Below, in pieces: positions 1 through 64,000 of a DNA stretch of 64,000 nt. Position numbers and translations under genes: made by a program. The notes beneath the pieces were generated by a model. The model did no database searches. It saw only the letters and a list, made by a program, of their open reading frames with translations, and was not told the DNA's origin. Source of the stretch: Planctomycetota bacterium. GTDB lineage: Bacteria > Planctomycetota > Planctomycetia > Pirellulales > Pirellulaceae. How positions within the stretch are numbered: the stretch's first letter is position 1; each line of letters starts with the position of its first letter. Location: positions 34,704 to 98,703 of the forward strand of contig JAPLNL010000033.1 of NCBI GenBank assembly GCA_026692905.1, in the 5' to 3' direction.

Positions 1-2
1 TG

Positions 3-3000
3 GTCATCGAAAACCAAAGCAGTATCGCGGACGAAGAAGTGCTCCGGGTGCTGGTACCAAATGGAGTTGCCTATCGAAAAGAGACTGATGGCAAGTGGAG
101 CAAAACGGTTAAGCCGCGTCCTAGCAACATCGATGAATGGTCACACTATCTTCATGATGCGAGCGGAAACTCGGTGGCACATGATGATGTCGTGGCGCCA
201 CCTCGGCATTTGCAGTGGGTAGGGAGTCCGCGGTACTCACGCCACCACGATCGCATGGCTAGCATGAGCGCTTTGGTCTCAACCGGCGGACGCATGTTTT
301 ATATTATGGACGAAGGGAGTCGTATCTCGATCCAGTTGCCATCAAAATGGAAACTGATTGCGAGAGATGCTTTCAATGGTACCGTCTTGTGGAAACGAGA
401 CATCAACAACTGGCAAAGCCATCTGTGGCCCCTTAAGAGTGGTCCAACCCAGTTGTCCCGACGACTGGTGTCAACCGAGGATACTGTTTTTGCAACCTTG
501 GGAGCAGATGCACCATTAACCGCCATCGACGCCGCGACCGGCAAAACCGTTCGAACCTACGAGGGAACCGACGGGACCGAAGAGATCGTTAACACCGAGG
601 GGCTGTTGTTTCTGGTCGTTCGAAAAGGTAAACGTCAACTTGCGGACTACGCTCCTTTGAACGGGACCGTCGGCGATCAAGCTCTTGCACGCGAGATGTT
701 TTGGGATGAAGATCCTCGCGTTTTAATGGCCGTCGATGCGAAAACGGGCAAGACGCTATGGGCCAAGCAAACCAAGATATCGCCGCTAACTTTAGCGGCT
801 GACAAGTCACGGATCTATTTCCACGATGGCGAAAAATTGATCAGCGTAGAACATCAAACCGGCATGATCGCTTGGGAAACGAACCCTGTTAGCCGTCGCA
901 ATCAATTCACCTTCAACTTCGGGCCTCGGTTGGTGGTAGACGAGGAGGTAGTGCTCTATGCCGGTGGCGACGGCAAGATGATCAGCGTGTCCAAGGAGAA
1001 CGGGCAGAAGCTCTGGGATTCGGTTCATCCTAATTCTGGCTATCAATCACCGCAGGACTTGTTGGTCATGAACGGACTCGTTTGGGTTGCCCCCACAACC
1101 TCTGGAAAGGACACAGGCGTTTACACAGGCCGAGATCCTAAGACAGGACAGATCAAGAAGGAGTTTGCGCCGGACGTTGACACCTATTGGTTCCATCACC
1201 GCTGTTATATCGCCAAAGCGACGGATAACTTCCTGATTCCGTCTAGGACTGGAACCGAGTTTGTGAGCCCCGATACTAAGCATTGGGATATCAACCACTG
1301 GGTGCGCGGCGGTTGCCTTTATGGTGTCATGCCCTGCAACGGTCTGACTTACGCGCCGCCTCATAATTGTGCGTGCTACCCGGAAGCCAAGTTGTTCGGT
1401 TTCAATGCGCTCGCACCCCTCGCGCCGACGCGTCCAATTCCAACAAACGTCACCGAAGAAGGGCGATTGCAAAAAGGGACCGAGTTCTTGACGCCATTGG
1501 AGGAGGTTGCTGATGCAAAGCGGGGTGACTGGCCCACATTCCGACACGATGGTTCGCGAAGCGGTTCGGCTTCGGAAATGATACCACCAGCGGTTGATCG
1601 AAAGTGGAGTATCGATCTCGGCGGTCGATTAACGCCACCCGTCATCGCAAGCGGGAAAGTCTATGTCGCCAAAATGGACGCGCACACGTTGTACGCATTA
1701 GACGAAACCAGCGGCAAGGAAATCTGGTCGTTTACCGCTGGCGCGCGAATCGATTCGCCTCCGACCGTACACCGGGGCAAGGTCGTTTTTGGTGGAACCG
1801 ATGGATGGGTGTACTGCTTGCAAGCGTCGAACGGAAAATTGGCTTGGCGATACCGAGCAGCTCCGATGGATCGACGAACGATGACGTACGAACAACTTGA
1901 ATCGCTTTGGCCTGTTCACGGCAGTGTTTTGATTCAAGACGATGTCGTGCATTGTGTTTCCGGTCGCTCTAACTTCTTGGATGGCGGTCTTAGATTGATT
2001 CGATTGGAACTTGCAACCGGCAAGAAACTGACGGAGAACATCATGGACGAAACCAATCCTGAAACCGGCAACAACATCCAGGAAAAGATTAAGGTGCTGC
2101 AGATGCCGGTCGGGCTGCCAGATATCTTGTCGACGGATGGCAAGTTCGTTTACATGAAATCGCAGAAGTTTGACATGGAAGGGAACCGACTTGAGATCGG
2201 CCCAAATTCGGGAGACTTTATCGGACAAGCCTCGGTACAGCGAGGCGAGTCAGCTCACTTGTTTGCCCCCATGGGCTTTTTGGATGACTCTTGGTTCCAT
2301 AGGTCATACTGGGTGCTTGGCCAGAGCTTTGCCGGAGGGCATGGTGGATACTATCAGGCAGGTCGATTTGCACCCTCGGGCCGCATCATGGTCAATGGCA
2401 ACGGTTACGTTTATGGATACGGACGCAAGCCCGAGTATCTTCGATGGACAACGACGATGGAACATCAGCTGTTCAAAGCGGACCCAAACCCGCCGGAGAT
2501 CCCCGCTAATTTTATCAAGACGCCCAATGCCAATGCGGTCGCTGGGAGTTCCTATGCTCAATTTCAGAAGGCACCGAGCCTAAACCCAACAGGAAAGGCA
2601 ATCACGATCGAGGCTTGGGTGACAGCAACGAAGCCCAATGGCGTGATTGTTGCCAGAGGTGGTCCAGCCGAAGGGTTTGCTCTTATTCTCGAAGAGGGAG
2701 CTCCAACGTTCCTCGTTCGATCGGACGCAAAACTGAGCAAGGTAAAAGGGCCGAACCGAATCGTCGGTGGTTGGCACCATGTGGTTGGTGTACTGACTGA
2801 GGATAAAAAAATGCGACTGTTTGTCGATGGTGAACGAGTTGGAGAGGCAACGGCTTCAGGCCTTCTTACCAAAGATCCGGCACAAGGATTGGAAATTGGC
2901 GTGGACGCAGGCTCTGCGGTGGGTGAATACGAGACCCCCAATTCTTTCGCCGGAGTCATTGACGAAGTACGGTTTTACTTGAATGCAACCGAGGACGAAG

Positions 3001-3638
3001 CGATCGCTGAACGGTTCAAAAACGGTTCCGAACTCGGCAATGATCCCAAACTAGTCATCACCTTTGACGATGGTACTGCTCGTGATTTTTCGACACATCG
3101 AAACAACGGCACACTCGAAGGTGGCGCCGTGGTCGATGGCAAGATCGGCAAGGCGATTCAGTTCACAGCAAAGAAGGCCGCTGGCAAGAATTCGCCGGCT
3201 TCCAAACCGGGTGCAGCAGCCAAACCGGGTGCTGCCGGGAGCGCAACTGCAGACAAGGAGGGGGACGAGAAGCCGAGTAATAGTCTCATCAAGCCAAAGT
3301 GGGCGAACGATGTACCCATTTATGTCCGAGCGATGGTTTTGGCTGGCAACAAACTGTTCATCGCAGGACCACTCGACATCATCGATGAGGAAGAGACTTT
3401 CAAGAAGTTATCTGAAAAAGACGAAGAAGTCCAAAAGTTGTTGGCCGATCAAGACGAGGCATTGGAAGGCAAAGTAAGCGGACTTTTGTTGGCAATCAAT
3501 TGTGACAGCGGCCTTGTCGAGCACCAAATCGATCTCGGTACTTTGCCTGCCTGGGACGGAATGGCAGGTGCAAACGGAAAACTGTACCTTTCCACGATTG
3601 ACGGAAGACTCATGTGCTTCGGCAGGGAACGCGAATGA
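3..3638 (+). CDS. PQQ-like beta-propeller protein with LamG-like domain, 5' end outside window
   Basis: The reading frame is open to the left edge of the window, so the gene starts upstream; the first in-window GTG at 39 is internal. The visible part is about 1,210 residues. It contains repeated blade signatures of PQQ-type propellers (for example ALDETSGKEIWSF near codon 565 and AVDAKTGKTLWAK near codon 232, counted from 39). A concanavalin A/LamG-like domain follows at about codons 850-1010, with the typical GWHHVVGVL and LFVDGE strands. A low-complexity Ala/Lys/Pro linker precedes the last blade. From family memory, some planctomycete proteins of this type carry a methyltransferase-like domain before the propeller, and the edge sequence EEVLRVLVPNGVAY could be its end; this is inference. 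The stop overlaps the next start (ATGA). Substrate and role are unknown; an exported sugar- or cofactor-binding scaffold is plausible. Confidence 0.85.
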   Translation, partial: VIENQSSIADEEVLRVLVPNGVAYRKETDGKWSKTVKPRPSNIDEWSHYLHDASGNSVAHDDVVAPPRHLQWVGSPRYSRHHDRMASMSALVSTGGRMFYIMDEGSRISIQLPSKWKLIARDAFNGTVLWKRDINNWQSHLWPLKSGPTQLSRRLVSTEDTVFATLGADAPLTAIDAATGKTVRTYEGTDGTEEIVNTEGLLFLVVRKGKRQLADYAPLNGTVGDQALAREMFWDEDPRVLMAVDAKTGKTLWAKQTKISPLTLAADKSRIYFHDGEKLISVEHQTGMIAWETNPVSRRNQFTFNFGPRLVVDEEVVLYAGGDGKMISVSKENGQKLWDSVHPNSGYQSPQDLLVMNGLVWVAPTTSGKDTGVYTGRDPKTGQIKKEFAPDVDTYWFHHRCYIAKATDNFLIPSRTGTEFVSPDTKHWDINHWVRGGCLYGVMPCNGLTYAPPHNCACYPEAKLFGFNALAPLAPTRPIPTNVTEEGRLQKGTEFLTPLEEVADAKRGDWPTFRHDGSRSGSASEMIPPAVDRKWSIDLGGRLTPPVIASGKVYVAKMDAHTLYALDETSGKEIWSFTAGARIDSPPTVHRGKVVFGGTDGWVYCLQASNGKLAWRYRAAPMDRRTMTYEQLESLWPVHGSVLIQDDVVHCVSGRSNFLDGGLRLIRLELATGKKLTENIMDETNPETGNNIQEKIKVLQMPVGLPDILSTDGKFVYMKSQKFDMEGNRLEIGPNSGDFIGQASVQRGESAHLFAPMGFLDDSWFHRSYWVLGQSFAGGHGGYYQAGRFAPSGRIMVNGNGYVYGYGRKPEYLRWTTTMEHQLFKADPNPPEIPANFIKTPNANAVAGSSYAQFQKAPSLNPTGKAITIEAWVTATKPNGVIVARGGPAEGFALILEEGAPTFLVRSDAKLSKVKGPNRIVGGWHHVVGVLTEDKKMRLFVDGERVGEATASGLLTKDPAQGLEIGVDAGSAVGEYETPNSFAGVIDEVRFYLNATEDEAIAERFKNGSELGNDPKLVITFDDGTARDFSTHRNNGTLEGGAVVDGKIGKAIQFTAKKAAGKNSPASKPGAAAKPGAAGSATADKEGDEKPSNSLIKPKWANDVPIYVRAMVLAGNKLFIAGPLDIIDEEETFKKLSEKDEEVQKLLADQDEALEGKVSGLLLAINCDSGLVEHQIDLGTLPAWDGMAGANGKLYLSTIDGRLMCFGRERE

Positions 3639-4630
3639 CGACGCATCGCTTTTGGATTCAAGCAAGCATGGCGGCGGTGATCGCCATTAGTTCCACAGTG
3701 GCGATTGCTTGCAACGTTCCCGTCTTTCGATATGCGCTGGAACGTTGGCGACCGGACCTTTGCCAAGTGATCGTTTTTCACGCAGAGGGATTAACGACTG
3801 AGCAAGAACAAGAGCTGCAAACGCTGGGTAAAGCAACCATCGCGCAAGGTGGTATCGCGAACGCAGAAATCATTCAGAGCAAAATCGGATCAGAAACAGA
3901 TCGAGGTAGAAAGGAGCTTTGGGAGGCCTTGAGCCGTCAACCCAATGTCCGCTTACCGTTTGTTGTCATGCGGACCTCGTTAGGGACTGGCGAACTCGTC
4001 ACGCACTGGAGCGGGCCACTTCAAGAAGTATCGAAAGCTCATTTGGTCGATTCGCCTATTCGCCGCGAGCTAGCTCGTCGTCTGTTGGTTGGCGATTCCG
4101 TTGTCTGGCTCATGTTGAAATCCGATGACGCGAGCAAAAACAAAGCGACTCGTGATTTATTGGCGACCGAGCTTGAACGATTAGGTAAGACATTAAAGCT
4201 ACCTGATGGAATCGGTTTGCCTGGTTCCGAGCTCTATTCCGAAGTCCCCCTGTTTTTGAAGTTTACGATTCTTGAGCTGGACCCTAAAGACCCCGCCGAA
4301 CAACTGCTGGTCCGGTTAATGTCGGGCTTCGAAAAGGATGCTAACAACGAGCCACTTCTTGCCCCGGTGTTCGGTCGAGGGCGAGCGCTCGAGGTCATCT
4401 CGGCCAAGCAATTGAATGCAGGCCTCATCGAGGACCTTACGATGTTTTTGTGCGGAGCTTGTTCCTGCCAAGTGAAAGAAAGAAACCCAGGATTTGACCT
4501 GTTGCTCGCGACCAATTGGAATAGTGAGCTGTACGGTGAGGATGGAGAGGCACCACCGCCGGTGGCCAGCTTGGAACGGACACCGACGAAGCCGACACCA
4601 TTGACCATACCACCGGGAAGAAAAAGATAA
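3635..4630 (+). CDS. Exported protein with CxxCxC motif, function unknown
   Basis: Start chosen at the ATG that overlaps the upstream stop (ATGA). A start 21 bases upstream is open but would lie inside the previous gene. The 331-residue product begins with an export signal (hydrophobic residues about 9-25) ending at C26 in the context AIAC, so it may be a lipoprotein. The mature N-terminus reads CNVPVFRYALERW. A C-G-A-C-S-C cluster (C273, C276, C278) near the C-terminus could bind metal or form disulfides. I do not recognise a named family with certainty. It is translationally coupled to the propeller gene and lies 25 bp before the molybdate-type binding protein, so a role in the same pathway is likely but unproven. 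Confidence 0.75.
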   Translation: MTTHRFWIQASMAAVIAISSTVAIACNVPVFRYALERWRPDLCQVIVFHAEGLTTEQEQELQTLGKATIAQGGIANAEIIQSKIGSETDRGRKELWEALSRQPNVRLPFVVMRTSLGTGELVTHWSGPLQEVSKAHLVDSPIRRELARRLLVGDSVVWLMLKSDDASKNKATRDLLATELERLGKTLKLPDGIGLPGSELYSEVPLFLKFTILELDPKDPAEQLLVRLMSGFEKDANNEPLLAPVFGRGRALEVISAKQLNAGLIEDLTMFLCGACSCQVKERNPGFDLLLATNWNSELYGEDGEAPPPVASLERTPTKPTPLTIPPGRKR

Positions 4631-4655
4631 TGGGGTTACAGGTGGAGCGCCTTCG

Positions 4656-6182
4656 ATGAATCGCCAGAGTCTCGTCTTGGTTGGATCGGGTGTTGTGTTT
4701 ATTGCAATGCTGTGGTTGATGAATGCGTCAACATCCCCAAAGCCGTCTCGTAACAGCACCGAGAACGAAAAGGTGCCGCTGGTCGTATTCTGTGCGGCAA
4801 GCAATCGGGCTGTCATGGAATTGATTCGAACGCAGTACGAAAAGGAGTATCATCGGCCTATTCAAATTCAGTATGGAGCCTCTCAGACTCTGCTTTCTGC
4901 GATGGAGGTTAGCGGTACTGGAGATATTTATCTGCCAGCGGACGATAGCTTCATCGAACTGGGTACTACCAAAAGTTTGGTGAGCGAAGTGTTTCCGTTG
5001 GCTACGATGAACGGAGTCGTCGTTGTTCGCCGAGGGAACCCTAAAAACGTGAGGACGTTTTCCGATTTGTTGCGACCTGAGATACGATTGGTTCAGGCAA
5101 GTCCAGAGGCGTCTGCAATAGGCAAACGAACGAAGATAGCACTTTCGGAAGAGAAGCTGTGGGCCCCACTAGAGGCCGCAACCATTGCATTTCGAACGAC
5201 TGTGAGCGATGTCGCGAACGACTTGGTGGTCAAGTCAGCGGACGTTGGAATCGTGTACGACGCGATTTTGAAATCGTATCCGGATCTGGAATCGATCCAA
5301 TTGCCGGAGCTTAAAGGGATCGTTTCTAAGGTCTCTCTGGGGGTCATATCGAGCTCAAAGCAACCGCAGGCTTCTCTGCATTTTGCACGCTACTTGGCAG
5401 CAAAGGATCGTGGCTTGAAGCACTATGAGGAACAAGGATTTCAAATTGGAAGCGGTGATACTTGGAGCGATGTTCCTGAGCTTTCGATTTTTGCGGGTTC
5501 GATGCTTCGCCCTGCTATCGAAGATACGTTGGTGGCGTTTGAAAAACGGGAAGGGGTGCGAGTGACTCGGGTTTACAATGGATGTGGAGTTTTGGTGGCG
5601 CAAATGAAAGCCGGCCAGCGACCAGATGCTTATTTTGCGTGCGATCGTGAATTCATGTCTCAAGTGACTGATCTTTTCCCAAAGCCAATGGATGTATCGA
5701 TGAACGAATTGGTCATTTTGGTACAAAAAGGGAACCCCTTGAGAATCAACTCATTGCGAGATTTAGCAAAGAAGGGGCTGCGAGTGGGGATCGGTCATGA
5801 AAAGCAGTGTGCCATGGGGTGGTTGACACAGAACACACTCCGTCAGGGAGGTTTACAAACAGAAGTGATGGAGAATGTAACCGTTCAATCGCCGACGGGA
5901 GACATGTTGGTAAACCAGATGCGAGCTGGGGCGTTGGATGCTGCGGTAGCTTATTTGAGCAACGCGGCCGGTTCCGCAGAACATTTGGATGCAATTCCTA
6001 TTGAGGGACTATCTTGTTCGCTCGCGATTCAGCCGTTTGCGGTTGCACAGGGCTCACCTAATGCTCAATTAGCGCAACGTTTGTTTCACAAGCTTTGTTC
6101 GGTAGAGTCCCAGGAAATCTTCGAGGCCGAAGGTTTCCGTTGGCAAAACCCACTGTCGTCGGCCAACCAGTTAGCGCCCTAA
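4656..6182 (+). CDS. Tandem ModA-type molybdate/tungstate-binding protein
   Basis: A 508-residue extracytoplasmic solute-binding protein with a membrane anchor or signal (about residues 6-24). It contains two ModA-like type II periplasmic binding domains in one chain: domain 1 about residues 40-255, starting VVFCAASNRAVMELI, and domain 2 about 275-495, starting SIFAGSMLRPAIEDTL. Both have the features expected of this fold: a hydrophobic first strand followed by Ser/Ala contacts, a DIYLPAD or DAYFACD strand, and VRRGNP or VQKGNP hinge segments. A normal ModA is about 250 residues, so this is a genuine duplication-fusion. A good ribosome site (AGGTGGAG, 8 nt upstream) supports the ATG. The stop overlaps the modB start (TAATG). 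Ligand choice between molybdate, tungstate and another oxyanion cannot be read from the sequence. Confidence 0.88.
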   Translation: MNRQSLVLVGSGVVFIAMLWLMNASTSPKPSRNSTENEKVPLVVFCAASNRAVMELIRTQYEKEYHRPIQIQYGASQTLLSAMEVSGTGDIYLPADDSFIELGTTKSLVSEVFPLATMNGVVVVRRGNPKNVRTFSDLLRPEIRLVQASPEASAIGKRTKIALSEEKLWAPLEAATIAFRTTVSDVANDLVVKSADVGIVYDAILKSYPDLESIQLPELKGIVSKVSLGVISSSKQPQASLHFARYLAAKDRGLKHYEEQGFQIGSGDTWSDVPELSIFAGSMLRPAIEDTLVAFEKREGVRVTRVYNGCGVLVAQMKAGQRPDAYFACDREFMSQVTDLFPKPMDVSMNELVILVQKGNPLRINSLRDLAKKGLRVGIGHEKQCAMGWLTQNTLRQGGLQTEVMENVTVQSPTGDMLVNQMRAGALDAAVAYLSNAAGSAEHLDAIPIEGLSCSLAIQPFAVAQGSPNAQLAQRLFHKLCSVESQEIFEAEGFRWQNPLSSANQLAP

Positions 6183-7045
6183 TGTCGGACCCAAAATCAA
6201 GTGGAATGAATCCAGTGCAAAACACCAACTGGACTCCTCGACGCCGCTCGGATGCATTGTTCTTCTTAATCATGGGTGGCATTTCGGCCTGTTTCGTCTT
6301 GCTCATCGTCTTGTTGTTAGCAGCGGATATCATGTTTACGACTCCCCGTCATTTTTACGAAGCGCTTGCAAAACCTGAGATACGCGCTGCACTTCAATTG
6401 ACATTATTTTCGTGTACGGCTGCTGCTATCCTGTCTATTTGGGTTGGGACTCCGCTGGGTTATTTGCTTTCGCGTTACTCATTTCGAGGGCGTTGGCTGG
6501 TCGATACCTTGGTCGATATTCCAATTGTTTTGCCACCGCTGGTACTGGGGCTTAGTTTGTTGATCCTGTTTCATCAGCCAATATTTGGGCTGCAGTTGGA
6601 GAGCACCTTTCGCGATGCGATAGGCTTTCCTGTTACCTATCGTTGGCCAGCGGTGGTGCTTGCGCAATTCTCTGTCGCCTGCGCATTTTCCATTCGAACG
6701 ATGCGGGTGACTTTTGACCAGATGAACCCGCGAGCGGAGGAGGTCGCCAGAACGCTCGGCTGTACCCGAGGACAAGCGTTTTGGCAAATTGCACTTCCAC
6801 AAGCACGCCGAGGCATCATTACAGCCTTTACGATTGCATGGGCACGGGCACTTGGAGAATTTGGGCCGATCTTGGTCTTTGCTGGTGCAACGCGAATGCG
6901 AACCGAGGTCCTTTCGACATCGGTTTTCTTGGAACTGAGCGTTGGCAACTTGGATGCCGCGGTTGCCGTTTCGCTCTTGATGGTGATTTTAGCCGTGATT
7001 GTTCTCCTGATTTTGCGAGCTTTCGGAACAGGGTTGAACACGTGA
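6182..7045 (+). CDS. modB: Molybdate/tungstate ABC transporter permease
   Basis: A 287-residue inner-membrane permease. Start chosen at the ATG sharing a base with the preceding stop (TAATG); an open extension upstream lies inside the binding-protein gene. Several hydrophobic helices are evident (residues about 20-45, 68-95, 105-135 and 250-280). The cytoplasmic EAA loop that docks on the ATPase is clear near residues 185-210 (EVARTLGCTRGQAFWQIALP), with the conserved ALGEFGPILVF segment after it, as in ModB/TupB/CysT permeases. It pairs with the upstream binding protein and downstream ATPase. The stop TGA overlaps a GTG that would be the natural start of the ATPase gene. Confidence 0.9.
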   Translation: MSDPKSSGMNPVQNTNWTPRRRSDALFFLIMGGISACFVLLIVLLLAADIMFTTPRHFYEALAKPEIRAALQLTLFSCTAAAILSIWVGTPLGYLLSRYSFRGRWLVDTLVDIPIVLPPLVLGLSLLILFHQPIFGLQLESTFRDAIGFPVTYRWPAVVLAQFSVACAFSIRTMRVTFDQMNPRAEEVARTLGCTRGQAFWQIALPQARRGIITAFTIAWARALGEFGPILVFAGATRMRTEVLSTSVFLELSVGNLDAAVAVSLLMVILAVIVLLILRAFGTGLNT

Positions 7046-7050
7046 TCTAA
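7042..7050 (+). other. In-frame stop at codon 3 of the expected modC start
   Basis: GTG ATC TAA follows the modB stop in the +4 overlap arrangement used elsewhere in this operon. After the TAA the same frame continues without break into the conserved first strand and Walker A of modC. A single base change (TAA to GAA or CAA) would restore a normal N-terminus. Seen directly in the sequence; whether it is biological or a base-call error cannot be decided here. Confidence 0.8.
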
Positions 7051-7065
7051 CTTCGCAATGTCACG

Positions 7066-7701
7066 GTGAAGAGCGGAGCGTTTGTCTTGGGCGGAATCAA
7101 CTTGATTGTGCCATCAGGCCAGTATGCTGTATTGATGGGATCGACCGGGCGTGGCAAGACCACGTTGCTGGAGAGTATTTGTGGGTTGCGAAAGGTTTCT
7201 GCTGGACAGATTTTGATCCATGGCCAAGACGTGACGCACTGGAACCCAGCCGACCGACAGATTGGTTACGTACCGCAAGACTTAGCATTGTTTCCAACAT
7301 TGACGGTTCGGGAGCATCTTGAGTTTGCGATGCGACTTCGCAAGAAATCAAGTGCCGACATGGCTACAAGAACCTGTGAGTTAGCGGAGGTTCTCGGAAT
7401 CACGCATTTGTTGAAGCGATCGATCGCTGGGTTGAGTGGTGGCGAATCGCAACGCGTCGCATTGGGCCGTGCACTGTCATTTAAGCCGCCGTTATTATTG
7501 TTGGACGAACCCTTGAGCGCATTGGACGAAGCCACCCGAAATGACATGCATGTTTTGTTGCGACGCGTAACAGAAACCTCAGGCGTAACAACGCTCCATG
7601 TTACGCACAGTCAGGTTGAATCGGAGTTTCTAGCCGATCACAAGTTGATGCTAACCCACGAGGGAGTCAAGGAAGTGGAGATGAACGACCAACGGAGCTA
7701 A
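7066..7701 (+). CDS. modC: Molybdate/tungstate ABC transporter ATPase, start disrupted
   Basis: ATP-binding subunit of the same importer. All core motifs are intact: Walker A GSTGRGKTT, Q-loop VPQDLALFP, signature LSGGESQRVALGRAL, Walker B LLLLDEPLSALD and H-loop LHVTHSQ. The natural start is the GTG at 7042 overlapping the modB stop, but its third codon (7048-7050) is TAA where this family normally has an acidic or polar residue: the frame reads V-I-stop-L-R-N-V-T-V-K-S-G. Translation could restart at GTG 7066, which removes the first beta strand and leaves 211 residues. There is no evident ribosome site there. The gene is therefore either a recent nonsense mutant with partial function or contains a sequence error. 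It lacks the C-terminal MOP-type extension of classical ModC and is closer in size to TupC/short ModC. Confidence 0.75.
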   Translation: MKSGAFVLGGINLIVPSGQYAVLMGSTGRGKTTLLESICGLRKVSAGQILIHGQDVTHWNPADRQIGYVPQDLALFPTLTVREHLEFAMRLRKKSSADMATRTCELAEVLGITHLLKRSIAGLSGGESQRVALGRALSFKPPLLLLDEPLSALDEATRNDMHVLLRRVTETSGVTTLHVTHSQVESEFLADHKLMLTHEGVKEVEMNDQRS

Positions 7702-7990
7702 CGGGAACCGTCGAGCGCAATTGGAATAGCCATGCGAGCGAGTGATGCGTGTCTAGAAACTCGCAAACCAGAATCCCCAAGCCGAATTGCCTTCGTTAAC
7801 TGACTGGACCGGCCGGATTTGCTCAAGCATTGTTGATCCGATTGCCGAACCTTTAACGACAGGAACAGTTTTTCTAACGCTGGAATGCAATCAAACCAGC
7901 ACGGCGTTCACTTTTGGTGATGCAGAATAAGCGATTTAATTCATGACGGCCCCACGAACTCACGTCCATCAGACTAAGCTAGCGATCCAA

Positions 7991-9118
7991 ATGCGTCGAA
8001 GGTTTACGATTGCTACCATTACCAGCATCGCATTTGCCATGACGGGGTGCACGACATCTCCCGGTAGCCGTCCCTCCATTTGGCCGACACGTACTGCAAG
8101 TTCACCGAGCTCGTTATCCCCAAGCTCAACGACCGGTATGGCGGGCACCTTTGCAACTACGACACAGGCGGTGAAAGGCCAGTTCTCGTCAATGGGGACT
8201 GCCGTCACGTCCGCATACGGCAAAGCCAAAACGGCAATCACGTCTCCGTTTACAGGAACCACGGAAGGGGGAGGATCGGGGGACGCGATAGCTCTTAGCA
8301 ACAAGCCTTCGATAGATCCCGAACTGAATATTCTGAAAGGGAACCTTGATGAGCAGCAAGGAAACTATGCGAAGGCACTGGATAGCTATAGCAAAGCCTT
8401 AGAGGCGGAACCGAAAAACCCGACTGCTTTACTGAGTACCGCGAGGTTGTACGATCGTCAAAACGAAAAAGATAAAGCGGTCGAGTTCTATCAAAAAGCT
8501 GGTGCCGTTGCCCCGAACAATGCAGCCATCTTTGCGGACCTTGGTAACCTCCACGCTCGGACTGGAAACTTGCCTGCCGCCCGAGCCGAATTGCAAAAAG
8601 CCGTCAACCTTGACCCGAAGAGCACTTCCCATCGTTCCTCCTTGGCGGGTGTGATGCTCGATTCCGGAAATGCGGATGCTGCCCTGACCGAGCTCGGACA
8701 GGTCCACAGTCCGGCCATGGCGAATTACCAAATGGCTTACCTGCACTTCAGTCGCAAAAACGTCCCGGCAACACAGCAGTATTTAAGTGCAGCTCTTCAA
8801 ATTGACCCCAACCTCAAGCCTGCTCGAGATTTGATGGCGAGCATGGGTGGAGCTCAAAAGATCAATCAAATGGCTCAAGGCGGACAGCAGGCTGTTCAAC
8901 AAGCGCAAGGAATCTATCAGCAAGCCGGTGCCATCGGAAGCAACATTCAAGGTCTCTTCAATGGTTCTCCAGCATCCTATCAATCGAGCCCTGCGATGGA
9001 CATGACATCTGCCCCACAGCTACCACCTGCCGCACCAGCCGCGAACGCTGGGCTAATGGGATTGCCTGCGTATTCGCAAGCAGCAGGGGCACCTCCCAGT
9101 GCATTGATTCCACGCTAA
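7991..9118 (+). CDS. TPR-repeat lipoprotein
   Basis: A 375-residue protein starting MRRRFTIATITSIAFAMTGC, a clean lipoprotein signal with lipobox AMTGC (C20). An open start 48 bases upstream (7943) would bury this signal, so 7991 is preferred. After a Ser/Thr-rich linker, about four tetratricopeptide repeats occupy residues about 110-280 (for example NYAKALDSYSKALEAEPKNP and DKAVEFYQKAGAVAPNN). The tail is rich in Gln, Ala and Pro (QQAVQQAQG and similar). TPRs mediate protein-protein contacts; this one is probably anchored to the outer or inner membrane facing the periplasm. It ends convergently with the histidine kinase, the two genes overlapping by 4 bp. The partner is unknown. Confidence 0.82.
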   Translation: MRRRFTIATITSIAFAMTGCTTSPGSRPSIWPTRTASSPSSLSPSSTTGMAGTFATTTQAVKGQFSSMGTAVTSAYGKAKTAITSPFTGTTEGGGSGDAIALSNKPSIDPELNILKGNLDEQQGNYAKALDSYSKALEAEPKNPTALLSTARLYDRQNEKDKAVEFYQKAGAVAPNNAAIFADLGNLHARTGNLPAARAELQKAVNLDPKSTSHRSSLAGVMLDSGNADAALTELGQVHSPAMANYQMAYLHFSRKNVPATQQYLSAALQIDPNLKPARDLMASMGGAQKINQMAQGGQQAVQQAQGIYQQAGAIGSNIQGLFNGSPASYQSSPAMDMTSAPQLPPAAPAANAGLMGLPAYSQAAGAPPSALIPR

Positions 9119-11106
9119 GGTGCTGAGGGGAGGTCGATAATAAACGAGCTCCCTCCACCCTCTTTTGGTGCGTAACTTAGTGTCCCTTGGTGGTCCTCGA
9201 TAATCCCACGACTAATTGCCAGTCCCATACCCAAGCCATTTGTTTTCGTGGTAAAGAACGCATCAAACAATCGTGATCGTTGTGACTCATTGACACCATT
9301 TCCCGAGTCAAGGACCGATATCCTAACCCGTTTCGGGCTGGACTTGATTTCGATCGTTGCAATTTTTTGCGTTTTGGGGTGATCGACCATCGACTCAAGC
9401 GCATTGATAACTAGATTCACCAAAACCTGTTGCAAACGGACGGGGTCGCCAAGCACGACGGAGTTCTTTTCGACGTCCACAATCTGGATGGTCAATCCAC
9501 GCCGCCGAGCCTCTCCTTTTAGCATCGCGGCTGTATCAGCCGCCAATTCGGAAAGATTCAATCGTTCCGATTGGTGTTTGCCTGTCGATACGAAATCGCG
9601 TGTTCGGCGAATAATCTTTGCTGCCCGCGTAATCTCATCTGAAAGTCTTGTCAGAACATGCGACGCTGCTTCGGAAACGGGAGACATCGCCAAAATTTGC
9701 GTCAGGCTAGATACATAATTTTGAATCGCGTTCAGCGGTTGGTTGAGCTCATGGGCCAACTCGCCTGACAATCGTCCCATCACACTCACGCGAGAGAAAT
9801 GGGATAGTTGAGCACGTTTTTCCTCAAGCAGCTCTTCAGCATGCTGGCGATTTTCGATTTCGTTAAGGAGCGAATCATTCACGCTCACCAACTCCTGAGT
9901 CCGTTCGTTGACGCGTTGTTCAAGCATCAAGTTATAGTGTTGCAAAGCTTCTTCTGCTTTTCGACGATCGGTGATGTCGATGGTATGTCCTGCCACCCCA
10001 ATTGGCTTGCCGTCGATGGAGTGGATTTGCTGGCAATTGCTGAGCATCCACAGCCATTCGTTGTCTTTGCCCTTCATTCGGAATTCATGGCTCGCCGTTT
10101 GCTGCTCTCCGGAGAGTATGGTCCGCAAGCTGGCTACTGTTTTCGGGAAGTCCTCTTCGTGAATCCAACTTTCCCAGCTTTCCCCCAAGGCTGCTTCGGT
10201 TGGTTCTCCGGTAATCGTGCAAAAATAATCGCTGGTGAACACACACTGTCCATCCATGGTTAACTGCCAAATGATGGCAGGGACAGATCGCGTTAGGTCT
10301 CTCATCAGGCTTGCTTTTTCTCGTAGCTCTTGCTGAGCAGCTAAGCGATAGGTGAGATCAACGATGCTCCCGATGTACGAAACGGTATTGTTGTGCGTGT
10401 CCGATACGCGATTGAGGGAGAGCTCAACCGTGCACTTGTTTTCCCCTTCTAGTGTGCAGTCGATTCGGTCACCTCCAGGCTGCGAATCCGCGTTGCCTTG
10501 AAGATGTTTTACCAGTCGTTGCTGATCCTTGGCGACGAGCTCATTCCAATGCTTGCCGGCAACTTCGTTGAATGTTAAGCCAGTGATTCTTTCCCATTCC
10601 GGATTAACATAGCTTAGCTGATGGCATGGGTCGCATTCGAAGATACCGACGGGGCACGTTTGTGCTAATGCGGTAAATCGCTTCTCGTTTTGCTCAAACA
10701 ACAGAAAGGCTTGTTTGATATGCGAGATATTCGTATAGCAGGTGATAACACCAACACACCGCCCTTCCGAGCCACGTATGGGGCTCCTCGAGACCAGGAG
10801 CGTTCTTTGTTCGTATCCCAAATCCCAAGTTTCTTCGATCGATTCCGCTTTGCCGGTAGAAATGACATATTGATCACGCTCGCGAATCGATTGCGCTAAT
10901 GCCCTTGGCAAGAACTCGTACGAATCACGGCCTGGCAAATCATCCACGGAACACTTGAGAAACTCCGCGACTCTTTGGCTCCCAATGAGAACGATTCCAT
11001 CGCAATCTTTGATAAGAATGGCTTCGCTCGAGGAATTGAGTGCCAGCACCAGCAGTTCTTTGGTCAGACGAATCTGCGGGTGACGCTTGAAGGACGTGTT
11101 TGTCAA
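9115..11106 (-). CDS. PAS-domain sensor histidine kinase
   Basis: A soluble-looking kinase of about 663 residues with no transmembrane segment. Three PAS domains lie at about residues 15-130, 145-260 and 275-390; the second and third have PAC-like ends (VSYIGSIVDLT, IGVAGHTIDITDRR). A coiled coil at about 395-440 leads to an HWE/FixL-like dimerisation helix with H452 in HELNQPL. The ATPase domain has N-box NLVINALES, DSGNGV and GLGMGLAIS. The start is TTG at 11106, preceded by AAGGAAG with a 5-nt spacer. The frame remains open to a TTG at 11160, but that lies inside a palindromic repeat and is unlikely. No response regulator is adjacent, so this is an orphan kinase; the DctB/FixL-like HELNQPL box suggests a transcriptional response regulator as partner. 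Confidence 0.87.
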   Translation of the reverse strand: MTNTSFKRHPQIRLTKELLVLALNSSSEAILIKDCDGIVLIGSQRVAEFLKCSVDDLPGRDSYEFLPRALAQSIRERDQYVISTGKAESIEETWDLGYEQRTLLVSRSPIRGSEGRCVGVITCYTNISHIKQAFLLFEQNEKRFTALAQTCPVGIFECDPCHQLSYVNPEWERITGLTFNEVAGKHWNELVAKDQQRLVKHLQGNADSQPGGDRIDCTLEGENKCTVELSLNRVSDTHNNTVSYIGSIVDLTYRLAAQQELREKASLMRDLTRSVPAIIWQLTMDGQCVFTSDYFCTITGEPTEAALGESWESWIHEEDFPKTVASLRTILSGEQQTASHEFRMKGKDNEWLWMLSNCQQIHSIDGKPIGVAGHTIDITDRRKAEEALQHYNLMLEQRVNERTQELVSVNDSLLNEIENRQHAEELLEEKRAQLSHFSRVSVMGRLSGELAHELNQPLNAIQNYVSSLTQILAMSPVSEAASHVLTRLSDEITRAAKIIRRTRDFVSTGKHQSERLNLSELAADTAAMLKGEARRRGLTIQIVDVEKNSVVLGDPVRLQQVLVNLVINALESMVDHPKTQKIATIEIKSSPKRVRISVLDSGNGVNESQRSRLFDAFFTTKTNGLGMGLAISRGIIEDHQGTLSYAPKEGGGSSFIIDLPSAP

Positions 11107-11145
11107 AGTGACTTCCTTTAGTCGAGCGGCGAGTTCCAAAATACC

Positions 11146-11204
11146 TAGCACGACGCGCAAGCTAGTGAATCCACCATTATTACACTAGCTTGCGCGTCGT
11201 GCTA
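11146..11204. repeat. 22-bp perfect inverted repeat upstream of histidine kinase
   Basis: Arms 11146-11167 and 11183-11204 are exact reverse complements around a 15-nt loop. The arm core (actagcttgcgcgtcgtgct) is the same unit repeated in tandem at 12472-12627. The bases ccaccat in the loop also complement atggtgg just outside the right arm (11204-11210), so an alternative fold exists. It could act as a bidirectional terminator between the divergent kinase and prenyltransferase-fold genes or be a REP-type element. Confidence 0.9.
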
Positions 11205-11239
11205 TGGTGGTCATGCTGCCGCTCGCCATACTGGTACCG

Positions 11240-12334
11240 TTACTTGAGATAAGCCAGTGTAAGCAAAACATAGCCCGTAACAAGGTTTGGGTCACCTTCC
11301 ATCCAGCGTGCATCTGGATTGGTCCACGATCCATTTTCCTTTTGGGTATTTTTCAGTTGGATCAATAGCTCCGCTTTCCAGTCGCGATTTCCATCCTTGG
11401 TGCCGAATTCTTTTTCACCTAAAGCATCCAATGCTTTGGCCATCGTATGTTGATAGTAGTACAACCCCGAGCTTCCCATACCGGGATTGGTCGACACGGA
11501 ATAGTTGTTGTACAAAAATTTCTTAGCTGCTTTAACGCGAAAATCTTCTTTGTCGACCCCGGCGAAGATCATGCTCTTCATCCCTGCGTAAGTCATCGAA
11601 GCATAGGACCGCAACCCACCGTTTTCATCTTTGCCGGCCATCGAATCACCGCCTGCGGCAGGTGTGTAGTAAAACCCACCGTCATTGATCTTCGATGCGA
11701 ACTCGGTCCTGTTGTTGGCGGACTCTAAGTTCTGGCAGCGAGATACAAACGCGAGAGCCTTCTTTATGGCTTCATCTTCCTCGCTCACACCTGCACTGCG
11801 TAAAGCATCGATCAAGAACGCCGTGTTTGAAAGATCGGGACGCGATTTGCTGCCGTAGCCTGCTCCACCATAAGCTAAATCATCGGACTTGATACCTTCT
11901 CCTTCGTCCCATTGCTGCAATTTGACAAACTTCTCAGCCCCACGAATCAGTTCGTTGTATTTGCCATCCTGATTCGCTTTCGAAAACGCCATAATCGCCA
12001 AACAAGTCTCATAATTTGCATGAGTCGACTTGGGCGCGTACAAACCGCCATCTTCGTGCTTTGTGCTTTGCAAGTACTTTAATGACTTCGCTACAACAGG
12101 ATGTTCTGGCGGTAGATCGACCGAAAGAAGCCCCGCAACCACCAATCCAGTCACCCCTGGCCCGGTCTTGCTGCTGAACGAGCCGTCCTCGGCTTGGCCA
12201 ACATCTCTGAGATAGCCGACCGCTTTTTTGACCATTTCCTGCCGCTCGGCTGGTCCTTGGGCCTCAAGAAACGAAAAGGACGAGAGCATCCACATCACGA
12301 CGAGGGCCAAGGACCAAAGGCTTGTTAGTTTCAT
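11240..12334 (-). CDS. Secreted prenyltransferase/squalene-cyclase-fold repeat protein
   Basis: A 364-residue protein with signal peptide (residues 1-25, ending FLEAQG). It consists of repeated alpha-alpha units of the prenyltransferase/terpene-cyclase toroid: AVGYLRDVGQAEDGSF, SLKYLQSTKHEDGGLYAP, FVSRCQNLESANN and QLKNTQKENGSWTNPD all show the QxxDGxW/F-type pattern. The family is common as secreted proteins of unknown function in planctomycetes. The catalytic DXDD motif of true squalene-hopene cyclases was not seen and the chain is half their length, so it is unlikely to make hopanoids. A role in binding or a cobalamin/complement-like scaffold is conceivable but not shown. No operon partner; the inverted repeat at 11146-11204 lies beyond its 3' end. 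Confidence 0.8.
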   Translation of the reverse strand: MKLTSLWSLALVVMWMLSSFSFLEAQGPAERQEMVKKAVGYLRDVGQAEDGSFSSKTGPGVTGLVVAGLLSVDLPPEHPVVAKSLKYLQSTKHEDGGLYAPKSTHANYETCLAIMAFSKANQDGKYNELIRGAEKFVKLQQWDEGEGIKSDDLAYGGAGYGSKSRPDLSNTAFLIDALRSAGVSEEDEAIKKALAFVSRCQNLESANNRTEFASKINDGGFYYTPAAGGDSMAGKDENGGLRSYASMTYAGMKSMIFAGVDKEDFRVKAAKKFLYNNYSVSTNPGMGSSGLYYYQHTMAKALDALGEKEFGTKDGNRDWKAELLIQLKNTQKENGSWTNPDARWMEGDPNLVTGYVLLTLAYLK

Positions 12335-12386
12335 TAATTCGACTCACCAAGGTAACGAAATTCGCATTGACTCAAACAAATTATAG

Positions 12387-12627
12387 ACTAGCACGACCTC
12401 GCCACCACGCTATCGGACGCACATTTTTTGTCCTAGCACGACCCATAAGCGGGTGAATTTGGCGTCGAATTCACTAGCTTGCGCGTCGTGCTAGGAAAAA
12501 GAGCGTCGAATTCACTAGCTTGCGCGTCGTGCTAGGAAAAAGAGCGTCGAATTCACTAGCTTGCGCGTCGTGCTAGGAAAAAGAGTGAATTTGATGTCGA
12601 ATTCACTAGCTTGCGCGTCGTGCTAGG
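12387..12627. repeat. Tandem array of 41-bp repeats sharing a palindromic core
   Basis: The 24-bp core beginning cactagcttgcgcgtcgtgc occurs at 12472-12495, 12513-12536, 12554-12577 and 12604-12627. The first three are exactly 41 bp apart with identical linkers (ggaaaaagagcgtcgaatt); the fourth is 50 bp away with a 9-bp insert. Two truncated copies in the opposite orientation (ctagcacgac) stand at 12388-12397 and 12433-12442. The same core forms the inverted repeat at 11146-11204. The array fills the gap between divergent genes and carries no reading frame. Confidence 0.92.
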
Positions 12628-12779
12628 AAAACAGCTGCCTCTGGACACTGGAAAGGAGATTGAATCTGACGCCCCAAACGCATGACAAATTGCTGATCGA
12701 CTCGGCATCGAGTACACTTCCCCTCCCACGACCACCCCATAACAATTTTTCCTTTACCGAATTCCCTGTCGAGTTTTGC

Positions 12780-14366
12780 ATGGGTCAACTGCGATTTCGA
12801 GTGCCGGATCCTGAGAGCTACGACGCGCGAATATGGGGTACCGCGTTCGTATCTGGCATCGAAGGGATACCATGGGCAAGCAAAAATCGAGTTGAAAAAG
12901 ACTGCTTGATCATCGAGCGGGCTGTCAACGAATCCGGGAAATTGTCGATCGTTTGGCCGACCGAAGAGTACGGGCCGATCATGCTTTCAACCGCGTCTCT
13001 ACGATGCCAAGAAGCTCCTTATCTCTTACACCTCGAACTCGCCCGGGGAACAATCCATCGCATTCGTGGCCGGGGAATCGATTGGCAACGACTCGGGCTC
13101 AAATTGCCGGAAGCATTTACTTCACTCATGGATCGCGCTGTCTCAGCGTTTGTCCAAGCGATCCTAGCGGCGGACGATTTAGACCGTTGTGTCCTGCTCG
13201 CTCAGACGGCCATCGATTTTGCCGTAACCGCATCCAAACCGCTATCTCGTGCATTCATTTCTCAGTCGCTGCATGCACGTCATCAATCCGAGAAGCAACT
13301 CAGCACTCTCTTGGGTATTAAACTCGCGCCATCGCAAGCCTGGGAACAAGATGTAGAAGCGGTCCTACCTGCTATCAACACCATCAATATCTCGATGGAA
13401 ATGGGCCAACTCGAGACCGAGTCCAAAGAATCGGCGCTCGCCGTCATCGACTCACAACTCCAGTGGGCTCGACGCAATTCGCTTCGAATCTTCGGAGGCC
13501 CGCTGCTTAATCTTCAGTCACATGCGGTGCCCAAGTGGCTTTACCTCCTCAGCGATTTCCCCTCGATGTACGAGGCTGCTTGCAAGCATGCGACAATGAT
13601 GGTCGAGCGTTACCGCGGTCAAGTTCACTTGTGGTCGGCTGCGGCTGGTCTGAATGCCCCCAACACATTGGGCATCACCGATGAACAAGTATTGCACTTG
13701 GCGGTCGGTGTTATTCAAGCCGTCCGTAGAAGCGATCCGAAGACGCCGGTTGTGCTCACCATCGATGCGCCGTGGGCTGAATACTTGGGGCAAAAGCCCG
13801 ATGGCATTAGCCCATTGCACTTTGCCGATGCTCTCATCCGTGCAGATTTAGGCCTTTCAGGATTAGGTCTCGAACTCAATTTCAACTACTGGCAGGGCGG
13901 GTCGATGCCGCGTGATCTGGTCGATGTATCCGATTTGATCGACCATTGGAACATTCTGGGGCTGCCTCTATTGGCTCACGTCTCCGCGCCCTGCCATCTG
14001 CAAACCGACCCCATGGCAACCGCCAAATCCGAATTGGTTTCGAATTGGCGTTACCCAAACTACCCCTGGTGGGATCAGTCGCAAATGTCCGACAGCGGAT
14101 CGATCGAACTCCCAGCCGGCGCCCCCATTGCACCGGTTCTGGCCAGCATGAATTCGGCTCAAGCAATCCGAGTACGCATGCCGGTAAACGGTTTAGAAGT
14201 AATCCAGATGCTGCTCGCCAAAAGCAATGTTCACGGAATCTTCTGGAATCAATATTCGGATCGAGAAGACCATGTCTACCCAAACGCAGGACTAGTCGCC
14301 GCCAGCGGTAAACGTCGCTCTCTGCTCGATGGACTTAGCCGCCTCAGACAATTGCATGTGCATTGA
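12780..14366 (+). CDS. GH10-like (xylanase-fold) protein with altered active site
   Basis: A 528-residue protein resembling the planctomycete proteins annotated as endo-1,4-beta-xylanase-like. Start chosen at ATG 12780, which gives MGQLRFRVPDPES, the usual beginning of this family. A TTG at 12660 is open but preceded by AAAGGAG only 1 nt away and adds 40 unlikely residues. An N-terminal beta domain (about 1-125) precedes a TIM-barrel part with GH10 landmarks (VHLWSAAAGLN, LGLELNFNYW, IHGIFWNQYSDREDH). In GH10 enzymes the acid/base Glu follows a W-D-V-V-N-E motif; here the equivalent reads W-S-A-A-A-G-L-N, and no TELD nucleophile motif is seen. It has no signal peptide, so it is probably cytoplasmic. 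It may be catalytically inert or act on another substrate. Confidence 0.7.
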   Translation: MGQLRFRVPDPESYDARIWGTAFVSGIEGIPWASKNRVEKDCLIIERAVNESGKLSIVWPTEEYGPIMLSTASLRCQEAPYLLHLELARGTIHRIRGRGIDWQRLGLKLPEAFTSLMDRAVSAFVQAILAADDLDRCVLLAQTAIDFAVTASKPLSRAFISQSLHARHQSEKQLSTLLGIKLAPSQAWEQDVEAVLPAINTINISMEMGQLETESKESALAVIDSQLQWARRNSLRIFGGPLLNLQSHAVPKWLYLLSDFPSMYEAACKHATMMVERYRGQVHLWSAAAGLNAPNTLGITDEQVLHLAVGVIQAVRRSDPKTPVVLTIDAPWAEYLGQKPDGISPLHFADALIRADLGLSGLGLELNFNYWQGGSMPRDLVDVSDLIDHWNILGLPLLAHVSAPCHLQTDPMATAKSELVSNWRYPNYPWWDQSQMSDSGSIELPAGAPIAPVLASMNSAQAIRVRMPVNGLEVIQMLLAKSNVHGIFWNQYSDREDHVYPNAGLVAASGKRRSLLDGLSRLRQLHVH

Positions 14367-14386
14367 TCGACGCCCAGCGATCGCGT

Positions 14387-15283
14387 CTATGCTGCCCGGC
14401 GATTCTCGTTGGTCTGAACCCTACTTCGTTCAGTCTCCATCGCCGAACTAGCCAACTCTAAGCGGCTTTGAACAGAGCGAACGAAGGTTCTGTCGCGGAT
14501 GCCCATCACCCAACCCAGTCGCTCGGCCACTGTCTTGGGGCTCATCAATCCACCAGCCAGATGTCCAAGCCGCCGTGCAAGAGAATCGATAACGACTCCA
14601 CTCTCTTCAATCGAGGAATACGCACATGCCAATTGTCCGCAGGCACGGCCAATTTCGTATCCCGATTCTTGACCAGCGGCAACTCGTTTCGGAGCTTGAA
14701 TCGTGACTTCTTCCGCCGCCTCAATTTCGAAGTCCATGGCGGAACCCAGAAGAGCAAATTCGACTTCGGCAACCTCTCGCGTGCAAGGCTCAAGCCATCC
14801 CCCAATACTCTTTAAAATGCGTTTGCGAAAAACTCCTCCGCAAAGCAACGGAGCGGCAACGACATCAGCGGAGTCCGTGACCCGACGATGTGGCAATGAT
14901 TCGCCAGAGAGCCCAAGATAGAGCTGTTTCGTAGCTGAGTCACCGATGGGTTGGCATACTGCAGATACCGTTCTGTCCTGCAACAAATGGAGAGCTTCCT
15001 CGCACCAATGTGCGTCCACCACCGAGCCTGGTAGCAGAACTTGGACAATTGGCGAGCACGCGGAAGCGACCGCCAAATTGAGCTGTTGGGAAAAACTGGC
15101 TCCTTGCTCCGACTCGATTAAAATCAATTCGTCTTGATCCAAGCCGTAAGGGTCGTTGTAGCGACCATCGTGAGCTAATAGGACTTCGAAATCGCTCTCT
15201 CGGTTCTCAAGAATTGAGAGGAGAGTGAGTTCGAGACCAGAATCATCGTGAAGGTGAGGAACAATGATTGAAAGACGCGGCAC
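14387..15283 (-). CDS. GT2-like glycosyltransferase family protein
   Basis: About 298 residues. Start chosen at GTG 15283 (MPRLSIIVPHLHDD), the usual first strand of a GT-A fold, with GGAG 9 nt upstream; a TTG six codons earlier is also open. Residues 3-110 look like a family 2 glycosyltransferase nucleotide-binding region (SIIVPHLHDDSGLELTLLSI, FEVLLAHDGR, LNLAVASACSPIVQVLLPGS). The usual DxD becomes G-S-V-V-D, so metal binding is uncertain, and the C-terminal 120 residues are not recognised. It ends 20 bp from the convergent GH10-like gene. It could act in exopolysaccharide synthesis or be a degenerate transferase. Confidence 0.62.
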   Translation of the reverse strand: MPRLSIIVPHLHDDSGLELTLLSILENRESDFEVLLAHDGRYNDPYGLDQDELILIESEQGASFSQQLNLAVASACSPIVQVLLPGSVVDAHWCEEALHLLQDRTVSAVCQPIGDSATKQLYLGLSGESLPHRRVTDSADVVAAPLLCGGVFRKRILKSIGGWLEPCTREVAEVEFALLGSAMDFEIEAAEEVTIQAPKRVAAGQESGYEIGRACGQLACAYSSIEESGVVIDSLARRLGHLAGGLMSPKTVAERLGWVMGIRDRTFVRSVQSRLELASSAMETERSRVQTNENRRAA

Positions 15284-15617
15284 TTCGATGGACTCCAGCA
15301 AATCGCGATTGGGCGAACTGAATCAACCTGAACTCTAGCATCGATCGGCCAGATTGAAACCGAAATTCAGCCATTTGGACGTTTGCCAGTTAGTTAAGCC
15401 TGGGTGACTTTGACGGATGCGTTGTTTTGTCAACAGGGTGATATCATTGAAGCGGTAGTGCCTTGAATGCAACTCCAGCCCATTGTGGGATAGATCTTGA
15501 AAAACACACAACGACTTTCTTGGATTTATGCGGCTTCGTTTCACCCGTTACAATGTTGTGATCCAATTGCTAGCTTATCGAAACCAAAGATTCCATCCTT
15601 TTTAGAGCAACGATACC
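15284..15617. other. Intergenic region between divergent genes, no gene seen
   Basis: About 330 bp between the divergent GT2-like and PIG-L genes. Frames are short and lack recognisable protein sequence. It should hold promoters for both directions, but I found no convincing -35/-10 pair or palindromic operator. Confidence 0.6.
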
Positions 15618-16367
15618 ATGCCGTCCGTCCTCGCGCTTTTTGCACACCCAGATGATATTGAGTTCGTTGCCGCGGGAACTCTCCTCCTGCTCAAAGAACT
15701 TGGTTGGGATATCCACTACTGCAATGTAGCGAACGGATGTTGCGGTTCCACCGTAACCGATCGCGACGAAACAGCGGCGATTCGTGGCGTCGAGTCAGAA
15801 CGCTCGGCGAGGCTTTTGGAAGCGCACTACTATCCACCTTTTTGCGATGATCTCGAGATTTTTTACAATCGCGAAAATTTAGCTAAAGTCGCAGCTATCG
15901 TCAGGCAAGCTAAGCCCAACGTCGTGCTGACACACGCTGCTAACGATTATATGGAGGACCACATGGAAACCTGCCGCCTTGCAGTCACCGCTGCATTTGC
16001 CAAAGGCATCCCAAACTTCAAAAGTAATCCAAGTGAACCTAGTTTCGATGGTGATGTTGCGATCTACCACGCGCAGCCCCACGGAAACCGGACACCATCC
16101 GGTGAAACCGTTATACCGAAATTAGCCATTCCAATCGACAAGGTACTCGAGCGAAAACTGGCAATGCTGGATTGTCACCAATCACAGCAGCAATGGCTTC
16201 AAGCAACCCAAGGAATGAACTCTTACCTGCAGGCCATGCTAGAGCTTGGAGGAGAAGTGGCAAAACTTGCAAATCTCGAATGCAAAGTCGCCGAAGGTTG
16301 GCATAAACATCTCCATCTAGGATTCGGTCCAATCGAATACGATCCGCTCTCGCAATTGTTTGGTTAA
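15618..16367 (+). CDS. PIG-L/LmbE family zinc N-deacetylase
   Basis: A 249-residue cytoplasmic enzyme with the family signature AHPDD at residues 9-13, where His and Asp bind zinc and the second Asp is the general base. The third ligand region THAANDYMEDHMETC follows at about residue 106, and HLHLGFG lies near the C-terminus. The family removes N-acetyl groups from GlcNAc-type sugars (mycothiol/bacillithiol precursors, GPI intermediates) and related amides; substrate here is unknown. Planctomycete homologues are often called glucosamine-6-phosphate deaminase-like, a legacy label. It is followed by a 22-bp triplication that includes its stop codon. Confidence 0.87.
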   Translation: MPSVLALFAHPDDIEFVAAGTLLLLKELGWDIHYCNVANGCCGSTVTDRDETAAIRGVESERSARLLEAHYYPPFCDDLEIFYNRENLAKVAAIVRQAKPNVVLTHAANDYMEDHMETCRLAVTAAFAKGIPNFKSNPSEPSFDGDVAIYHAQPHGNRTPSGETVIPKLAIPIDKVLERKLAMLDCHQSQQQWLQATQGMNSYLQAMLELGGEVAKLANLECKVAEGWHKHLHLGFGPIEYDPLSQLFG

Positions 16368-16420
16368 TCAGACGGCATTGTTTGGTTAATCAGACGGCAT
16401 TGTTTTGTTAATCAGACGGC
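16355..16420. repeat. Three tandem 22-bp repeats spanning the deacetylase stop codon
   Basis: Units at 16355-16376, 16377-16398 and 16399-16420 are consecutive. Units 1 and 2 are identical and unit 3 differs by one base (tttggtt to ttttgtt). Unit 1 contains the last codons and TAA of the upstream gene, so the array arose by duplication of the gene's 3' end and each unit carries a copy of the terminal codons plus stop. Confidence 0.95.
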
Positions 16421-16566
16421 AGAGTGAAGCGTGTCTATTGCGTTGAACATCACATGTGGTTCATTCGGCACAACCCCACAAACACCGTTTTGCTCTAGCC
16501 CTGCCGTTGCCAACGACGATAGCCGTAACAAAGGGTTTTCTCGGCTACAGAAAAGATTCAAACGCT

Positions 16567-16854
16567 ATGGACATCGATCGAAACCGATATTTTATGTTCG
16601 GCGTCATACTGTTCCTCCTAGGGTTACAGTTTCGCCTCGTCGACTCGTTTGTGCTCAACGAGAATAGCACTCGCGCGTTATACCGATTCGCTCAAAAATC
16701 GAACCTCGCCGACAACAGTGTGGCTACGAATACCTACATGCAAGTAGGCACTCCGAAGAAGAACATGCGTCCACCGAACTGGTTGGGGTTTGTGCTTCTC
16801 ACCGTCGGTGGCGTCATTTCCTTGCATGCCATGGTATTGCCGCGACGCCAATGA
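16567..16854 (+). CDS. Small two-helix membrane protein
   Basis: A 95-residue protein starting MDIDRNRYFMFGVILFLLG. An open extension upstream to 16456 has no hydrophobic or conserved character, so the ATG at 16567 is preferred. Two hydrophobic helices (about residues 9-25 and 70-90) flank a polar loop containing FVLNENSTRALYRF. Function is unknown. It lies 50 bp before another small membrane-anchored protein and may be co-transcribed with it. Confidence 0.65.
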   Translation: MDIDRNRYFMFGVILFLLGLQFRLVDSFVLNENSTRALYRFAQKSNLADNSVATNTYMQVGTPKKNMRPPNWLGFVLLTVGGVISLHAMVLPRRQ

Positions 16855-16903
16855 GCTTGCGATGGATTCCAATAAAATTCCGTCTCTCTGAGAATCATGA
16901 ATC

Positions 16904-17299
16904 ATGCAAGTGCTAAAGTCTTCTTCGTTTTGGGTAATTTTGACGGCACTCGTTCTTGCAGCTTACGTGAACCTCAGCGGCGAGCTCAATCAGTCCAATA
17001 CGATCATGGCGAGCGATCGACCATCGTTGGCTCAGATGTCGAAGCAAGACTCCTTGATGCGCGAGGGAACACCGCTTACCGACATCAAAGGTCGATTCAA
17101 AAAGCAGGGTGATCGATTTTTGTTCGTCGAGGACGGTACGACCAAGTTTTTCAAATGCTTGGAAAATCTTTGCTTGCAGCGTGTGACTACGAATTTACAG
17201 GATGACGATCGCGCCGCTACCTGGTTGATCTCGGCCAAGTTCACGGAGTTCAACGATACAAACTATTTGCTGGTAGAAAAAGCCGTTCGAAGCAGATGA
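16904..17299 (+). CDS. Small membrane-anchored or exported protein
   Basis: 131 residues with one N-terminal hydrophobic helix (about 8-21, FWVILTALVLAAYVNL) and a polar domain of about 90 residues rich in beta-type sequence (GRFKKQGDRFLFVEDG, TWLISAKFTEFNDTNYLLVEKAV). The pair of Cys in KCLENLCLQR could form a disulfide if exported. The domain resembles small one-domain beta proteins but I recognise no family. Start at ATG 16904; no strong ribosome site. Confidence 0.65.
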   Translation: MQVLKSSSFWVILTALVLAAYVNLSGELNQSNTIMASDRPSLAQMSKQDSLMREGTPLTDIKGRFKKQGDRFLFVEDGTTKFFKCLENLCLQRVTTNLQDDDRAATWLISAKFTEFNDTNYLLVEKAVRSR

Positions 17300-17473
17300 G
17301 AATTCGTTCCTAGGCTAGCAATCCTTGGTCGCCGCTCTCTGGGACATTGACTTCGCACCCCCGACGGACGATCATTCTACATTAGCAATCGCGTCGCACT
17401 CGCTGGCTACTCGGGCCGAAGCTGAGGTATACTTGCCGCTGGTTGTCCCCACCCACCGCCGAGGATCTCGATC

Positions 17474-20400
17474 TTGACGCTCCAGCATTTTCAATTCTTG
17501 CCTATCCTCTTTTGGTTTTGCGTATTTTACGCTTCTGATTGCCAGTTCGCGTTTGCGGACGAAAAAATTGACTTCAATCGCGACGTTCGGCCGATCTTGT
17601 CCGACAAATGCCTCACCTGCCACGGAGCTGATCCAAAACATGTGGAGGCAGGATTGCGACTTGATCTATCGGAATCTGCTTTCGCTACGCTCGAAAGTGC
17701 CAAACATGCGATCGTCCCTAGCCATCCTGACGACAGTGAGTTGATTCGGCGAATTCGTTTGCCGGCGAGCGATGAGCTGCGCATGCCGCCGGTCCAATCG
17801 CATAAGAAATTATCTTCTGCAGAGATCGAAATCCTCGAACGCTGGATCGCTCAAGGAGCGGAATACAAAAAGCACTGGGCCTTTATCACTCCCGTGAGAT
17901 CGAGTGTGCCGCCTGCATCAAAGCAATGGGGTGTGAACGACATCGATGCCTTCGTGTTAGCCAAGCTCAAATCGCAAGACCTATCGCCGTCCCCTGAAGC
18001 AACTCGCGAAACTCTCATTCGTCGTGCATCGCTTGATTTGACCGGCTTACCACCCTCCGGCGCTGAAGTTGAAGCCTTTGTCAAAGACGATAGTCCAACC
18101 ACGATCGCTTATGAAAAGGTAATCGATCGACTCCTGACTTCCCCCCGCTATGCGGAACGCATGACCATGTGGTGGCTCGACGGTGCGCGCTACGCTGACA
18201 GCAATGGCTTTCAATCAGATGACCAGCGGTTCATGCACGGATGGAGAGATTGGGTTCTCAGTGCCTTCGATAGGAATATGCCATTCGACCAGTTTACCAT
18301 CGAACAGCTTGCTGGCGATTTGCTTCCGGATGCAACCATAGAACAGAAGATCGCAACCGGTTTTAACCGAAACAATCGCCAAAATAGCGAAGGCGGTTTG
18401 ATCGCCGAGGAATGGCGGATAGAAGGGGTCATCGATCGTGTCGAGGCAACATCCGCTGTCTGGATGGCGTTGACGATGGGCTGCGCTCGATGCCACGATC
18501 ACAAATATGATCCGATCTCGCAAAAGGAAATGTATCAGTTTTTCTCCTACTTCAATAATGTCCCAGAGTCCGGTGTCGCATCCGCTGGCAACACCGCTCC
18601 ATTGCTCCAAACTCCCGGTCTAACAGAAGTCACCAAACTCAAAGAACTCGACGGAGCCATCACATTAGCGCAACAATCGGTTCAAGATGCGGAAGGGATG
18701 CTGGTCCCAGCCGCTTCTGCATGGGCCACGAACATCGGCCCCAGGTTGCTGCAAAGCACCAACCGTTGGCGAGTACTCGATGGCGAGTTGGCCAGCAAAG
18801 GTGGCTCGAACCTAAAATCGCAAGCGGACGGCACGATTCAAGTCTCAGGTAAAACACCCGCCTTGGATGTCTATTCTCTCTCACATAAAGCGACTCAGCC
18901 GAAAAAGGTCTCTGCTTTTCAACTTGAAGCCATCCCACACGCATCCTTGGCTGCCAACGGTTTTGGAAGAAAAGGGAACGGAAACATCGTCTTGGGTGAA
19001 GTCGAGGCGGAAATGACAACTGCGTCAAATCCCGATATTGTTGTTCCTGTCAAAATCGCTAGAGCCTTCGCGGACTATTCGCAGGCAAACTGGAATATCT
19101 CGGCAGCAATCGATGGCAACCCTGCGACAGGATGGGCCTTGGATGGCCTAGACCCATCAAAACAAATGACACGACACGCGGTGTTTGTTTTCAGCGAACC
19201 CGTTGCACTCGATACAGGAAGTCGTCTAACCATCCGTTTGAAACAAGAGACGCTCAGCAACCATAGCTTAGGATTATTTCGTCTTTCGGCTACAGACGAG
19301 ACAGAGATAGACGAAGCGATCTTGAGCCCATTGCCAGAACCGCTCGTCGCCGCAATCTTGGTGCCAGCAGAGAATCGTTCCGAGGAACAAAAGAAATCGA
19401 TCGTCGACTACTATCGAACGCTCTCGGAAAGTCCGGTTGCCAAAGCGACCGCAACTCGTGCGGCTGCGACAAAGGCCAAAGCAGACTTCGAAAGAAACAT
19501 CCCAACCGTGATGGTGATGCAAGAAACACCGCAACCCCGCGATTGCTTTGTGCTCGTTCGAGGGCAATATGACAAGCCAGGTGAACAGGTCTCGGCCTCG
19601 CTACCTTCGGCTCTACCACCACTGCCAAACGGAGCACCGAACAACCGGTTGGGAGTTGCGAAATGGCTCGTCGACCCATCGCATCCATTAACCTCGCGGG
19701 TCCAAGTCAATCGGTATTGGGAACTGTTCTTCGGCGTGGGAATCGTCAAGTCGAGTGAAAACTTCGGCATGCAATCGCAATTCCCAAGCCATCCAGAACT
19801 CCTCGATTGGCTGGCAACCGAGTACATTCGACTTGGCTGGGATACCAAGGCAATGTTAAAGACCATTCTCATGAGTGCGACCTATCGGCAATCATCCAAT
19901 GTCACCCCCGACTTGATGACTCGTGATCCCGAGAATCGATTGCTCGCTCGTGGGCCAAGGTTTCGTCTGCAGGCGGAACTGGTTCGGGACAACGCACTGG
20001 CGATCAGCGGACTGTTGGTTGAGAAAGTGGGTGGTCCGCCAGTTCGACCTTATCAGCCCGAAGGGATCTGGGATGAGATCAATGTCTATGGCAATCTTCG
20101 AAATTACAAACACGACAAAGACGCCGGACTCTATCGGCGAAGTATGTATACGATCTGGAAGCGGACTAGCGCGCCGCCGAACATGTTGATCTTCGATATG
20201 CCAGGCCGTGAAATGTGTGTCGTCCGTCGATCGCGAACCAACACGCCCCTTCAAGCGCTCTCGCTGCTCAACGAAGTGACCTACGTCGAAGCCTCGCGGG
20301 CACTTGCCGAACGCATGCTCACCGAGGGTGGTTCGTCCAGTCAGGAACGCATTCGCTTTGCCTTTCAACTCGCGACCGCTCGTATGCCCACCGAGAGAGA

Positions 20401-20590
20401 AATCAATACCCTGTTGGCTGGTCTCGAACGGCGAAAAAAGAGCTTCGAAGCCGATCCGGAATCTGCGAAGAAACTGCTAACCGTCGGCGAAAAGAAGTCA
20501 AACGGCAATCTCGATCCGTTGGAACTAGCGGCCTACACCATTACCGCCAGCGTAATCTTGAACTTGGACGAAACGGTAACTAAGGAATAG
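17474..20590 (+). CDS. Secreted PSCyt1/DUF1549/DUF1553 protein
   Basis: A 1,038-residue planctomycete-specific protein. TTG start at 17474 gives a signal peptide (residues 1-28, ending FAFADE); no other start precedes the signal. The N-terminal planctomycete cytochrome c-like domain (PSCyt1) has CLTCH (C46, C49, H50) for covalent haem. DUF1549 follows (about 150-350), with [21 protein letters not shown] and a second CARCH (C337-H341). A carbohydrate-binding-like beta region lies at about 430-620, and DUF1553 (about 715-990) has [16 protein letters not shown] and [16 protein letters not shown]. Such proteins are paired with DUF1501 proteins, here 1 bp downstream. Proposed roles include extracytoplasmic redox or polysaccharide processing, but the reaction is unknown. 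Confidence 0.92.
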
Positions 20591-20591
20591 C

Positions 20592-22058
20592 ATGAACCAT
20601 CAAAACCAACTGCTAAATCTTCAAGACGTCATCAATCGCCGATCGTTTTTGTCCAATGGAGCGGGCGGTCTTGGGCTCGCTGCGCTCGCTGGGCTAGCCT
20701 CAAGCGATGCCAAGGGGGACCAAGCAACACGGAATGCCGGTGGGCTCTCCGACTTGCCTCACATGGCAGCTAAAGCTAAACGTGTGATTTACTTGTTTCA
20801 GTCCGGCGCACCATCCCAAATGGAGTTGTTTGACTACAAACCGACACTGGAAAAGTATCGTGGCGAAAGTTTGCCGGACAGCATTCGCAATGGCCAGCGA
20901 TTGACCGGGATGTCGTCCGGACAAACGACGTTTCCGGTCGCACCCTCCATTTTCAAATTTTCGAAAAAGGGAAAGTGCGGAACGGATTGGAGCGAACTGA
21001 TGCCGTTCACAGGCGAGTTGGTTGACGAACTCGCAATCGTTCGGAGCATGAACACCGAAGCCATCAATCATGATCCAGCCATCACGTTCTTTCAGACGGG
21101 TAACCAATTGCCCGGCCGACCAAGCATTGGCTCGTGGTTAGCATACGGATTGGGAAGCGAAAACCAAGACTTGCCGGCCTACGTGGTTTTGACAAGCAAG
21201 GGGACCGGACGAACCGACGATCAGCCTCTTTACGATCGGCTTTGGGGGAGTGGCTTTTTGCCAACTCAGTATCAGGGAGTGAAGTTCCGAAATGCGGGCG
21301 ATCCGGTACTCTATCTTTCTAACCCACCTGGCGTCGATCGTGACCTGCGACGGGCTATGCTCGATGAAGTGCGAGAGCTCAACGAACAAAAACTATCGTA
21401 TTCCGGCGATCCCGAAATCACGACTCGCATCGCACAGTACGAAATGGCATTCCGAATGCAGACCAGCGTTCCTGAGTTGGCCAACGTCAAAAGCGAACCG
21501 CAACACATTCTCGATTTATACGGCCCTGAGGTGAATATGCCGGGCAAGTACGCAGCCAATTGCTTATTGGCCCGACGCTTGGCTGAACGTGGAGTTCGGT
21601 TCATCCAGTTGTTTCATATGGGCTGGGACCACCATGGAAATCTACCCAATGCCCTCAAAGGACAATGCAAAGACACGGACCAACCCACGGCCGCCCTCAT
21701 CCAAGATCTCAAGCAACACGGACTCTTGGACGATACGCTCATCATTTGGGGCGGCGAGTTCGGTCGGACGGTCTACACTCAAGGTGCATTGACGGAGAGT
21801 TACGGTCGAGACCATCATCCGCGGTGCTTCAGTTTGTTCCTCGCCGGTGGTGGCATCAAGCCTGGCATTACCCATGGGGAAACGGACGACTACTGCTACA
21901 ACATCGTCAAAGATGGAGTCCATGTTCGCGATTTGCATGCCACGATCCTGCATCAATTGGGCATCGATCATGAACGCTTCACCTATCCTTTCAATGGACT
22001 CGACGCCAAACTAACAGGCGTCGAACCCGCTCGCGTCGTCACGGAGATTTTGGCCTAA
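20592..22058 (+). CDS. DUF1501 Tat-exported protein
   Basis: 488 residues starting with a twin-arginine signal, [20 protein letters not shown] (R16, R17). DUF1501 belongs to the alkaline-phosphatase/sulfatase superfamily fold; visible landmarks are [40 protein letters not shown] and [18 protein letters not shown], supplying His/Asp residues that could bind metal. Catalysis has not been established for the family as far as I know. The gene is immediately downstream of one PSCyt1 gene (1 bp) and overlaps the next (TAATG), so all three are one operon. Tat export implies folding, probably with cofactor, in the cytoplasm. Confidence 0.92.
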
Positions 22059-25000
22059 TGAGTCCTGCATCATCGTTGATACATAGGAGCCGTGGGGTTC
22101 TTGGGATTTGTTCATTCGCATGTGCGCTGGTTTTTAACGTTGGATTCATTTGCTCGTTGCGAGCCGACGATGATCTGTCAGCTAAGGCAGTTAAGATCAG
22201 TCCAGCAGAGCTCGCATTCTTCGAAGAGCACATCCGCCCTCTGCTTCAAAATCGCTGTTATAAATGCCATAGCGCTGAGGCAAAAGAACTGCATGCCAAT
22301 CTTTACCTGGACAATCGACCGGGTTGGCAAAAAGGTGGAGATAGCGGTCCTGCAATCGTACCAAGTAAGCCTTCAGAGAGTCTGTTTGTGCAGGTCATTG
22401 GCTATTCTGAGGCTGCTCCAACGCAAATGCCTCCCGAAGGAAAACTGCCCGACAGAGAAATTGCACTGCTGACCAAGTGGATCGAAATGGGCGCACCGGA
22501 CCCTCGAAGTGAAGCGTCAAAACATGCCAAGCAGCGAACGATCGATCTCGAATCCGAACGCCATCATTGGGCTTATCAACCTCTCAAAATCGAAACACCA
22601 CCGAGCGTTGAGCAACTCGCGGGCAGCGATCCAAGATGGTTTACAACCCCAATCGATCGATTTCTTTTGGCGAAACTCAACGAACGGGCCGTCGTACCAA
22701 ACGATCCAGCAGACAAAGTAAAGCTTATTCGGCGAGCTTATTTTGATTTGCTTGGTTTGCCGCCACCACCTTCCGAAGTGGACGCGTTCCTCAATGATGC
22801 GGATCCGAAAGCGTATGAGAAAGTACTCGATCGATTGCTCGGCAGTCCGCACTATGGTGAGCGCTGGGGGCGACACTGGCTCGACCTCGCTCGCTTTGCC
22901 GAAAGCCACGGGTTTGAACAAGACTACGATCGACCGAATGCGTTCCACTATCGCGATTTCGTCATCCGTGCGTTGAATGAAGATATGCCCTACGACCAGT
23001 TTCTCAAATGGCAACTGGCGGGTGATGAGTTTGCACCGCGTGATCCGCTCGCGCTGGCGGCAACCGGATTCTTGGCGGCTGGCGTGCATGCGACTCAGAT
23101 CACAGCCAACCAAGCCGAAAAAGAACGGTACGATGAGTTGGACGATATGGCGAGAACCGTTGGCACGACGATGCTCGGCTTGACCGTCGGATGCGCTCGC
23201 TGCCACGATCACAAATTCGATCCTATTTCCAACGCGGACTACTACGGGATGGTGAGCGCGTTCACCAAGACGGTCCGAAGCGATTTCGATGTCCCCACCG
23301 ATCCTGAGGGGGATAAAGCAAAACGCGCGACCTACGAAGCAGAGCATGCTCCCTTGGTCGCTAAGCTCGAATCGTTTGATCGAGATGAACTAGGCGATCG
23401 TTTTGATCGTTGGCGCAAAGACAATACGGTCGTTAGCAGTGCAACATGGCTTATTCTCGAACCGATGACAGCGACTTCGTCCGGCGGCGCGACGTTAACC
23501 AAGCAAATCGATGGCTCGTTTTTAGCGACGGGCAACAATCCCAAGTTCGACACCTACAAGTTCGTTGCTAGAACGGCCCAGAAAAGTATCACGGCGATTC
23601 GCATCGAAGCCTTAGCGGACCCATCGATGGCGAAGAACGGACCAGGCAGAGCACCCAATGGCAACTTTGATTTAACCAACGTTAGCTTGGTTGCTCGCCC
23701 GACAAACGGCTCGGAAAAACCTCTTTCGGTCACATTGAAGAACCCGCAAGCAACCTTTGAACAAGGTGCTAACCTCAGGGTCGCATTGGCGATCGATGAT
23801 GATCCCAAAAGTGGATGGGCGGTCGACCCGCAATTTGGAAAAGACCACGCCGCGGTCTTCGAAACGAACGAAGATATTGGATTCGAGGGAGGGACGGAGT
23901 TGGAACTCACGCTGGAGTTCAATGGCAATGATCAACACAACTTCGGCAAGACGAGACTCAGTATCACAACAGCACCCAGACCAGCCAAGATTGAAATCGG
24001 TGGCGATTTGATCGCGATCCAGGAAGCGTTCGTAGCAATTGGTGAGATGCCTATCGCGAAGGCCACTGAGTCGCAGCGTCAGTTGCTGCTCGATTGGTAC
24101 AAGACGCGCGATGAAGTCCGAAAGGCTTTGGCTAAGGCCGTTGAGATGCATGCAGCCGCGAAGCCGAAACCAACATTGGTCAAGATGCTCATTTCCAGTG
24201 AGGGGGTACCGGCAGTCCGGCTGCACACGCAAGGCCCAGACTTCTACGAGAAGACATTTATCCTCAAACGAGGTGACCCAAATCAGAAGACATCCGAGGC
24301 TGAACCGCGATTCTTGACAGTGTTAACCAAACACACCGATGGTCCGAATCATTGGATTTCGGCTCCACCGTCCGGGGCAACGACGAGCTTTCGTCGATCG
24401 GCATTGGCCAACTGGCTCACGGACACCGATAACGGAGCGGGCATGCTCGCAGCGAGAGTCATCGTCAATCGCTTGTGGCAACATCACTTTGGAAGTGGGC
24501 TCGTCGCCACCCCAAGCGACTTCGGCACGCAAGGTGCTCGGCCGACGCACCCCGAACTACTGGATTATCTGGCAAGCGAACTGATTCGTGGCGGTTGGAG
24601 ACTCAAGGAGATGCATAAGCAGATGATGCTATCAGCAGCCTATCGTCAATCCTCGAAGGGCGACTCGGCAAGATTGTTGGCCGATCACGACAACACAATG
24701 CTTTGGCGATTCACTCCACGTCGGCTAGAGGCAGAGATCATCCGAGACTCGCTGTTGTCGGTGAGCGGCAAGCTAGACGCGAAGCAGTTCGGTGCCGGAA
24801 CATTGGACATGAAAATGAATCGTCGAAGCATTTACTTTTTCGTAAAGCGTAGTCAGTTGATTCCGATGATGAGTCTCTTTGACTCTCCAGACACGTTGCA
24901 GGACTTAGCGATCCGAAGCAACACGACTGTCGCACCGCAGGCGCTACTAATGCTAAACAGCCCAATCGTTCGAGAGTATGCCGAGGGTTTGGCTGGCAAA

Positions 25001-25222
25001 GCCAAGGGAGCGGGCAGTGATCTTGAGGCACAAGTGCGTGCCGTGTACCGCGAGTGTTTGTCACGAAGCCCGACGGCCTTAGAATCAACGATCGCGATCG
25101 ACTTTATTGGCCAACAACAAGCGGACTACATTACCTCCGGTGAGCCAAACGGGCATGAGTTAGCGCTCACCGATTGGTGCCAATCCATTCTGAGTCTCAA
25201 CGAGTTCGTCTTCGTGGAGTGA
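22058..25222 (+). CDS. Second secreted PSCyt1/DUF1549/DUF1553 protein
   Basis: 1,054 residues, start overlapping the DUF1501 stop. Signal segment at about residues 15-36. PSCyt1 haem motif CYKCH at C67, C70, H71; second [11 protein letters not shown] at C379-H383. DUF1549 (about 200-400) and DUF1553 (about 790-1040) are complete, with RVIVNRLWQHHFG and LAIRSNTTVAPQALLMLNSP. It is a paralogue of the gene at 17474 rather than a recent copy: only the domain motifs match closely. Having two such proteins flank one DUF1501 differs from the common one-to-one pairing. Function unknown, extracytoplasmic. Confidence 0.92.
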   Translation: MSPASSLIHRSRGVLGICSFACALVFNVGFICSLRADDDLSAKAVKISPAELAFFEEHIRPLLQNRCYKCHSAEAKELHANLYLDNRPGWQKGGDSGPAIVPSKPSESLFVQVIGYSEAAPTQMPPEGKLPDREIALLTKWIEMGAPDPRSEASKHAKQRTIDLESERHHWAYQPLKIETPPSVEQLAGSDPRWFTTPIDRFLLAKLNERAVVPNDPADKVKLIRRAYFDLLGLPPPPSEVDAFLNDADPKAYEKVLDRLLGSPHYGERWGRHWLDLARFAESHGFEQDYDRPNAFHYRDFVIRALNEDMPYDQFLKWQLAGDEFAPRDPLALAATGFLAAGVHATQITANQAEKERYDELDDMARTVGTTMLGLTVGCARCHDHKFDPISNADYYGMVSAFTKTVRSDFDVPTDPEGDKAKRATYEAEHAPLVAKLESFDRDELGDRFDRWRKDNTVVSSATWLILEPMTATSSGGATLTKQIDGSFLATGNNPKFDTYKFVARTAQKSITAIRIEALADPSMAKNGPGRAPNGNFDLTNVSLVARPTNGSEKPLSVTLKNPQATFEQGANLRVALAIDDDPKSGWAVDPQFGKDHAAVFETNEDIGFEGGTELELTLEFNGNDQHNFGKTRLSITTAPRPAKIEIGGDLIAIQEAFVAIGEMPIAKATESQRQLLLDWYKTRDEVRKALAKAVEMHAAAKPKPTLVKMLISSEGVPAVRLHTQGPDFYEKTFILKRGDPNQKTSEAEPRFLTVLTKHTDGPNHWISAPPSGATTSFRRSALANWLTDTDNGAGMLAARVIVNRLWQHHFGSGLVATPSDFGTQGARPTHPELLDYLASELIRGGWRLKEMHKQMMLSAAYRQSSKGDSARLLADHDNTMLWRFTPRRLEAEIIRDSLLSVSGKLDAKQFGAGTLDMKMNRRSIYFFVKRSQLIPMMSLFDSPDTLQDLAIRSNTTVAPQALLMLNSPIVREYAEGLAGKAKGAGSDLEAQVRAVYRECLSRSPTALESTIAIDFIGQQQADYITSGEPNGHELALTDWCQSILSLNEFVFVE

Positions 25223-25308
25223 TAGCGAGAATCATTGATCATTGTCAAAGCCTTTACCACGAAACACTCGATCCGCCTTGAGGCCCAATTTTCTTCCTGA
25301 GGATTGCG

Positions 25309-26583
25309 ATGGACCATAAAGAATTCGCTGACGAACACATTTCCCTCGCGAGAAGGTACTTTTTGCAGCTTGGGTTATGTGGCGTGGCTCTCACTCCGAC
25401 AGCCGTATTGGCGTTGGCAGGCGATAACGTGACAGCCACTCCCCCAAAGAAACAGAAGCCGGACAAAGCTGGCGCTCGTCGCGAACCCTATCTCACACCC
25501 CAGGACGAATTCCGCGACGTCTCGCGAGGGAAACCGTTACCCCATTCCCTCTCGGAGGAAAAGAAACGTTCCGTCGGATTGACGCGTGAGACTTGGAAGC
25601 TCGAAATTCTTTCGGACCCTGACCACCCAGCCTCGGTTGGCAAGCAGTTGAGCAAGGCAGATGGCACTGCCCTCGATTTTGATGCATTGCTGAAGCTTGG
25701 AGAAAAGCACTCAATACGTTTCCTGAAAGTAATGACCTGTTTGAATTTAGGCTGCCCGCTTGGGATGGGGCTGTGGGAAGGCGTTCCGCTGCGAGAAGTG
25801 ATTTGGCTGACCCAACCCAAAGAGAATATTCGGAGGGTGCACTATCATGGGTACCACAATGACGATCCAAAACAAATTTTTCGTAGTTCGCTACCTATCG
25901 GACGTGTGTTGGAAGATCCGTTTGATTTGCCACCTGTGATTTTGTGTTATAAGCTGAATGGCGAGTGGCTCGATTCCGAACGTGGCGGGCCGGTTCGAAT
26001 GGTCGTGCCTGAGGCGTACGGTTTTAAGTCGATCAAGTGGTTGTCGCATGTTGTGTTGACGAATCTTGCCCATGCCAATGACACATACGCAGAGCAAAAC
26101 AACGACGTCGATAGTATGCTCAAGACGTATGCTGCAACGCTATCTATTCCGAAGGAGGTTAAGGCTGGTGAACCCATTCCAATTTCCGGTTACGCTCAAG
26201 TCGGAGCATCGGGATTGGCGCGAGTGGAAGTTTCATTGGAATCCAAAACGTTGGTGCGAAGCGAGAGCGATCCTCACTTCACTCAATGCTCTTGGAGCGA
26301 TGCGCAAATGCTAGCAGCACCCCAACGTTGGGACGGACTCGTTGATGAGAAATTGCCCGCAATTACACATGGCATTGATGGGAATGGAAAACCAAAATCT
26401 TGGCCAATGCGTTTCACCAATGCGCATTGGGCGGTGGTGCTTCCAGGTGTTGGACCGGGAGAGTATACGTTTCGATGCAGGACAATCGACGAAAAAGGCA
26501 ATGCCCAACCCCTTCCACGGCCTTTTCGAAAAGGCGGTCACGCAGCAATCGAATCGATTGCAGTAACGGTAAAGGATGCCTAG
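25309..26583 (+). CDS. Tat-exported sulfite-oxidase-family molybdoenzyme
   Basis: 424 residues with a Tat-type leader (LARRYFLQLGLCGVAL, R15-R16). The SUOX molybdopterin fold covers about residues 90-275 and the dimerisation domain (Mo-co_dimer) about 280-424. The probable Mo-ligating cysteine is C144 in VMTCLNLGCPLGMG, placed like the Cys of sulfite dehydrogenases. GGPVRMVVPEAYGFKSIKWL and the C-terminal ANAHWAV-like strand (TNAHWAVVLPGVGPGEYTF) are typical. It lacks a cytochrome b5 or haem c domain, so the electron acceptor must be another protein, possibly a c-type cytochrome. Substrate could be sulfite released by sulfated-glycan breakdown, or a methionine sulfoxide or other oxo-compound; this cannot be decided. 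It follows the PSCyt1 operon after 86 bp. Confidence 0.85.
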   Translation: MDHKEFADEHISLARRYFLQLGLCGVALTPTAVLALAGDNVTATPPKKQKPDKAGARREPYLTPQDEFRDVSRGKPLPHSLSEEKKRSVGLTRETWKLEILSDPDHPASVGKQLSKADGTALDFDALLKLGEKHSIRFLKVMTCLNLGCPLGMGLWEGVPLREVIWLTQPKENIRRVHYHGYHNDDPKQIFRSSLPIGRVLEDPFDLPPVILCYKLNGEWLDSERGGPVRMVVPEAYGFKSIKWLSHVVLTNLAHANDTYAEQNNDVDSMLKTYAATLSIPKEVKAGEPIPISGYAQVGASGLARVEVSLESKTLVRSESDPHFTQCSWSDAQMLAAPQRWDGLVDEKLPAITHGIDGNGKPKSWPMRFTNAHWAVVLPGVGPGEYTFRCRTIDEKGNAQPLPRPFRKGGHAAIESIAVTVKDA

Positions 26584-26600
26584 AGGTGTGGAAAGTGTCG

Positions 26601-26620
26601 AACGATTGTCCTCAATCGTT
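26601..26620. repeat. Short palindromic element aacgattgtcctcaatcgtt
   Basis: A 20-bp near-palindrome with 8-bp arms just after the molybdoenzyme gene. Related copies stand at 35629-35648, 52437-52455 and, inverted, 52544-52563. All are intergenic, mostly at gene 3' ends, so it may serve as a terminator or REP unit. Confidence 0.8.
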
Positions 26621-26724
26621 TATGCACCGGAGATAACTGACCGTTGTCGCAATGAACACGATTCGCTTGGTGTTACAATATTAGATGCGTCGCAACGATT
26701 TGCTTTGAACAATTGGGCAGGATT

Positions 26725-29349
26725 ATGAAAGATTTCAATCGGTTTTTTTTGTTTGTCGTCGTGGCAGTGTTTGCAATCTTTCTCGAAGCCGCCAAGTGTG
26801 CTGCGGACTCTCGGCCGAATATTGTATTGATCTTTGCCGACGATCTTGGTTGGAAGGACGTCGGGTACCAAGGTAGTGATTTCATGGAAACACCCAACCT
26901 GGATCGCCTTGCTACGGAAGGAATGGTATTTCCGTCCGCTTATGCTGCAGCCGGGAATTGTGCGCCCAGTCGTGCTTGCTTGCTGTCGGGCACGTACACA
27001 CCCCGTCATCACGTGTACGCGGTTGGCAGCACAGATCGCGGCCCGAAGCTGCAGCAACGCCTTGTTCCGATTTCTAACAAATCAGGTCTGCCGGTAGAAA
27101 ACGTCACGTTCGCCGATGCGTTGAAATCGGCGGGTTACGCGACCGGACATTTTGGCAAATGGCATCTAGGCGGAAAAGACGGCGCCAAGCCGAAGCAGCA
27201 AGGGTTTGACGTATCTGCTGAGACGTCCGGCGATGACCGAGAAAGTGAGGGGGGCGAAACGAAAAAGAATGGTCTTAATGCCGATCCGAAAGGGGCATTC
27301 TCGTTAACGCAGAAAGCTTGCGAGTTCATCGAAGCCAACCGGAAGGGGCCTTTCTTCTGCTACCTAGCTCACCATGCGATCCACAGTCCACTCCAAGCGA
27401 GACCGGAAACGCTTACCAAATTCAAGGCCAAGAAGCCCGGTTCGCAACATAGCAATCCCCTTTACGCAGCTTGCACCTACGACTTAGACGAAAGTGTCGG
27501 CATCCTCATAGCCAAACTCAAGCAACTCGGCTTGGATCAGAACACGTTACTCGTTTTCACAAGCGATAACGGAGGGACGCAGCAGTCCTCCCAAGAACCT
27601 CTCCGCGGCAACAAAGGATGTTACTACGAAGGTGGAATTCGCGAGCCATTTATCGTCCGTTGGCCGGGTGTTACCCAACCTGGAAGCGTTTGCAAAGAGC
27701 CTGTCGTCAACATCGATTTGTTTCCGACCTTTCTTGCTGCGGCAAATGCAAAGGTGCCCGAAGGCAAAACGCTCGACGGCGAAAGCCTCTTGCCCTTGCT
27801 CAAAGGTAACGGGACTCTAAATCGAAAATCGATCTTCTGGCACTTTCCTGGCTACTTAGACGCTCCCGTTATCCGCGGACGCGAGTTGGATGTGCGAACC
27901 GGTTTCCGAAGTCGTCCGGTTAGTGTTATCCACAAGGGTGATTGGAAGCTACATATGTACCACGAAGAGTGGCAACTCGATGGCGGTCGTGACAAGATAG
28001 AAACGAACCAAGCGATTGAACTTTATGATCTTGCGACGGATATTGGCGAGCGAAACAACCTTGTGTCGAAGAATCCAGGCAAACGCGATGAGCTGCTCGA
28101 CGATTTGATTGCTTGGCAAAATAGTACGGATGCATTGCTACCCAATGAGGTGAACTCACAATACGACCCTACGACAGCCAGTAAAAAGCAGCGAAACGAA
28201 GAGCAAGAGCAAGTTCTCGCTTTGAGTAGATTGACAGTTGCACCAGAAATGAATGCCGCCGACGGGTTCGCAGACGATGGCGAACTCAAAGCGATTTTTT
28301 ACGACGCCTTACCGTGGCAGGGGAAACCGACGAAGGTGTTTGCATGGCTGGGAATTCCCAAGAATCGAACAGGCAAAGTGCCTGCCGTCGTGCTCTTGCA
28401 TGGCGGTGGTGGCACTGCGTTCAAAGAGTGGGTACGGAAGTGGAACGAGCGTGGCTATGCAGCGATCAGTATTGCTGTCGAAGGGCAAACAGATACAGTT
28501 GATGCTGCATTCAAGGGGCCAGACAATCCAGCGGGTTGGAAGCGGCATGCATGGCCTGGTCCGAATCGCAAAGGCATCTACGCGGACTCAGGAGTTTCGC
28601 TGAAAGATCAATGGATGTACCATGCCGTCGCGGATACGGTACTTGCAAATTCTCTCTTGCGATCGTTGCCTGAAGTAGACTCGAGCCAAGTTGGCTTGAT
28701 GGGGATCTCATGGGGTGGCGTTATTGCCAGCACGGTCATTGGAATTGACGACCGGTTTGCATTCGCAATTCCGACTTATGGTTGTGGTCATTTGTATGAT
28801 TCGGACAACCAGTACGGCAAGGCTCTTGGTCAGAATTCTCTGTATCGTGAAGTCTGGGATCCGATGGTGCGTATGAATCGAGCCACGATGCCGACGCTTT
28901 GGTTTTCATGGCCCGAGGAGACGCACTTTCCATTGGACAGTCATGCAGCGAATTACAATGCAGCACCTGGGCCGCATATGGTTTCGTTGATTCCTCGCAT
29001 GGGGCATGGGCACGAACCACCTTGGAACTTGCCCGATAGCTATGCGTTCGCCGATAGTGTCGTTCGCGATGGCAAGCCATGGTGCGTACAATCCAAACGA
29101 AAGCATACAAATGGCATAGTTGAATGTGAGTTCATGTCCACAAAGTCACTTGACGTTGGTGTGCTCGTTACGACGACCGATACCGGCTTTACCGGCAGTC
29201 GAAAGTGGATCGAGACTCCTGCTACGTTAACGAAACAGGGGGATACGTGGCTGGTAACTGGCACTTTGCCAGCTGGTACGACAGCTTGGTTTGCAAACGT
29301 GCGTAGCGGCAAGCTCACCGCGAGTTCCGATTACCAGCAGGCCCCATAA
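26725..29349 (+). CDS. Secreted sulfatase fused to alpha/beta-hydrolase
   Basis: 874 residues. ATG 26725 is preferred over TTG 26713 because CAGGA lies just upstream and the signal peptide (MKDFNRFFLFVVVAVFAIFL) starts there. The first ~480 residues are a type I sulfatase: RPNIVLIFADDLGW binds calcium, C79 in CAPSR is the residue converted to formylglycine, GKWHLG and FTSDNGG complete the site. After a linker, residues about 520-860 form a serine hydrolase of the dienelactone/acetyl-xylan-esterase type: LLHGGGG oxyanion strand, nucleophile S662 in GISWGG, and H761 or H763 in GHGHEPPW. Both halves look catalytically complete. A single protein could remove sulfate and an acyl ester from the same polysaccharide; this is inference. 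Confidence 0.88.
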   Translation: MKDFNRFFLFVVVAVFAIFLEAAKCAADSRPNIVLIFADDLGWKDVGYQGSDFMETPNLDRLATEGMVFPSAYAAAGNCAPSRACLLSGTYTPRHHVYAVGSTDRGPKLQQRLVPISNKSGLPVENVTFADALKSAGYATGHFGKWHLGGKDGAKPKQQGFDVSAETSGDDRESEGGETKKNGLNADPKGAFSLTQKACEFIEANRKGPFFCYLAHHAIHSPLQARPETLTKFKAKKPGSQHSNPLYAACTYDLDESVGILIAKLKQLGLDQNTLLVFTSDNGGTQQSSQEPLRGNKGCYYEGGIREPFIVRWPGVTQPGSVCKEPVVNIDLFPTFLAAANAKVPEGKTLDGESLLPLLKGNGTLNRKSIFWHFPGYLDAPVIRGRELDVRTGFRSRPVSVIHKGDWKLHMYHEEWQLDGGRDKIETNQAIELYDLATDIGERNNLVSKNPGKRDELLDDLIAWQNSTDALLPNEVNSQYDPTTASKKQRNEEQEQVLALSRLTVAPEMNAADGFADDGELKAIFYDALPWQGKPTKVFAWLGIPKNRTGKVPAVVLLHGGGGTAFKEWVRKWNERGYAAISIAVEGQTDTVDAAFKGPDNPAGWKRHAWPGPNRKGIYADSGVSLKDQWMYHAVADTVLANSLLRSLPEVDSSQVGLMGISWGGVIASTVIGIDDRFAFAIPTYGCGHLYDSDNQYGKALGQNSLYREVWDPMVRMNRATMPTLWFSWPEETHFPLDSHAANYNAAPGPHMVSLIPRMGHGHEPPWNLPDSYAFADSVVRDGKPWCVQSKRKHTNGIVECEFMSTKSLDVGVLVTTTDTGFTGSRKWIETPATLTKQGDTWLVTGTLPAGTTAWFANVRSGKLTASSDYQQAP

Positions 29350-29436
29350 ATGAATCTTCGCAACCAAAGATCCTCGCCACACTGAAAGAAGTGAATTGGT
29401 CTGTGGTGAGCCGTGCAACACTTTCGCAGAATAAAC

Positions 29437-30525
29437 ATGAATCTAAATTTCCTCATACCGTTCGCAGCACTCACCGTTTGGCTGTCGTCGGCGCTGTTCG
29501 TCACCGATCGCTCCTATGGTCAGGAGAAGATCGAATTGCTGGCGGGCGGACAAATAAATGCAGTCGACATACCGGCAACGCAAGCCTTACTGAAAGAGCC
29601 ATTCGGCACGGCTTTCGATGCGACCGGTCAGATGTGGATCATAGAAATGGCCTCTGGCAATCGGCTATTGAAAGTGGATAAAGCTGGGATATTATCGCAC
29701 GTTGCTGGTCAAAGCCAACTTGGTTTCGAGGGGGATGGCGGGCCGGCATTATCCGCCCGATTCAATGGTCCGCACAACTTAGCCATTCGGCCCAATGGAC
29801 GTATTCTTATTGGAGATACTTGGAATGGGCGCATTCGCGAAGTGGATCCAAAGACCAATCTGGTTGATTCGCAAAAAGGCTTCGAAGTTTCGCTCGACAA
29901 AGCAAAAGCCGCAGGTCCGTATTGCATTTCTATGAGTACGTCGGGCAAACAACTTTATATTGCCGACTTGCAGCGCATCCATCGACTGGATTTAGAAACG
30001 GGGAAATCGACCATCGTCGCAGGAAACGGTACCAAGGGCATTCCGCTAAATGGAGCGGCCGCAATAGATTCGCCTTTAGTCGATCCGAGAGCGGTCGCCG
30101 AAGATCGACTGGGCAACCTCTACATTCTAGAACGCAATGGAAATGCGCTCCGGGTGGTTCGGCCCAACGGCACGATTGAAACCCTGGTCAACGCGACCGG
30201 CAAGAAGGGAACCGAGACATCGCTACAAGAACCAGCAACCGAAGCCATGATGAACGGCCCAAAGCATCTATGCGTGGATTTCGATAACCGGGTGATTATC
30301 GCCGATGCCGAGAACCATCTTGTACGTCGCTACAACCCCATCAATGGCACCCTGACGCGGGTTGCTGGTACAGGAGTCGCTGGCAAGGATGGTGTGGGCG
30401 GCCCACCCACAGCTTGCCAACTCTCACGTCCACACGGAGTAACGATCCATCCGAAAACAAGCGAACTGACCATCACCGACAGTTACAATAACCGCATTCT
30501 GGTGGTCCGACGTTCAAACCAATGA
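29437..30525 (+). CDS. Secreted NHL-repeat beta-propeller protein
   Basis: 362 residues starting MNLNFLIPFAALTVWLSSAL, a signal peptide ending near SYGQ. The GTG at 29413 is open but adds only eight residues before the signal. NHL-type blades recur throughout: FGTAFDATGQMWIIEMASG, NGPHNLAIRPNGRILIGDTW, PHGVTIHPKTSELTITDSYN and others, giving roughly six blades. It has no catalytic motif, so ligand binding or lactonase-like activity is possible but not visible. It lies 87 bp after the sulfatase fusion on the same strand and may belong to the same transcript. Confidence 0.82.
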   Translation: MNLNFLIPFAALTVWLSSALFVTDRSYGQEKIELLAGGQINAVDIPATQALLKEPFGTAFDATGQMWIIEMASGNRLLKVDKAGILSHVAGQSQLGFEGDGGPALSARFNGPHNLAIRPNGRILIGDTWNGRIREVDPKTNLVDSQKGFEVSLDKAKAAGPYCISMSTSGKQLYIADLQRIHRLDLETGKSTIVAGNGTKGIPLNGAAAIDSPLVDPRAVAEDRLGNLYILERNGNALRVVRPNGTIETLVNATGKKGTETSLQEPATEAMMNGPKHLCVDFDNRVIIADAENHLVRRYNPINGTLTRVAGTGVAGKDGVGGPPTACQLSRPHGVTIHPKTSELTITDSYNNRILVVRRSNQ

Positions 30526-30771
30526 ATTAGGGAGACAAAGGAGATCCACCTTCGACGAGTACCTGCAAATACTTCACAGCGAACACGGGCCTCGATCCCT
30601 AGTTCGCAACATGCTTGGGGTACTAAACGTTCAAATTCCAGCTTGGTGTCGGCAGGATCGCCGAATTTTTTGAACGTTAGCCGAAAAAAGGCTATCGTAG
30701 ATACGAAGTGCGCAAAAGGTATCGTGTTTTGCGCATGCCGTTGCTCCGCAACTCATGAGATGCTGTGCCAT

Positions 30772-32097
30772 TCAGTTTCGGATCGCGTACAACGCTTCGT
30801 AGGATCGGATATACAAGGTGCCATTCGATACTATTGCTGACGCGGTGATCGCTTCGCCCATCTCCATCGTGCTGGCAATCTCAAAATCTTTGCCTGCTTT
30901 GACTACCGTAAAATGACCGTCATTCGAGCCGAAATAGAGATGGCCATCCGCGTATAACGGACTCGTTCTGTGCTGGCCAGTGTAGGTGCGATTCGTGTAA
31001 ACCTCTTTACCTGTCGCCAATTCCACACATTGTAATTTGCCGTCCTTGTTCAACATGTAGACAAGCCCATCGATCACAAGCGGAATCGAAACGTCTGGTG
31101 TTCTGGGCAAGTTCCAAACGACAGCCGATGTTTTTGCGGAGCTATCACCTTGCAACTCAGAAACCTTAACCGCAATTACAGGTCCTTCCTTGGCCGTCGG
31201 GATGATAATGGTGTTGCTCTTGGGATCGACACAAGGGGATGCAACGAATCGAAAAGTAATATCGTTCGGCTTTGGGTTGAGCGCGGTCGGACCATTGAGT
31301 GTCCCAAATCGCCAAAGTTCCTTGCCCGTTGCTAAATCATGGCCCGTTGTGCAATCCGCACCATGTACGACCAGAACCTTCGACTTTTTGTCATCGTAGA
31401 TGAATGGGGATGCATACGAGTGTTTGCACTCGAACTGAGCATCGGTCACACGGTCCACTTCCCAGACTGTCTTCCCCGTTGACTTCTCGAGCTTAACGAC
31501 TTTGCCTGTTCGGGACTGATCGCCTTGTTTCATGCGACCGTGAATGAGTTGCAGATAGAGCCCATCGCCATCAAGCACCGGAGTGGAAGTCATGCCGAAC
31601 TGGATATCTAGATTGCCAAAGCGATCGCTAACATTGAACTTCCAGACTTCCTTTCCGTCTTTGCTATAACAAGCAAGTGCACCTGTGCCGAAGAAGACCC
31701 AAACGTGTTCGCCATCGGTTGATGGCGATGGTGACGCTGAATTGCCTTCGCCGGACCTCGCGTCTTGATTCCCTTCACCCACTTTTTGTTTCCACAATAT
31801 CTTTCCGTCCACCGTATTTAAACAAAGCACGACCAGATCGGTTCCTTCGGCGCTGGTCGTATAGATCCGATCGCCCCAAACGCATGGTGTTGCACCTGCT
31901 TGGCCAGGCATCGGTGTTCGCCAAGCAACTTTTTCGGTTTTGCTCCACTTGGTCGGAATATTTTTCTCCTTAGAAATGCCGTCCCCTTGCACGCCACGCC
32001 ATTGAGGCCAGTTGTCAGCTTGTGCGTTGGCGGTTTGCAGTAGAAGCAAAGAAGCGATACAGACGAATCGGTGTAGACGCATGAGGTGGATGTTCAT
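30772..32097 (-). CDS. Secreted PQQ-like beta-propeller protein
   Basis: 441 residues from ATG 32097 (or ATG 32082), giving signal peptide RFVCIASLLLLQTANAQA. The frame is open to 32148, but that extension translates the palindrome ggcacatggaatgtgcc and is unlikely. Blades with the PQQ/tryptophan-docking pattern are clear: WPQWRGVQGDG at the mature N-terminus, VDGKILWKQKVGEG, STGKTVWEVDRV, ATGKELWRFGTL and ATGKEVYTNRT. BamB-like fold, about eight blades. Planctomycetes encode many such proteins near sulfatases; the ligand is unknown. No dehydrogenase Cys-Cys motif or haem site, so it is not a classic quinoprotein dehydrogenase. Confidence 0.85.
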   Translation of the reverse strand: MNIHLMRLHRFVCIASLLLLQTANAQADNWPQWRGVQGDGISKEKNIPTKWSKTEKVAWRTPMPGQAGATPCVWGDRIYTTSAEGTDLVVLCLNTVDGKILWKQKVGEGNQDARSGEGNSASPSPSTDGEHVWVFFGTGALACYSKDGKEVWKFNVSDRFGNLDIQFGMTSTPVLDGDGLYLQLIHGRMKQGDQSRTGKVVKLEKSTGKTVWEVDRVTDAQFECKHSYASPFIYDDKKSKVLVVHGADCTTGHDLATGKELWRFGTLNGPTALNPKPNDITFRFVASPCVDPKSNTIIIPTAKEGPVIAVKVSELQGDSSAKTSAVVWNLPRTPDVSIPLVIDGLVYMLNKDGKLQCVELATGKEVYTNRTYTGQHRTSPLYADGHLYFGSNDGHFTVVKAGKDFEIASTMEMGEAITASAIVSNGTLYIRSYEALYAIRN

Positions 32098-32123
32098 TGA
32101 GGAAGGAAGTTGGGTTGGTTGCG

Positions 32124-32140
32124 GCACATGGAATGTGCCT
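32124..32140. repeat. Short palindrome ggcacatggaatgtgcc
   Basis: 7-bp arms around gga, immediately upstream of the PQQ-propeller start. I recall this type of intergenic palindrome from other planctomycete genomes, but copy number here cannot be tested beyond the window. Confidence 0.6.
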
Positions 32141-32305
32141 ACTACCAAGGGATTATATCAAAAAGTTAGGTAATCTTTTTAGCCACGCCGAAGTAGTGTT
32201 TGGTTCGCGTCGCGGCATTTTATTGGTCTCGTCCATCCTCTAGACGGCATCAATGCGAAAGCCAGACGATTCCAGATCGCCAGACGGCACGCCTTTCTTG
32301 CCGGT

Positions 32306-33739
32306 TCATGGAAGTTCTTTGATGCTGATATTGCGGAACTGAACAAGGGCGGGCGGACTTGTCCACTTGCCATCTTTTTTGCTGCCGTGGTGTTGCAATC
32401 CGACGGGGCCTCGGAGCGGTATTCCAGGGATCGTCGCTTCGGAGATGACGGTCTCGTTATTCAAGACCACGGTAACGGTCTCTTTGCGAACCGTGATTTC
32501 AAAGCGATTCCATTGGCCAATCGGTTTATCCGCTTTCATTTTGGGAGTTACGGCTGCTCGAACTTCTTTCGGCATCTTCATGTCCCGGCGAACACCATAC
32601 ATCTCACCCGATCCGATGGGCCAGCACCAGATGTTCACTTGATGCGCTAAACTTCCTCGCAACAAAATGCCTGAATCGGAATCTGGGATCGATAACTTGA
32701 TGGGCTTGCCGTCCGCGTCAACCGCTTCAGAACCATCCGCCAATATTTGGGCGGCGTTAGGATTCGTATATGGAGTCTCTTTGATTCGCCAGTCGACGAT
32801 CAATTGAAAGTTTTCGTATTCGCGTTCCGACCAAAGTGATTTTTCTCCCTTGGCTTCGCTTTCGCCATCGTAGTCCAATACTTCACCAGCGACCTTCCAG
32901 TGACCATTGTCTCCCTCTGGAACTTTCCAGTTGTCCAAGTCGATGCCCGTGAAAAGAGGTACGCGTCCCTCGCCTGAAATCGCGGTTTCCGCGTCAGTCG
33001 CTTTGGTCGAGGGGAGTTCTTGAATGCGAAGGTTACGGAAATGGCACTCCGAACCCTCGGACTCCAAAAAGATATAGCCTTTGCGAGGCCAGCAGCTCTT
33101 GCCGACGGAGACTTCTTTTCCGTTGACGCTCAATCGGATTTCACCATCATTGGCGACGACACGATAGTGGTTCCACTCAGGCGAACTCTTAGACAATTCT
33201 TCGGATGGGAAGCTCCTCACGCCGCTCAATGCGACCTTACCAGCTGGCGTCATCTTCGCACCGTGGATAGGGAAAATGTCACCGTGGGTTGTGAACCACT
33301 CGTTTTTTCCTTTGGCATTGTAAGCGTTGTCGAGGATTTGAACTTCGATCCCGCGAGTGAACGGGATACCCGGCGCTGCGACACCGTCGCCCCAGAGAAA
33401 CAGTCCGGCGTTTCCGCCTTCCTTCATGTGTCGCCACTCAAGCTCAACGATGCAGTTTTCGTACATCTTTTCGGTTCGCATGACACCGGTCGGCTTACCG
33501 GTCGAAATAATCATTCCGTCGCGAGCGGTAAATGTTTTAGGTGACACGTTTACGGGCACCCAGCCCGATAGATCCTTGCCGTTGAATAGCGGCAACCAAG
33601 GAGCTTGGTCTTCGGGGGCTTTGGCCTGGATGGGTGTTTTGCCCTGAGTGGCTGTCTGGGCCTGAGTGGGCGGCGTCTGGGCCAGTGAAAAGAGAGCAGC
33701 AAGCGTCAACAAGCGAACACGGGAAGGGACCATTTTCAT
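32306..33739 (-). CDS. Secreted protein with two DUF1080 (3-keto-disaccharide hydrolase) domains
   Basis: 477 residues with signal peptide (1-28, ending TQAQ). Two DUF1080 domains in tandem: residues about 46-240 (PLFNGKDLSGW ... GYIFLESEGSECHFRNLRI) and about 258-477 (PLFTGIDLDNWKVPEG ... GPVGLQHHGSKKDGKW). Both have the concanavalin-like jelly roll with WRIKE/EWRHMKEGGNAGLFLWG and W-N-x-Y/F motifs. DUF1080 members hydrolyse 3-ketoglycosides or bind carbohydrate. The second domain keeps the usual HHG motif and the first has ESEGSECHFRNL instead, so the two may differ in activity. Divergent from the sulfatase at 34056. Confidence 0.87.
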   Translation of the reverse strand: MKMVPSRVRLLTLAALFSLAQTPPTQAQTATQGKTPIQAKAPEDQAPWLPLFNGKDLSGWVPVNVSPKTFTARDGMIISTGKPTGVMRTEKMYENCIVELEWRHMKEGGNAGLFLWGDGVAAPGIPFTRGIEVQILDNAYNAKGKNEWFTTHGDIFPIHGAKMTPAGKVALSGVRSFPSEELSKSSPEWNHYRVVANDGEIRLSVNGKEVSVGKSCWPRKGYIFLESEGSECHFRNLRIQELPSTKATDAETAISGEGRVPLFTGIDLDNWKVPEGDNGHWKVAGEVLDYDGESEAKGEKSLWSEREYENFQLIVDWRIKETPYTNPNAAQILADGSEAVDADGKPIKLSIPDSDSGILLRGSLAHQVNIWCWPIGSGEMYGVRRDMKMPKEVRAAVTPKMKADKPIGQWNRFEITVRKETVTVVLNNETVISEATIPGIPLRGPVGLQHHGSKKDGKWTSPPALVQFRNISIKELP

Positions 33740-34055
33740 CGCAGAACTCCAGGAGGGTGACTAAGGACGGGGATCGACATTATAGTCGAAACGTTGGCGT
33801 CGGTTTGCGAGTAAGATATTTGTCTTGACTTGCGAAAGTAGCGTTGGAACTCGTCCCCTGGCTCTGCCTGGGTCTTGCCGCACGCTGCCTTCGCAGAGCG
33901 AAGGGCGACATTGTCGGTCGTCGCTCCGCGACGATCGCGTACCCGCGACCGGGATTCTAAAACGTCAAAGAGACAACAAAATGCTCGTTCCAAGCCCAGA
34001 TCAATTTCCAAGATGTTTTCGCCGAAAGAAACGAAAGAAGACGAAAGAAAATCGA

Positions 34056-35618
34056 ATGTTTATTTCGGCTCCATTTCTTATGCGTTTTTTAGCTACCCCT
34101 CCCATCACAATGCTACGGCTACTTTACCCGAGTTTGGTTTTTGCTTTATGTTGCTTGTACTTACTCAATAACGCAATTGGAAATGAATCCGCGCCGACCG
34201 GCAAAACAAATGTCGTGTTCATCTTGGCCGACGATTTGGGGTGGGGGGAACTCGGATGCTATGGCCAAACGAAAATACCGACACCGAACATTGATCGGCT
34301 CGCTTCGCAGGGCATGCGTTTCACCAACCATCATAGCGGAGCGCCGGTTTGTGCGCCGTCACGCTGCGTTCTGATGACTGGCAAGCATCTTGGGCATGCC
34401 GAAATACGGGGTAACCAGCAAGCCAAGGTCGCATTCCCGCAATTTTCAGAAGGGCAACATCCGATCACCGAACAGGCACTTACAATCGCTCAAGTTTTTC
34501 AGCGAGCTGGCTATGCAACGGGAGCCATGGGGAAATGGGGGCTTGGGCCTGTCGGGAGCACAGGCGATCCGAATCGAAAAGGTTTCGATCTCTTCTTTGG
34601 CTACAATTGCCAAGCGGTCGCACACAGCTATTACCCAAAGCATTTATGGCGCAATGCAGAACAAATCGTGATCAACAGCAAGCCTATTCCAGGTAATCGC
34701 AAGCAGCCGGACGGGGTAGTACAATTGGACGATTGGATCGGCGAAGCGTACGCGCCAGCCTTGATGATTGCTGAGGCGGAGAAGTTCATCGACTCGAATC
34801 GAGAGCGACCATTCTTTCTCTATTTACCCTTCATCGAGCCCCACGTAGCAATGCACCCGCCGAAAGCATCGGTCGATCGATTTCCGCTCGAATGGGACGT
34901 CCAAGCGTATCGAGGGGAGTGCTCGTATCTACCGCACCCAAGACCAAGGGCCGCCTACGCTGCGATGATCAGCGACTTGGATAGCTACGTCGGTCGAGTC
35001 ATGCAAAGCCTCGATCGAGCCGGAGTTGCTGAAAATACGCTCGTCGTTTTCACTAGCGATAACGGGACGACGCATCCAGGCCAACCCGATTCGCATTTCC
35101 ATATCGGGGGTGTGGACCCGAAGTTCTTCAACAGCACAGCAGGCTTGCGAGGATACAAAGGGAGTGTGTACGAAGGTGGCATCCGTGTGCCGATGATTGC
35201 AAAACTGCCAGGTCGCATTGATCCTGGAACAAGGAACGAAAGCCCGTCTTATTTCGCGGATTGGTTCCCGACGTTGTGCGACATGGCGGGTCTTGAGAAA
35301 CCCGATGGTCTTGATGGCGATAGTTTATGGCCGACGCTTACCTTTGGCAAAATCCTTGAGAATCGTAAGCCCATGATTTGGGTGTTTCCAGAATACGGCG
35401 GCCAAGTCGCAGTGACCATCGGCAAAATGAAAGCCGTTCGGCAGGGTCTCAAGACAAAGAAAGCCGGCCCCTGGGAAGTCTATGACTTAGCAAAAGACTT
35501 CTCGGAATCGAAAGATACCTCAGCCGTCAATGCTGAGTTCATCGCGCATGTCGAAGAGCTACTTCATCGCGAGGTTTCAGAGAATCCAACATTTCCACTT
35601 GATATTGGCAAGCCATGA
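34056..35618 (+). CDS. Secreted arylsulfatase-type sulfatase
   Basis: About 520 residues. Several in-frame ATGs are possible (33981, 34056, 34080, 34110); the hydrophobic signal MLRLLYPSLVFALCCLYLLN begins at 34110, so the start is at or shortly before it. The longer frame from 33825 runs through repeat-like sequence and is rejected. Sulfatase landmarks: NVVFILADDLGWGELG, C99 in CAPSR (formylglycine site), GKWGLGPVG, FTSDNGTTHPG and GGIRVPMIAKLPG. It resembles arylsulfatase A-type enzymes acting extracytoplasmically on sulfated sugars. The C-terminus shows no fusion, unlike the sulfatase at 26725. The formylglycine-generating enzyme is not in this window. Confidence 0.88.
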   Translation: MFISAPFLMRFLATPPITMLRLLYPSLVFALCCLYLLNNAIGNESAPTGKTNVVFILADDLGWGELGCYGQTKIPTPNIDRLASQGMRFTNHHSGAPVCAPSRCVLMTGKHLGHAEIRGNQQAKVAFPQFSEGQHPITEQALTIAQVFQRAGYATGAMGKWGLGPVGSTGDPNRKGFDLFFGYNCQAVAHSYYPKHLWRNAEQIVINSKPIPGNRKQPDGVVQLDDWIGEAYAPALMIAEAEKFIDSNRERPFFLYLPFIEPHVAMHPPKASVDRFPLEWDVQAYRGECSYLPHPRPRAAYAAMISDLDSYVGRVMQSLDRAGVAENTLVVFTSDNGTTHPGQPDSHFHIGGVDPKFFNSTAGLRGYKGSVYEGGIRVPMIAKLPGRIDPGTRNESPSYFADWFPTLCDMAGLEKPDGLDGDSLWPTLTFGKILENRKPMIWVFPEYGGQVAVTIGKMKAVRQGLKTKKAGPWEVYDLAKDFSESKDTSAVNAEFIAHVEELLHREVSENPTFPLDIGKP

Positions 35619-35849
35619 AGAAGAGTAAAGCGATTGTCCTCAATCGCTTTTGGTAGCTGTAGTAGGTGACGAAGCACGTCGGCACGATCCGTTGCCTGAA
35701 AGCCCTAGCTCCAGGGCTCTGCCTTGGAACGCACTGCTTTCGAGGCTCCGCCTCGTCGAGTACACCGGAAAACCGGGGCTAGCGCCCGCCGGCTAATTGA
35801 CCAGTAAAGCAAATGGCCACGTGCATAGTATCCCGATGGGCCTGCCTCT
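35619..35849. repeat. Repeat-rich intergenic segment
   Basis: Contains agcgattgtcctcaatcgct (35629-35648), then a self-complementary stretch (agccctagctccagggct, 35700-35717), gaggctccgcctc (35742-35754) and ccggggctagcgcccgccgg (35773-35792). These are short palindromes typical of the intergenic repeats in this window. No gene is evident. Confidence 0.7.
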
Positions 35850-36218
35850 TTAGTTCTCAACGAAGACCTTGAAGTCCTCGAACACGGCCTCAAATGGAGA
35901 GGACGTGTTGTGCCCGGCTGCAACACCCAAGGACACCATCTTCGGCAGTTCGATTTCAATTGGCTCCATCGACAACCATTGGATACCATCCACGCTGGTG
36001 GCCGCGTAAACCATTCCTCCGCGTCGCTCAAGCCGAAGGAAGGTTGCTCCTGCGGTAAGCGGCATTTCGGACGCATCGCCCTTACGTACGAATTCGCCAT
36101 CCATCCGCGATTCGAAACTCGCGTAGGATAGGTTGTTGCCTTCGTATACCATTTCACCTCGTTCCAATCGAATGTAGTTCTTCTCGTCCAACCAGAGGAG
36201 ACTTTTTGAATCGGGCAC
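35850..36218 (-). CDS. DUF1349-like fragment, probably truncated
   Basis: 122 codons from a GTG, the frame being open only 7 codons further upstream to a stop. The sequence LLWLDEKNYIRLERGE ... FLRLERRGGMVYAATSVDGIQW ... VSLGVAAGHNTSSPFEAVFEDFKVF matches the C-terminal two thirds of DUF1349 concanavalin-like domains, which normally need a further N-terminal part of about 60-80 residues. No signal peptide or start region fits. It sits 28 bp downstream of asnB. Best read as the remnant of a larger secreted or kinase-linked protein, though expression as a short polypeptide cannot be excluded. Confidence 0.55.
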   Translation of the reverse strand: MPDSKSLLWLDEKNYIRLERGEMVYEGNNLSYASFESRMDGEFVRKGDASEMPLTAGATFLRLERRGGMVYAATSVDGIQWLSMEPIEIELPKMVSLGVAAGHNTSSPFEAVFEDFKVFVEN

Positions 36219-36246
36219 AATCGCAGATTGGGCTGCGATTTATTGC

Positions 36247-38175
36247 TCAACTCGCTGCTTTGTTGTTGCGCAACCAAAGCTCCAGAAACAGCAAATTCCA
36301 AAGCCGATACGCTTGATTGCCGCGGCCCGACATGTGTTCGTCTACCAAGTTTGCTATGGCCTCTCGCCGGAAATACTGATGACAGACCGCGTCCGTGCCA
36401 AGCAACGCATCGTAGGTCCTGTCTCGCAACGACGTTCGGAACCATTTGGCGATAGGTACGCCGAAGCCCATCTTGGGGCGATGCCAAATCTCCTTGGGCA
36501 ATAGATCATAGTACGTATCCATCAGCAAGCGCTTGCCTTGTTTGCCTCGCAGTTTCAAATGCGACGGCAGAGAAGCGGCCCACTCCACCAAGCGATAATC
36601 GAGCATAGGCTGACGCGCCTCAAGCGAATTGGCCATCGACGCGATATCCACTTTGGTCATCAAATCGCATGGCACATACGTCTGAAGATCCGCGGTCGAT
36701 GCACAACTCAGCAAATCCCGCTTGCCCGCGTTTCGCCACGCGTCTGCTAAAAAAGAGACTGGGTTTCGATCGGGTAATTGTTCGATAAACGACTCTTGAT
36801 ACAAATCCAAGCGACTGGCTTCCCCGAAGATTTGAATCCAATTCATATAGCGATCGATCGGCGGCTGGCCTAAGGCTTCGCAGAATCGACGCACGCGACG
36901 CAAGAATGATCGTCGAGCATTGGAATCCGGAAGACGTTTCATCAGCCATGTTTGGTTCAGCCAATGAACCGGTAGCCACGATTGCAACTGGCCGCTCAGC
37001 TTCAATGCCCGATAGCGTTCATAGCCGCCAAAAAGTTCATCTCCACCATCGCCACTAAGTGCGACCGTCACATGCTTGCGTGTCATCTCAGACAGGTACC
37101 ACGTTGGAACGGCAGACGAATCTCCAAAAGGCTCATCGTATTGGTTCACCAATTGATCCAAGATGCTCATGGCATCCGGGGTAACTTCAAAACGCTCGTG
37201 CTTGGTTCCAACATGATCCGCAACCATTTTGGCAAAATGGGTTTCATCGAAGTCTGCTTCCGAAAAGCCAATCGAAAACGTTTGAATCGGTGTATCCAAC
37301 TGCTGTTGTGCAATGGCAACCACAAGCGACGAGTCAATCCCTCCGGACAAAAACGCGCCCAAGGGCACATCGCTCCGAAGCCGCAATCGAATGGCGTCCG
37401 ACAGCAGCGTTCGCAATTGCGCCGAGGCTGCTGGCCGATCGATGGGAGTTTCTTTGGACCAATCGACGTTCCAATACTTCTCTATTTTCAATGTGCCGTT
37501 TTCGAAAACCGCGTAGTGCCCAGGCGGAAGTTTATGAATGCCGCGGTAGATCGAATGAGGATGCGGAATGTATTGGTAAGTAAGAAAGAGATCGATGGCA
37601 CCTGGATCAATTTGCCTGTCGATGCCGGGCAGTGTCATCAAGCTTTTGAGCTCGCTCGCAAACAGCAAGCGACCATTTTGAAGGGTGTAGTAGAGCGGTT
37701 TTTTCCCAAGTCGATCTCGGGCGAGTACAAGTCGGTCTCTGTGGCTATCCCAGATCGCCAAGGCGAACATACCATTGAGATGCGAGAAACAATCGACCCC
37801 TAAGTCTTCGTACAAATGGACGATCGTTTCGGTGTCCGATTGTGACCGAAACGTGTGGCCGCTACCTTCGAGCCGATGTCGAATCTGTTGGTAGTTGTAG
37901 ATCTCGCCGTTGAAGACGATTTGGACTGTGCCATCCTCATTACCCAGAGGTTGATGGCCAAGTGCTAAGTCGATAATCGAGAGGCGACGAAAGCCGAGTG
38001 CAACACCAGGCGACGGATGTCCATCGATGATAGAAGGATCCGTTTTGGGGGGGATGAGCAAGTGCCCTTGACCATCGGGACCACGATGAGCGATCGACTG
38101 GGTCATTCGATTCAGCTCATCAACAGTCAGTCCTTGTGCGTCATGCGACCAAACTCCACCCGCAATTCCGCACAT
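36247..38175 (-). CDS. asnB: Asparagine synthase (glutamine-hydrolysing)
   Basis: 642 residues. Catalytic Cys2 in MCGIAGG starts the class II glutaminase domain (about 1-215), with FNGEIYNY and SDTETIVHLYE. The synthetase domain (about 235-600) has the ATP pyrophosphatase loop LSGGIDSSLV, followed by LSGDGGDELFGGY and DLMTKVDIASMANSLEARQPMLD. Length and motifs agree with the large asnB proteins that often sit in exopolysaccharide loci and amidate either aspartate or a sugar acid; near glycosyltransferase and export genes the second role is possible. Forms asparagine from aspartate, glutamine and ATP in the cytoplasm. Start is certain because Cys2 must follow Met. Confidence 0.95.
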   Translation of the reverse strand: MCGIAGGVWSHDAQGLTVDELNRMTQSIAHRGPDGQGHLLIPPKTDPSIIDGHPSPGVALGFRRLSIIDLALGHQPLGNEDGTVQIVFNGEIYNYQQIRHRLEGSGHTFRSQSDTETIVHLYEDLGVDCFSHLNGMFALAIWDSHRDRLVLARDRLGKKPLYYTLQNGRLLFASELKSLMTLPGIDRQIDPGAIDLFLTYQYIPHPHSIYRGIHKLPPGHYAVFENGTLKIEKYWNVDWSKETPIDRPAASAQLRTLLSDAIRLRLRSDVPLGAFLSGGIDSSLVVAIAQQQLDTPIQTFSIGFSEADFDETHFAKMVADHVGTKHERFEVTPDAMSILDQLVNQYDEPFGDSSAVPTWYLSEMTRKHVTVALSGDGGDELFGGYERYRALKLSGQLQSWLPVHWLNQTWLMKRLPDSNARRSFLRRVRRFCEALGQPPIDRYMNWIQIFGEASRLDLYQESFIEQLPDRNPVSFLADAWRNAGKRDLLSCASTADLQTYVPCDLMTKVDIASMANSLEARQPMLDYRLVEWAASLPSHLKLRGKQGKRLLMDTYYDLLPKEIWHRPKMGFGVPIAKWFRTSLRDRTYDALLGTDAVCHQYFRREAIANLVDEHMSGRGNQAYRLWNLLFLELWLRNNKAAS

Positions 38176-38398
38176 TTTGATCTCGCTCGCAGTTCAGTTG
38201 AAGAGGTTTAAGCCGTATGGCAGTTGCTTTGTACAAGATGAGTCGCGGGCGCTAGAGGGATTTGATTGTATTCCCTCGCTCACGCTTCGGGTTACCAAAC
38301 CAAGCCTGCGACTCACGCTTGAGCGTGTGAATAATCCGCGCTAGCGCGCCCGCGGCTCAGTAATTTGCGTTCTCAAATAAATTGGTTGTACTATAGCT
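38176..38398. repeat. Palindromic intergenic sequence between ferredoxin and asnB
   Basis: Holds gcgggcgctag at 38248-38258 and its approximate complement ctagcgcgcccgc at 38341-38353, enclosing short inner repeats (tcacgcttgagcgtga, 38312-38327). It can fold into a long imperfect hairpin. No gene is evident. Confidence 0.65.
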
Positions 38399-38761
38399 TT
38401 ATTTCTTCGTCGTCCACTCGACAGGAACGGGTTCCAGGCTCTCGGCTAGTGGCGAGCCACAGTCTTTACGACCGCTTCCCTCTAAGCGGCTGATGACGCG
38501 AACCGACATGTCGCTATCGCATTGGATCTGGCAACTGAGTCGAACTTCGGTCGCTCCTTTGGCGGCCAAAACTTGCTTTTCAGCAACCGTCATTTTGTCT
38601 GGTTCACCGGAGACAAACTCGACACGGCAAGTCGTGCAGCGAGCTTTGCCACCGCAAGCGTGCAATTGATCAGTGCCCGCTTCTTCGCGAAGCGCAGCAG
38701 CGAGTCGTTTACCGGCGGGAACTTCGAACGTTCCGATTCCTTCAACAGTGAGATTTGGCAT
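38399..38761 (-). CDS. [2Fe-2S] ferredoxin
   Basis: 120 residues, with cluster ligands C36, C42, C45 (CGGKARCTTC) and C77 (LSCQIQ). The C-x5-C-x2-C spacing is that of adrenodoxin-type ferredoxins. A C-terminal tail of about 30 residues after the fold (GRKDCGSPLAESLEPV) is unusual. Likely cytoplasmic electron carrier; the partner oxidoreductase is not adjacent. ATG start at 38761. Confidence 0.9.
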   Translation of the reverse strand: MPNLTVEGIGTFEVPAGKRLAAALREEAGTDQLHACGGKARCTTCRVEFVSGEPDKMTVAEKQVLAAKGATEVRLSCQIQCDSDMSVRVISRLEGSGRKDCGSPLAESLEPVPVEWTTKK

Positions 38762-38867
38762 ATGACTTTAGATTCAATGGTGGAGCAGAAAAGTACTTGA
38801 TACCCAACTATCAAAGATACTCGTGATTCTCGGGCTTGGCCAGTGTGGACAGATCCCAAAAATAAGC

Positions 38868-38945
38868 CGGTGGGCGTTAGTAGCGGTTCTCGACGAATGT
38901 CGAGCCCTAGAAAACCGGGGCTATCGCCCAATGGCTCATTGGCTA
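38868..38945. repeat. Imperfect inverted repeat tgggcgttag...ctatcgccca
   Basis: ccggtgggcgttag at 38869-38882 complements ctatcgcccaatgg at about 38920-38933 imperfectly, with an inner complementary pair around ctcgacgaatgtcgag (38888-38903). A half copy (cccggtgggcgttagcc) recurs at 52259-52275. Non-coding. Confidence 0.65.
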
Positions 38946-39008
38946 AAACAAATAGCGATATGCTTAAGGCGTGCGGCAGGCTGGAGACAACCAGCCAAGA
39001 ATTCCAAT

Positions 39009-39130
39009 GGGAGGGAGAGGCCACCGCTGTAAACATGTTTCCAACGAGTTTACCTAAGTCATTCATTGCTCGGGAGGGTGAGGCTCCTGCCGAGCCTTGC
39101 AACGGTTCGGCAGGAGCCGAACCCTCCCGG
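39009..39130. repeat. Long composite intergenic repeat, copy 1
   Basis: A ~120-bp unit. The left module contains ccaccgctgtaaacatgttt; the right module is an inverted repeat with arms around gaggctcctgccgagcc and ggttcggcaggagcc. It is nearly identical to 43541-43665, and the right module recurs inverted at 55208-55285. Frames through it can encode peptides but are not genes. Confidence 0.9.
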
Positions 39131-39152
39131 TATAGACAAAGCTGGCGTTCGC

Positions 39153-39692
39153 CTAAGAGGCGCAGAAGGTTGAAACAGACTTTACGATCGCGCAGTCGTC
39201 TGGAAAGGTATGGAAAGCTTGGACGAGCAGTTGACGTTCTCGTTCTTCGATATGGACGAAGCTGACAGCTCCAAAAGCAATGCGTCCGCTTGAGTCAAAG
39301 GAATGGACCAATTCGTTTTCGCATTCGCTCGATTGCAGTTGATTGTGAAGCATCCAGAACATATCGGACGAGACGTGCTCCAATTCAAACTGCGTATGGT
39401 AGGTCACGCCTTGCTTACGATCGACTTGCTCGACATTCTTCCCTTTGAGGTTGGAGCCGACCAAACGTCGCTTCTGTGGAAGCAATTGCTTTGATGAACA
39501 AACGACTTCGGTCATCACGACCGAACGCGAATTGAAGGTCACGACATGGCCATCGCTAGTGATGTCAATCTTGGCTGCGTATTTGCTGCGGTCGATGGAA
39601 CGACTTCGATAGATGCTAAAAAGCTCGGGGTGAATGGATCTTCCAAAAACGTAGAAAGCATGCTCGGCAACTGTCGGTCGGATCGAAAGCAC
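39153..39692 (-). CDS. DUF2617 family protein
   Basis: 179 residues, GTG start giving MLSIRPTVAEHAFYVFGRSIHPELF. This matches my memory of the DUF2617 family, which is conserved in planctomycetes, including LLPQKRRLVGSNLKG, HSFDSSGRIAFGAVS and the C-terminal LLVQAFHTFPDDCAIVKS. No signal or membrane segment; function unknown. Conserved His and Asp residues in FHTFPDD could be functional. It is isolated between repeat-rich gaps. Confidence 0.85.
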   Translation of the reverse strand: MLSIRPTVAEHAFYVFGRSIHPELFSIYRSRSIDRSKYAAKIDITSDGHVVTFNSRSVVMTEVVCSSKQLLPQKRRLVGSNLKGKNVEQVDRKQGVTYHTQFELEHVSSDMFWMLHNQLQSSECENELVHSFDSSGRIAFGAVSFVHIEERERQLLVQAFHTFPDDCAIVKSVSTFCAS

Positions 39693-40014
39693 GAGGTAAA
39701 CCTTGCGTTGTAGGGATCGAATGATTCGTATCGATGAGGGGGCGGGATTATAGACCGTGGATTATGTCCCATCCAAGATCAACTTGGCAACAATTTTGCA
39801 ATTCCTTTTTTCCCCCCATTCTGCGAGTACTGGTGTTGACAAACGTGAATTGGCCCGCTTCCACTCGTCTTGATTCGCATTTGACAAAACCCTTTGCGAC
39901 GATGTCGTTCAAGATATGCTATGATAGCAGGTAGAAATCTCGAGGCTCCATGGCGGCGGAAAGCCTTAAAGAGTACCACGAACAAGACCCCCCCAACCAT
40001 GAAGATAGTGAACC
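39693..40014. other. Intergenic region between DUF2617 and glgA genes
   Basis: 322 bp without a recognisable gene. Two TTGACA hexamers (39836-39841 and 39881-39886) and a TATGCTATGAT run (39915-39925) are present, but the spacings do not form a standard sigma-70 promoter. Just before glgA an overlapping out-of-frame ATG (39999) opens a 19-codon frame. Confidence 0.55.
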
Positions 40015-41505
40015 ATGCATGTGGTGATGGCTGCTGCGGAAGCGATTCCGTTTGCTAAAACAGGCGGACTAGCGGATGTATGCGGAACCTTGCCTCTCAA
40101 ACTTGCCGAGCAAGGACACCGATGCAGTATCTTCATTCCTGCCTACAAACGGGCCTTGGAATGTGGATTGCCCATGGTGGATACCCATATTTCTTTTGTC
40201 GTGGATATGGCAGGGCGGCCGATGGCTGCTCGAATTCTCAAAACGACGCTTGGAAATGGTTCGGTTGATGTCTATCTCGTGGATCAGCCACTTTACTTTG
40301 ATCGCGATCAACTCTACGGCGACTACCGTGGCGACTATCGAGACAACTGCGAGCGGTTTTGCTTCTTTTCTCGCTGCGTGGTCGAGGCCATCGAGCGACT
40401 TCGGCTGCCGGTTGACATCATACACTGCCATGATTGGCAAGCAGGTTTGATTCCGGCTTATCACAGGACGAACTTCCGCGAACTCCAGTGGTATCGAAAT
40501 GCCGCGTCGGTAATGACGATTCATAACTTGGCCTATCAAGGTCGTTACTGGCAACACGACATGGGCTTGACCGCCATGGACTGGCAGTACTTCAATTGGC
40601 AGCAAATGGAGTTTTACGGCGATCTCAATTTGCTGAAGACTGGCATTGCTTTTTCTGACTACGTGACCACGGTGAGTCCCTCGTATGCGATGGAGATTCA
40701 GACCCCAGCTTTCGGTTGCGGCTTGGACGGTACGCTTCGAATTCGAGGAAATCGGATCGCCGGAATTGTTAATGGTGTCGACTACGAAGTTTGGGACCCT
40801 CGAAATGATACTCATTTGGCCCAGCAATACGGCGTTGACAACTGGCAGGCGGGCAAGGCTCAAAACAAAAGTGATCTGCAACGACTCGTCGGTCTACCGG
40901 AACGAGCGGATGTACCGCTAATTGGGTTGATCGGCAGATTGGCTGAGCAAAAAGGCTGGGACTTGGTCAAGCCTCTCCTGGAGCAGACCGTGGATTCGAT
41001 GGATGCGCAATGGGTTATTTTGGGTAATGGCGAAACTAGGTTTGCCAATGCATTGTCCGAATTGGCTCGGCGTCGACCGGACCGTGTGGCTGTGCGATTG
41101 GAGTTTTCCGATCCGGTGGCCCACAAAATTGAAGCCGGAAGCGACATGTTTTTGATGCCAAGTCGATATGAACCCTGCGGATTGAATCAACTTTACAGCC
41201 TTCGCTATGGAACGGTACCGATCGTACATGCCACGGGCGGCTTGATTGATACGGTGAAAAACCTGAATGAGGCAAGTTTGGCGACGGGAACGGCCACCGG
41301 TTTTTCCTTCCAAAACTATGATTTTGAGTCTCTAAAAGAATGTGTGCAACGCGGGATAGATACCTATTCGCGTGAACCCAAAGTTTGGGCTACACTGGTG
41401 GTTACCGGAATGACGCAAGATTGGTCGTGGACCAACAGTGCATCCGCCTACGAATCCGCCTACCGCCGAGCCCGCGAGTTGGCAGCCATAGAGGGTCGAC
41501 TCTAG
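40015..41505 (+). CDS. glgA: Glycogen synthase, ADP-glucose type (GT5)
   Basis: 496 residues. The GT5 signature FAKTGGLADVCGTLP near the N-terminus (K of KTGG binds ADP-glucose) is complete. Other motifs are IIHCHDWQAGLIP, TIHNLAYQG, GLIGRLAEQKGWDL and the acceptor/nucleotide region MPSRYEPCGLNQLYSLRYGTVPIVHATGGL. It transfers glucose from ADP-glucose to alpha-1,4-glucan in the cytoplasm. The start at 40015 fits the family; an upstream ATG in another frame reads MKIVNHACG and overlaps it. galT-like follows after 15 bp on the same strand, suggesting a sugar-nucleotide/storage operon. Confidence 0.95.
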   Translation: MHVVMAAAEAIPFAKTGGLADVCGTLPLKLAEQGHRCSIFIPAYKRALECGLPMVDTHISFVVDMAGRPMAARILKTTLGNGSVDVYLVDQPLYFDRDQLYGDYRGDYRDNCERFCFFSRCVVEAIERLRLPVDIIHCHDWQAGLIPAYHRTNFRELQWYRNAASVMTIHNLAYQGRYWQHDMGLTAMDWQYFNWQQMEFYGDLNLLKTGIAFSDYVTTVSPSYAMEIQTPAFGCGLDGTLRIRGNRIAGIVNGVDYEVWDPRNDTHLAQQYGVDNWQAGKAQNKSDLQRLVGLPERADVPLIGLIGRLAEQKGWDLVKPLLEQTVDSMDAQWVILGNGETRFANALSELARRRPDRVAVRLEFSDPVAHKIEAGSDMFLMPSRYEPCGLNQLYSLRYGTVPIVHATGGLIDTVKNLNEASLATGTATGFSFQNYDFESLKECVQRGIDTYSREPKVWATLVVTGMTQDWSWTNSASAYESAYRRARELAAIEGRL

Positions 41506-41520
41506 AGAGCCCAAATACCC

Positions 41521-42684
41521 ATGAACGAAACACGTTACGATTGGTTATCGGATCGTTGGGTTATATTTGCTCCAAATCGCGAAGAACGCCCTGATCAATA
41601 TCGCCAAGCTGTGCCTGTTATGGCCAATGAATTGATCGAATGCCCGTTCTGTTGTGGCCACGAACACGAAACGCCCAGTCCCACGCTCGTTTTGCCAGAA
41701 AACGATTTCGACGAAACTTCGAGCAGTCGCAAGCAGCATCCATCGTCTCGCTTGCGACATTCATGGCAAGTGCGAGTTGTTCCGAATAAATTCCCTGCCA
41801 TCCCGGCGCTTGATTCGGAACAGCTCGAATCTGCTCGGTTGGATTCGCCAAGATTTGAGATGCCTCACTCTCTCATGGCTTCTCAATCCATTCCGCTTGA
41901 TATGGACGGAGCTGTTTGTTTTTCTTCGCAAAGCCATGTCCAAACAGCACAAGCAGAGCACCTCTTTCAACGCAACAAACCAAGAGGGGCACATGAGGTG
42001 ATCATCGAATCACCGATCCACGTCGATAGCATTACGGATTTGGATGAAGACCACATCTCACTCATTTTAGAAGCATATCGTCGACGTTTGAATCATTGGC
42101 GGGCCCAGCGAGACCTAAAGTACGCGGTGATCTTCAAGAACTACGGTTCGGACGCGGGGGCATCCTTGTATCATTCGCACAGCCAGTTGATCAGCCTTGA
42201 CTTTGTCCCCCGGGACATCGAAAAGGTCAATCAGCGACTGGTGCTGCATCGGCAGAAATACGGATGCTGCTACATCTGCCAAGTCATGAACGAAGAGGAA
42301 GAGCGGCAAGAGCGGATCCTGACCAGTTCCGAGCACTTCGTTGCCCTTTGTCCCTTCGCTTCTCGATTTCCATACAGCTTCTCAATTATTCCAAGAACGC
42401 ACAAAAGCCGATACGAAGAAATCACAGAAACCGAACGCGACGATCTTGCTGTTGTCGTCAAGAAAACGTTGGTATCACTAGAATCTGCCCAGCCGTCGGC
42501 AGCCTACAATTTCGTCTTGCAAACCAGCCCGTTTGCCGGTGGCCATGAAGATTCGTATCACTGGCGTTTACGAATCATACCGCGACTAAGCAAAGTTGCC
42601 GGATTCGAATGGGGCTCGGATTGTTACATCAACACCGTGACTCCAGAACAAGCAGCTAGAACCCTTCGGGCTCATTTGCAGTGA
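41521..42684 (+). CDS. galT: Galactose-1-phosphate uridylyltransferase-like enzyme
   Basis: 387 residues of the HIT/GalT superfamily. C41 and C44 (IECPFC) are the first zinc ligands. The active site is H218-S-H-S-Q222 (YHSHSQ), with H220 as the nucleophile by analogy to the HPHGQ of E. coli GalT. The second HIT half has the HEDSYHWRLRIIPR motif. The start ATG follows glgA by 15 bp. The Pro-to-Ser change in HxHxQ and the CYIC motif at about residue 257 occur in the GalT-like branch that may use ADP- rather than UDP-sugars; substrate is therefore uncertain. Confidence 0.85.
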   Translation: MNETRYDWLSDRWVIFAPNREERPDQYRQAVPVMANELIECPFCCGHEHETPSPTLVLPENDFDETSSSRKQHPSSRLRHSWQVRVVPNKFPAIPALDSEQLESARLDSPRFEMPHSLMASQSIPLDMDGAVCFSSQSHVQTAQAEHLFQRNKPRGAHEVIIESPIHVDSITDLDEDHISLILEAYRRRLNHWRAQRDLKYAVIFKNYGSDAGASLYHSHSQLISLDFVPRDIEKVNQRLVLHRQKYGCCYICQVMNEEEERQERILTSSEHFVALCPFASRFPYSFSIIPRTHKSRYEEITETERDDLAVVVKKTLVSLESAQPSAAYNFVLQTSPFAGGHEDSYHWRLRIIPRLSKVAGFEWGSDCYINTVTPEQAARTLRAHLQ

Positions 42685-42699
42685 GCCAATAGCGGTCAC

Positions 42700-43413
42700 C
42701 TAACGATGCGCGTCGAGACGGTTAAAGTTAGACAAAACCGCTTTCGTGCGCAAAATCGATGCTGGATCTGGGAACGCATAACCGTTTCGCGGCAACAGAG
42801 ATTGACGAAATGAGCCGTGCAATTGACCAAAGCCTCGTGTGCAACAAGTTGTTAATATTTGCTCAGCGTTGTCGTCATTGACGCCACCCGCAGGCAAAAT
42901 CTCAATTCTATTCCGTGCGGATTCATTCAGAAGCTTTAGGGCCATGACTCCCTCCAGGGCTGAGTTGGGGCCACCGCTGGTAAGGATGCGTGTGAAGCCG
43001 ATTGCAATCAGTTCCTCAAGAGCCCGAAGCGGATCTCGGACGTGATCAAATGCGCGGTGCATTACGAGTTGACTCTTTGGCAATGCGGCTCTGGCAGATC
43101 GAAGCAGCGGCAGGTCGAGCTCGCGCGAGCGCGTCAACCCTCCGATGGCAACACCCTCTGCCCCTAGCTCGATGGCTTGCATCGCCTCAACAATCATCAG
43201 ATCGCGTTCTTGTGCGTCGAAAAAGAAATCGCCAGCCCTTGACCGAATTAAGACAATGAAAGGCAATTGGATTGCGGCACGAACGGCAGAAACCAGAGAA
43301 TTGGAAGGCGTGACGCCTCCCAGTTCCAAAGCGGAGCAGAGTTCAATTCGATCTGCGCCGGCCTTTTCCGCTCCGATCGCTCCTTGGACTGTATCGACAC
43401 AAACTTCTAGCAT
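42700..43413 (-). CDS. cutC: CutC family copper-homeostasis protein
   Basis: 237 residues, TIM-barrel CutC family. Typical features: MLEVCVDTVQGAIGAEKAGADRIELC at the start (spread over residues 1-26), GGVTPS, HRAFDHVRDP, ILTSGG and LPAGGVNDDNAEQI. The family was linked to copper tolerance but the biochemical role is not established. Convergent with galT (15 bp gap). ATG start at 43413. Confidence 0.92.
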   Translation of the reverse strand: MLEVCVDTVQGAIGAEKAGADRIELCSALELGGVTPSNSLVSAVRAAIQLPFIVLIRSRAGDFFFDAQERDLMIVEAMQAIELGAEGVAIGGLTRSRELDLPLLRSARAALPKSQLVMHRAFDHVRDPLRALEELIAIGFTRILTSGGPNSALEGVMALKLLNESARNRIEILPAGGVNDDNAEQILTTCCTRGFGQLHGSFRQSLLPRNGYAFPDPASILRTKAVLSNFNRLDAHR

Positions 43414-43893
43414 ACCGTTCTCTTAGTGTTGCAACACGATGTTCTGGACCTTTTGTTTTTCCCTCCCCTTCTCGTCCCAAGTCCTCAGGAGGAGAAGGGG
43501 CGTCTCACTTTTGACTCCCACCAAACGCCAGGGTGAAATCGGGAGGGCGAGGCCACCGCTGTAAACATGTTTCCAACAAGTTTACCTAAGCAATTCATTG
43601 CTCGGGAGGGTGAGGCTCCTGCCGAACCTTTGCACCGTTGGCTCGGCAGGAGCCTCGCACTCCCGTTGAAATTGCAAGCAATTCCAAATAGTAGGTAAGA
43701 CGGCCTCGAAGGAGCCGGGGGATGAGGAGGATGACGGCTATTATACATTGGCAGTCCCAGGTTGTCTTTCTCTGAGCGATAGCGAACCTATGCTGTGGAT
43801 TGCCCAATAGACTGATTTACCGAGTCTCGAGGAAGTTTTACAACTTCCGCTACTAGGACAAGTCTAATTCAACGCCCCTTCGGGCTTGAGGCC
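43414..43893. other. Intergenic region holding a composite repeat
   Basis: 480 bp with no gene. Its main content is the repeat at 43541-43665; the rest is low-information sequence. Confidence 0.7.
43541..43665. repeat. Long composite intergenic repeat, copy 2
   Basis: Near-identical to 39009-39130 in the same orientation: shared left module with gtaaacatgtttccaac and right hairpin with gaggctcctgccgaacc / ggctcggcaggagcctcg. Small differences (a few substitutions, loop variation) show the copies have diverged. Confidence 0.9.
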
Positions 43894-44139
43894 CTAAGTT
43901 TTTTGCCCTCGTTCCGCTGCTTTGACTATGAGTTGATTGACAACGCGTTTGACTCCCGAAGTACCCGATGCTGCGGACGTCGCGGCCATCTTTTGGTGGG
44001 CTTGAGTGACCGTTCCTGTCAAAGTTGCTAAACCACTTTCGACCGTGACAGTCACCTTGCATGGTGTTCGAATCCCTCGCATCGCCAGCTTATTGATCAC
44101 GGCTTGGGTCAATTTGATATCTGCACTGCTTTGGGCCAT
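43894..44139 (-). CDS. BON-domain protein
   Basis: 81 residues from ATG 44139 (MAQSSADIKLTQAVINKLAM). The frame extends 38 codons upstream without conserved sequence, so the shorter form is preferred. A single BON domain fills the protein: TPCKVTVTVESGLATLTGTV then AHQKMAATSAASGTSGVKRVVNQL. BON domains bind phospholipid or small ligands in periplasmic proteins, but no signal peptide is visible here, so location is uncertain. Confidence 0.75.
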   Translation of the reverse strand: MAQSSADIKLTQAVINKLAMRGIRTPCKVTVTVESGLATLTGTVTQAHQKMAATSAASGTSGVKRVVNQLIVKAAERGQKT

Positions 44140-44251
44140 GGTTTGCACTCGTTTTTCAGAAGAACAAGAAAGAACCTTGTCACGATACCCGACGTAGCAG
44201 CTAAACCCGAGTAATTCTGAACATTTGGACAAAAGACATGGCGTTCGGTTC

Positions 44252-44370
44252 ATTCAGCCACAAAAAGGCACAAAATCCACAAAGGAACGCTTGAGCTCGA
44301 TCTTGAAATCACCAAAGAATTACGGTTCTACTTTTGTGATTCTTGTGTCTTTTCGTGGCTAAACTTGGTT
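44252..44370. repeat. Imperfect inverted repeat agccacaaaaaggcacaa ... ttgtgtcttttcgtggct
   Basis: Arms at about 44257-44274 and 44346-44363, with three mismatches; the interior is AT-rich. Such shells are frequent in planctomycete intergenic DNA. No gene inside. Confidence 0.7.
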
Positions 44371-44496
44371 CGCAAAAGTTCAAGTTGCATTGACAATAGT
44401 CTGGCCACGTTTCGTCGAAGTTCGATCGATGTTATCCTGTGATTTGTATCGGCTAGCTCGATTGATCACCCTGCGAGTAAGGGAAGGTTGATCAGG

Positions 44497-44565
44497 TCGT
44501 TTAACAGTCAGCCGTAGGCGTTCTCATTTTCGCTGGCAGTACGCCTACGGCTGACTGTTAAACGA
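44497..44565. repeat. 25-bp perfect inverted repeat upstream of yceH-like gene
   Basis: Arms 44497-44521 and 44541-44565 are exact reverse complements (outer end tcgtttaacagtcagccg) around a 19-nt loop. It lies 62 bp before the next start codon. Being this long and perfect, it would fold into a very stable hairpin in RNA, or a cruciform in DNA. A terminator of the upstream region or a mobile REP-like unit are both possible. Confidence 0.93.
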
Positions 44566-44627
44566 ATTGCATCGTTCATCCTACCCTAGCGTTTTTGTTT
44601 GTTTTAACCAATCACGAAAAGACCATC

Positions 44628-45419
44628 ATGGAAGATTCGGACGAAATCGACATCCAGGAAAATCAACCCGCTTCGGCGCTTGCTGGCCAAGCTCCCAAGG
44701 CAGCTCCTGAGTGGAAGCCGATTACGGCCAAGCAGCGCCGTGTTCTTGGTACGTTGATGGAGAAGTCGAAAACGACCCCAGACGCTTATCCGATGACCTT
44801 TGCCGGTTTATGCACCGGTTGCAATCAGAAATCCAACCGAGCTCCTATCTCCAACTACAGCAGCGAACAAGTTGAGACGATTGTCGACGAGTTGCGGGCC
44901 ATCGGTGCCCTAACGATCGTTCAGGGCTTGGGCCGAAACACCAAAGTCCGGCACTATGCCTACAACTGGCTAGCGATCAGCAAAGTCGAAGCAGCGGTCA
45001 TGACAGAACTGTTGCTTCGCGGCGAACAGACCTTGGGGGAGCTCAGGACGCGAGCGGCACGCATGGAACCGATTAACGATTTGCAGCACATGACCGATCT
45101 GTTTAACGAACTCAAACGCCGCAATCTCGTGGTTGAGCTAAGTCCGCCCGGGCGCGGTCAAATCGTCTCGCACAACCTCTATCCCGAGTGGGAGCTCGAG
45201 CAAGTTCGCAAATCCGTTGCCGCGGGCATTTCAGCCAGTGGTGATGCCGACGAGCCCTCCAGCTCCGTCAGCCGCTCGGCCCCTTCGAGCGCCGCTGTCA
45301 ATGTCGAGGCAAACAATCGAATCAAGGAATTGGAATCGGAACTAGTCGAGCTCAAGGAATCGATTAGCGATCTCCAGACTCGCTTAAGTCGTCTGGAGAA
45401 AGATTTAGGAGTGAACTAG
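44628..45419 (+). CDS. YceH-like DUF480 winged-helix protein
   Basis: 263 residues from ATG 44628 (MEDSDEIDIQ); an ATG-like start at 44595 adds only 11 residues. Tandem winged-helix domains of the DUF480/YceH family: WKPITAKQRRVLGTLMEKSKTTP, YPMTFAGLCTGCNQKSNR, then a second unit ISKVEAAVMTELLLRGEQTLGEL. A C-terminal coiled coil (about residues 220-263, IKELESELVELKESISDLQT) follows a Ser/Ala-rich linker. Probably a DNA- or protein-binding regulator. The stop overlaps the start of the glycosyltransferase (TAGTG). Confidence 0.9.
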   Translation: MEDSDEIDIQENQPASALAGQAPKAAPEWKPITAKQRRVLGTLMEKSKTTPDAYPMTFAGLCTGCNQKSNRAPISNYSSEQVETIVDELRAIGALTIVQGLGRNTKVRHYAYNWLAISKVEAAVMTELLLRGEQTLGELRTRAARMEPINDLQHMTDLFNELKRRNLVVELSPPGRGQIVSHNLYPEWELEQVRKSVAAGISASGDADEPSSSVSRSAPSSAAVNVEANNRIKELESELVELKESISDLQTRLSRLEKDLGVN

Positions 45420-46483
45420 TGCGAGTTCTGGTTATCAATGCGCCAGGCACACTGGCTCGTGAACTGCAGAACCGCGCGAACAACGGCGATGGCTTGCAGC
45501 TCATGATTGCATGTCGAACGAATCCGCTGGGCCAAGTAACCGGCAGCACCGAGTTTTCCTATTTTGTTAGCCGAAGAAAAGTGGACTTCGGAGCCATTGT
45601 CAGGTTAAGGAAACTCATTCGGGATTTTCAGCCAGACATTGTCCATTGTTTCTTGCCTCGCTCATTGTCTCAGACCGTGCTCGCGACGATCGGCTTGCGA
45701 AGGCAACCAAAGATCGTTTCGTTTTACGGGATAACCCGCGTGCCAACTTGGCGCGATCCCTCGGATTGGATCACGTATCTTTGCCCAATGGTGGCGATGC
45801 ATTCTTGCGAATCCAACGCCGTGAAACATGCATTGTTGCAGGGTGGAATCAAAGAAAGCAAATGCGAAGTCATTTACAATTGTGTCGAGAAAGTCTGGCA
45901 TGCCCTTCCTAAAGAACAGTTGCTGGCCAAATATGATTTCCCGAGGGACTCATTTGTCGTGGGGACTGTCGCAAGCGTCCGCCCCGTCAAGGGCATCGAT
46001 ATCTTGCTCCGTGCTTTGTTGGAGTGCGCACACATTCCGAACTGGGTCTCGATTATCGCTGGTCCATTGCAGGATCCGGTCGTTGCAAAACTTGCGGAAC
46101 ATCCGCAACTCAAAGATCGCATTCGATGGCTTGGCTATACACCTAATGCAGCGACATTGATCAAAGGTATGGATTTGTTTGTGATGCCGTCACGCAAAGA
46201 AGGGCTTTGCCGGGCGCTGATCGAAGCCATGGAACAAGGCGTGTGCCCGATCATTAGCGACGCGGGTGGGATGAAGGAAATCGTTCGAGATGGGGTGGAC
46301 GGCGTTGTTTTTCCTAGGGAAGACTATAAGAGTTTGGCTGCGATTATTCAGCGAATGGTTGCCGCGCCGGAACTGATTTCGCAGTATGGAAATTCTGCTT
46401 TGGAGCGAGCGGAAGCCATATGTTCGCCTCAGGTCGTTGGGGAACGCGTTATCAGAATGTATGAGCGATTGATGACGAAGTGA
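45419..46483 (+). CDS. GT4-type glycosyltransferase
   Basis: 354 residues with a GT-B fold. GTG start overlaps the DUF480 stop. Motifs: VRPVKGIDILLRALLE (donor domain entry), RIRWLGYTPNAATLIKGMDLFVMPSRKEGLCRALIEAME (catalytic E-x7-E region, spanning about residues 238-275) and GGMKEIVRDGVDGVVFP. Transfers a sugar from a nucleotide donor, likely onto a lipid-linked or exported glycan. No lipid anchor. Acceptor unknown. Confidence 0.88.
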   Translation: MRVLVINAPGTLARELQNRANNGDGLQLMIACRTNPLGQVTGSTEFSYFVSRRKVDFGAIVRLRKLIRDFQPDIVHCFLPRSLSQTVLATIGLRRQPKIVSFYGITRVPTWRDPSDWITYLCPMVAMHSCESNAVKHALLQGGIKESKCEVIYNCVEKVWHALPKEQLLAKYDFPRDSFVVGTVASVRPVKGIDILLRALLECAHIPNWVSIIAGPLQDPVVAKLAEHPQLKDRIRWLGYTPNAATLIKGMDLFVMPSRKEGLCRALIEAMEQGVCPIISDAGGMKEIVRDGVDGVVFPREDYKSLAAIIQRMVAAPELISQYGNSALERAEAICSPQVVGERVIRMYERLMTK

Positions 46484-46542
46484 TGTCGCCGACAAATATA
46501 TGCCGTTACCTCTGTCATCCTCCCGTAGGGAGTCTCTATCAA

Positions 46543-46672
46543 GTCACCCTCCCCCTGGGAGGGTCGAGCGAAGCGAGGGGAGGGTGAATCGCCAGGGGCA
46601 ATTGCACAAGTCAGTTCACCCTCCCCGGGCCGAAGGCCCGACCCTCCCGGAACCTCCCGGAGGGAGGGTGGC
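46543..46672. repeat. CCCTCCC-type clustered intergenic repeats
   Basis: caccctccccctgggagggt with gagcgaagcgagg at 46545-46588, then ttcaccctccccgggccgaa with complementary gggagggtgg at 46615-46672. Both units are self-complementary. The same type begins at 63980 at the window edge (caccctcccgctggagggtc). They separate the GT4 and mtnB genes, which converge. Confidence 0.8.
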
Positions 46673-46677
46673 TTAGC

Positions 46678-47334
46678 TTATCGTCGTAGTGTTCGGCCCA
46701 TGCATTCGAGTAGAAACTCGATGACTTCAATATGTCGAGTGGCTTCGGCTAAATCCTTACCCCAAGTGTAAAGACCGTGTCGGCGAATGAGATAGCCCCA
46801 GCACTTTTCTTCTGGATGCTCATCCAAGTAACGAACCACCTGAGCTTGAAGGGCTGGGATATCTTGCGTGTTGTCAAAGATAGGTAGCCAGCACGAGGAT
46901 TGATGCGTCGTGATTCCGTCGAGCCCTTTGAGCATCTCGAAGTCATCGATCCGAAGTCCGCCTAGTTGAAAAAAATGATGCGAGAGGGTGGTTGCCCAAA
47001 CGCTATGGGTGTGAAGAACAGCGCCTGCACCACATCGTGAGGCGGCCGTGCAATGCAGCAACGTCTCGGCGCTACTCTTGGGTTGGTTTGTTGGCGTGAC
47101 CTTGCCATGCTCGTCTACAATCACGAAGTCATTCGGGCCCAGATGTCCTTTGTCTTTGCCGCTGGCGGTGATCAAGAGTCGCAATGGATTGCGGTCGATG
47201 ACAACGCTGTAATTGCTGGACGTCCCCAGTGACCAGCCTCGATTCCAAAGTTGGTGGCCGACGCGGCGAAGGCCATTGATTTGGTCGGCGTAGGTTTTCA
47301 GATGGGGTGCGAAGTCTTCGGTTGCGTCTGACAC
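46678..47334 (-). CDS. mtnB: Methylthioribulose-1-phosphate dehydratase (class II aldolase family)
   Basis: 218 residues from GTG 47334 (MSDATEDFAPHLKTY). The frame remains open to a TTG at 47394 but those codons translate part of a hairpin repeat. MtnB signature features: GWSLGTSSNYSVV, LLITASGKDKGHLGPNDFVIVD, SSAETLLHCTAASRCGAGAVLHTHS (zinc His residues, split over residues 86-110) and RRHGLYTWGKDLAEATRHIE. It dehydrates 5-methylthioribulose-1-phosphate in the methionine salvage pathway. No other mtn gene is present in this window. Confidence 0.88.
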   Translation of the reverse strand: MSDATEDFAPHLKTYADQINGLRRVGHQLWNRGWSLGTSSNYSVVIDRNPLRLLITASGKDKGHLGPNDFVIVDEHGKVTPTNQPKSSAETLLHCTAASRCGAGAVLHTHSVWATTLSHHFFQLGGLRIDDFEMLKGLDGITTHQSSCWLPIFDNTQDIPALQAQVVRYLDEHPEEKCWGYLIRRHGLYTWGKDLAEATRHIEVIEFLLECMGRTLRR

Positions 47335-47376
47335 AGGTAAAGATGGAAAGTAGGAGATTTGTATAGGGAGGATTGT

Positions 47377-47447
47377 TGTAGCGAAACTCGTCAAGAGTTT
47401 CGGTCGTTTAGCAGATGCAGCCGAAAGTCTTGACGACTTTCGCTACA
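47377..47447. repeat. Two hairpins with compensatory arms upstream of mtnB
   Basis: 47377-47403 (tgtagcgaaactcgtcaaga...) and 47421-47447 are reverse complements except two positions. Each arm is itself a hairpin: cgaaactc/gagtttcg and cgaaagtc/gactttcg around a 5-nt loop. The two mismatches between arms fall on a pair that is complementary within each hairpin. Confidence 0.85.
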
Positions 47448-47486
47448 CAGAGGCCTGCGCGCTTCACTCTCATCGCACAACAAAAA

Positions 47487-47883
47487 TAGGACCGGCAGGA
47501 TTCGAACCTGCAACCAAGGGATTATGCGTACCAACTACGGCTTTCGCCGCCTCTTTCGAGTTTGGGGTCTGGACCATACCTTCACTTTACGTGTTTGCCG
47601 TCTGGTCTCTACACCTTCCGCTATCGAAAACCATTTCTGGATAGTCGATAATGGCTTGGCTCGGGATTAACATGCCTGTTTCTCCAAGGATTTGGAGGGT
47701 TTAGCGAAGCCTTCCCCGAATTTGACAAATTCTACATGCGATCTGGTGGTACACGGATGCAGACCAACAAAAAGCGTGCAACCCAAATGAATCGGCCATA
47801 GCAATTCGCCGCGTTTCCGCTCGATCAATCGCCTTAGGCCTCATCGCTCAAGTCCCCTGCTCTAACCATTGAGCTACGGTCCC
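47487..47883 (-). tRNA. tRNA(CAU), probably tRNA-Ile2, split by a group I intron
   Basis: Exon 1 (47883-47851, 33 nt) and exon 2 (47526-47487, 40 nt) join to a 73-nt cloverleaf. The acceptor stem GGGACCG/CGGTCCT has G1-U72. The D arm GCTC...GAGC, anticodon stem GGGGA/TCCCT, T arm GCAGG TTCGAAT CCTGC and discriminator A73 are normal. The anticodon loop after splicing is CT-CAT-AA, so anticodon CAU; the body resembles tRNA-Ile2 (needs TilS lysidine) rather than initiator tRNA. CCA is not encoded. The boundary after U33 is chosen because only this gives a 7-nt loop and lets the intron end in G. Confidence 0.88.
47527..47850 (-). ncRNA. Group I intron (IC3-like) in the anticodon loop of tRNA(CAU)
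   Basis: 324 nt, no open frame for a homing endonuclease. Conserved core sequences read on the minus strand: P/Q-type TTAATCCCGAGCCAAGCC (47670-47653), R-type GGTGTAGAGACCAGACGGC (47615-47597), S-type GGTATGGTCCAGACC (47580-47566) and a GNRA-capped P9 hairpin CGGCGAAAGCCG near 47538-47549. The last intron base is G (47527). These match the cyanobacterial tRNA-Leu and Azoarcus tRNA-Ile introns as I remember them, with a C-G for U-A covariation in the P7 segment (ACCA/UGGU for ACUA/UAGU). A self-splicing ribozyme is expected. Confidence 0.87.
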
Positions 47884-48013
47884 AGCAAGGAGCGTAGTTT
47901 AGCCCATTTCGAATCGGTCGACAAACCGCAATTCGCTAGGTCTGGATGAAAACCGGGCTGTGGGCTATGTTGCTTGACTTTGAAACTATCCACTTTTCAG
48001 TCATTTTCAAGCG

Positions 48014-49996
48014 ATGCGAGTCCTTTCCCTCATTCGATCCAGGTTTGCCCCGGTCCTAGCCAACTGGCTCACCGAACCGGACGCCTTAAATGCCGCTCTC
48101 GAACGCATCGTCGCTTCCCGAGAAGCTGGCTTGGCCGACTATCAAGCCAACGTCGCTATGCCGCTTCAGAAAAAGCTCGGCAAACCGCCACTCGCCATCG
48201 CTGAAGAAATCGTCTCGCATGTCGATCTTTCGGACCTTTGCGAGTCGGTCACCATTGCGGGCCAAGGGTACGTCAATCTACGGCTGTCGCCCAAATGGCT
48301 TGCCCAATGCCTGATGGAAGCCCATGCCGATCCAGAACGTCTGGCCGTGGCTCCGGTTGCCACCCCAAAGACCGTGGTCATCGATTATTCGTCTCCGAAT
48401 GTCGCCAAACCAATGCACGTCGGGCACATCCGTTCTACCGTCATCGGCGACTCCATTACCAAGATCCTACGGTTCCTCGGCCACAAAGCTATCTCGGACA
48501 ATCACCTCGGGGACTGGGGCACGCAGTTTGGAATGATCATTTACGGTTACAAAAACTTTCGCGACGATGTGGCCTACGCTCAAGCTCCCGTGGCAGAACT
48601 CAGCAGGCTCTATCGCGTTGTCCAACGAATCATCGGGTTTCAAGATGCCGTCGCCAGCATCCCTAAGTTAGAGCTCGCGTTAACCAAAGCGGAACAAAAG
48701 CTGACCGAATCGAAAGCCAAGTCGGCCGCTGCTCCACAAGACAAGAAACTGGCCAAAGAAATCGCGGTCGCTGCAAGGCAACTTGATGAAGCAAACGAGG
48801 AACTCCAAAAAGCCAAAACCAGTATCGAAGAGTCCTCGCAAGATCACGATTTCATCGAGCGATCGAAACAGCATGCTGAACTTGGGCAACGCGTCCTTAA
48901 GGAGACCGCCAAACTGCACTCCGGCGATCGAGAGAATCTCGAACTCTGGGAAGCGTTCGTGCCGAATTGCAAAGACGAAATCCATAGCGTCTACACTCGC
49001 TTGAACATTCAGTTCGATCATGAATTCGGTGAGAGTTACTACCATGAGATGCTTCCAGCTGTCGTCGAAGATCTCTTGGCCAAGTCGCTAGCGGTTCAAA
49101 GCGGCGGTGCGATTTGCGTATTTCTCGATGGCTACGAAGCACCGATGATTGTCCAAAAACAAGATGGCGCTTACCTGTACTCGACAACGGATATTGCCAC
49201 GGCCGTTTTTCGTGAACGGGAGTTTGGGCCAGATGCATCGCTTTATGTCGTCGATCATCGCCAAAGCGAACACTTCCAAAAGCTGTTCGACGTTTTGCGA
49301 AAGATCGGGCTGACCCACACAGAACTCAAGCACGTCGAATTCGGAACAGTGCTTGGTGAAGATGGCAAGCCGTTCAAGACGCGATCAGGCACGGTCGTTG
49401 GACTCAATTCGATGCTGGATGAAGCGGTCAGCGGTGCTTACGAAGTCGTCTGCGATCCGGATCGATTGCTGAAGTCAGGCTACGCGTTCACCGACGCCGA
49501 GAAGCGTGAAATCTCTGAAACCGTCGGCCTGGGAGCCATCAAATACGCAGATTTGTGCCATAATAGAACGAGTAACTACGTCTTCGATATGAAGAAGATG
49601 GTCCAGTTGCAGGGTAACACCGCCGCTTACATTCAGTACTCCTACGCTCGAACACGTAGCATCCTTCGAAAAGCGGAGACCGATGGTATCGAAACCAGCA
49701 AATGGCTCGATGCACCACTGGTTCTTATCGAAGCACCGGAATTGAATTTAGGGCTTCAACTGCTCCGATTCGAAGACATGCTCAATCAGTCGATGGTCGA
49801 TTATTTGCCGAATGTCGTTACTGAGTACCTATTTGAAACAGCTAAACTTTTTAGCAGTTTCTACGATCAATGTTCGGTGCTTGGCGCCGAAACTCCCGAA
49901 AGCGTTTTGTCCCGACTAAGATTGATTGATCTGACGGGGATCACGCTTCGAAAAGGACTGGAACTTCTGGGAATCGGCGTTGTAGAACGCATGTAA
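48014..49996 (+). CDS. argS: Arginyl-tRNA synthetase
   Basis: 660 residues, class I synthetase. N-terminal Add-1 domain (about 1-115), then VIDYSSPNVAKPMHVGHIRS containing the HIGH-type HVGH, DNHLGDWGTQFG and KPFKTRSGTVVGL (KMSKS-like loop region). The C-terminal anticodon-binding DALR domain starts near residue 530 (NTAAYIQYSYARTRSILRKA). A charged coiled-coil insertion of roughly 60-80 residues lies at about 218-298 (KAEQKLTESKAKSAA ... RQLDEANEELQKAKTS), where bacterial ArgS is normally much shorter. ATG start at 48014, 130 bp after the intron-split tRNA gene. Charges tRNA-Arg in the cytoplasm. Confidence 0.95.
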   Translation: MRVLSLIRSRFAPVLANWLTEPDALNAALERIVASREAGLADYQANVAMPLQKKLGKPPLAIAEEIVSHVDLSDLCESVTIAGQGYVNLRLSPKWLAQCLMEAHADPERLAVAPVATPKTVVIDYSSPNVAKPMHVGHIRSTVIGDSITKILRFLGHKAISDNHLGDWGTQFGMIIYGYKNFRDDVAYAQAPVAELSRLYRVVQRIIGFQDAVASIPKLELALTKAEQKLTESKAKSAAAPQDKKLAKEIAVAARQLDEANEELQKAKTSIEESSQDHDFIERSKQHAELGQRVLKETAKLHSGDRENLELWEAFVPNCKDEIHSVYTRLNIQFDHEFGESYYHEMLPAVVEDLLAKSLAVQSGGAICVFLDGYEAPMIVQKQDGAYLYSTTDIATAVFREREFGPDASLYVVDHRQSEHFQKLFDVLRKIGLTHTELKHVEFGTVLGEDGKPFKTRSGTVVGLNSMLDEAVSGAYEVVCDPDRLLKSGYAFTDAEKREISETVGLGAIKYADLCHNRTSNYVFDMKKMVQLQGNTAAYIQYSYARTRSILRKAETDGIETSKWLDAPLVLIEAPELNLGLQLLRFEDMLNQSMVDYLPNVVTEYLFETAKLFSSFYDQCSVLGAETPESVLSRLRLIDLTGITLRKGLELLGIGVVERM

Positions 49997-50010
49997 GATC
50001 GGGACAACGC

Positions 50011-50871
50011 ATGGCGAACGAAGAAGACTCCATTCCACCGATGCAGTTTTATGGTCCGACGGACAAGTTCGGTTTTGGCCAACTGTCGGAGATTTGGAGG
50101 ACGCGTGAGTTACTTTACAGTTTCTTCCTTCGCGATCTATTGATCCGCTATCGCCAAGTTGTCGTCGGGATCCTGTGGGTGCTACTCCAACCTCTGATGG
50201 GCATGCTCATCTTCATGGGGCTCTTTTTTGTGCTCGGGACCAATGCCGGAAGTTCGACGGTTGCTTTTGCCCCGATCATTCTGACGGGCATGCTTTGCTG
50301 GCAGTTGGTTGCAAGCAGCTTTCGCGATGCGACCGGTTCGCTGGTCAACTATCGGCACGTAGTGACCAAAATCTACTTCCCTCGGATGCTGCTCCCATTG
50401 GCGAGCTTGATGTGTGCTGTCTTTGATTTCGCGATTGGTTCCTTGCTATTGTTGCCGGTTTGCATGTTGACCGGGACTGGGCTTGTTTGGTCGACCGCTT
50501 GGCTGGCGATTCCGATCGCGATGTGGTTGATTCTGTTCTGCGCGGGATGCATCGCTTGGCTATCTGCCTTGAACGCACATTATCGCGACGTCGGTTATGC
50601 GCTACCGTTTGTGCTTCAGTTAGGCATGTTCGTATCGCCTGTGGTCTACGATGTGGAACGATTGCGCAGTCTCCTTACAGACCGGTGGGTTTGGCTTTAC
50701 GAAGCGAACCCGATTGCAACTTGCATCGGTCTCCTGCGATGGTCTTTGCTCGGTACTCAGTTGCCGAGTGTGCTTGGAATGGCAACGGCAGCAGGCATTA
50801 CCGTGTTGGTGTGCTTTAGCGGTTTGGCTTGGTTTCAACATGCTGACCAACAGCTTGCGGATCGGATATAG
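50011..50871 (+). CDS. ABC-2 type polysaccharide export permease (Wzm-like)
   Basis: 286 residues, six predicted transmembrane helices in the ABC-2 layout: RTRELLYSFFLRDLLIRYRQ and VVVGILWVLLQPLMGMLIF are the typical N-terminal amphipathic and first TM parts (residues about 31-70), with LPFVLQLGMFVSPVVY later. Such permeases export O-antigen, teichoic acid or capsular chains with a Wzt-type ATPase, which follows after 2 bp. It lies 14 bp after argS. Glycosyltransferases nearby fit, but no polymer repeat-unit genes are present here. Confidence 0.9.
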   Translation: MANEEDSIPPMQFYGPTDKFGFGQLSEIWRTRELLYSFFLRDLLIRYRQVVVGILWVLLQPLMGMLIFMGLFFVLGTNAGSSTVAFAPIILTGMLCWQLVASSFRDATGSLVNYRHVVTKIYFPRMLLPLASLMCAVFDFAIGSLLLLPVCMLTGTGLVWSTAWLAIPIAMWLILFCAGCIAWLSALNAHYRDVGYALPFVLQLGMFVSPVVYDVERLRSLLTDRWVWLYEANPIATCIGLLRWSLLGTQLPSVLGMATAAGITVLVCFSGLAWFQHADQQLADRI

Positions 50872-50873
50872 CC

Positions 50874-52184
50874 ATGAGTATCGAATCGATCCAACTGGAC
50901 AAGGTGAGCAAGCGTTTTCGGCTTGGTGCGACCAACGAGTACGGGCGGCTCACGGAAGCCATCGCAACCGGGGTAAAGAATCTCTTTCGCAAATCTCCCG
51001 AGGCGGCAGCCATACGTGTTCCTGATTCTTTTGCGGATCGAATCGAAGCGGGTTGGTTTTGGGCTTTGCGCGATATCGAACTCTCCATCCAATCCGGAGA
51101 AATCGTAGGTATTGTCGGTCGCAATGGTGCTGGCAAAAGCACGCTGCTAAAAATATTGGCTCGGATCGTGACGCCGACGCAAGGGCGTGTTGGAGTGCGA
51201 GGGCGAGTCGGATCGCTTCTAGAGGTAGGGACCGGTTTCCACCCAGAGTTAACGGGCCGAGAAAATGTGTTTTTGAACGGAGCCATCCTCGGCATGCCCC
51301 GAGCTGAGATTCGCAAACGATTTGATGAAATCGTAGCCTTTGCGGAAATCGAATCGTTCTTGGAGACGCCGGTAAAACGTTATTCGAGCGGTATGGCGGT
51401 CCGATTGGCGTTCGCAGTCGCGGCACACTTGGAACCGGATGTTTTGATCATTGACGAAGTGCTCAGCGTTGGCGATCAAGCGTTTCAGCGCAAGTGTTTG
51501 GGCAAAGCGAGTCAGTTGGGGGCACAAGGGCGGACGGTGTTGGTCGTTTCGCACAACCTCGCTGCGGTGGCGAATCTCTGCCAAAGAGCTGTCTTGATCC
51601 GGGACGGTCGTCTGGTTGCAGATGATGTCCCCGAACGTATCATCGACCAGTACCTTGGGGAAATGCGAGCCGGCGATGGGCAACGTGTTTGGGAGGATGA
51701 CGAATCAGCGCCGAGCTCACGCGAAATTCGATTGCGATCGGTATCGGTTACGGGAAACGGCTCGGATGCGCCGGCCAGCGAAGTCGACATCGATCAAGAG
51801 ATTGGAATCGTCGTGGAATACAAAGTACTCGTGGCTGATACGCCATGCTGCGTTCAGATCCAAGTCAAGGACGAGACTGGGGCGTATGTCTTCTGGTCAG
51901 CCAATGCGCCCTCGATGAACTTGGAGCCAGACCCATGGTTTGCGAAGCCACATCCGACTGGTACTTACCGAAGCGAATGTCGTATCCCAGCCAACTTTCT
52001 CAACGACACACGCTACTTTGTAAGTGTGCTTGTTGGTCCTGAGGTTGGCATCGTTTCTGTGCGACACGATTCGGCATTGTCATTCGTGGTCCACGATACC
52101 GGCGCCATGCGACAGGAGTACACAGGTTCCTGGCTCGGCCCTGTCATTCGCCCAAGGTTGAACTGGCGAACCAAGAAGCAGTAA
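50874..52184 (+). CDS. ABC polysaccharide export ATPase with Wzt C-terminal domain
   Basis: 436 residues. Walker A GRNGAGKST (near residue 82), Q-loop region LLEVGTGFHPELTGREN, signature YSSGMAVRLAFAV, Walker B VLIIDEVLSVGD and VSHNLAAVANLC. After residue ~270 a beta-sandwich Wzt-C domain follows (GIVVEYKVLVADTPCCVQIQ ... TYRSECRIPANFLND ... SFVVHDTG). The Wzt-C domain reads the terminal modification of the exported polymer, implying chain-end recognition. Pairs with the permease 2 bp upstream. The N-terminal FRLGATNEYGRLTEA segment is usual for TagH/Wzt. Confidence 0.92.
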   Translation: MSIESIQLDKVSKRFRLGATNEYGRLTEAIATGVKNLFRKSPEAAAIRVPDSFADRIEAGWFWALRDIELSIQSGEIVGIVGRNGAGKSTLLKILARIVTPTQGRVGVRGRVGSLLEVGTGFHPELTGRENVFLNGAILGMPRAEIRKRFDEIVAFAEIESFLETPVKRYSSGMAVRLAFAVAAHLEPDVLIIDEVLSVGDQAFQRKCLGKASQLGAQGRTVLVVSHNLAAVANLCQRAVLIRDGRLVADDVPERIIDQYLGEMRAGDGQRVWEDDESAPSSREIRLRSVSVTGNGSDAPASEVDIDQEIGIVVEYKVLVADTPCCVQIQVKDETGAYVFWSANAPSMNLEPDPWFAKPHPTGTYRSECRIPANFLNDTRYFVSVLVGPEVGIVSVRHDSALSFVVHDTGAMRQEYTGSWLGPVIRPRLNWRTKKQ

Positions 52185-52795
52185 GCTTGATTTAGAGATT
52201 TCGTTTCGGTCAAGCATATTTTGAATATGCACATAGCCATTAGTTTTGCCGCTCAAATACCCGGTGGGCGTTAGCCTTCTCATTACCGATCTATTTACGA
52301 CTTTGCTCCCCTCCCTCTTTTAGGCAACGCTGTTAAGAATTTCAGGACGGCTGGGGCTTGCCCCTCCGTCCGCAGCTTTGGCGTTCTAGATTCACGCCGC
52401 CCGACCGCGTGCCTCCGGATTTGTCGCACAGTGTAGAGCGATTGTCTCAATCGCTCGGCGGGCACTTTAGGCCCCATCCCGCAGAACTAAAATGCCACGA
52501 CTTGAAGGTGCAATTGGAATGCGATTGTGGGCTGCACTTCCGAAACGATTGAGGACAATCGTTTTACACACGCCTTTGGCGGTGCGACGAATCAGAGGAG
52601 GCATTTTCATCACTCGGCCCATTAGAACACCAAAGCGGCGTCCATTCGGGACAAGCCCGAGCCGGACAAAACGACAAATAACTATTATCCCTGACGGCAA
52701 AAGTGACTTTCAAAAATTCGTACCTCTTCAACGTGTCGATTGAATCGAGATATGGGTAATGACAATGGGCGTTCGCCCCGGTTTCCAAGTTCTCG
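52185..52795. other. 611-bp intergenic region, no gene, several palindromes
   Basis: It holds agcgattgtctcaatcgct (52437-52455) and, inverted, aacgattgaggacaatcgtt (52544-52563), both of the 26601-26620 family, plus a half copy of the tgggcgttag element at 52259-52275. Short frames show no protein-like features. It lies between convergent gene blocks and should contain terminators for both. Confidence 0.7.
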
Positions 52796-53203
52796 CTACC
52801 GCCGGAGATTCCTAACCCAACCGAGCATGACCGCGAGCACAACGCCCACCACTAGAAACGGGCCTGTGATGTAGAGCGTCTTGGGTTTGTAAACAAACAG
52901 CCCGGCGGCAAAGATAATCGCAACGAACAAGATCGCTCCACTTGGTGCCTTCCAAAGCATTTCAAATCCGGGCCATGCCAGCCAAGTGCACATCAGAACA
53001 ATGCCAACTTTGCCAAACACATCCGATGCCAATGAGGAGTCTTTTGGTAAAAGCGATGGTTGGAAATGCAGCACAACAGCCAGCATCATCAACCCAAGTC
53101 CCGCAGCCAAGACCATCCAACGTACGTGCGCCCTTTCGTTGCCGACGAGATTCTGCTGCGACTTAGGTTTTGAACTGCCGCTACGATTCGGCTTGCCTGC
53201 CAT
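52796..53203 (-). CDS. Small four-helix membrane protein
   Basis: 135 residues from ATG 53203, sharing a base with the TGA of the upstream gene (TGATG). A basic, polar N-terminus (about 1-28, SGSSKPKSQQ) is followed by four hydrophobic helices (about 30-46, 63-81, 87-105 and 109-128). No family recognised. It is the last gene of the protease cluster and is translationally coupled to it. Confidence 0.72.
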   Translation of the reverse strand: MAGKPNRSGSSKPKSQQNLVGNERAHVRWMVLAAGLGLMMLAVVLHFQPSLLPKDSSLASDVFGKVGIVLMCTWLAWPGFEMLWKAPSGAILFVAIIFAAGLFVYKPKTLYITGPFLVVGVVLAVMLGWVRNLRR

Positions 53204-55188
53204 CAATAGGCCTCAAGCAATCGGAGCCAACGCTGTAACTTGCCAACAATCTGAGAGTCTTGCATTTTGGCCGCTGTCATGTCATCGGAGTGAAACGAAA
53301 CGCTACAGCCTACTTTCTGCGTTTGCTGAACAAAGTTGGTGAGCGTAGGGTCTGTACCATTGATGAAAAAGTGAAGTGACTTGAATGGCTCAGCGACTGG
53401 AACTCGTGCTCTCGACGGTACCTTGGCATTGCACAGCCACACTCCACGATAGGTCTCTGCACCTTGGATACCGGAGATTAGACCCGGCAGCATGCCCGCG
53501 GATATTCCGCCAATGCAAATGCGTCGTTTGTCGATGGTGTAATTATTGGAAACATAAGATCGAAGCCGCACACCAATCTCGACTTCATCCAAAGCCCAAC
53601 CCTTCTCGTCTGCCGACTGAGCCACAACAATGATCCAGCGATTCTCTCTTGCGAAAAGCTCCCATGCGTCAGCCCATTGCTTTTGATCTTGTGTTCCCGC
53701 TTCTGCGAAGATGATGAGTAAGCCGTGAGGAATGGTGTCGAAGTAGTTGGATGGAACAATGGCAAAAGCCTTGTTCTTGACGTCACCTAGCGGCAACTGA
53801 ACTGTCCCTTTGGCGCCCTTGGGCTCAGCCGGATTTTCGGGCAATGGTACTTTCACAATGGGCCACTCCAAATCCTGCTCAGGATGCGACTCCATCGTGA
53901 CCTTAACGCTCCTCGCTTTGCCGTCCCGTTCCAGCTTCAACGCGATCGGCTCTCGGTAGTCCAAAAATGCAAGCCGAGTATTCAGAGGCGACTTTTCGTC
54001 GATAGCAGATTCACCCACACTCACAATGGCTTCGCCGATCTCAATGCCAGCTTTGGCGGCCGGTGAGTTAGGCAGCACACTGAGCACTCGTGGCGACGCC
54101 AAGGGACTATTGGTGTCGATCACGACACCCAAAAAAGGCTCGCGATAGGTCGGCAACTCTTTGACCAAATTAACGTCAAACTGTTTCTTGGTACCCTCGC
54201 GTTCCACCTCGAATACCATGCTTTGCTCCGCATCGATTGGCCCCATGATGTGTTTGAGCTGCGAGTGCATTGCAACCGCTTTGAGATCCTCGCGTGTTTT
54301 GCCCGCTCCAACAATTCGATCACCGGCAAGCATCCCAGATTTGGCAGCTGGCGATCCAGGCGTCACACCACTCAAAAGGATCTCTGGTGAAAACTCGTCC
54401 GGGCTTGAACTTCGAAAGCCAGCCCGCCCAGGATAAATGTCTTCACCCCGCTGCAATTGAGGTAGTCGTTCCATCACGTCGACAAGCGGAACGGCAAAAC
54501 CAACACCGGAGTCGTACCACTGTTCGGTCTCTCCTTCGGTTGCTATTCCAGGATTCATAGGGGCTAGAATTCCCATGACTTTGCCTGTCAAATCGATCAA
54601 AGGTCCGCCGTAGTTTTGTGGCGAGATCTTGGCATCGGTCTGAATGGCTTTATCCCAAATGCGGCCTTGTGCGCTCAAAATCCCGACGCTGCGGCTCGCG
54701 ACCTTGACGTCAAAGGTTTTGCCAAGTGCGATTGCCCATTGACCAACACGCCACGCTTTGCGATCGCTGACAACCGCCGCTCGCAGCGGTTTGTCGACAT
54801 CGATTTTCAATAGAGCCAACTCGCGACTGTGGTCGCGTGCGACGAGCTTGGCCGCTTTGCGTTGTTCGTCAGGCAAGACGACGGTAATCGACGCAGGTTG
54901 GCTGCGAAACTGAAAAATGCTAGTAACAATCCAACCGTCTGGCGAAACAATTGTCCCCGTCGATGGTCCCGCCGCTATGAACTGACGATTGACGATCTCT
55001 TGGCCACCGAACGTCTCAACTTGAACAACGCAATCCTGAGCAGAATCCGCAGCCGCTTGAAAGGCTTGCTGCTCCTGCTCATCCAAAGGTGGATCATCGG
55101 CCAGTGAAGAGGAAGACATGGAAGCGACTAAGCTCGCCAGAATTGCGAATGCACGAAACGCCTGAAATGACCAGATTGCTTGGCTCAA
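53203..55188 (-). CDS. Catalytically dead trypsin-like/PDZ protein fused to a serine hydrolase
   Basis: 661 residues. TTG start at 55188 with AGGAG 8 nt upstream; the longer frame to 55341 runs through a repeat and is rejected. Signal segment residues 6-30. Residues about 45-245 align with HtrA/trypsin (SPDGWIVTSIFQF, LALLKID, GGPLIDLTG), but the triad is gone: His to F92, Asp to E123, Ser to Y193. Two PDZ domains follow (about 268-345 and 352-435). The C-terminal ~200 residues are an alpha/beta-hydrolase with nucleophile S563 in GGISAGM and possible partners D613 and H633. The fold assignment of the first domain rests on alignment by eye to the neighbour at 56365. It lies 140 bp after the second dead homologue. 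Confidence 0.78.
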   Translation of the reverse strand: MSQAIWSFQAFRAFAILASLVASMSSSSLADDPPLDEQEQQAFQAAADSAQDCVVQVETFGGQEIVNRQFIAAGPSTGTIVSPDGWIVTSIFQFRSQPASITVVLPDEQRKAAKLVARDHSRELALLKIDVDKPLRAAVVSDRKAWRVGQWAIALGKTFDVKVASRSVGILSAQGRIWDKAIQTDAKISPQNYGGPLIDLTGKVMGILAPMNPGIATEGETEQWYDSGVGFAVPLVDVMERLPQLQRGEDIYPGRAGFRSSSPDEFSPEILLSGVTPGSPAAKSGMLAGDRIVGAGKTREDLKAVAMHSQLKHIMGPIDAEQSMVFEVEREGTKKQFDVNLVKELPTYREPFLGVVIDTNSPLASPRVLSVLPNSPAAKAGIEIGEAIVSVGESAIDEKSPLNTRLAFLDYREPIALKLERDGKARSVKVTMESHPEQDLEWPIVKVPLPENPAEPKGAKGTVQLPLGDVKNKAFAIVPSNYFDTIPHGLLIIFAEAGTQDQKQWADAWELFARENRWIIVVAQSADEKGWALDEVEIGVRLRSYVSNNYTIDKRRICIGGISAGMLPGLISGIQGAETYRGVWLCNAKVPSRARVPVAEPFKSLHFFINGTDPTLTNFVQQTQKVGCSVSFHSDDMTAAKMQDSQIVGKLQRWLRLLEAY

Positions 55189-55207
55189 GCATCTCGCTCC
55201 TGGGCTT

Positions 55208-55285
55208 CGGGAGAGCGAGGCTCCTGCCGAGCTTGCGACGCCACGGTTCGGCAGGAGCCTCTCCCTCCCGAGTAATGCATTGGTT
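55208..55285. repeat. Composite repeat hairpin, copy 3 (inverted)
   Basis: Contains gcgaggctcctgccgagc and ggttcggcaggagcctc around a short loop, in reverse orientation to 39009-39130 and 43541-43665; the flank aatgcattactcgggaggg also matches. It sits directly upstream of a start codon and creates a false N-terminal extension. Confidence 0.88.
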
Positions 55286-55327
55286 GGTGCTTTCGATGAA
55301 AACATGCTTAACATCAAAGAACTATGT

Positions 55328-56368
55328 TTAAGGTCGAACATGGATCCGAATCAATTCTTGTCCGCGTTGGACGAGCACGTAAAAGGAATCGGCGCGGTTG
55401 ATCGTAGCGAGCATCTTTTCTAAGCTTTTTCGAGAGTCCGCCCGCTGGTCATTCAACAGCAATATCAAATCGTTGGTTTGCATACCGGCCCGTTGGGCAA
55501 TCGACCCTTCTCGGACTTGATCGATGAACGGCGGGGTCTTGGACAGCACGTCGGGGATCAGGGTAATACCAAGATCAATGATCCGATGTGGCTGAGCTAC
55601 GGGCTTGAGCTCGGACACTTGTGCGGATGCATTTCCCGACAAGATTCTGTCGACGGAGGATTTGACGACATCCATCGGCAACGCATAGTTGATCCAGATC
55701 CCAGCTTGCTCGTCGCGTATCTCTTTCCCCAGCACACCAACCAATCGTCCTTGGAGGTCAACCAAAGCACCACCGGCGGCACCCGGGTTGTTGGTCATAA
55801 CATCCAACACATACACGCGACCTTGATACAGAGATTTCGTTTTGCCACGGCGGGTTGTCAGCGAAGTCGATGCCATGATGACTCCTTTTTGGGCGCTGCA
55901 AGATTCGTTGCCGGTGGCGATTCCAAACAAATTGCTGATCGCGAAAACTCGTTGTCCAGTGGAGCCCTGGGCTGCTTTATTCAAATCAAAGCCCACCAGG
56001 CCCGCGTCCTCCAACTTGAGAATGGCTAACTCGTTCTGAGGATCCATCCCCACCATGGTTGCATCGAGTCTTCGGCCATCGAATGTAACGACCCGCACCT
56101 TGGCAACATCCAACACCGTACTCCAACTCGTCAAAATGTGGCCAGAGTTGTTGATGAGGATGCCGCTTTGATAACTTTCGAGGCCCCGTGCACCACCGGC
56201 ACCGTACAGCTTGACCACCTTTTCTTGGCTCGTCGCGATGAGTGCTTCGTTGTTGATCACGACGTTGGCATCGCGGTCCGCCAAAGCAAAGCAGGAGTTG
56301 ATTATGAACAACCAGACCACAATCGCACCACTGTGAATCACGCTTGTCGTATTAAAGTATTGCATCAT
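55328..56368 (-). CDS. Catalytically dead trypsin-like protein with PDZ domain
   Basis: 346 residues, ATG overlapping the upstream stop (ATGA). Signal segment residues 12-30 (HSGAIVVWLFIINSCFALA). The trypsin-like fold (about 40-225) is recognisable (SGILINNSGHILTSW, NELAILKLED, NNPGAAGGALVDLQG), but each catalytic residue is changed: His to S83, Asp to E113, Ser to A198. A PDZ domain (about 255-345) closes the chain (IAQRAGMQTNDLILLLND). It cannot hydrolyse peptide bonds by the normal mechanism and may be a regulator, adaptor or substrate-binding subunit of the intact neighbour. Confidence 0.82.
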   Translation of the reverse strand: MMQYFNTTSVIHSGAIVVWLFIINSCFALADRDANVVINNEALIATSQEKVVKLYGAGGARGLESYQSGILINNSGHILTSWSTVLDVAKVRVVTFDGRRLDATMVGMDPQNELAILKLEDAGLVGFDLNKAAQGSTGQRVFAISNLFGIATGNESCSAQKGVIMASTSLTTRRGKTKSLYQGRVYVLDVMTNNPGAAGGALVDLQGRLVGVLGKEIRDEQAGIWINYALPMDVVKSSVDRILSGNASAQVSELKPVAQPHRIIDLGITLIPDVLSKTPPFIDQVREGSIAQRAGMQTNDLILLLNDQRADSRKSLEKMLATINRADSFYVLVQRGQELIRIHVRP

Positions 56369-58191
56369 AGACCATTCCCTGCTGGCGCTTCGCCCACTTG
56401 AATCGAGCCGATTGCAATTGCGAATTGCGTCTCCAGGCCATATGCCAACCGGACCGTTCGCGGAGTTGCCCGACCATCGACTGCTTCGTACTTGTCGAAG
56501 AACAGCTCAACCGGGTCCGTTTGCTTGTCTGAGAAAATTTCGATAACCTGAATCAGCCCCGTTTCTGGTGACGTATAGACCATCGCATCGAAGTCACTCA
56601 CAGTAACTCGAGTCACATCCAATAGGCCTTCACGACCGACGACTGGGTTCCGGCCGAGATAAACGGCCTCGCCCATCAACCGCGGTCCGATGCGATTCCA
56701 TTGCTGCCAAATTCGCATCCCCATAAGTGCGCCAATGGAAGATCGTTGCTTAATCCACTTTGGCCAGCCTTGCGACGGATGAAGTGTTTCGGCTTTGTCT
56801 CCCAAGCGGAACGTAAGGTTTTCATCCGACAAAAGCATTTCCACAAGGGTGTTTTCACCCGGTATTTCGCCGTTGATCTTCCATGCTTTGGAGGTGTCAT
56901 GCCAACGGCCTTGTGCTACCTGTAGTGCAAGTATTCGATCCAGTTCCAGTCGATTGAAGTAATAATTGGAATAGCCACGCTTCTCCACAAACAGCTCGTC
57001 AACAGCATCCTTAGCAGCAGGCTTGACTTCTTTTGGAGCATCCAGCTTTTCTTTTTCTTTGTCCTGAGGCTTGCGGGGTGGCTTTTGCTGAGCCGATTCA
57101 CCCTTGATGATTTCCTCAAGTTCGCTCGCCAGGTGTAGGCTTTGCAATCGAATATGGGTTTCCACAACACCCGACTCATTTCGGAATCGAATCGGGATCC
57201 GCCATTGGTCCGGGAAGATGCCAAGTATGTTTTTCAACTGATTTGTGGTGGCAACGTCGCGATCCCCTAGCCGCAAAATTTCGTCACCGTATCGTATTCC
57301 TCGACGATACGCATCGCTGCTTTCTAAAATGTTCGAAACCGCAACCCTGCCACTGGTTTCGGTGGTCACTGTGAAGCCGAGAGTTGCATGGTCCACGACG
57401 CGACCCGATTTCAATTGGCCGAGAAAATTCATCGCTTGCTTGATCGAAATGGCGTAACCCACACCGACATTAACTCTCCCTCGCTTTTCAAAGGAACAGC
57501 GGCCGTTGATCCCAATTAACTCGCCACGAATGTTGAACAGAGGTCCACCTGAATTGCCTGGATTGATGGCCGCGTCGGTCTGGATGCAATCGCTGTACTC
57601 GAGGATCGTGCCGCTTGGATATTGGTAACGTCGAACGCCACTAACCAAACCGTAAGTGACCGTCGGCTGCAAATTGGTCGCCAAGACGAATGGGTTTCCA
57701 GCAGCAAAGCACCACTGGCCGATACGGACTGTATCGCTATCTCCGATCGCGGCGACCGGGAAATCCGTCCGCCCAACCATTTTCAGGACGGCCAAGTCAC
57801 CTGTTGGATCGATGCCCGCAACCACCGCGTCCACCATAGTGCCGTTGTTGAGGCCGCACCGCATCCGATGCCCAAAAGGACTGGACACGTGGAAGTTCGT
57901 GAGCACATATCCATCGGCTGAAACGCAAACCCCGCTACCTCCACCTTGGCCGTCTGTGCCATACACAGCTACCGTCGCGCGTGACGCTCGCTCCATGGCC
58001 TCGATGCGTTGATTCTGAGCATTGAGGACCGCATCGCTCGGACTCGGTGCGAACTCCGCTTTCGTGGGTTCGTCTTGAGCGATGCAAGTTACTTTGGTGA
58101 AAACAACGTTCCACGACAAAACAAAAACGAGCATCAGGCTCGTAGGTGACACGCGGCCATCGAACCAGTTCCTTGCGATTCGAACGATCAT
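56365..58191 (-). CDS. Intact HtrA-like serine protease with PDZ domain
   Basis: 608 residues, ATG overlapping the upstream stop (ATGA). Signal or anchor residues about 16-36. The protease domain (about 60-270) has a complete triad: H101 (TNFHV), D132 (GDLAVLK) and S214 (NPGNSGGPL). A PDZ domain follows (about 285-365, RRGIRYGDEILRLGD). A Lys/Glu/Pro-rich linker (about 385-425) joins a C-terminal domain of about 175 residues not seen in standard DegP (YYFNRLELDRILALQ ... VSDFDAMVYTSPETGLIQV). DegS/DegP-type envelope quality control is the usual role, but the extra domain and dead partners suggest a specific substrate or complex. Confidence 0.87.
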   Translation of the reverse strand: MIVRIARNWFDGRVSPTSLMLVFVLSWNVVFTKVTCIAQDEPTKAEFAPSPSDAVLNAQNQRIEAMERASRATVAVYGTDGQGGGSGVCVSADGYVLTNFHVSSPFGHRMRCGLNNGTMVDAVVAGIDPTGDLAVLKMVGRTDFPVAAIGDSDTVRIGQWCFAAGNPFVLATNLQPTVTYGLVSGVRRYQYPSGTILEYSDCIQTDAAINPGNSGGPLFNIRGELIGINGRCSFEKRGRVNVGVGYAISIKQAMNFLGQLKSGRVVDHATLGFTVTTETSGRVAVSNILESSDAYRRGIRYGDEILRLGDRDVATTNQLKNILGIFPDQWRIPIRFRNESGVVETHIRLQSLHLASELEEIIKGESAQQKPPRKPQDKEKEKLDAPKEVKPAAKDAVDELFVEKRGYSNYYFNRLELDRILALQVAQGRWHDTSKAWKINGEIPGENTLVEMLLSDENLTFRLGDKAETLHPSQGWPKWIKQRSSIGALMGMRIWQQWNRIGPRLMGEAVYLGRNPVVGREGLLDVTRVTVSDFDAMVYTSPETGLIQVIEIFSDKQTDPVELFFDKYEAVDGRATPRTVRLAYGLETQFAIAIGSIQVGEAPAGNGL

Positions 58192-59435
58192 CGTTTGAGC
58201 CTTGGTTGTTTCCATGTGACCTCTGTACCTACCATGAGCTTCGATTTGCACGCAACCACCAACTTTGTTTTCTTTTCAGGCTTAAGGGCAATGTTCACCT
58301 CGATAAAGTCGACGTTTTGAGCAAGTGTTTGCTCTGAAAGTTTTTGGTCATCTTGCCAAACCTCAATATTCAAATTTGTCCGTTGCGAACCCTCGTCGGT
58401 ACGCTCGACCTTGCACTGCAACTGAGAAAACCCCTGAGGAACGCGAAATATGTATTCGCCTGGACTCGGGAAATAAAGGTCGCGATCACCGGGCGATGAG
58501 GTCGACGAAGCTGTTCGCCCGCCCACAACGAATCTCGGTAAGAAAGCTCGATCTAAACTCGCAACAGGATTTTTGAAGTCAATCTGCTTGTCTGCCACCG
58601 CACTCAAGAGCTCGATTTCAGAAAGCCATCGTATGTTCGCCGTGGAGTAGTTGATGCTGATCAACTTCGTAAACGGAATCGAAACCGATTGCCCAAGCTG
58701 CGTTTTGAGTTCAATCGAGTCTGCTTTGACTGTGAACGATTCGGCCATCCAAACCGAGTGGTCTGTAACGGTAACTTCGATTGTTGGCTTCACACGTTCC
58801 AACTCCCTCTGAAACCATACCAGACCGGCTAGCTTCTCCATCGGAATGTCGATTTGTTGACCATCGAGATCAAACGTCACACTTGTCTCAAGCACCTGGG
58901 AAATAACGCCATTGATTCTGTCGAAAGTTTTCGTTGGTCTAGCAACGATGACTGCGTCTGAGTTCTTGGTTTCCAATATGGCCGCTTGCCAAGCCCCAGC
59001 CATCTCTGGTGCGATGGGTTTCAACAATGCTGCCTTCAGGGACTTCGAAGGGATAGCAGTTTCGCTACCGGATGCCTCCTTCAATAGCCAAACGGTGCTT
59101 TTTCCTGTGAGTCGAGTGCCGTACGCTTTGGAACCATCTAGCAGCAGAAGCTGAACCGGCGGAATTTGCGAATCCAGCTTGTTTGCGAATCGAACACGAT
59201 CGATTTCCGCTGCCGATTTCTCGACCGATCCAGCCTTGGTCTGGATGACCATTTTGCCAGCATCTGCAGAAACAAGCGTTCCGCTCACTGGCGGACCACT
59301 TAGTAGCGATACTGTCACATCCTCGCAGGCACCCGCCAAATGCATCGGTGAGGCGATAACGAACGCCATCGTTAGCATAAAAACGAAAGCCGCAACAAGA
59401 TTCTGCGATTGACGGTTAAGATTCATTGTCTGCAT
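58188..59435 (-). CDS. Exported beta-rich protein with NPCBM-like C-terminus
   Basis: About 416 residues from ATG 59435 (or 59426); a TTG at 59465 is also open. Signal peptide residues about 12-38, ending HLAGACED. Residues about 40-200 carry beta-type repeats (VSLLSGPPVSGTLVSADAGK, IQTKAGSVEKSAAEIDRVRF) typical of planctomycete exported proteins. The C-terminal ~140 residues (PGDRDLYFPSPGEYIFRVPQ ... NLNIEVWQDDQKLSEQTLA) resemble NPCBM carbohydrate-binding modules; assignment is tentative. First gene of the protease cluster, coupled to the protease by ATGA. It could present a ligand or tether the cluster to a glycan. Confidence 0.68.
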   Translation of the reverse strand: MQTMNLNRQSQNLVAAFVFMLTMAFVIASPMHLAGACEDVTVSLLSGPPVSGTLVSADAGKMVIQTKAGSVEKSAAEIDRVRFANKLDSQIPPVQLLLLDGSKAYGTRLTGKSTVWLLKEASGSETAIPSKSLKAALLKPIAPEMAGAWQAAILETKNSDAVIVARPTKTFDRINGVISQVLETSVTFDLDGQQIDIPMEKLAGLVWFQRELERVKPTIEVTVTDHSVWMAESFTVKADSIELKTQLGQSVSIPFTKLISINYSTANIRWLSEIELLSAVADKQIDFKNPVASLDRAFLPRFVVGGRTASSTSSPGDRDLYFPSPGEYIFRVPQGFSQLQCKVERTDEGSQRTNLNIEVWQDDQKLSEQTLAQNVDFIEVNIALKPEKKTKLVVACKSKLMVGTEVTWKQPRLKR

Positions 59436-59465
59436 AGTGACTATCGTTGCGAGAACAGCTTCCAA

Positions 59466-59803
59466 CGCTGATGGACTTCTCCGTTAGTATAACGCAGCGT
59501 CCACTCTAACGGTGCAATCGAACAATGCGTCGAGCAGAAAAAGCCATCGGTTTTTGATGCAAGCAATGCCCCTCATAGCCCGGAGGGCGGCATATCACTG
59601 CTTTCTCGGGTACTCTTTTGCATTGAGCCCGGAGGGCGACACATCAAATCATTCTGAAAGGTGTCGCCCTCCGGGCTCTTCATTGGGTGGTCAGTCAACC
59701 GGTGGCTCACGCCGGCTTGCACCGTCGAAGGCCCCGGTACTAGATTGCGATTGAGACGCAAAGGCCTGAAAGGCCGACACACCCACATCCAGCGGCACGA
59801 AAA
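59466..59803. other. Intergenic region with palindromes between ftsK and the protease cluster
   Basis: 338 bp, no gene. Main content is the inverted repeat described at 59577-59678 and an aaggcctgaaaggcc element near 59760. Confidence 0.7.
59577..59678. repeat. 18-bp perfect inverted repeat (gagcccggagggcgacac)
   Basis: Arms 59625-59642 and 59661-59678 are exact reverse complements around an 18-nt loop. A partial third copy (agcccggagggcggca) stands at 59577-59592. This motif is one I associate with planctomycete intergenic DNA. It follows the ftsK gene and may act as a terminator. Confidence 0.9.
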
Positions 59804-62800
59804 TCAATCTTCGTCGTCCGTCCACTGATTTTCTTCATCGCTGTGGTCGGCTTCTGTCGCCGCCACAAAGGCTTCCTCTTCGTCATCTGTTCGCTTCTTC
59901 TTTTTCGAAGCCTTCGGTGCCTTGGGCGTATCTTCCCAGCTATCGTCTCTGCGAATCTTATTCGAACGATTCTTCGCTTTGCTAGGTGCAGGCTCGGCGG
60001 CATCCTCGGCACCAGAACGCATCGTTTCCCACTGCTCCAAAGTAATAGCGACCTCGCGAGCTTGCGAGCCATTGTATTGACCGACGATGCCATCCTCAGA
60101 CATGAAATCGATCAGCCTAGCTGCGCGACCATAACCGATCCCCAAGGCTCGTTGAAGCAACGAGCAGCTACCGCGTCCCTCGCGAACGACGATGTCCACC
60201 GCGGCTTCATACAGGTCATCTCGCTTCTTGAACGAGCCAGGCTTCACGGCCTCGTCGTCACCTTTTTCTACCTTCAGCTGGACCAGTTCCTGGACGAAAT
60301 TCTGCTCGCCCAAACTGCAGTGGTCGACGACCGAATTGATTTCATCGTCACTCAAATAGGTACCTTGTCCTCGAACCAATGCACTCGTGCCTGGCCACAA
60401 GAAGAGCATGTCTCCGTTACCGAGCAGCTTGTCCGCGCCCATCGCATCCAACACGACACGAGAGTCGGTCTTGCTCGCAACTTGAAAACTGATTCGCGCG
60501 GGCAAATTACTCTTGATCAAGCCGGTGATCACATCGACCGTCGGCTTTTGTGTTGCAAGGATGAGGTGAATACCGACCGCACGGCTCTTTTGCGCAAGGC
60601 GAATGATGTGCGCCTCGACTTCTTTCCCAGATGTCATCATCAAGTCCGCCATTTCGTCCACGACGATGACAATGAAAGGCAAATGGTCTGGAATCAAATC
60701 CGCTTCTTCGTCATTCTCTGGCTTCAAGCGTTCTAGCAACTCCTCGCGGCCGAGCTGATTGTAGTTGGTCAAATGCCGGACTCCGGCCCTAGCCAAGAGT
60801 GCGTAACGCTCTTCCATCTTGTCGACTGCCCAGGCCAAAATGGCTTCGGCTTTTCGCATGTCGATCACCACTGGGTGCATCAAATGCGGGAGGCGTGCAT
60901 AGCAGCTTAGCTCCACCATCTTCGGGTCAATCATCAGCATCCGAACTTCATCGGGCCGTCGTGTCATGAGGATCGACGAAATGATCGAGTTCAAGCACAC
61001 GCTCTTTCCCGTACCTGTTCGACCTGCAATGAGCAAGTGCGGAAGGCTTGCCAAGTCCACGGTAAGGGCTTTGCCGGAGACGTCTTTACCGAGGAACAAT
61101 GGGATCTTTTGCTTTCGAATCTGAGCGCCGCTTTCCTCGATGACTTCTCGCATGCGCACGATCTGGCGTTTCTCATTGGGCACTTCGATCCCAACGCTAT
61201 TTTTGCCTGGTATCGGTGCGACAATTCGGACGCTTGGAACGCGAAGCGCAATCGCCAGGTCGTCGGCCAGACCAGCGATCTTGCTAAGTCGCAATCCAGC
61301 ATCCAATTCGATTTCATACAGTGCGATGACGGGACCGGTTTCGATTTCGACGACTTTGATATTGAAGCCAAAGTTGGCAAAAGTTTGCTCGAGCACTTTG
61401 GCTTTCTTTTTCACTTCCTCGGTTTGCTCGTCGTAGGATACTTCATCGGACTCGGTAAGCAGATCCAGGCCTGGCAGGACATACTCTTCGCTCCCTTCGG
61501 GTAGTTTTGTATCGTCAAGGTGGGCCAAGGAATCTTCCGGAGCTGGTTCGGGCTCTGGTTCGACTTGCGCTTGTTTGCTTTTTCGAGTTTGAACGCGAGG
61601 TCCTTTGTCTTCCTCGATGTTCGGGGCATCAGATCGAATCGTGCGTGAGCGACCACTGACGATCGACTTGGGTTTTTCGACGACGACTTCTTGTTCCTCT
61701 TCGTCTGAGTGAATCTCATCTTCTTCGTCATCGTAGCGAGAGTCCAGAGCCTCCTCGCCATCTGCATCGTAGTCGTGTTCGGCTTCTTCGTCGTACTCGT
61801 CGTCAGCCATTCCGTCAGCCATTCCGTCAGCCATTCCGTTGGCCATCGAGTTGCGCGCGCTGGCGAGGGCTTTGGAGCTGAGTAGGTCGCTGCCACCCGC
61901 ATCCAGCAAAGCATCGGCGCTCGCCTCGGCTGGTTTTTTGCCACCGAACAGTGCGCCTGCGATGGATGCCAGGGTTGATGGATTCTTGGCCTTTGGGAAC
62001 GTGAGGTCGGTGCGACCGACAGCTTTGGATTGGGAAGCTAGGTCTTCGGCAGTCAGACTCGTTTCAGCTCTGCGACCGATTCGAATCGCGGGCCCTGAAC
62101 TGGTTGGATATTCCGCACCTGCGGCTCCATCATGCGGGGCGGAACCCGTCATGGGTGCTGAATGGACGACCGAGGACGGGTAACTTGTTTGGGAATTTGC
62201 TTGGCTGCCACCGGCACTTATCGAAGTCGGATTCTGTCGAAGCGTCACGCTTTTGGGCAGATCAGACCGCGATGGGGAGAACGTACCCGAGGTACTCTGC
62301 TCTTGGCGTCGGAAACTCCAGGTTGGCAACCGAAAGTACTTTAGTGCCGCGACTCCGCCACTTGCAGCAAATCCGAAGTATCGCACCAAAGCATATTCCG
62401 TGCTGAGCAGGACGCCACCTACGAAGACACTAAGAACGAGAATGGAAGCTCCCAAGTGGGCCAAATGGTTATCCATCCATGTGTTGCATAAAGCACCCAA
62501 GTAACCGCCAGCGCCAACCGGAACGGAGATTCTTGGGGTGATGCCGAATCGACTTGGAATGCAACAGACGGCAACCAAAATGAGAGTCCATCCCATGCTT
62601 CGTCCCATCGGGGATGCCCAAGGCTGCTGTCTGAGCATGACGACGCCGGATAGGCACACGAGCATCGCGACCAAATAACTGCCAATCCCTGTGGCCTGCA
62701 TCAAAATATCGCTTACGAGAGCACCTAAGTACCCGCACGAGTTTTGAATTTTCGCATTGAGTGGAAAGGCTGCGTTCATCGGTGTGTATACCGAAGCGAT

Positions 62801-62929
62801 GGGCCCAGAAAAATCCCCCAAATTGTCGGCTGCATCGTGGGTTAGCAAAGACAGCCATAACAAGGCAGCAACGGCAAACATGACGACTGCCGCAACGTCC
62901 CACCTGACCGACCGTTGATTTTCCATCAC
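59804..62929 (-). CDS. ftsK: FtsK/SpoIIIE-type DNA translocase
   Basis: 1,041 residues. The N-terminal part has four to five transmembrane helices (residues about 10-200), a Ser/Gly-rich linker, and an acidic region (about 340-500) with a 12-bp tandem repeat encoding GMADGMADGMADD. The alpha/beta motor (about 540-890) has Walker A GRTGTGKSV and Walker B FIVIVVDEMADLM. The C-terminal gamma winged helix (RAARLIDFMSEDGIVGQYNG) reads KOPS-like DNA signals. It pumps chromosomal DNA at the division septum and activates XerCD/dif recombination. ATG start at 62929; divergent from truB. Confidence 0.96.
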   Translation of the reverse strand: MMENQRSVRWDVAAVVMFAVAALLWLSLLTHDAADNLGDFSGPIASVYTPMNAAFPLNAKIQNSCGYLGALVSDILMQATGIGSYLVAMLVCLSGVVMLRQQPWASPMGRSMGWTLILVAVCCIPSRFGITPRISVPVGAGGYLGALCNTWMDNHLAHLGASILVLSVFVGGVLLSTEYALVRYFGFAASGGVAALKYFRLPTWSFRRQEQSTSGTFSPSRSDLPKSVTLRQNPTSISAGGSQANSQTSYPSSVVHSAPMTGSAPHDGAAGAEYPTSSGPAIRIGRRAETSLTAEDLASQSKAVGRTDLTFPKAKNPSTLASIAGALFGGKKPAEASADALLDAGGSDLLSSKALASARNSMANGMADGMADGMADDEYDEEAEHDYDADGEEALDSRYDDEEDEIHSDEEEQEVVVEKPKSIVSGRSRTIRSDAPNIEEDKGPRVQTRKSKQAQVEPEPEPAPEDSLAHLDDTKLPEGSEEYVLPGLDLLTESDEVSYDEQTEEVKKKAKVLEQTFANFGFNIKVVEIETGPVIALYEIELDAGLRLSKIAGLADDLAIALRVPSVRIVAPIPGKNSVGIEVPNEKRQIVRMREVIEESGAQIRKQKIPLFLGKDVSGKALTVDLASLPHLLIAGRTGTGKSVCLNSIISSILMTRRPDEVRMLMIDPKMVELSCYARLPHLMHPVVIDMRKAEAILAWAVDKMEERYALLARAGVRHLTNYNQLGREELLERLKPENDEEADLIPDHLPFIVIVVDEMADLMMTSGKEVEAHIIRLAQKSRAVGIHLILATQKPTVDVITGLIKSNLPARISFQVASKTDSRVVLDAMGADKLLGNGDMLFLWPGTSALVRGQGTYLSDDEINSVVDHCSLGEQNFVQELVQLKVEKGDDEAVKPGSFKKRDDLYEAAVDIVVREGRGSCSLLQRALGIGYGRAARLIDFMSEDGIVGQYNGSQAREVAITLEQWETMRSGAEDAAEPAPSKAKNRSNKIRRDDSWEDTPKAPKASKKKKRTDDEEEAFVAATEADHSDEENQWTDDED
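61802..61846 (-). repeat. In-frame 12-bp tandem repeat within ftsK linker
   Basis: Three exact 12-bp units (gtcagccattcc on the + strand) at 61802, 61814 and 61826 and a fourth degenerate one encode the repeated MADG motif in the acidic linker. Repeat number may vary without frameshift. Confidence 0.9.
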
Positions 62930-63062
62930 ACGCTACCCTAGAAGGCTATGCTGGTTACAATGCTCCACCTCTCATCTTCGGCAAAAAGGTAGCAAATCCG
63001 CTCTTAAGATCCTGAGGGCAGTACTTATCCAACACAATCCGCAAACTCAACGCAGCCTCCCC

Positions 63063-63956
63063 ATGTTCGGAATTTTGAATTTGCGCAAGCCCTCAGGGCC
63101 AACGAGCCGCGACTGTGTCAACTCAATCCAAAGATTGCTTCGACCTGAAAAAGTTGGGCACGCAGGCACGCTGGATCCGCTCGCAAGCGGAGTGCTTTTA
63201 GTCTTGGTCGGACAAGCGGTTCGACTGACCGACGCCGTGCATACCTTGCCCAAACAGTACATCGGTACGTTTCAGCTCGGGGTTACCAGCGAATCAACGG
63301 ACTGCGAAACGCCGCTGATTCCGATCGAATCTGCCCCCATGCTGGATCGAGACGCGATCGACAGTCAATTGCCGTCGTTCCTGGGAACCATAGCGCAGTT
63401 GCCGCCCAAATACTCTGCCGTTTGGATTGACGGAACGCGAGCCCATGAACTAGCCCGTTCCGGCAAAGACTTCGAGATGCCTTCGCGCCAGGTGCTCATT
63501 GAATCCTTGGAGGTGACATCGTTTGAGTATCCCTACTTTGAATTGAAGATGACGTGCGGAACCGGGACTTATGTTCGATCGTTGGGAAGGGACATAGCGA
63601 GGAAACTCGGGTCCGATGCGGTGATGACGAAATTGGTACGAACGGCAATCGGCCCATTTCGCCTAGAAGATAGTTGTGAAGTCGATTCGCTTGCCAATCG
63701 AGAGAATATCGAAGCGAGTCTTGCGCCGGCCCGAACGGGGGTCAATCATTGGCCGCAAGCGTTTCCAAGCGATGAATCGATCTTGCACTTTGAACAAGGC
63801 AAGCAAGTGAATGAATCGGAGCTCAACATGGTGCCTGAGTGCGAGGGAAACTTCGCAGCGGCTATTGATTCCGTAGGACGATTGCGGGCTTTGATCAAAC
63901 GTGTCGCAAAATACTCGTGGCGAGCCGACAAGTGTTTTTTGCTCAAGGATGAATGA
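63063..63956 (+). CDS. truB: tRNA pseudouridine-55 synthase
   Basis: 297 residues. Starts MFGILNLRKPSGPTSRD and carries the catalytic motif GHAGTLDPLASGVLLVLVG (aspartate of T-L-D-P), YIGTFQLGV, PPKYSAV and the second-half LKMTCGTGTYVRSLGRDIA. Converts U55 to pseudouridine in the T loop of tRNAs; the intron-split tRNA here has TTCGAAT in its T loop, a normal TruB target. ATG start at 63063 and divergent from ftsK (133 bp). The window ends 44 bp after its stop, inside a CCCTCCC-type repeat. Confidence 0.95.
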   Translation: MFGILNLRKPSGPTSRDCVNSIQRLLRPEKVGHAGTLDPLASGVLLVLVGQAVRLTDAVHTLPKQYIGTFQLGVTSESTDCETPLIPIESAPMLDRDAIDSQLPSFLGTIAQLPPKYSAVWIDGTRAHELARSGKDFEMPSRQVLIESLEVTSFEYPYFELKMTCGTGTYVRSLGRDIARKLGSDAVMTKLVRTAIGPFRLEDSCEVDSLANRENIEASLAPARTGVNHWPQAFPSDESILHFEQGKQVNESELNMVPECEGNFAAAIDSVGRLRALIKRVAKYSWRADKCFLLKDE

Positions 63957-63979
63957 CTCGCGCTGGTGTACCGGTCTAG

Positions 63980-64000
63980 ACACCCTCCCGCTGGAGGGTC
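63980..64000. repeat. CCCTCCC-type repeat, truncated by window edge
   Basis: acaccctcccgctggagggt, self-complementary, same type as 46543-46672. It continues beyond the window. Confidence 0.75.

Follow-up and report, generated by a model that had tools for sequence, protein, structure and literature searches.

Pairs of a live and a dead protease are known from single systems. The locus described here raises the question of why two dead HtrA lineages (G3 and G4) are retained beside a live one (G2), not only in one strain, but throughout a class of Planctomycetota and in further families of that phylum. The locus lies within a window of 64,000 nucleotides, the whole stretch of DNA that was analyzed. 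An initial annotation, made from the sequence alone, had proposed that the three proteins belong to an envelope complex in which the dead copies regulate or recruit for the active one.

Organization of the locus

Five minus-strand ORFs, G1 to G5, were verified at 52796..59435, where the initial annotation had placed them (Table 1). The module is neighbored in the window by FtsK and an ABC transporter. Coupling of the genes by ATGA or TGATG overlaps had been described for most of the junctions. Codon checks confirm ATGA overlaps at G1/G2 and G2/G3 and a TGATG overlap at G4/G5, but the G3/G4 junction is looser. The open frame of the long G4 ORF reaches 55341, which gives a 14-base overlap with G3. 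Its residues 11-58 match ~30 other sites in the genome and are a dispersed repeat, and 660 aa database relatives of G4 agree with the TTG start at 55188.

G1 was correctly recognized as an NPCBM-like exported protein. It has one N-terminal hydrophobic stretch, NPCBM is matched by 14 of the 15 aligned G1 members, including that of the window (best E-value 8.6e-40), and the G1 profile matches CBM51-type structures (e.g., 2vmg, E 1.9e-16). The match of the window protein is weak (E 0.003, under the cut-off). G5 is mostly confined to close relatives of the window.

Table 1. Coordinates of the module's genes and sites within the window.
Feature	Position	Strand	Evidence
G1, exported protein, C-terminal NPCBM/CBM51-type domain	58188..59435	-	One N-terminal hydrophobic stretch; NPCBM in 14/15 members; CBM51-type structure matches
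G2, HtrA-type serine protease, intact triad, PDZ, extra C-terminal region of ~230 aa	56365..58191	-	Trypsin_2 E 1.4e-29; H/D/S in 68/68 orthologues
Catalytic Ser214 codon of G2	57550..57552	-	
G3, HtrA pseudo-protease, one PDZ	55328..56368	-	Trypsin_2 E 1.1e-19; PDZ_6 E 1.6e-6; site residues
G4, HtrA pseudo-protease, two PDZ domains, C-terminal esterase-like domain	53203..55188 (TTG start; ORF open to 55341)	-	Trypsin_2 E 2.3e-19; PDZ_2 E 1.6e-16; invariant Tyr
Tyr codon replacing catalytic Ser of G4 (Y244 in long ORF)	54610..54612	-	
Esterase-like C-terminal domain of G4	53203..53829	-	30-tail profile vs LC-Est1C E 4e-14
Nucleophile position S614 of G4	53500-53502	-	
G5, small membrane protein, three hydrophobic stretches	52796..53203	-	Without Pfam family

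Protease domains and catalytic residues

In the window, Pfam Trypsin_2 scores above its cut-off in G2, G3, and G4, and the PDZ model does so in G3 and G4, with G2 just under (23.0 vs 23.2 bits). TIGR02037 (Do family serine endopeptidase) gives 207.6, 104.6, and 171.9 bits for G2, G3, and G4, respectively, all below the curated cut-off of 416.2. The residues initially annotated at the catalytic positions agree with the codons, which are H101, D132, and S214 in G2; S83, E113, and A198 in G3; and F143, E174, and Y244 in the long ORF of G4 (92, 123, and 193 from the TTG). G3 and G4 are HtrA homologues without a catalytic triad, and G2 alone of the three keeps it.

The dead residues remain dead across homologues. 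While the His/Asp/Ser triad of G2 is intact in all 68 rows, the His position of G3 lacks His in 71/71 rows and its Ser position is Ala in 58 of them. In G4, the Ser position is Tyr in 67/67 loci rows and in 76/76 rows of a second alignment (A6). Whereas this Tyr is invariant, the dead site of G3 is varied (Ala, Gln, Tyr, Pro, Phe, Glu, Asp, and sometimes Ser). The same pattern of a live G2 with triad-less G3 and G4 is found in 18 remote loci plus L010, and no triad is restored by other residues in the alignments. The change of Asp to Glu reported for both dead copies is present in the window but is not a shared feature, as the position holds Glu in 45 and Asp in 20 of 71 G3 rows, and Met in 28 and Glu in 16 of 67 G4 rows. 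Domain matches, residue counts, and structure matches uphold the view that the fold was kept while catalysis was lost in two of the three HtrA copies. Names such as "serine protease Do" are nevertheless attached to proteins without the triad, including 23 of 120 G4 relatives among the matches listed.

Conservation and phylogenetic distribution

Gene order was surveyed in 88 loci fetched for the presence of G3 (or G4). The G2-G3-G4 order and strand are kept in all 76 loci with all three genes assigned, well beyond the strain of the window. Among 392 Planctomycetota genomes, 63 have a G3 match, and G4 is also present in 63/63, although five of them carry it at another genome location. The G4 profile also picks up ordinary HtrA (287/392 genomes at E 1e-40); G4 orthologues were therefore drawn by the gap in bits that separates 67 genomes (>= 287.8) from the next (231.7). 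In five of the 108 genomes of the family (G012, G029, G051, G096, and G100), the only G3 matches are weak, below 210 bits. G4 is broken into two ORFs in L118 only. Two of the 40 genomes of the class are without G3 and G4, and the module is thus dispensable for some class members.

A tree calculated without the catalytic columns, by a quick method with SH-aLRT support only, separates G2, G3, and G4 into three clades with SH-aLRT values of 100 each; the G2 row of L072, whose domain match is split, sits in the G2 clade. The pattern seen in the window is much more general than one strain, and its recurrence throughout the phylum indicates that it is not due to chance.

The esterase-like tail of G4

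The G4 tail of the window by itself has no Pfam match. A profile from 30 G4 tails matches LC-Est1C (E 4e-14) and a PHB-depolymerase family esterase (1.1e-12). The initial annotation regarded the alpha/beta-hydrolase on G4 as apparently intact, and the nucleophile Ser is indeed present in the window. However, this Ser occurs in only 3/62 loci rows and 11/76 rows of alignment A6, which contradicts conservation of the hydrolase site; we therefore reject the idea that a functional serine hydrolase is conserved in G4. His is found at position 684 in 7/62 rows and in the window, and no conserved His stands opposite the esterase His in the alignment, as judged by hand. From its sequence, the hydrolase fused onto the dead HtrA of G4 is probably also dead in most relatives, which would make it the third inactive enzyme of the module.

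G2-G3 fusions and structural models

The G2 and G3 domains occur in one ORF in six loci (L069, L073-L076, and L159). ORFs of 904-1017 aa scored as G3 in L067, L068, L071, and L072 are not fusions and overlap G2 in another frame. An AlphaFold model of one fusion chain places both halves confidently (pTM 0.84), whereas floating halves would, by our estimate, be expected at a pTM of ~0.6. The AlphaFold model of G4 has a pLDDT of 87.9. Both models match DegP/DegQ/DegS structures, and the protease-PDZ-PDZ2 layout of G4 is that of DegQ/DegP chains. The VIA-align matches mainly span residues 80-396 in the G4 model and residues 39-365 in that of the fusion, so that the tail of G4 and the additional C-terminal region of G2 are barely covered. 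Natural fusions, together with the joint model, favor a physical complex, although the pTM of a fused chain bears on it only indirectly.

The MoxR-DUF58-BatA neighborhood

In many relatives, the module is the end of a MoxR-DUF58-BatA operon. Among 13 extended loci, MoxR is found upstream in 4, DUF58 in 6, and BatA in 8, while 3 show no upstream gene of this set. The MoxR neighbor passes the bpMoxR cut-off (41.8 vs 27 bits), but AAA_3 matches it far better. MoxR-DUF58-BatA is absent from the run at the window; the window's genome has it on contig C26, and the parts are spread over three contigs. Because four genes of the module end the longer operon in many relatives, the protease probably works for a MoxR-vWA membrane machine. 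A wider reading is an eleven-gene envelope machine predating the class Planctomycetia. It would link vWA-type membrane proteins and a cytoplasmic AAA+ ATPase of the MoxR type to a hetero-trimeric HtrA whose subunits, one able to cut and two not, come from three genes; the pseudo-esterase on the last of them would be a fixed arm for binding. We regard this extension as tentative and rather doubtful.

Proposed assembly and alternative explanations

HtrA subunits signal to one another, and HtrA proteases form trimers, as described for Deg5/Deg8. We propose, with a probability of roughly 0.55, a single hetero-oligomeric protease of the envelope, built from one triad-intact and two triad-less HtrA subunits; the dead subunits would bind substrate and switch the active one. 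The conserved order, triad pattern, strict co-occurrence, three clades, fusions, and the precedent of MamO favor this assembly. The subunit places of the HtrA trimer would be shared among the three genes. G2 would be the cutting subunit, and G3, which overlaps or is even fused to G2, its nearest partner. G4, with Tyr for Ser and a mostly dead terminal esterase domain, may act in capture and gating, and G1 could tether the complex to surface or wall sugar through its NPCBM domain. The genes and their order, the residues, clades, fusions, and operon are directly observed, and the stoichiometry, regulation, substrates, and location of the predicted complex are inferred along with its assembly. 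Class members without G3 and G4 count against the hetero-oligomer, as does the account of magnetosome proteases in which MamE-MamO binding was not found (PMC4794232). The variability of the G3 dead site is also harder to reconcile with a fixed role than the invariant Tyr of G4. As for the MoxR link, it is missing at the window, and MoxR occurs in 4 of the 13 extended loci.

Alternatively, G3 and G4 may form their own homo-oligomers and serve as stand-alone chaperones or substrate binders beside G2, with no common complex. HtrA proteins are commonly homo-trimers, and DegQ/DegP, whose layout G4 shares, also work as chaperones. The confidently modeled G2-G3 fusions and the strict co-occurrence and order make this arrangement unlikely. 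The same fusions and co-occurrence indicate a tie closer than the regulation of expression and a shared pathway, which would be the only link to G2 if the dead copies were ligand or metal binders. This improbable alternative draws on the esterase-like binding domain of G4, the NPCBM domain of G1, and the protease domain of MamO, which binds metal via surface histidines according to excerpts of its description (PMC4794232). The MoxR-DUF58-BatA genes upstream in relatives and the PDZ domains in both G3 and G4 could instead suggest adaptors that dock G2 on MoxR-vWA membrane proteins, leaving its activity untouched. The scattering of the parts in the window's genome and the extended loci devoid of upstream genes leave this only a slim chance. 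Finally, the missing catalytic residues could mark G3 and G4 as decaying paralogues being lost. We reject this explanation, whose probability is negligible given the open frames, the full clade support, the invariant Tyr, and the strict co-occurrence.

The retention of two dead HtrA lineages beside a live one makes the role of the pseudo-HtrAs testable through gene removal in cultured planctomycetes, and it connects these proteins with the MoxR-Bat operons, for which a role has yet to be explained.

Comparison with known systems

DegP, DegQ, and DegS of the HtrA/Do family share the protease-PDZ architecture of the module. However, they act as homo-oligomers of active subunits, whereas only one of the three paralogues can cut here. 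In Clostridioides difficile germination, too, catalytically dead proteins cooperate with a live one of their own serine protease family, but these Csp pseudoproteases belong to the subtilisin family and differ in fold and setting. In agreement with the initial annotation, no named system of such makeup was found among the matches listed in searches of the open-licence literature.

MoxR-Bat (aerotolerance) operons (PMC3557215) and MoxR-vWA ternary systems (PMC7159879) likewise bring together MoxR AAA+, DUF58, and BatA-type genes, as in the ancestral neighborhood of the module. The excerpts of these papers describe no set of one active and two dead HtrA proteins; in the ternary conflict systems, trypsin-like peptidases are effectors with other partners, as far as the excerpt covers them (Kaur et al., PMC7159879).

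A close likeness is that to MamE/MamO of magnetosome islands, where, according to the excerpted study, an active HtrA-type protease is accompanied by a pseudo-protease from its own family, and MamO is required for MamE-dependent cleavage without catalysis of its own (PMC4794232). Membership of the module in MamE/MamO is rejected, as the MamE model (G2, 101.1 bits; G3, 37.3; G4, 92.7) and the MamO model (46.7, 41.5, and 31.5, respectively) score far under their NCBIfam cut-offs of 800. There is one dead lineage in that system and two in this one, and the planctomycete module is spread over a whole class. MamO is described, in the same excerpts, with a TauE-like domain (PMC4794232). None of G2, G3, and G4 matches TauE at E 0.1, and the planctomycete dead copies have PDZ and esterase-like domains instead. 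By analogy, the module may work like MamE/MamO without being a member of that system.

Organization of the Gene Block

The five genes encode an NPCBM-type protein (G1), an HtrA protease with an intact triad (G2), two HtrA pseudo-proteases (G3 and G4), and a small membrane protein (G5). A codon check confirmed the claim of the initial annotation that the triad is kept in one protease and replaced in its two neighbors.

The five-gene block in the window
Feature	Position	Strand	Description
G1-G5	52796-59435	minus	five-gene block
G1		minus	NPCBM-like
G2		minus	HtrA, triad H101/D132/S214 (codons checked)
G3		minus	HtrA fold, S83/E113/A198 at triad positions (codons checked)
G4		minus	HtrA fold, F143/E174/Y244 (long-ORF numbering; codons checked), two PDZ domains, esterase-like tail
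G5		minus	three hydrophobic stretches

The genes had been described as mostly coupled, which stands for ATGA overlaps at G1/G2 and G2/G3 and a TGATG overlap at G4/G5 (junctions checked on the sequence). However, a dispersed repeat splits G3 from G4 if G4 starts at the likely TTG at 55188. The repeat (window 55168-55311) forms a hairpin-like palindrome that occupies the 5' end of the G4 ORF, and in translation it matches about 30 further places in the window's genome. Its entry between G3 and G4 seems to have produced the longer G4 frame. G1, G2, and G3 each carry one N-terminal hydrophobic stretch. Since no stretch in G4 exceeds the threshold that these three passed, we only infer that G4 is exported.

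Conservation of Gene Order

A G3 profile (E 1e-40) matches 108 of the 119 genomes of the window's family, five of them weakly, and G3 matches occur in 63 of 392 genomes sampled across the phylum. The 88 loci compared comprise 78 stretches fetched around G3 matches and ten named relatives from one scan, and the set is therefore selected for G3 or G4. The initial annotation proposed a search for the gene order in other planctomycetes, and the order recurs there: G2, G3, and G4 are separate ORFs in 76 loci, with identical order and strand in all 76, and the same holds for G1-G4 in 63 of 63. In five of the remaining 12 loci (L069, L073-L076), a single ORF encodes both the G2 and G3 domains; the other seven (L092, L096, L103, L108, L128, L140, L141) are missing at least G4 within the fetched stretch. 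G4 lies elsewhere in all four genomes searched among those seven (G422, G205, G223, G476) and likewise in G456.

A G4 profile identifies 67 of the 392 genomes at 287.8 bits or more (next place, 231.7), and these include all 63 genomes with a G3 match. Both genes are present in 38 of 40 sampled genomes of the window's class (exceptions, G284 and G488). A divergent dead G3 adjoins G4 in three of the four G4-only genomes (G242, G335, G365), and in the fourth (G308) the contig ends. A nucleotide pattern encoding the Tyr motif matches 84 of 392 genomes, with a reversed control pattern also matching some; when matches were paired by hand, 56 of the 63 genomes with a G3 match had the motif within ~2 kb of G3.

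Catalytic Positions Across Homologues

The main residue counts cover rows above a score cut-off. G2 has His, Asp, and Ser in 68/68 rows. Across 71 G3 rows, the His position holds Ser (62), Asn (7), or Thr (2), the Asp position Glu (45), Asp (20), Gly (4), or Ala (2), and the Ser position Ala (58), Gly (5), Thr (4), Ser (3), or Asp (1); no row combines His and Ser. Asp-to-Glu replacement, noted initially in both dead copies of the window, is not a shared trait across their homologues. The G4 Ser position is Tyr in 67/67 rows, and its His position is Phe (48), Tyr (10), or another residue (9), never His. Alignment A6 of G4 rows likewise has Tyr in 76/76, with His at its position in one row and Asp at its position in one. 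The dead copies therefore stay dead across homologues. Across L010 and 18 remote loci, some of whose rows also enter the main counts, G2 is intact (19/19; L072 in two pieces), G4 has Tyr (19/19), and G3 lacks Ser (19/19). G3 of L073 and L075 retains His, with Gln in place of Ser. Three G3 proteins have Ser, again or still, without His (L002:7947-8978, L007:863-1927, L105:6288-7328).

Six other HtrA places fetched from the window's genome (L145-L150) all have His, Asp, and Ser. At a seventh (L151), a trypsin-like ORF has them and an adjoining ORF, with weak, split matches, does not. Among the matches listed, 23 of 120 G4 relatives are named "serine protease Do" (P0029, P0033, P0041, and others), although Tyr replaces the catalytic Ser in this family.

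In a tree of 89 protease domains with the catalytic columns removed, G3 (28 rows), G4 (28), and G2 (27) form clades with SH-aLRT of 100 each, so each catalytic loss looks single and old.

The G4 Tail

Thirty G4 tails combined into a profile match esterases (LC-Est1C, E 4e-14); taken by itself, the tail from the window yields no Pfam match. The glycines of the nucleophile elbow are kept in 56 and 50 of 62 rows. The hydrolase was initially considered apparently intact, and the window and its close relatives do have the elbow Ser, but it occurs in only 3 of the 62 rows. A tentative hand alignment places no conserved His opposite the esterase His. The tail is thus a probable pseudo-esterase, with the window's own genus the least certain case. 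By precomputed Pfam accessions, relatives of ~1500 aa (P0150, P0159) carry HEAT/Arm-type repeats alongside HtrA and PDZ domains.

Genomic Neighborhood

Upstream of G1 and on its strand, two gene families recur, one in 47 and the other in 40 of the 88 loci. Some of the 13 loci extended further upstream share a contiguous run, MoxR-DUF58-BatA-B-C-D-F-G1, in which MoxR (AAA_3, E 1e-62), DUF58 (1.9e-46), and BatA (5.8e-11) have family matches, and B, C, D, and F have no strong one. The whole run from MoxR is found in L165, L166, L169, and L171 (two families), whereas ten of the 13 have B, C, or D; run genes are absent from L167, L168, and L173, of which L173 belongs to the window's genus. FtsK and an ABC transporter flank G1-G5 in the window, and the same genome carries MoxR-DUF58-BatA-B on contig C26 and C-D on contig C98. 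The relatives' MoxR operon is split here over at least two other contigs (C26 and C98; L180), and the parts found there are retained.

An ABC-2 permease and an ATPase whose Wzt C-terminal domain scores near the threshold (window 50011-52184), a polysaccharide-exporter-like pair, converge on the operon. A BacA family gene, encoding undecaprenyl-diphosphate phosphatase, lies 3' of G4 in three loci (L102:9863-10675, L104:10265-11134, L127:3068-3934), a possible link to wall synthesis.

Proposed Mechanism and Known Systems

The genes and their order, the residues, the clades, the fusions, and the operon are direct observations. G2, G3, and G4 likely form one hetero-oligomer with a predicted division of labor and regulation, and the protease set is probably tied to the MoxR machine. 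Titles and abstract openings among the matches listed, from open-access literature, hold no description of this operon. Bat function is termed elusive (PMC3557215), a survey reports numerous PDZ proteins in planctomycetes (PMC6411480), and inactive serine protease homologues are a known prokaryotic class (42 among 966, 91 genomes; PMC2605481). Work on MamE and MamO detected no mutual binding; target processing requires both, and only MamE has an intact triad, which provides a precedent for an active HtrA and a dead partner that are both required (PMC4794232).
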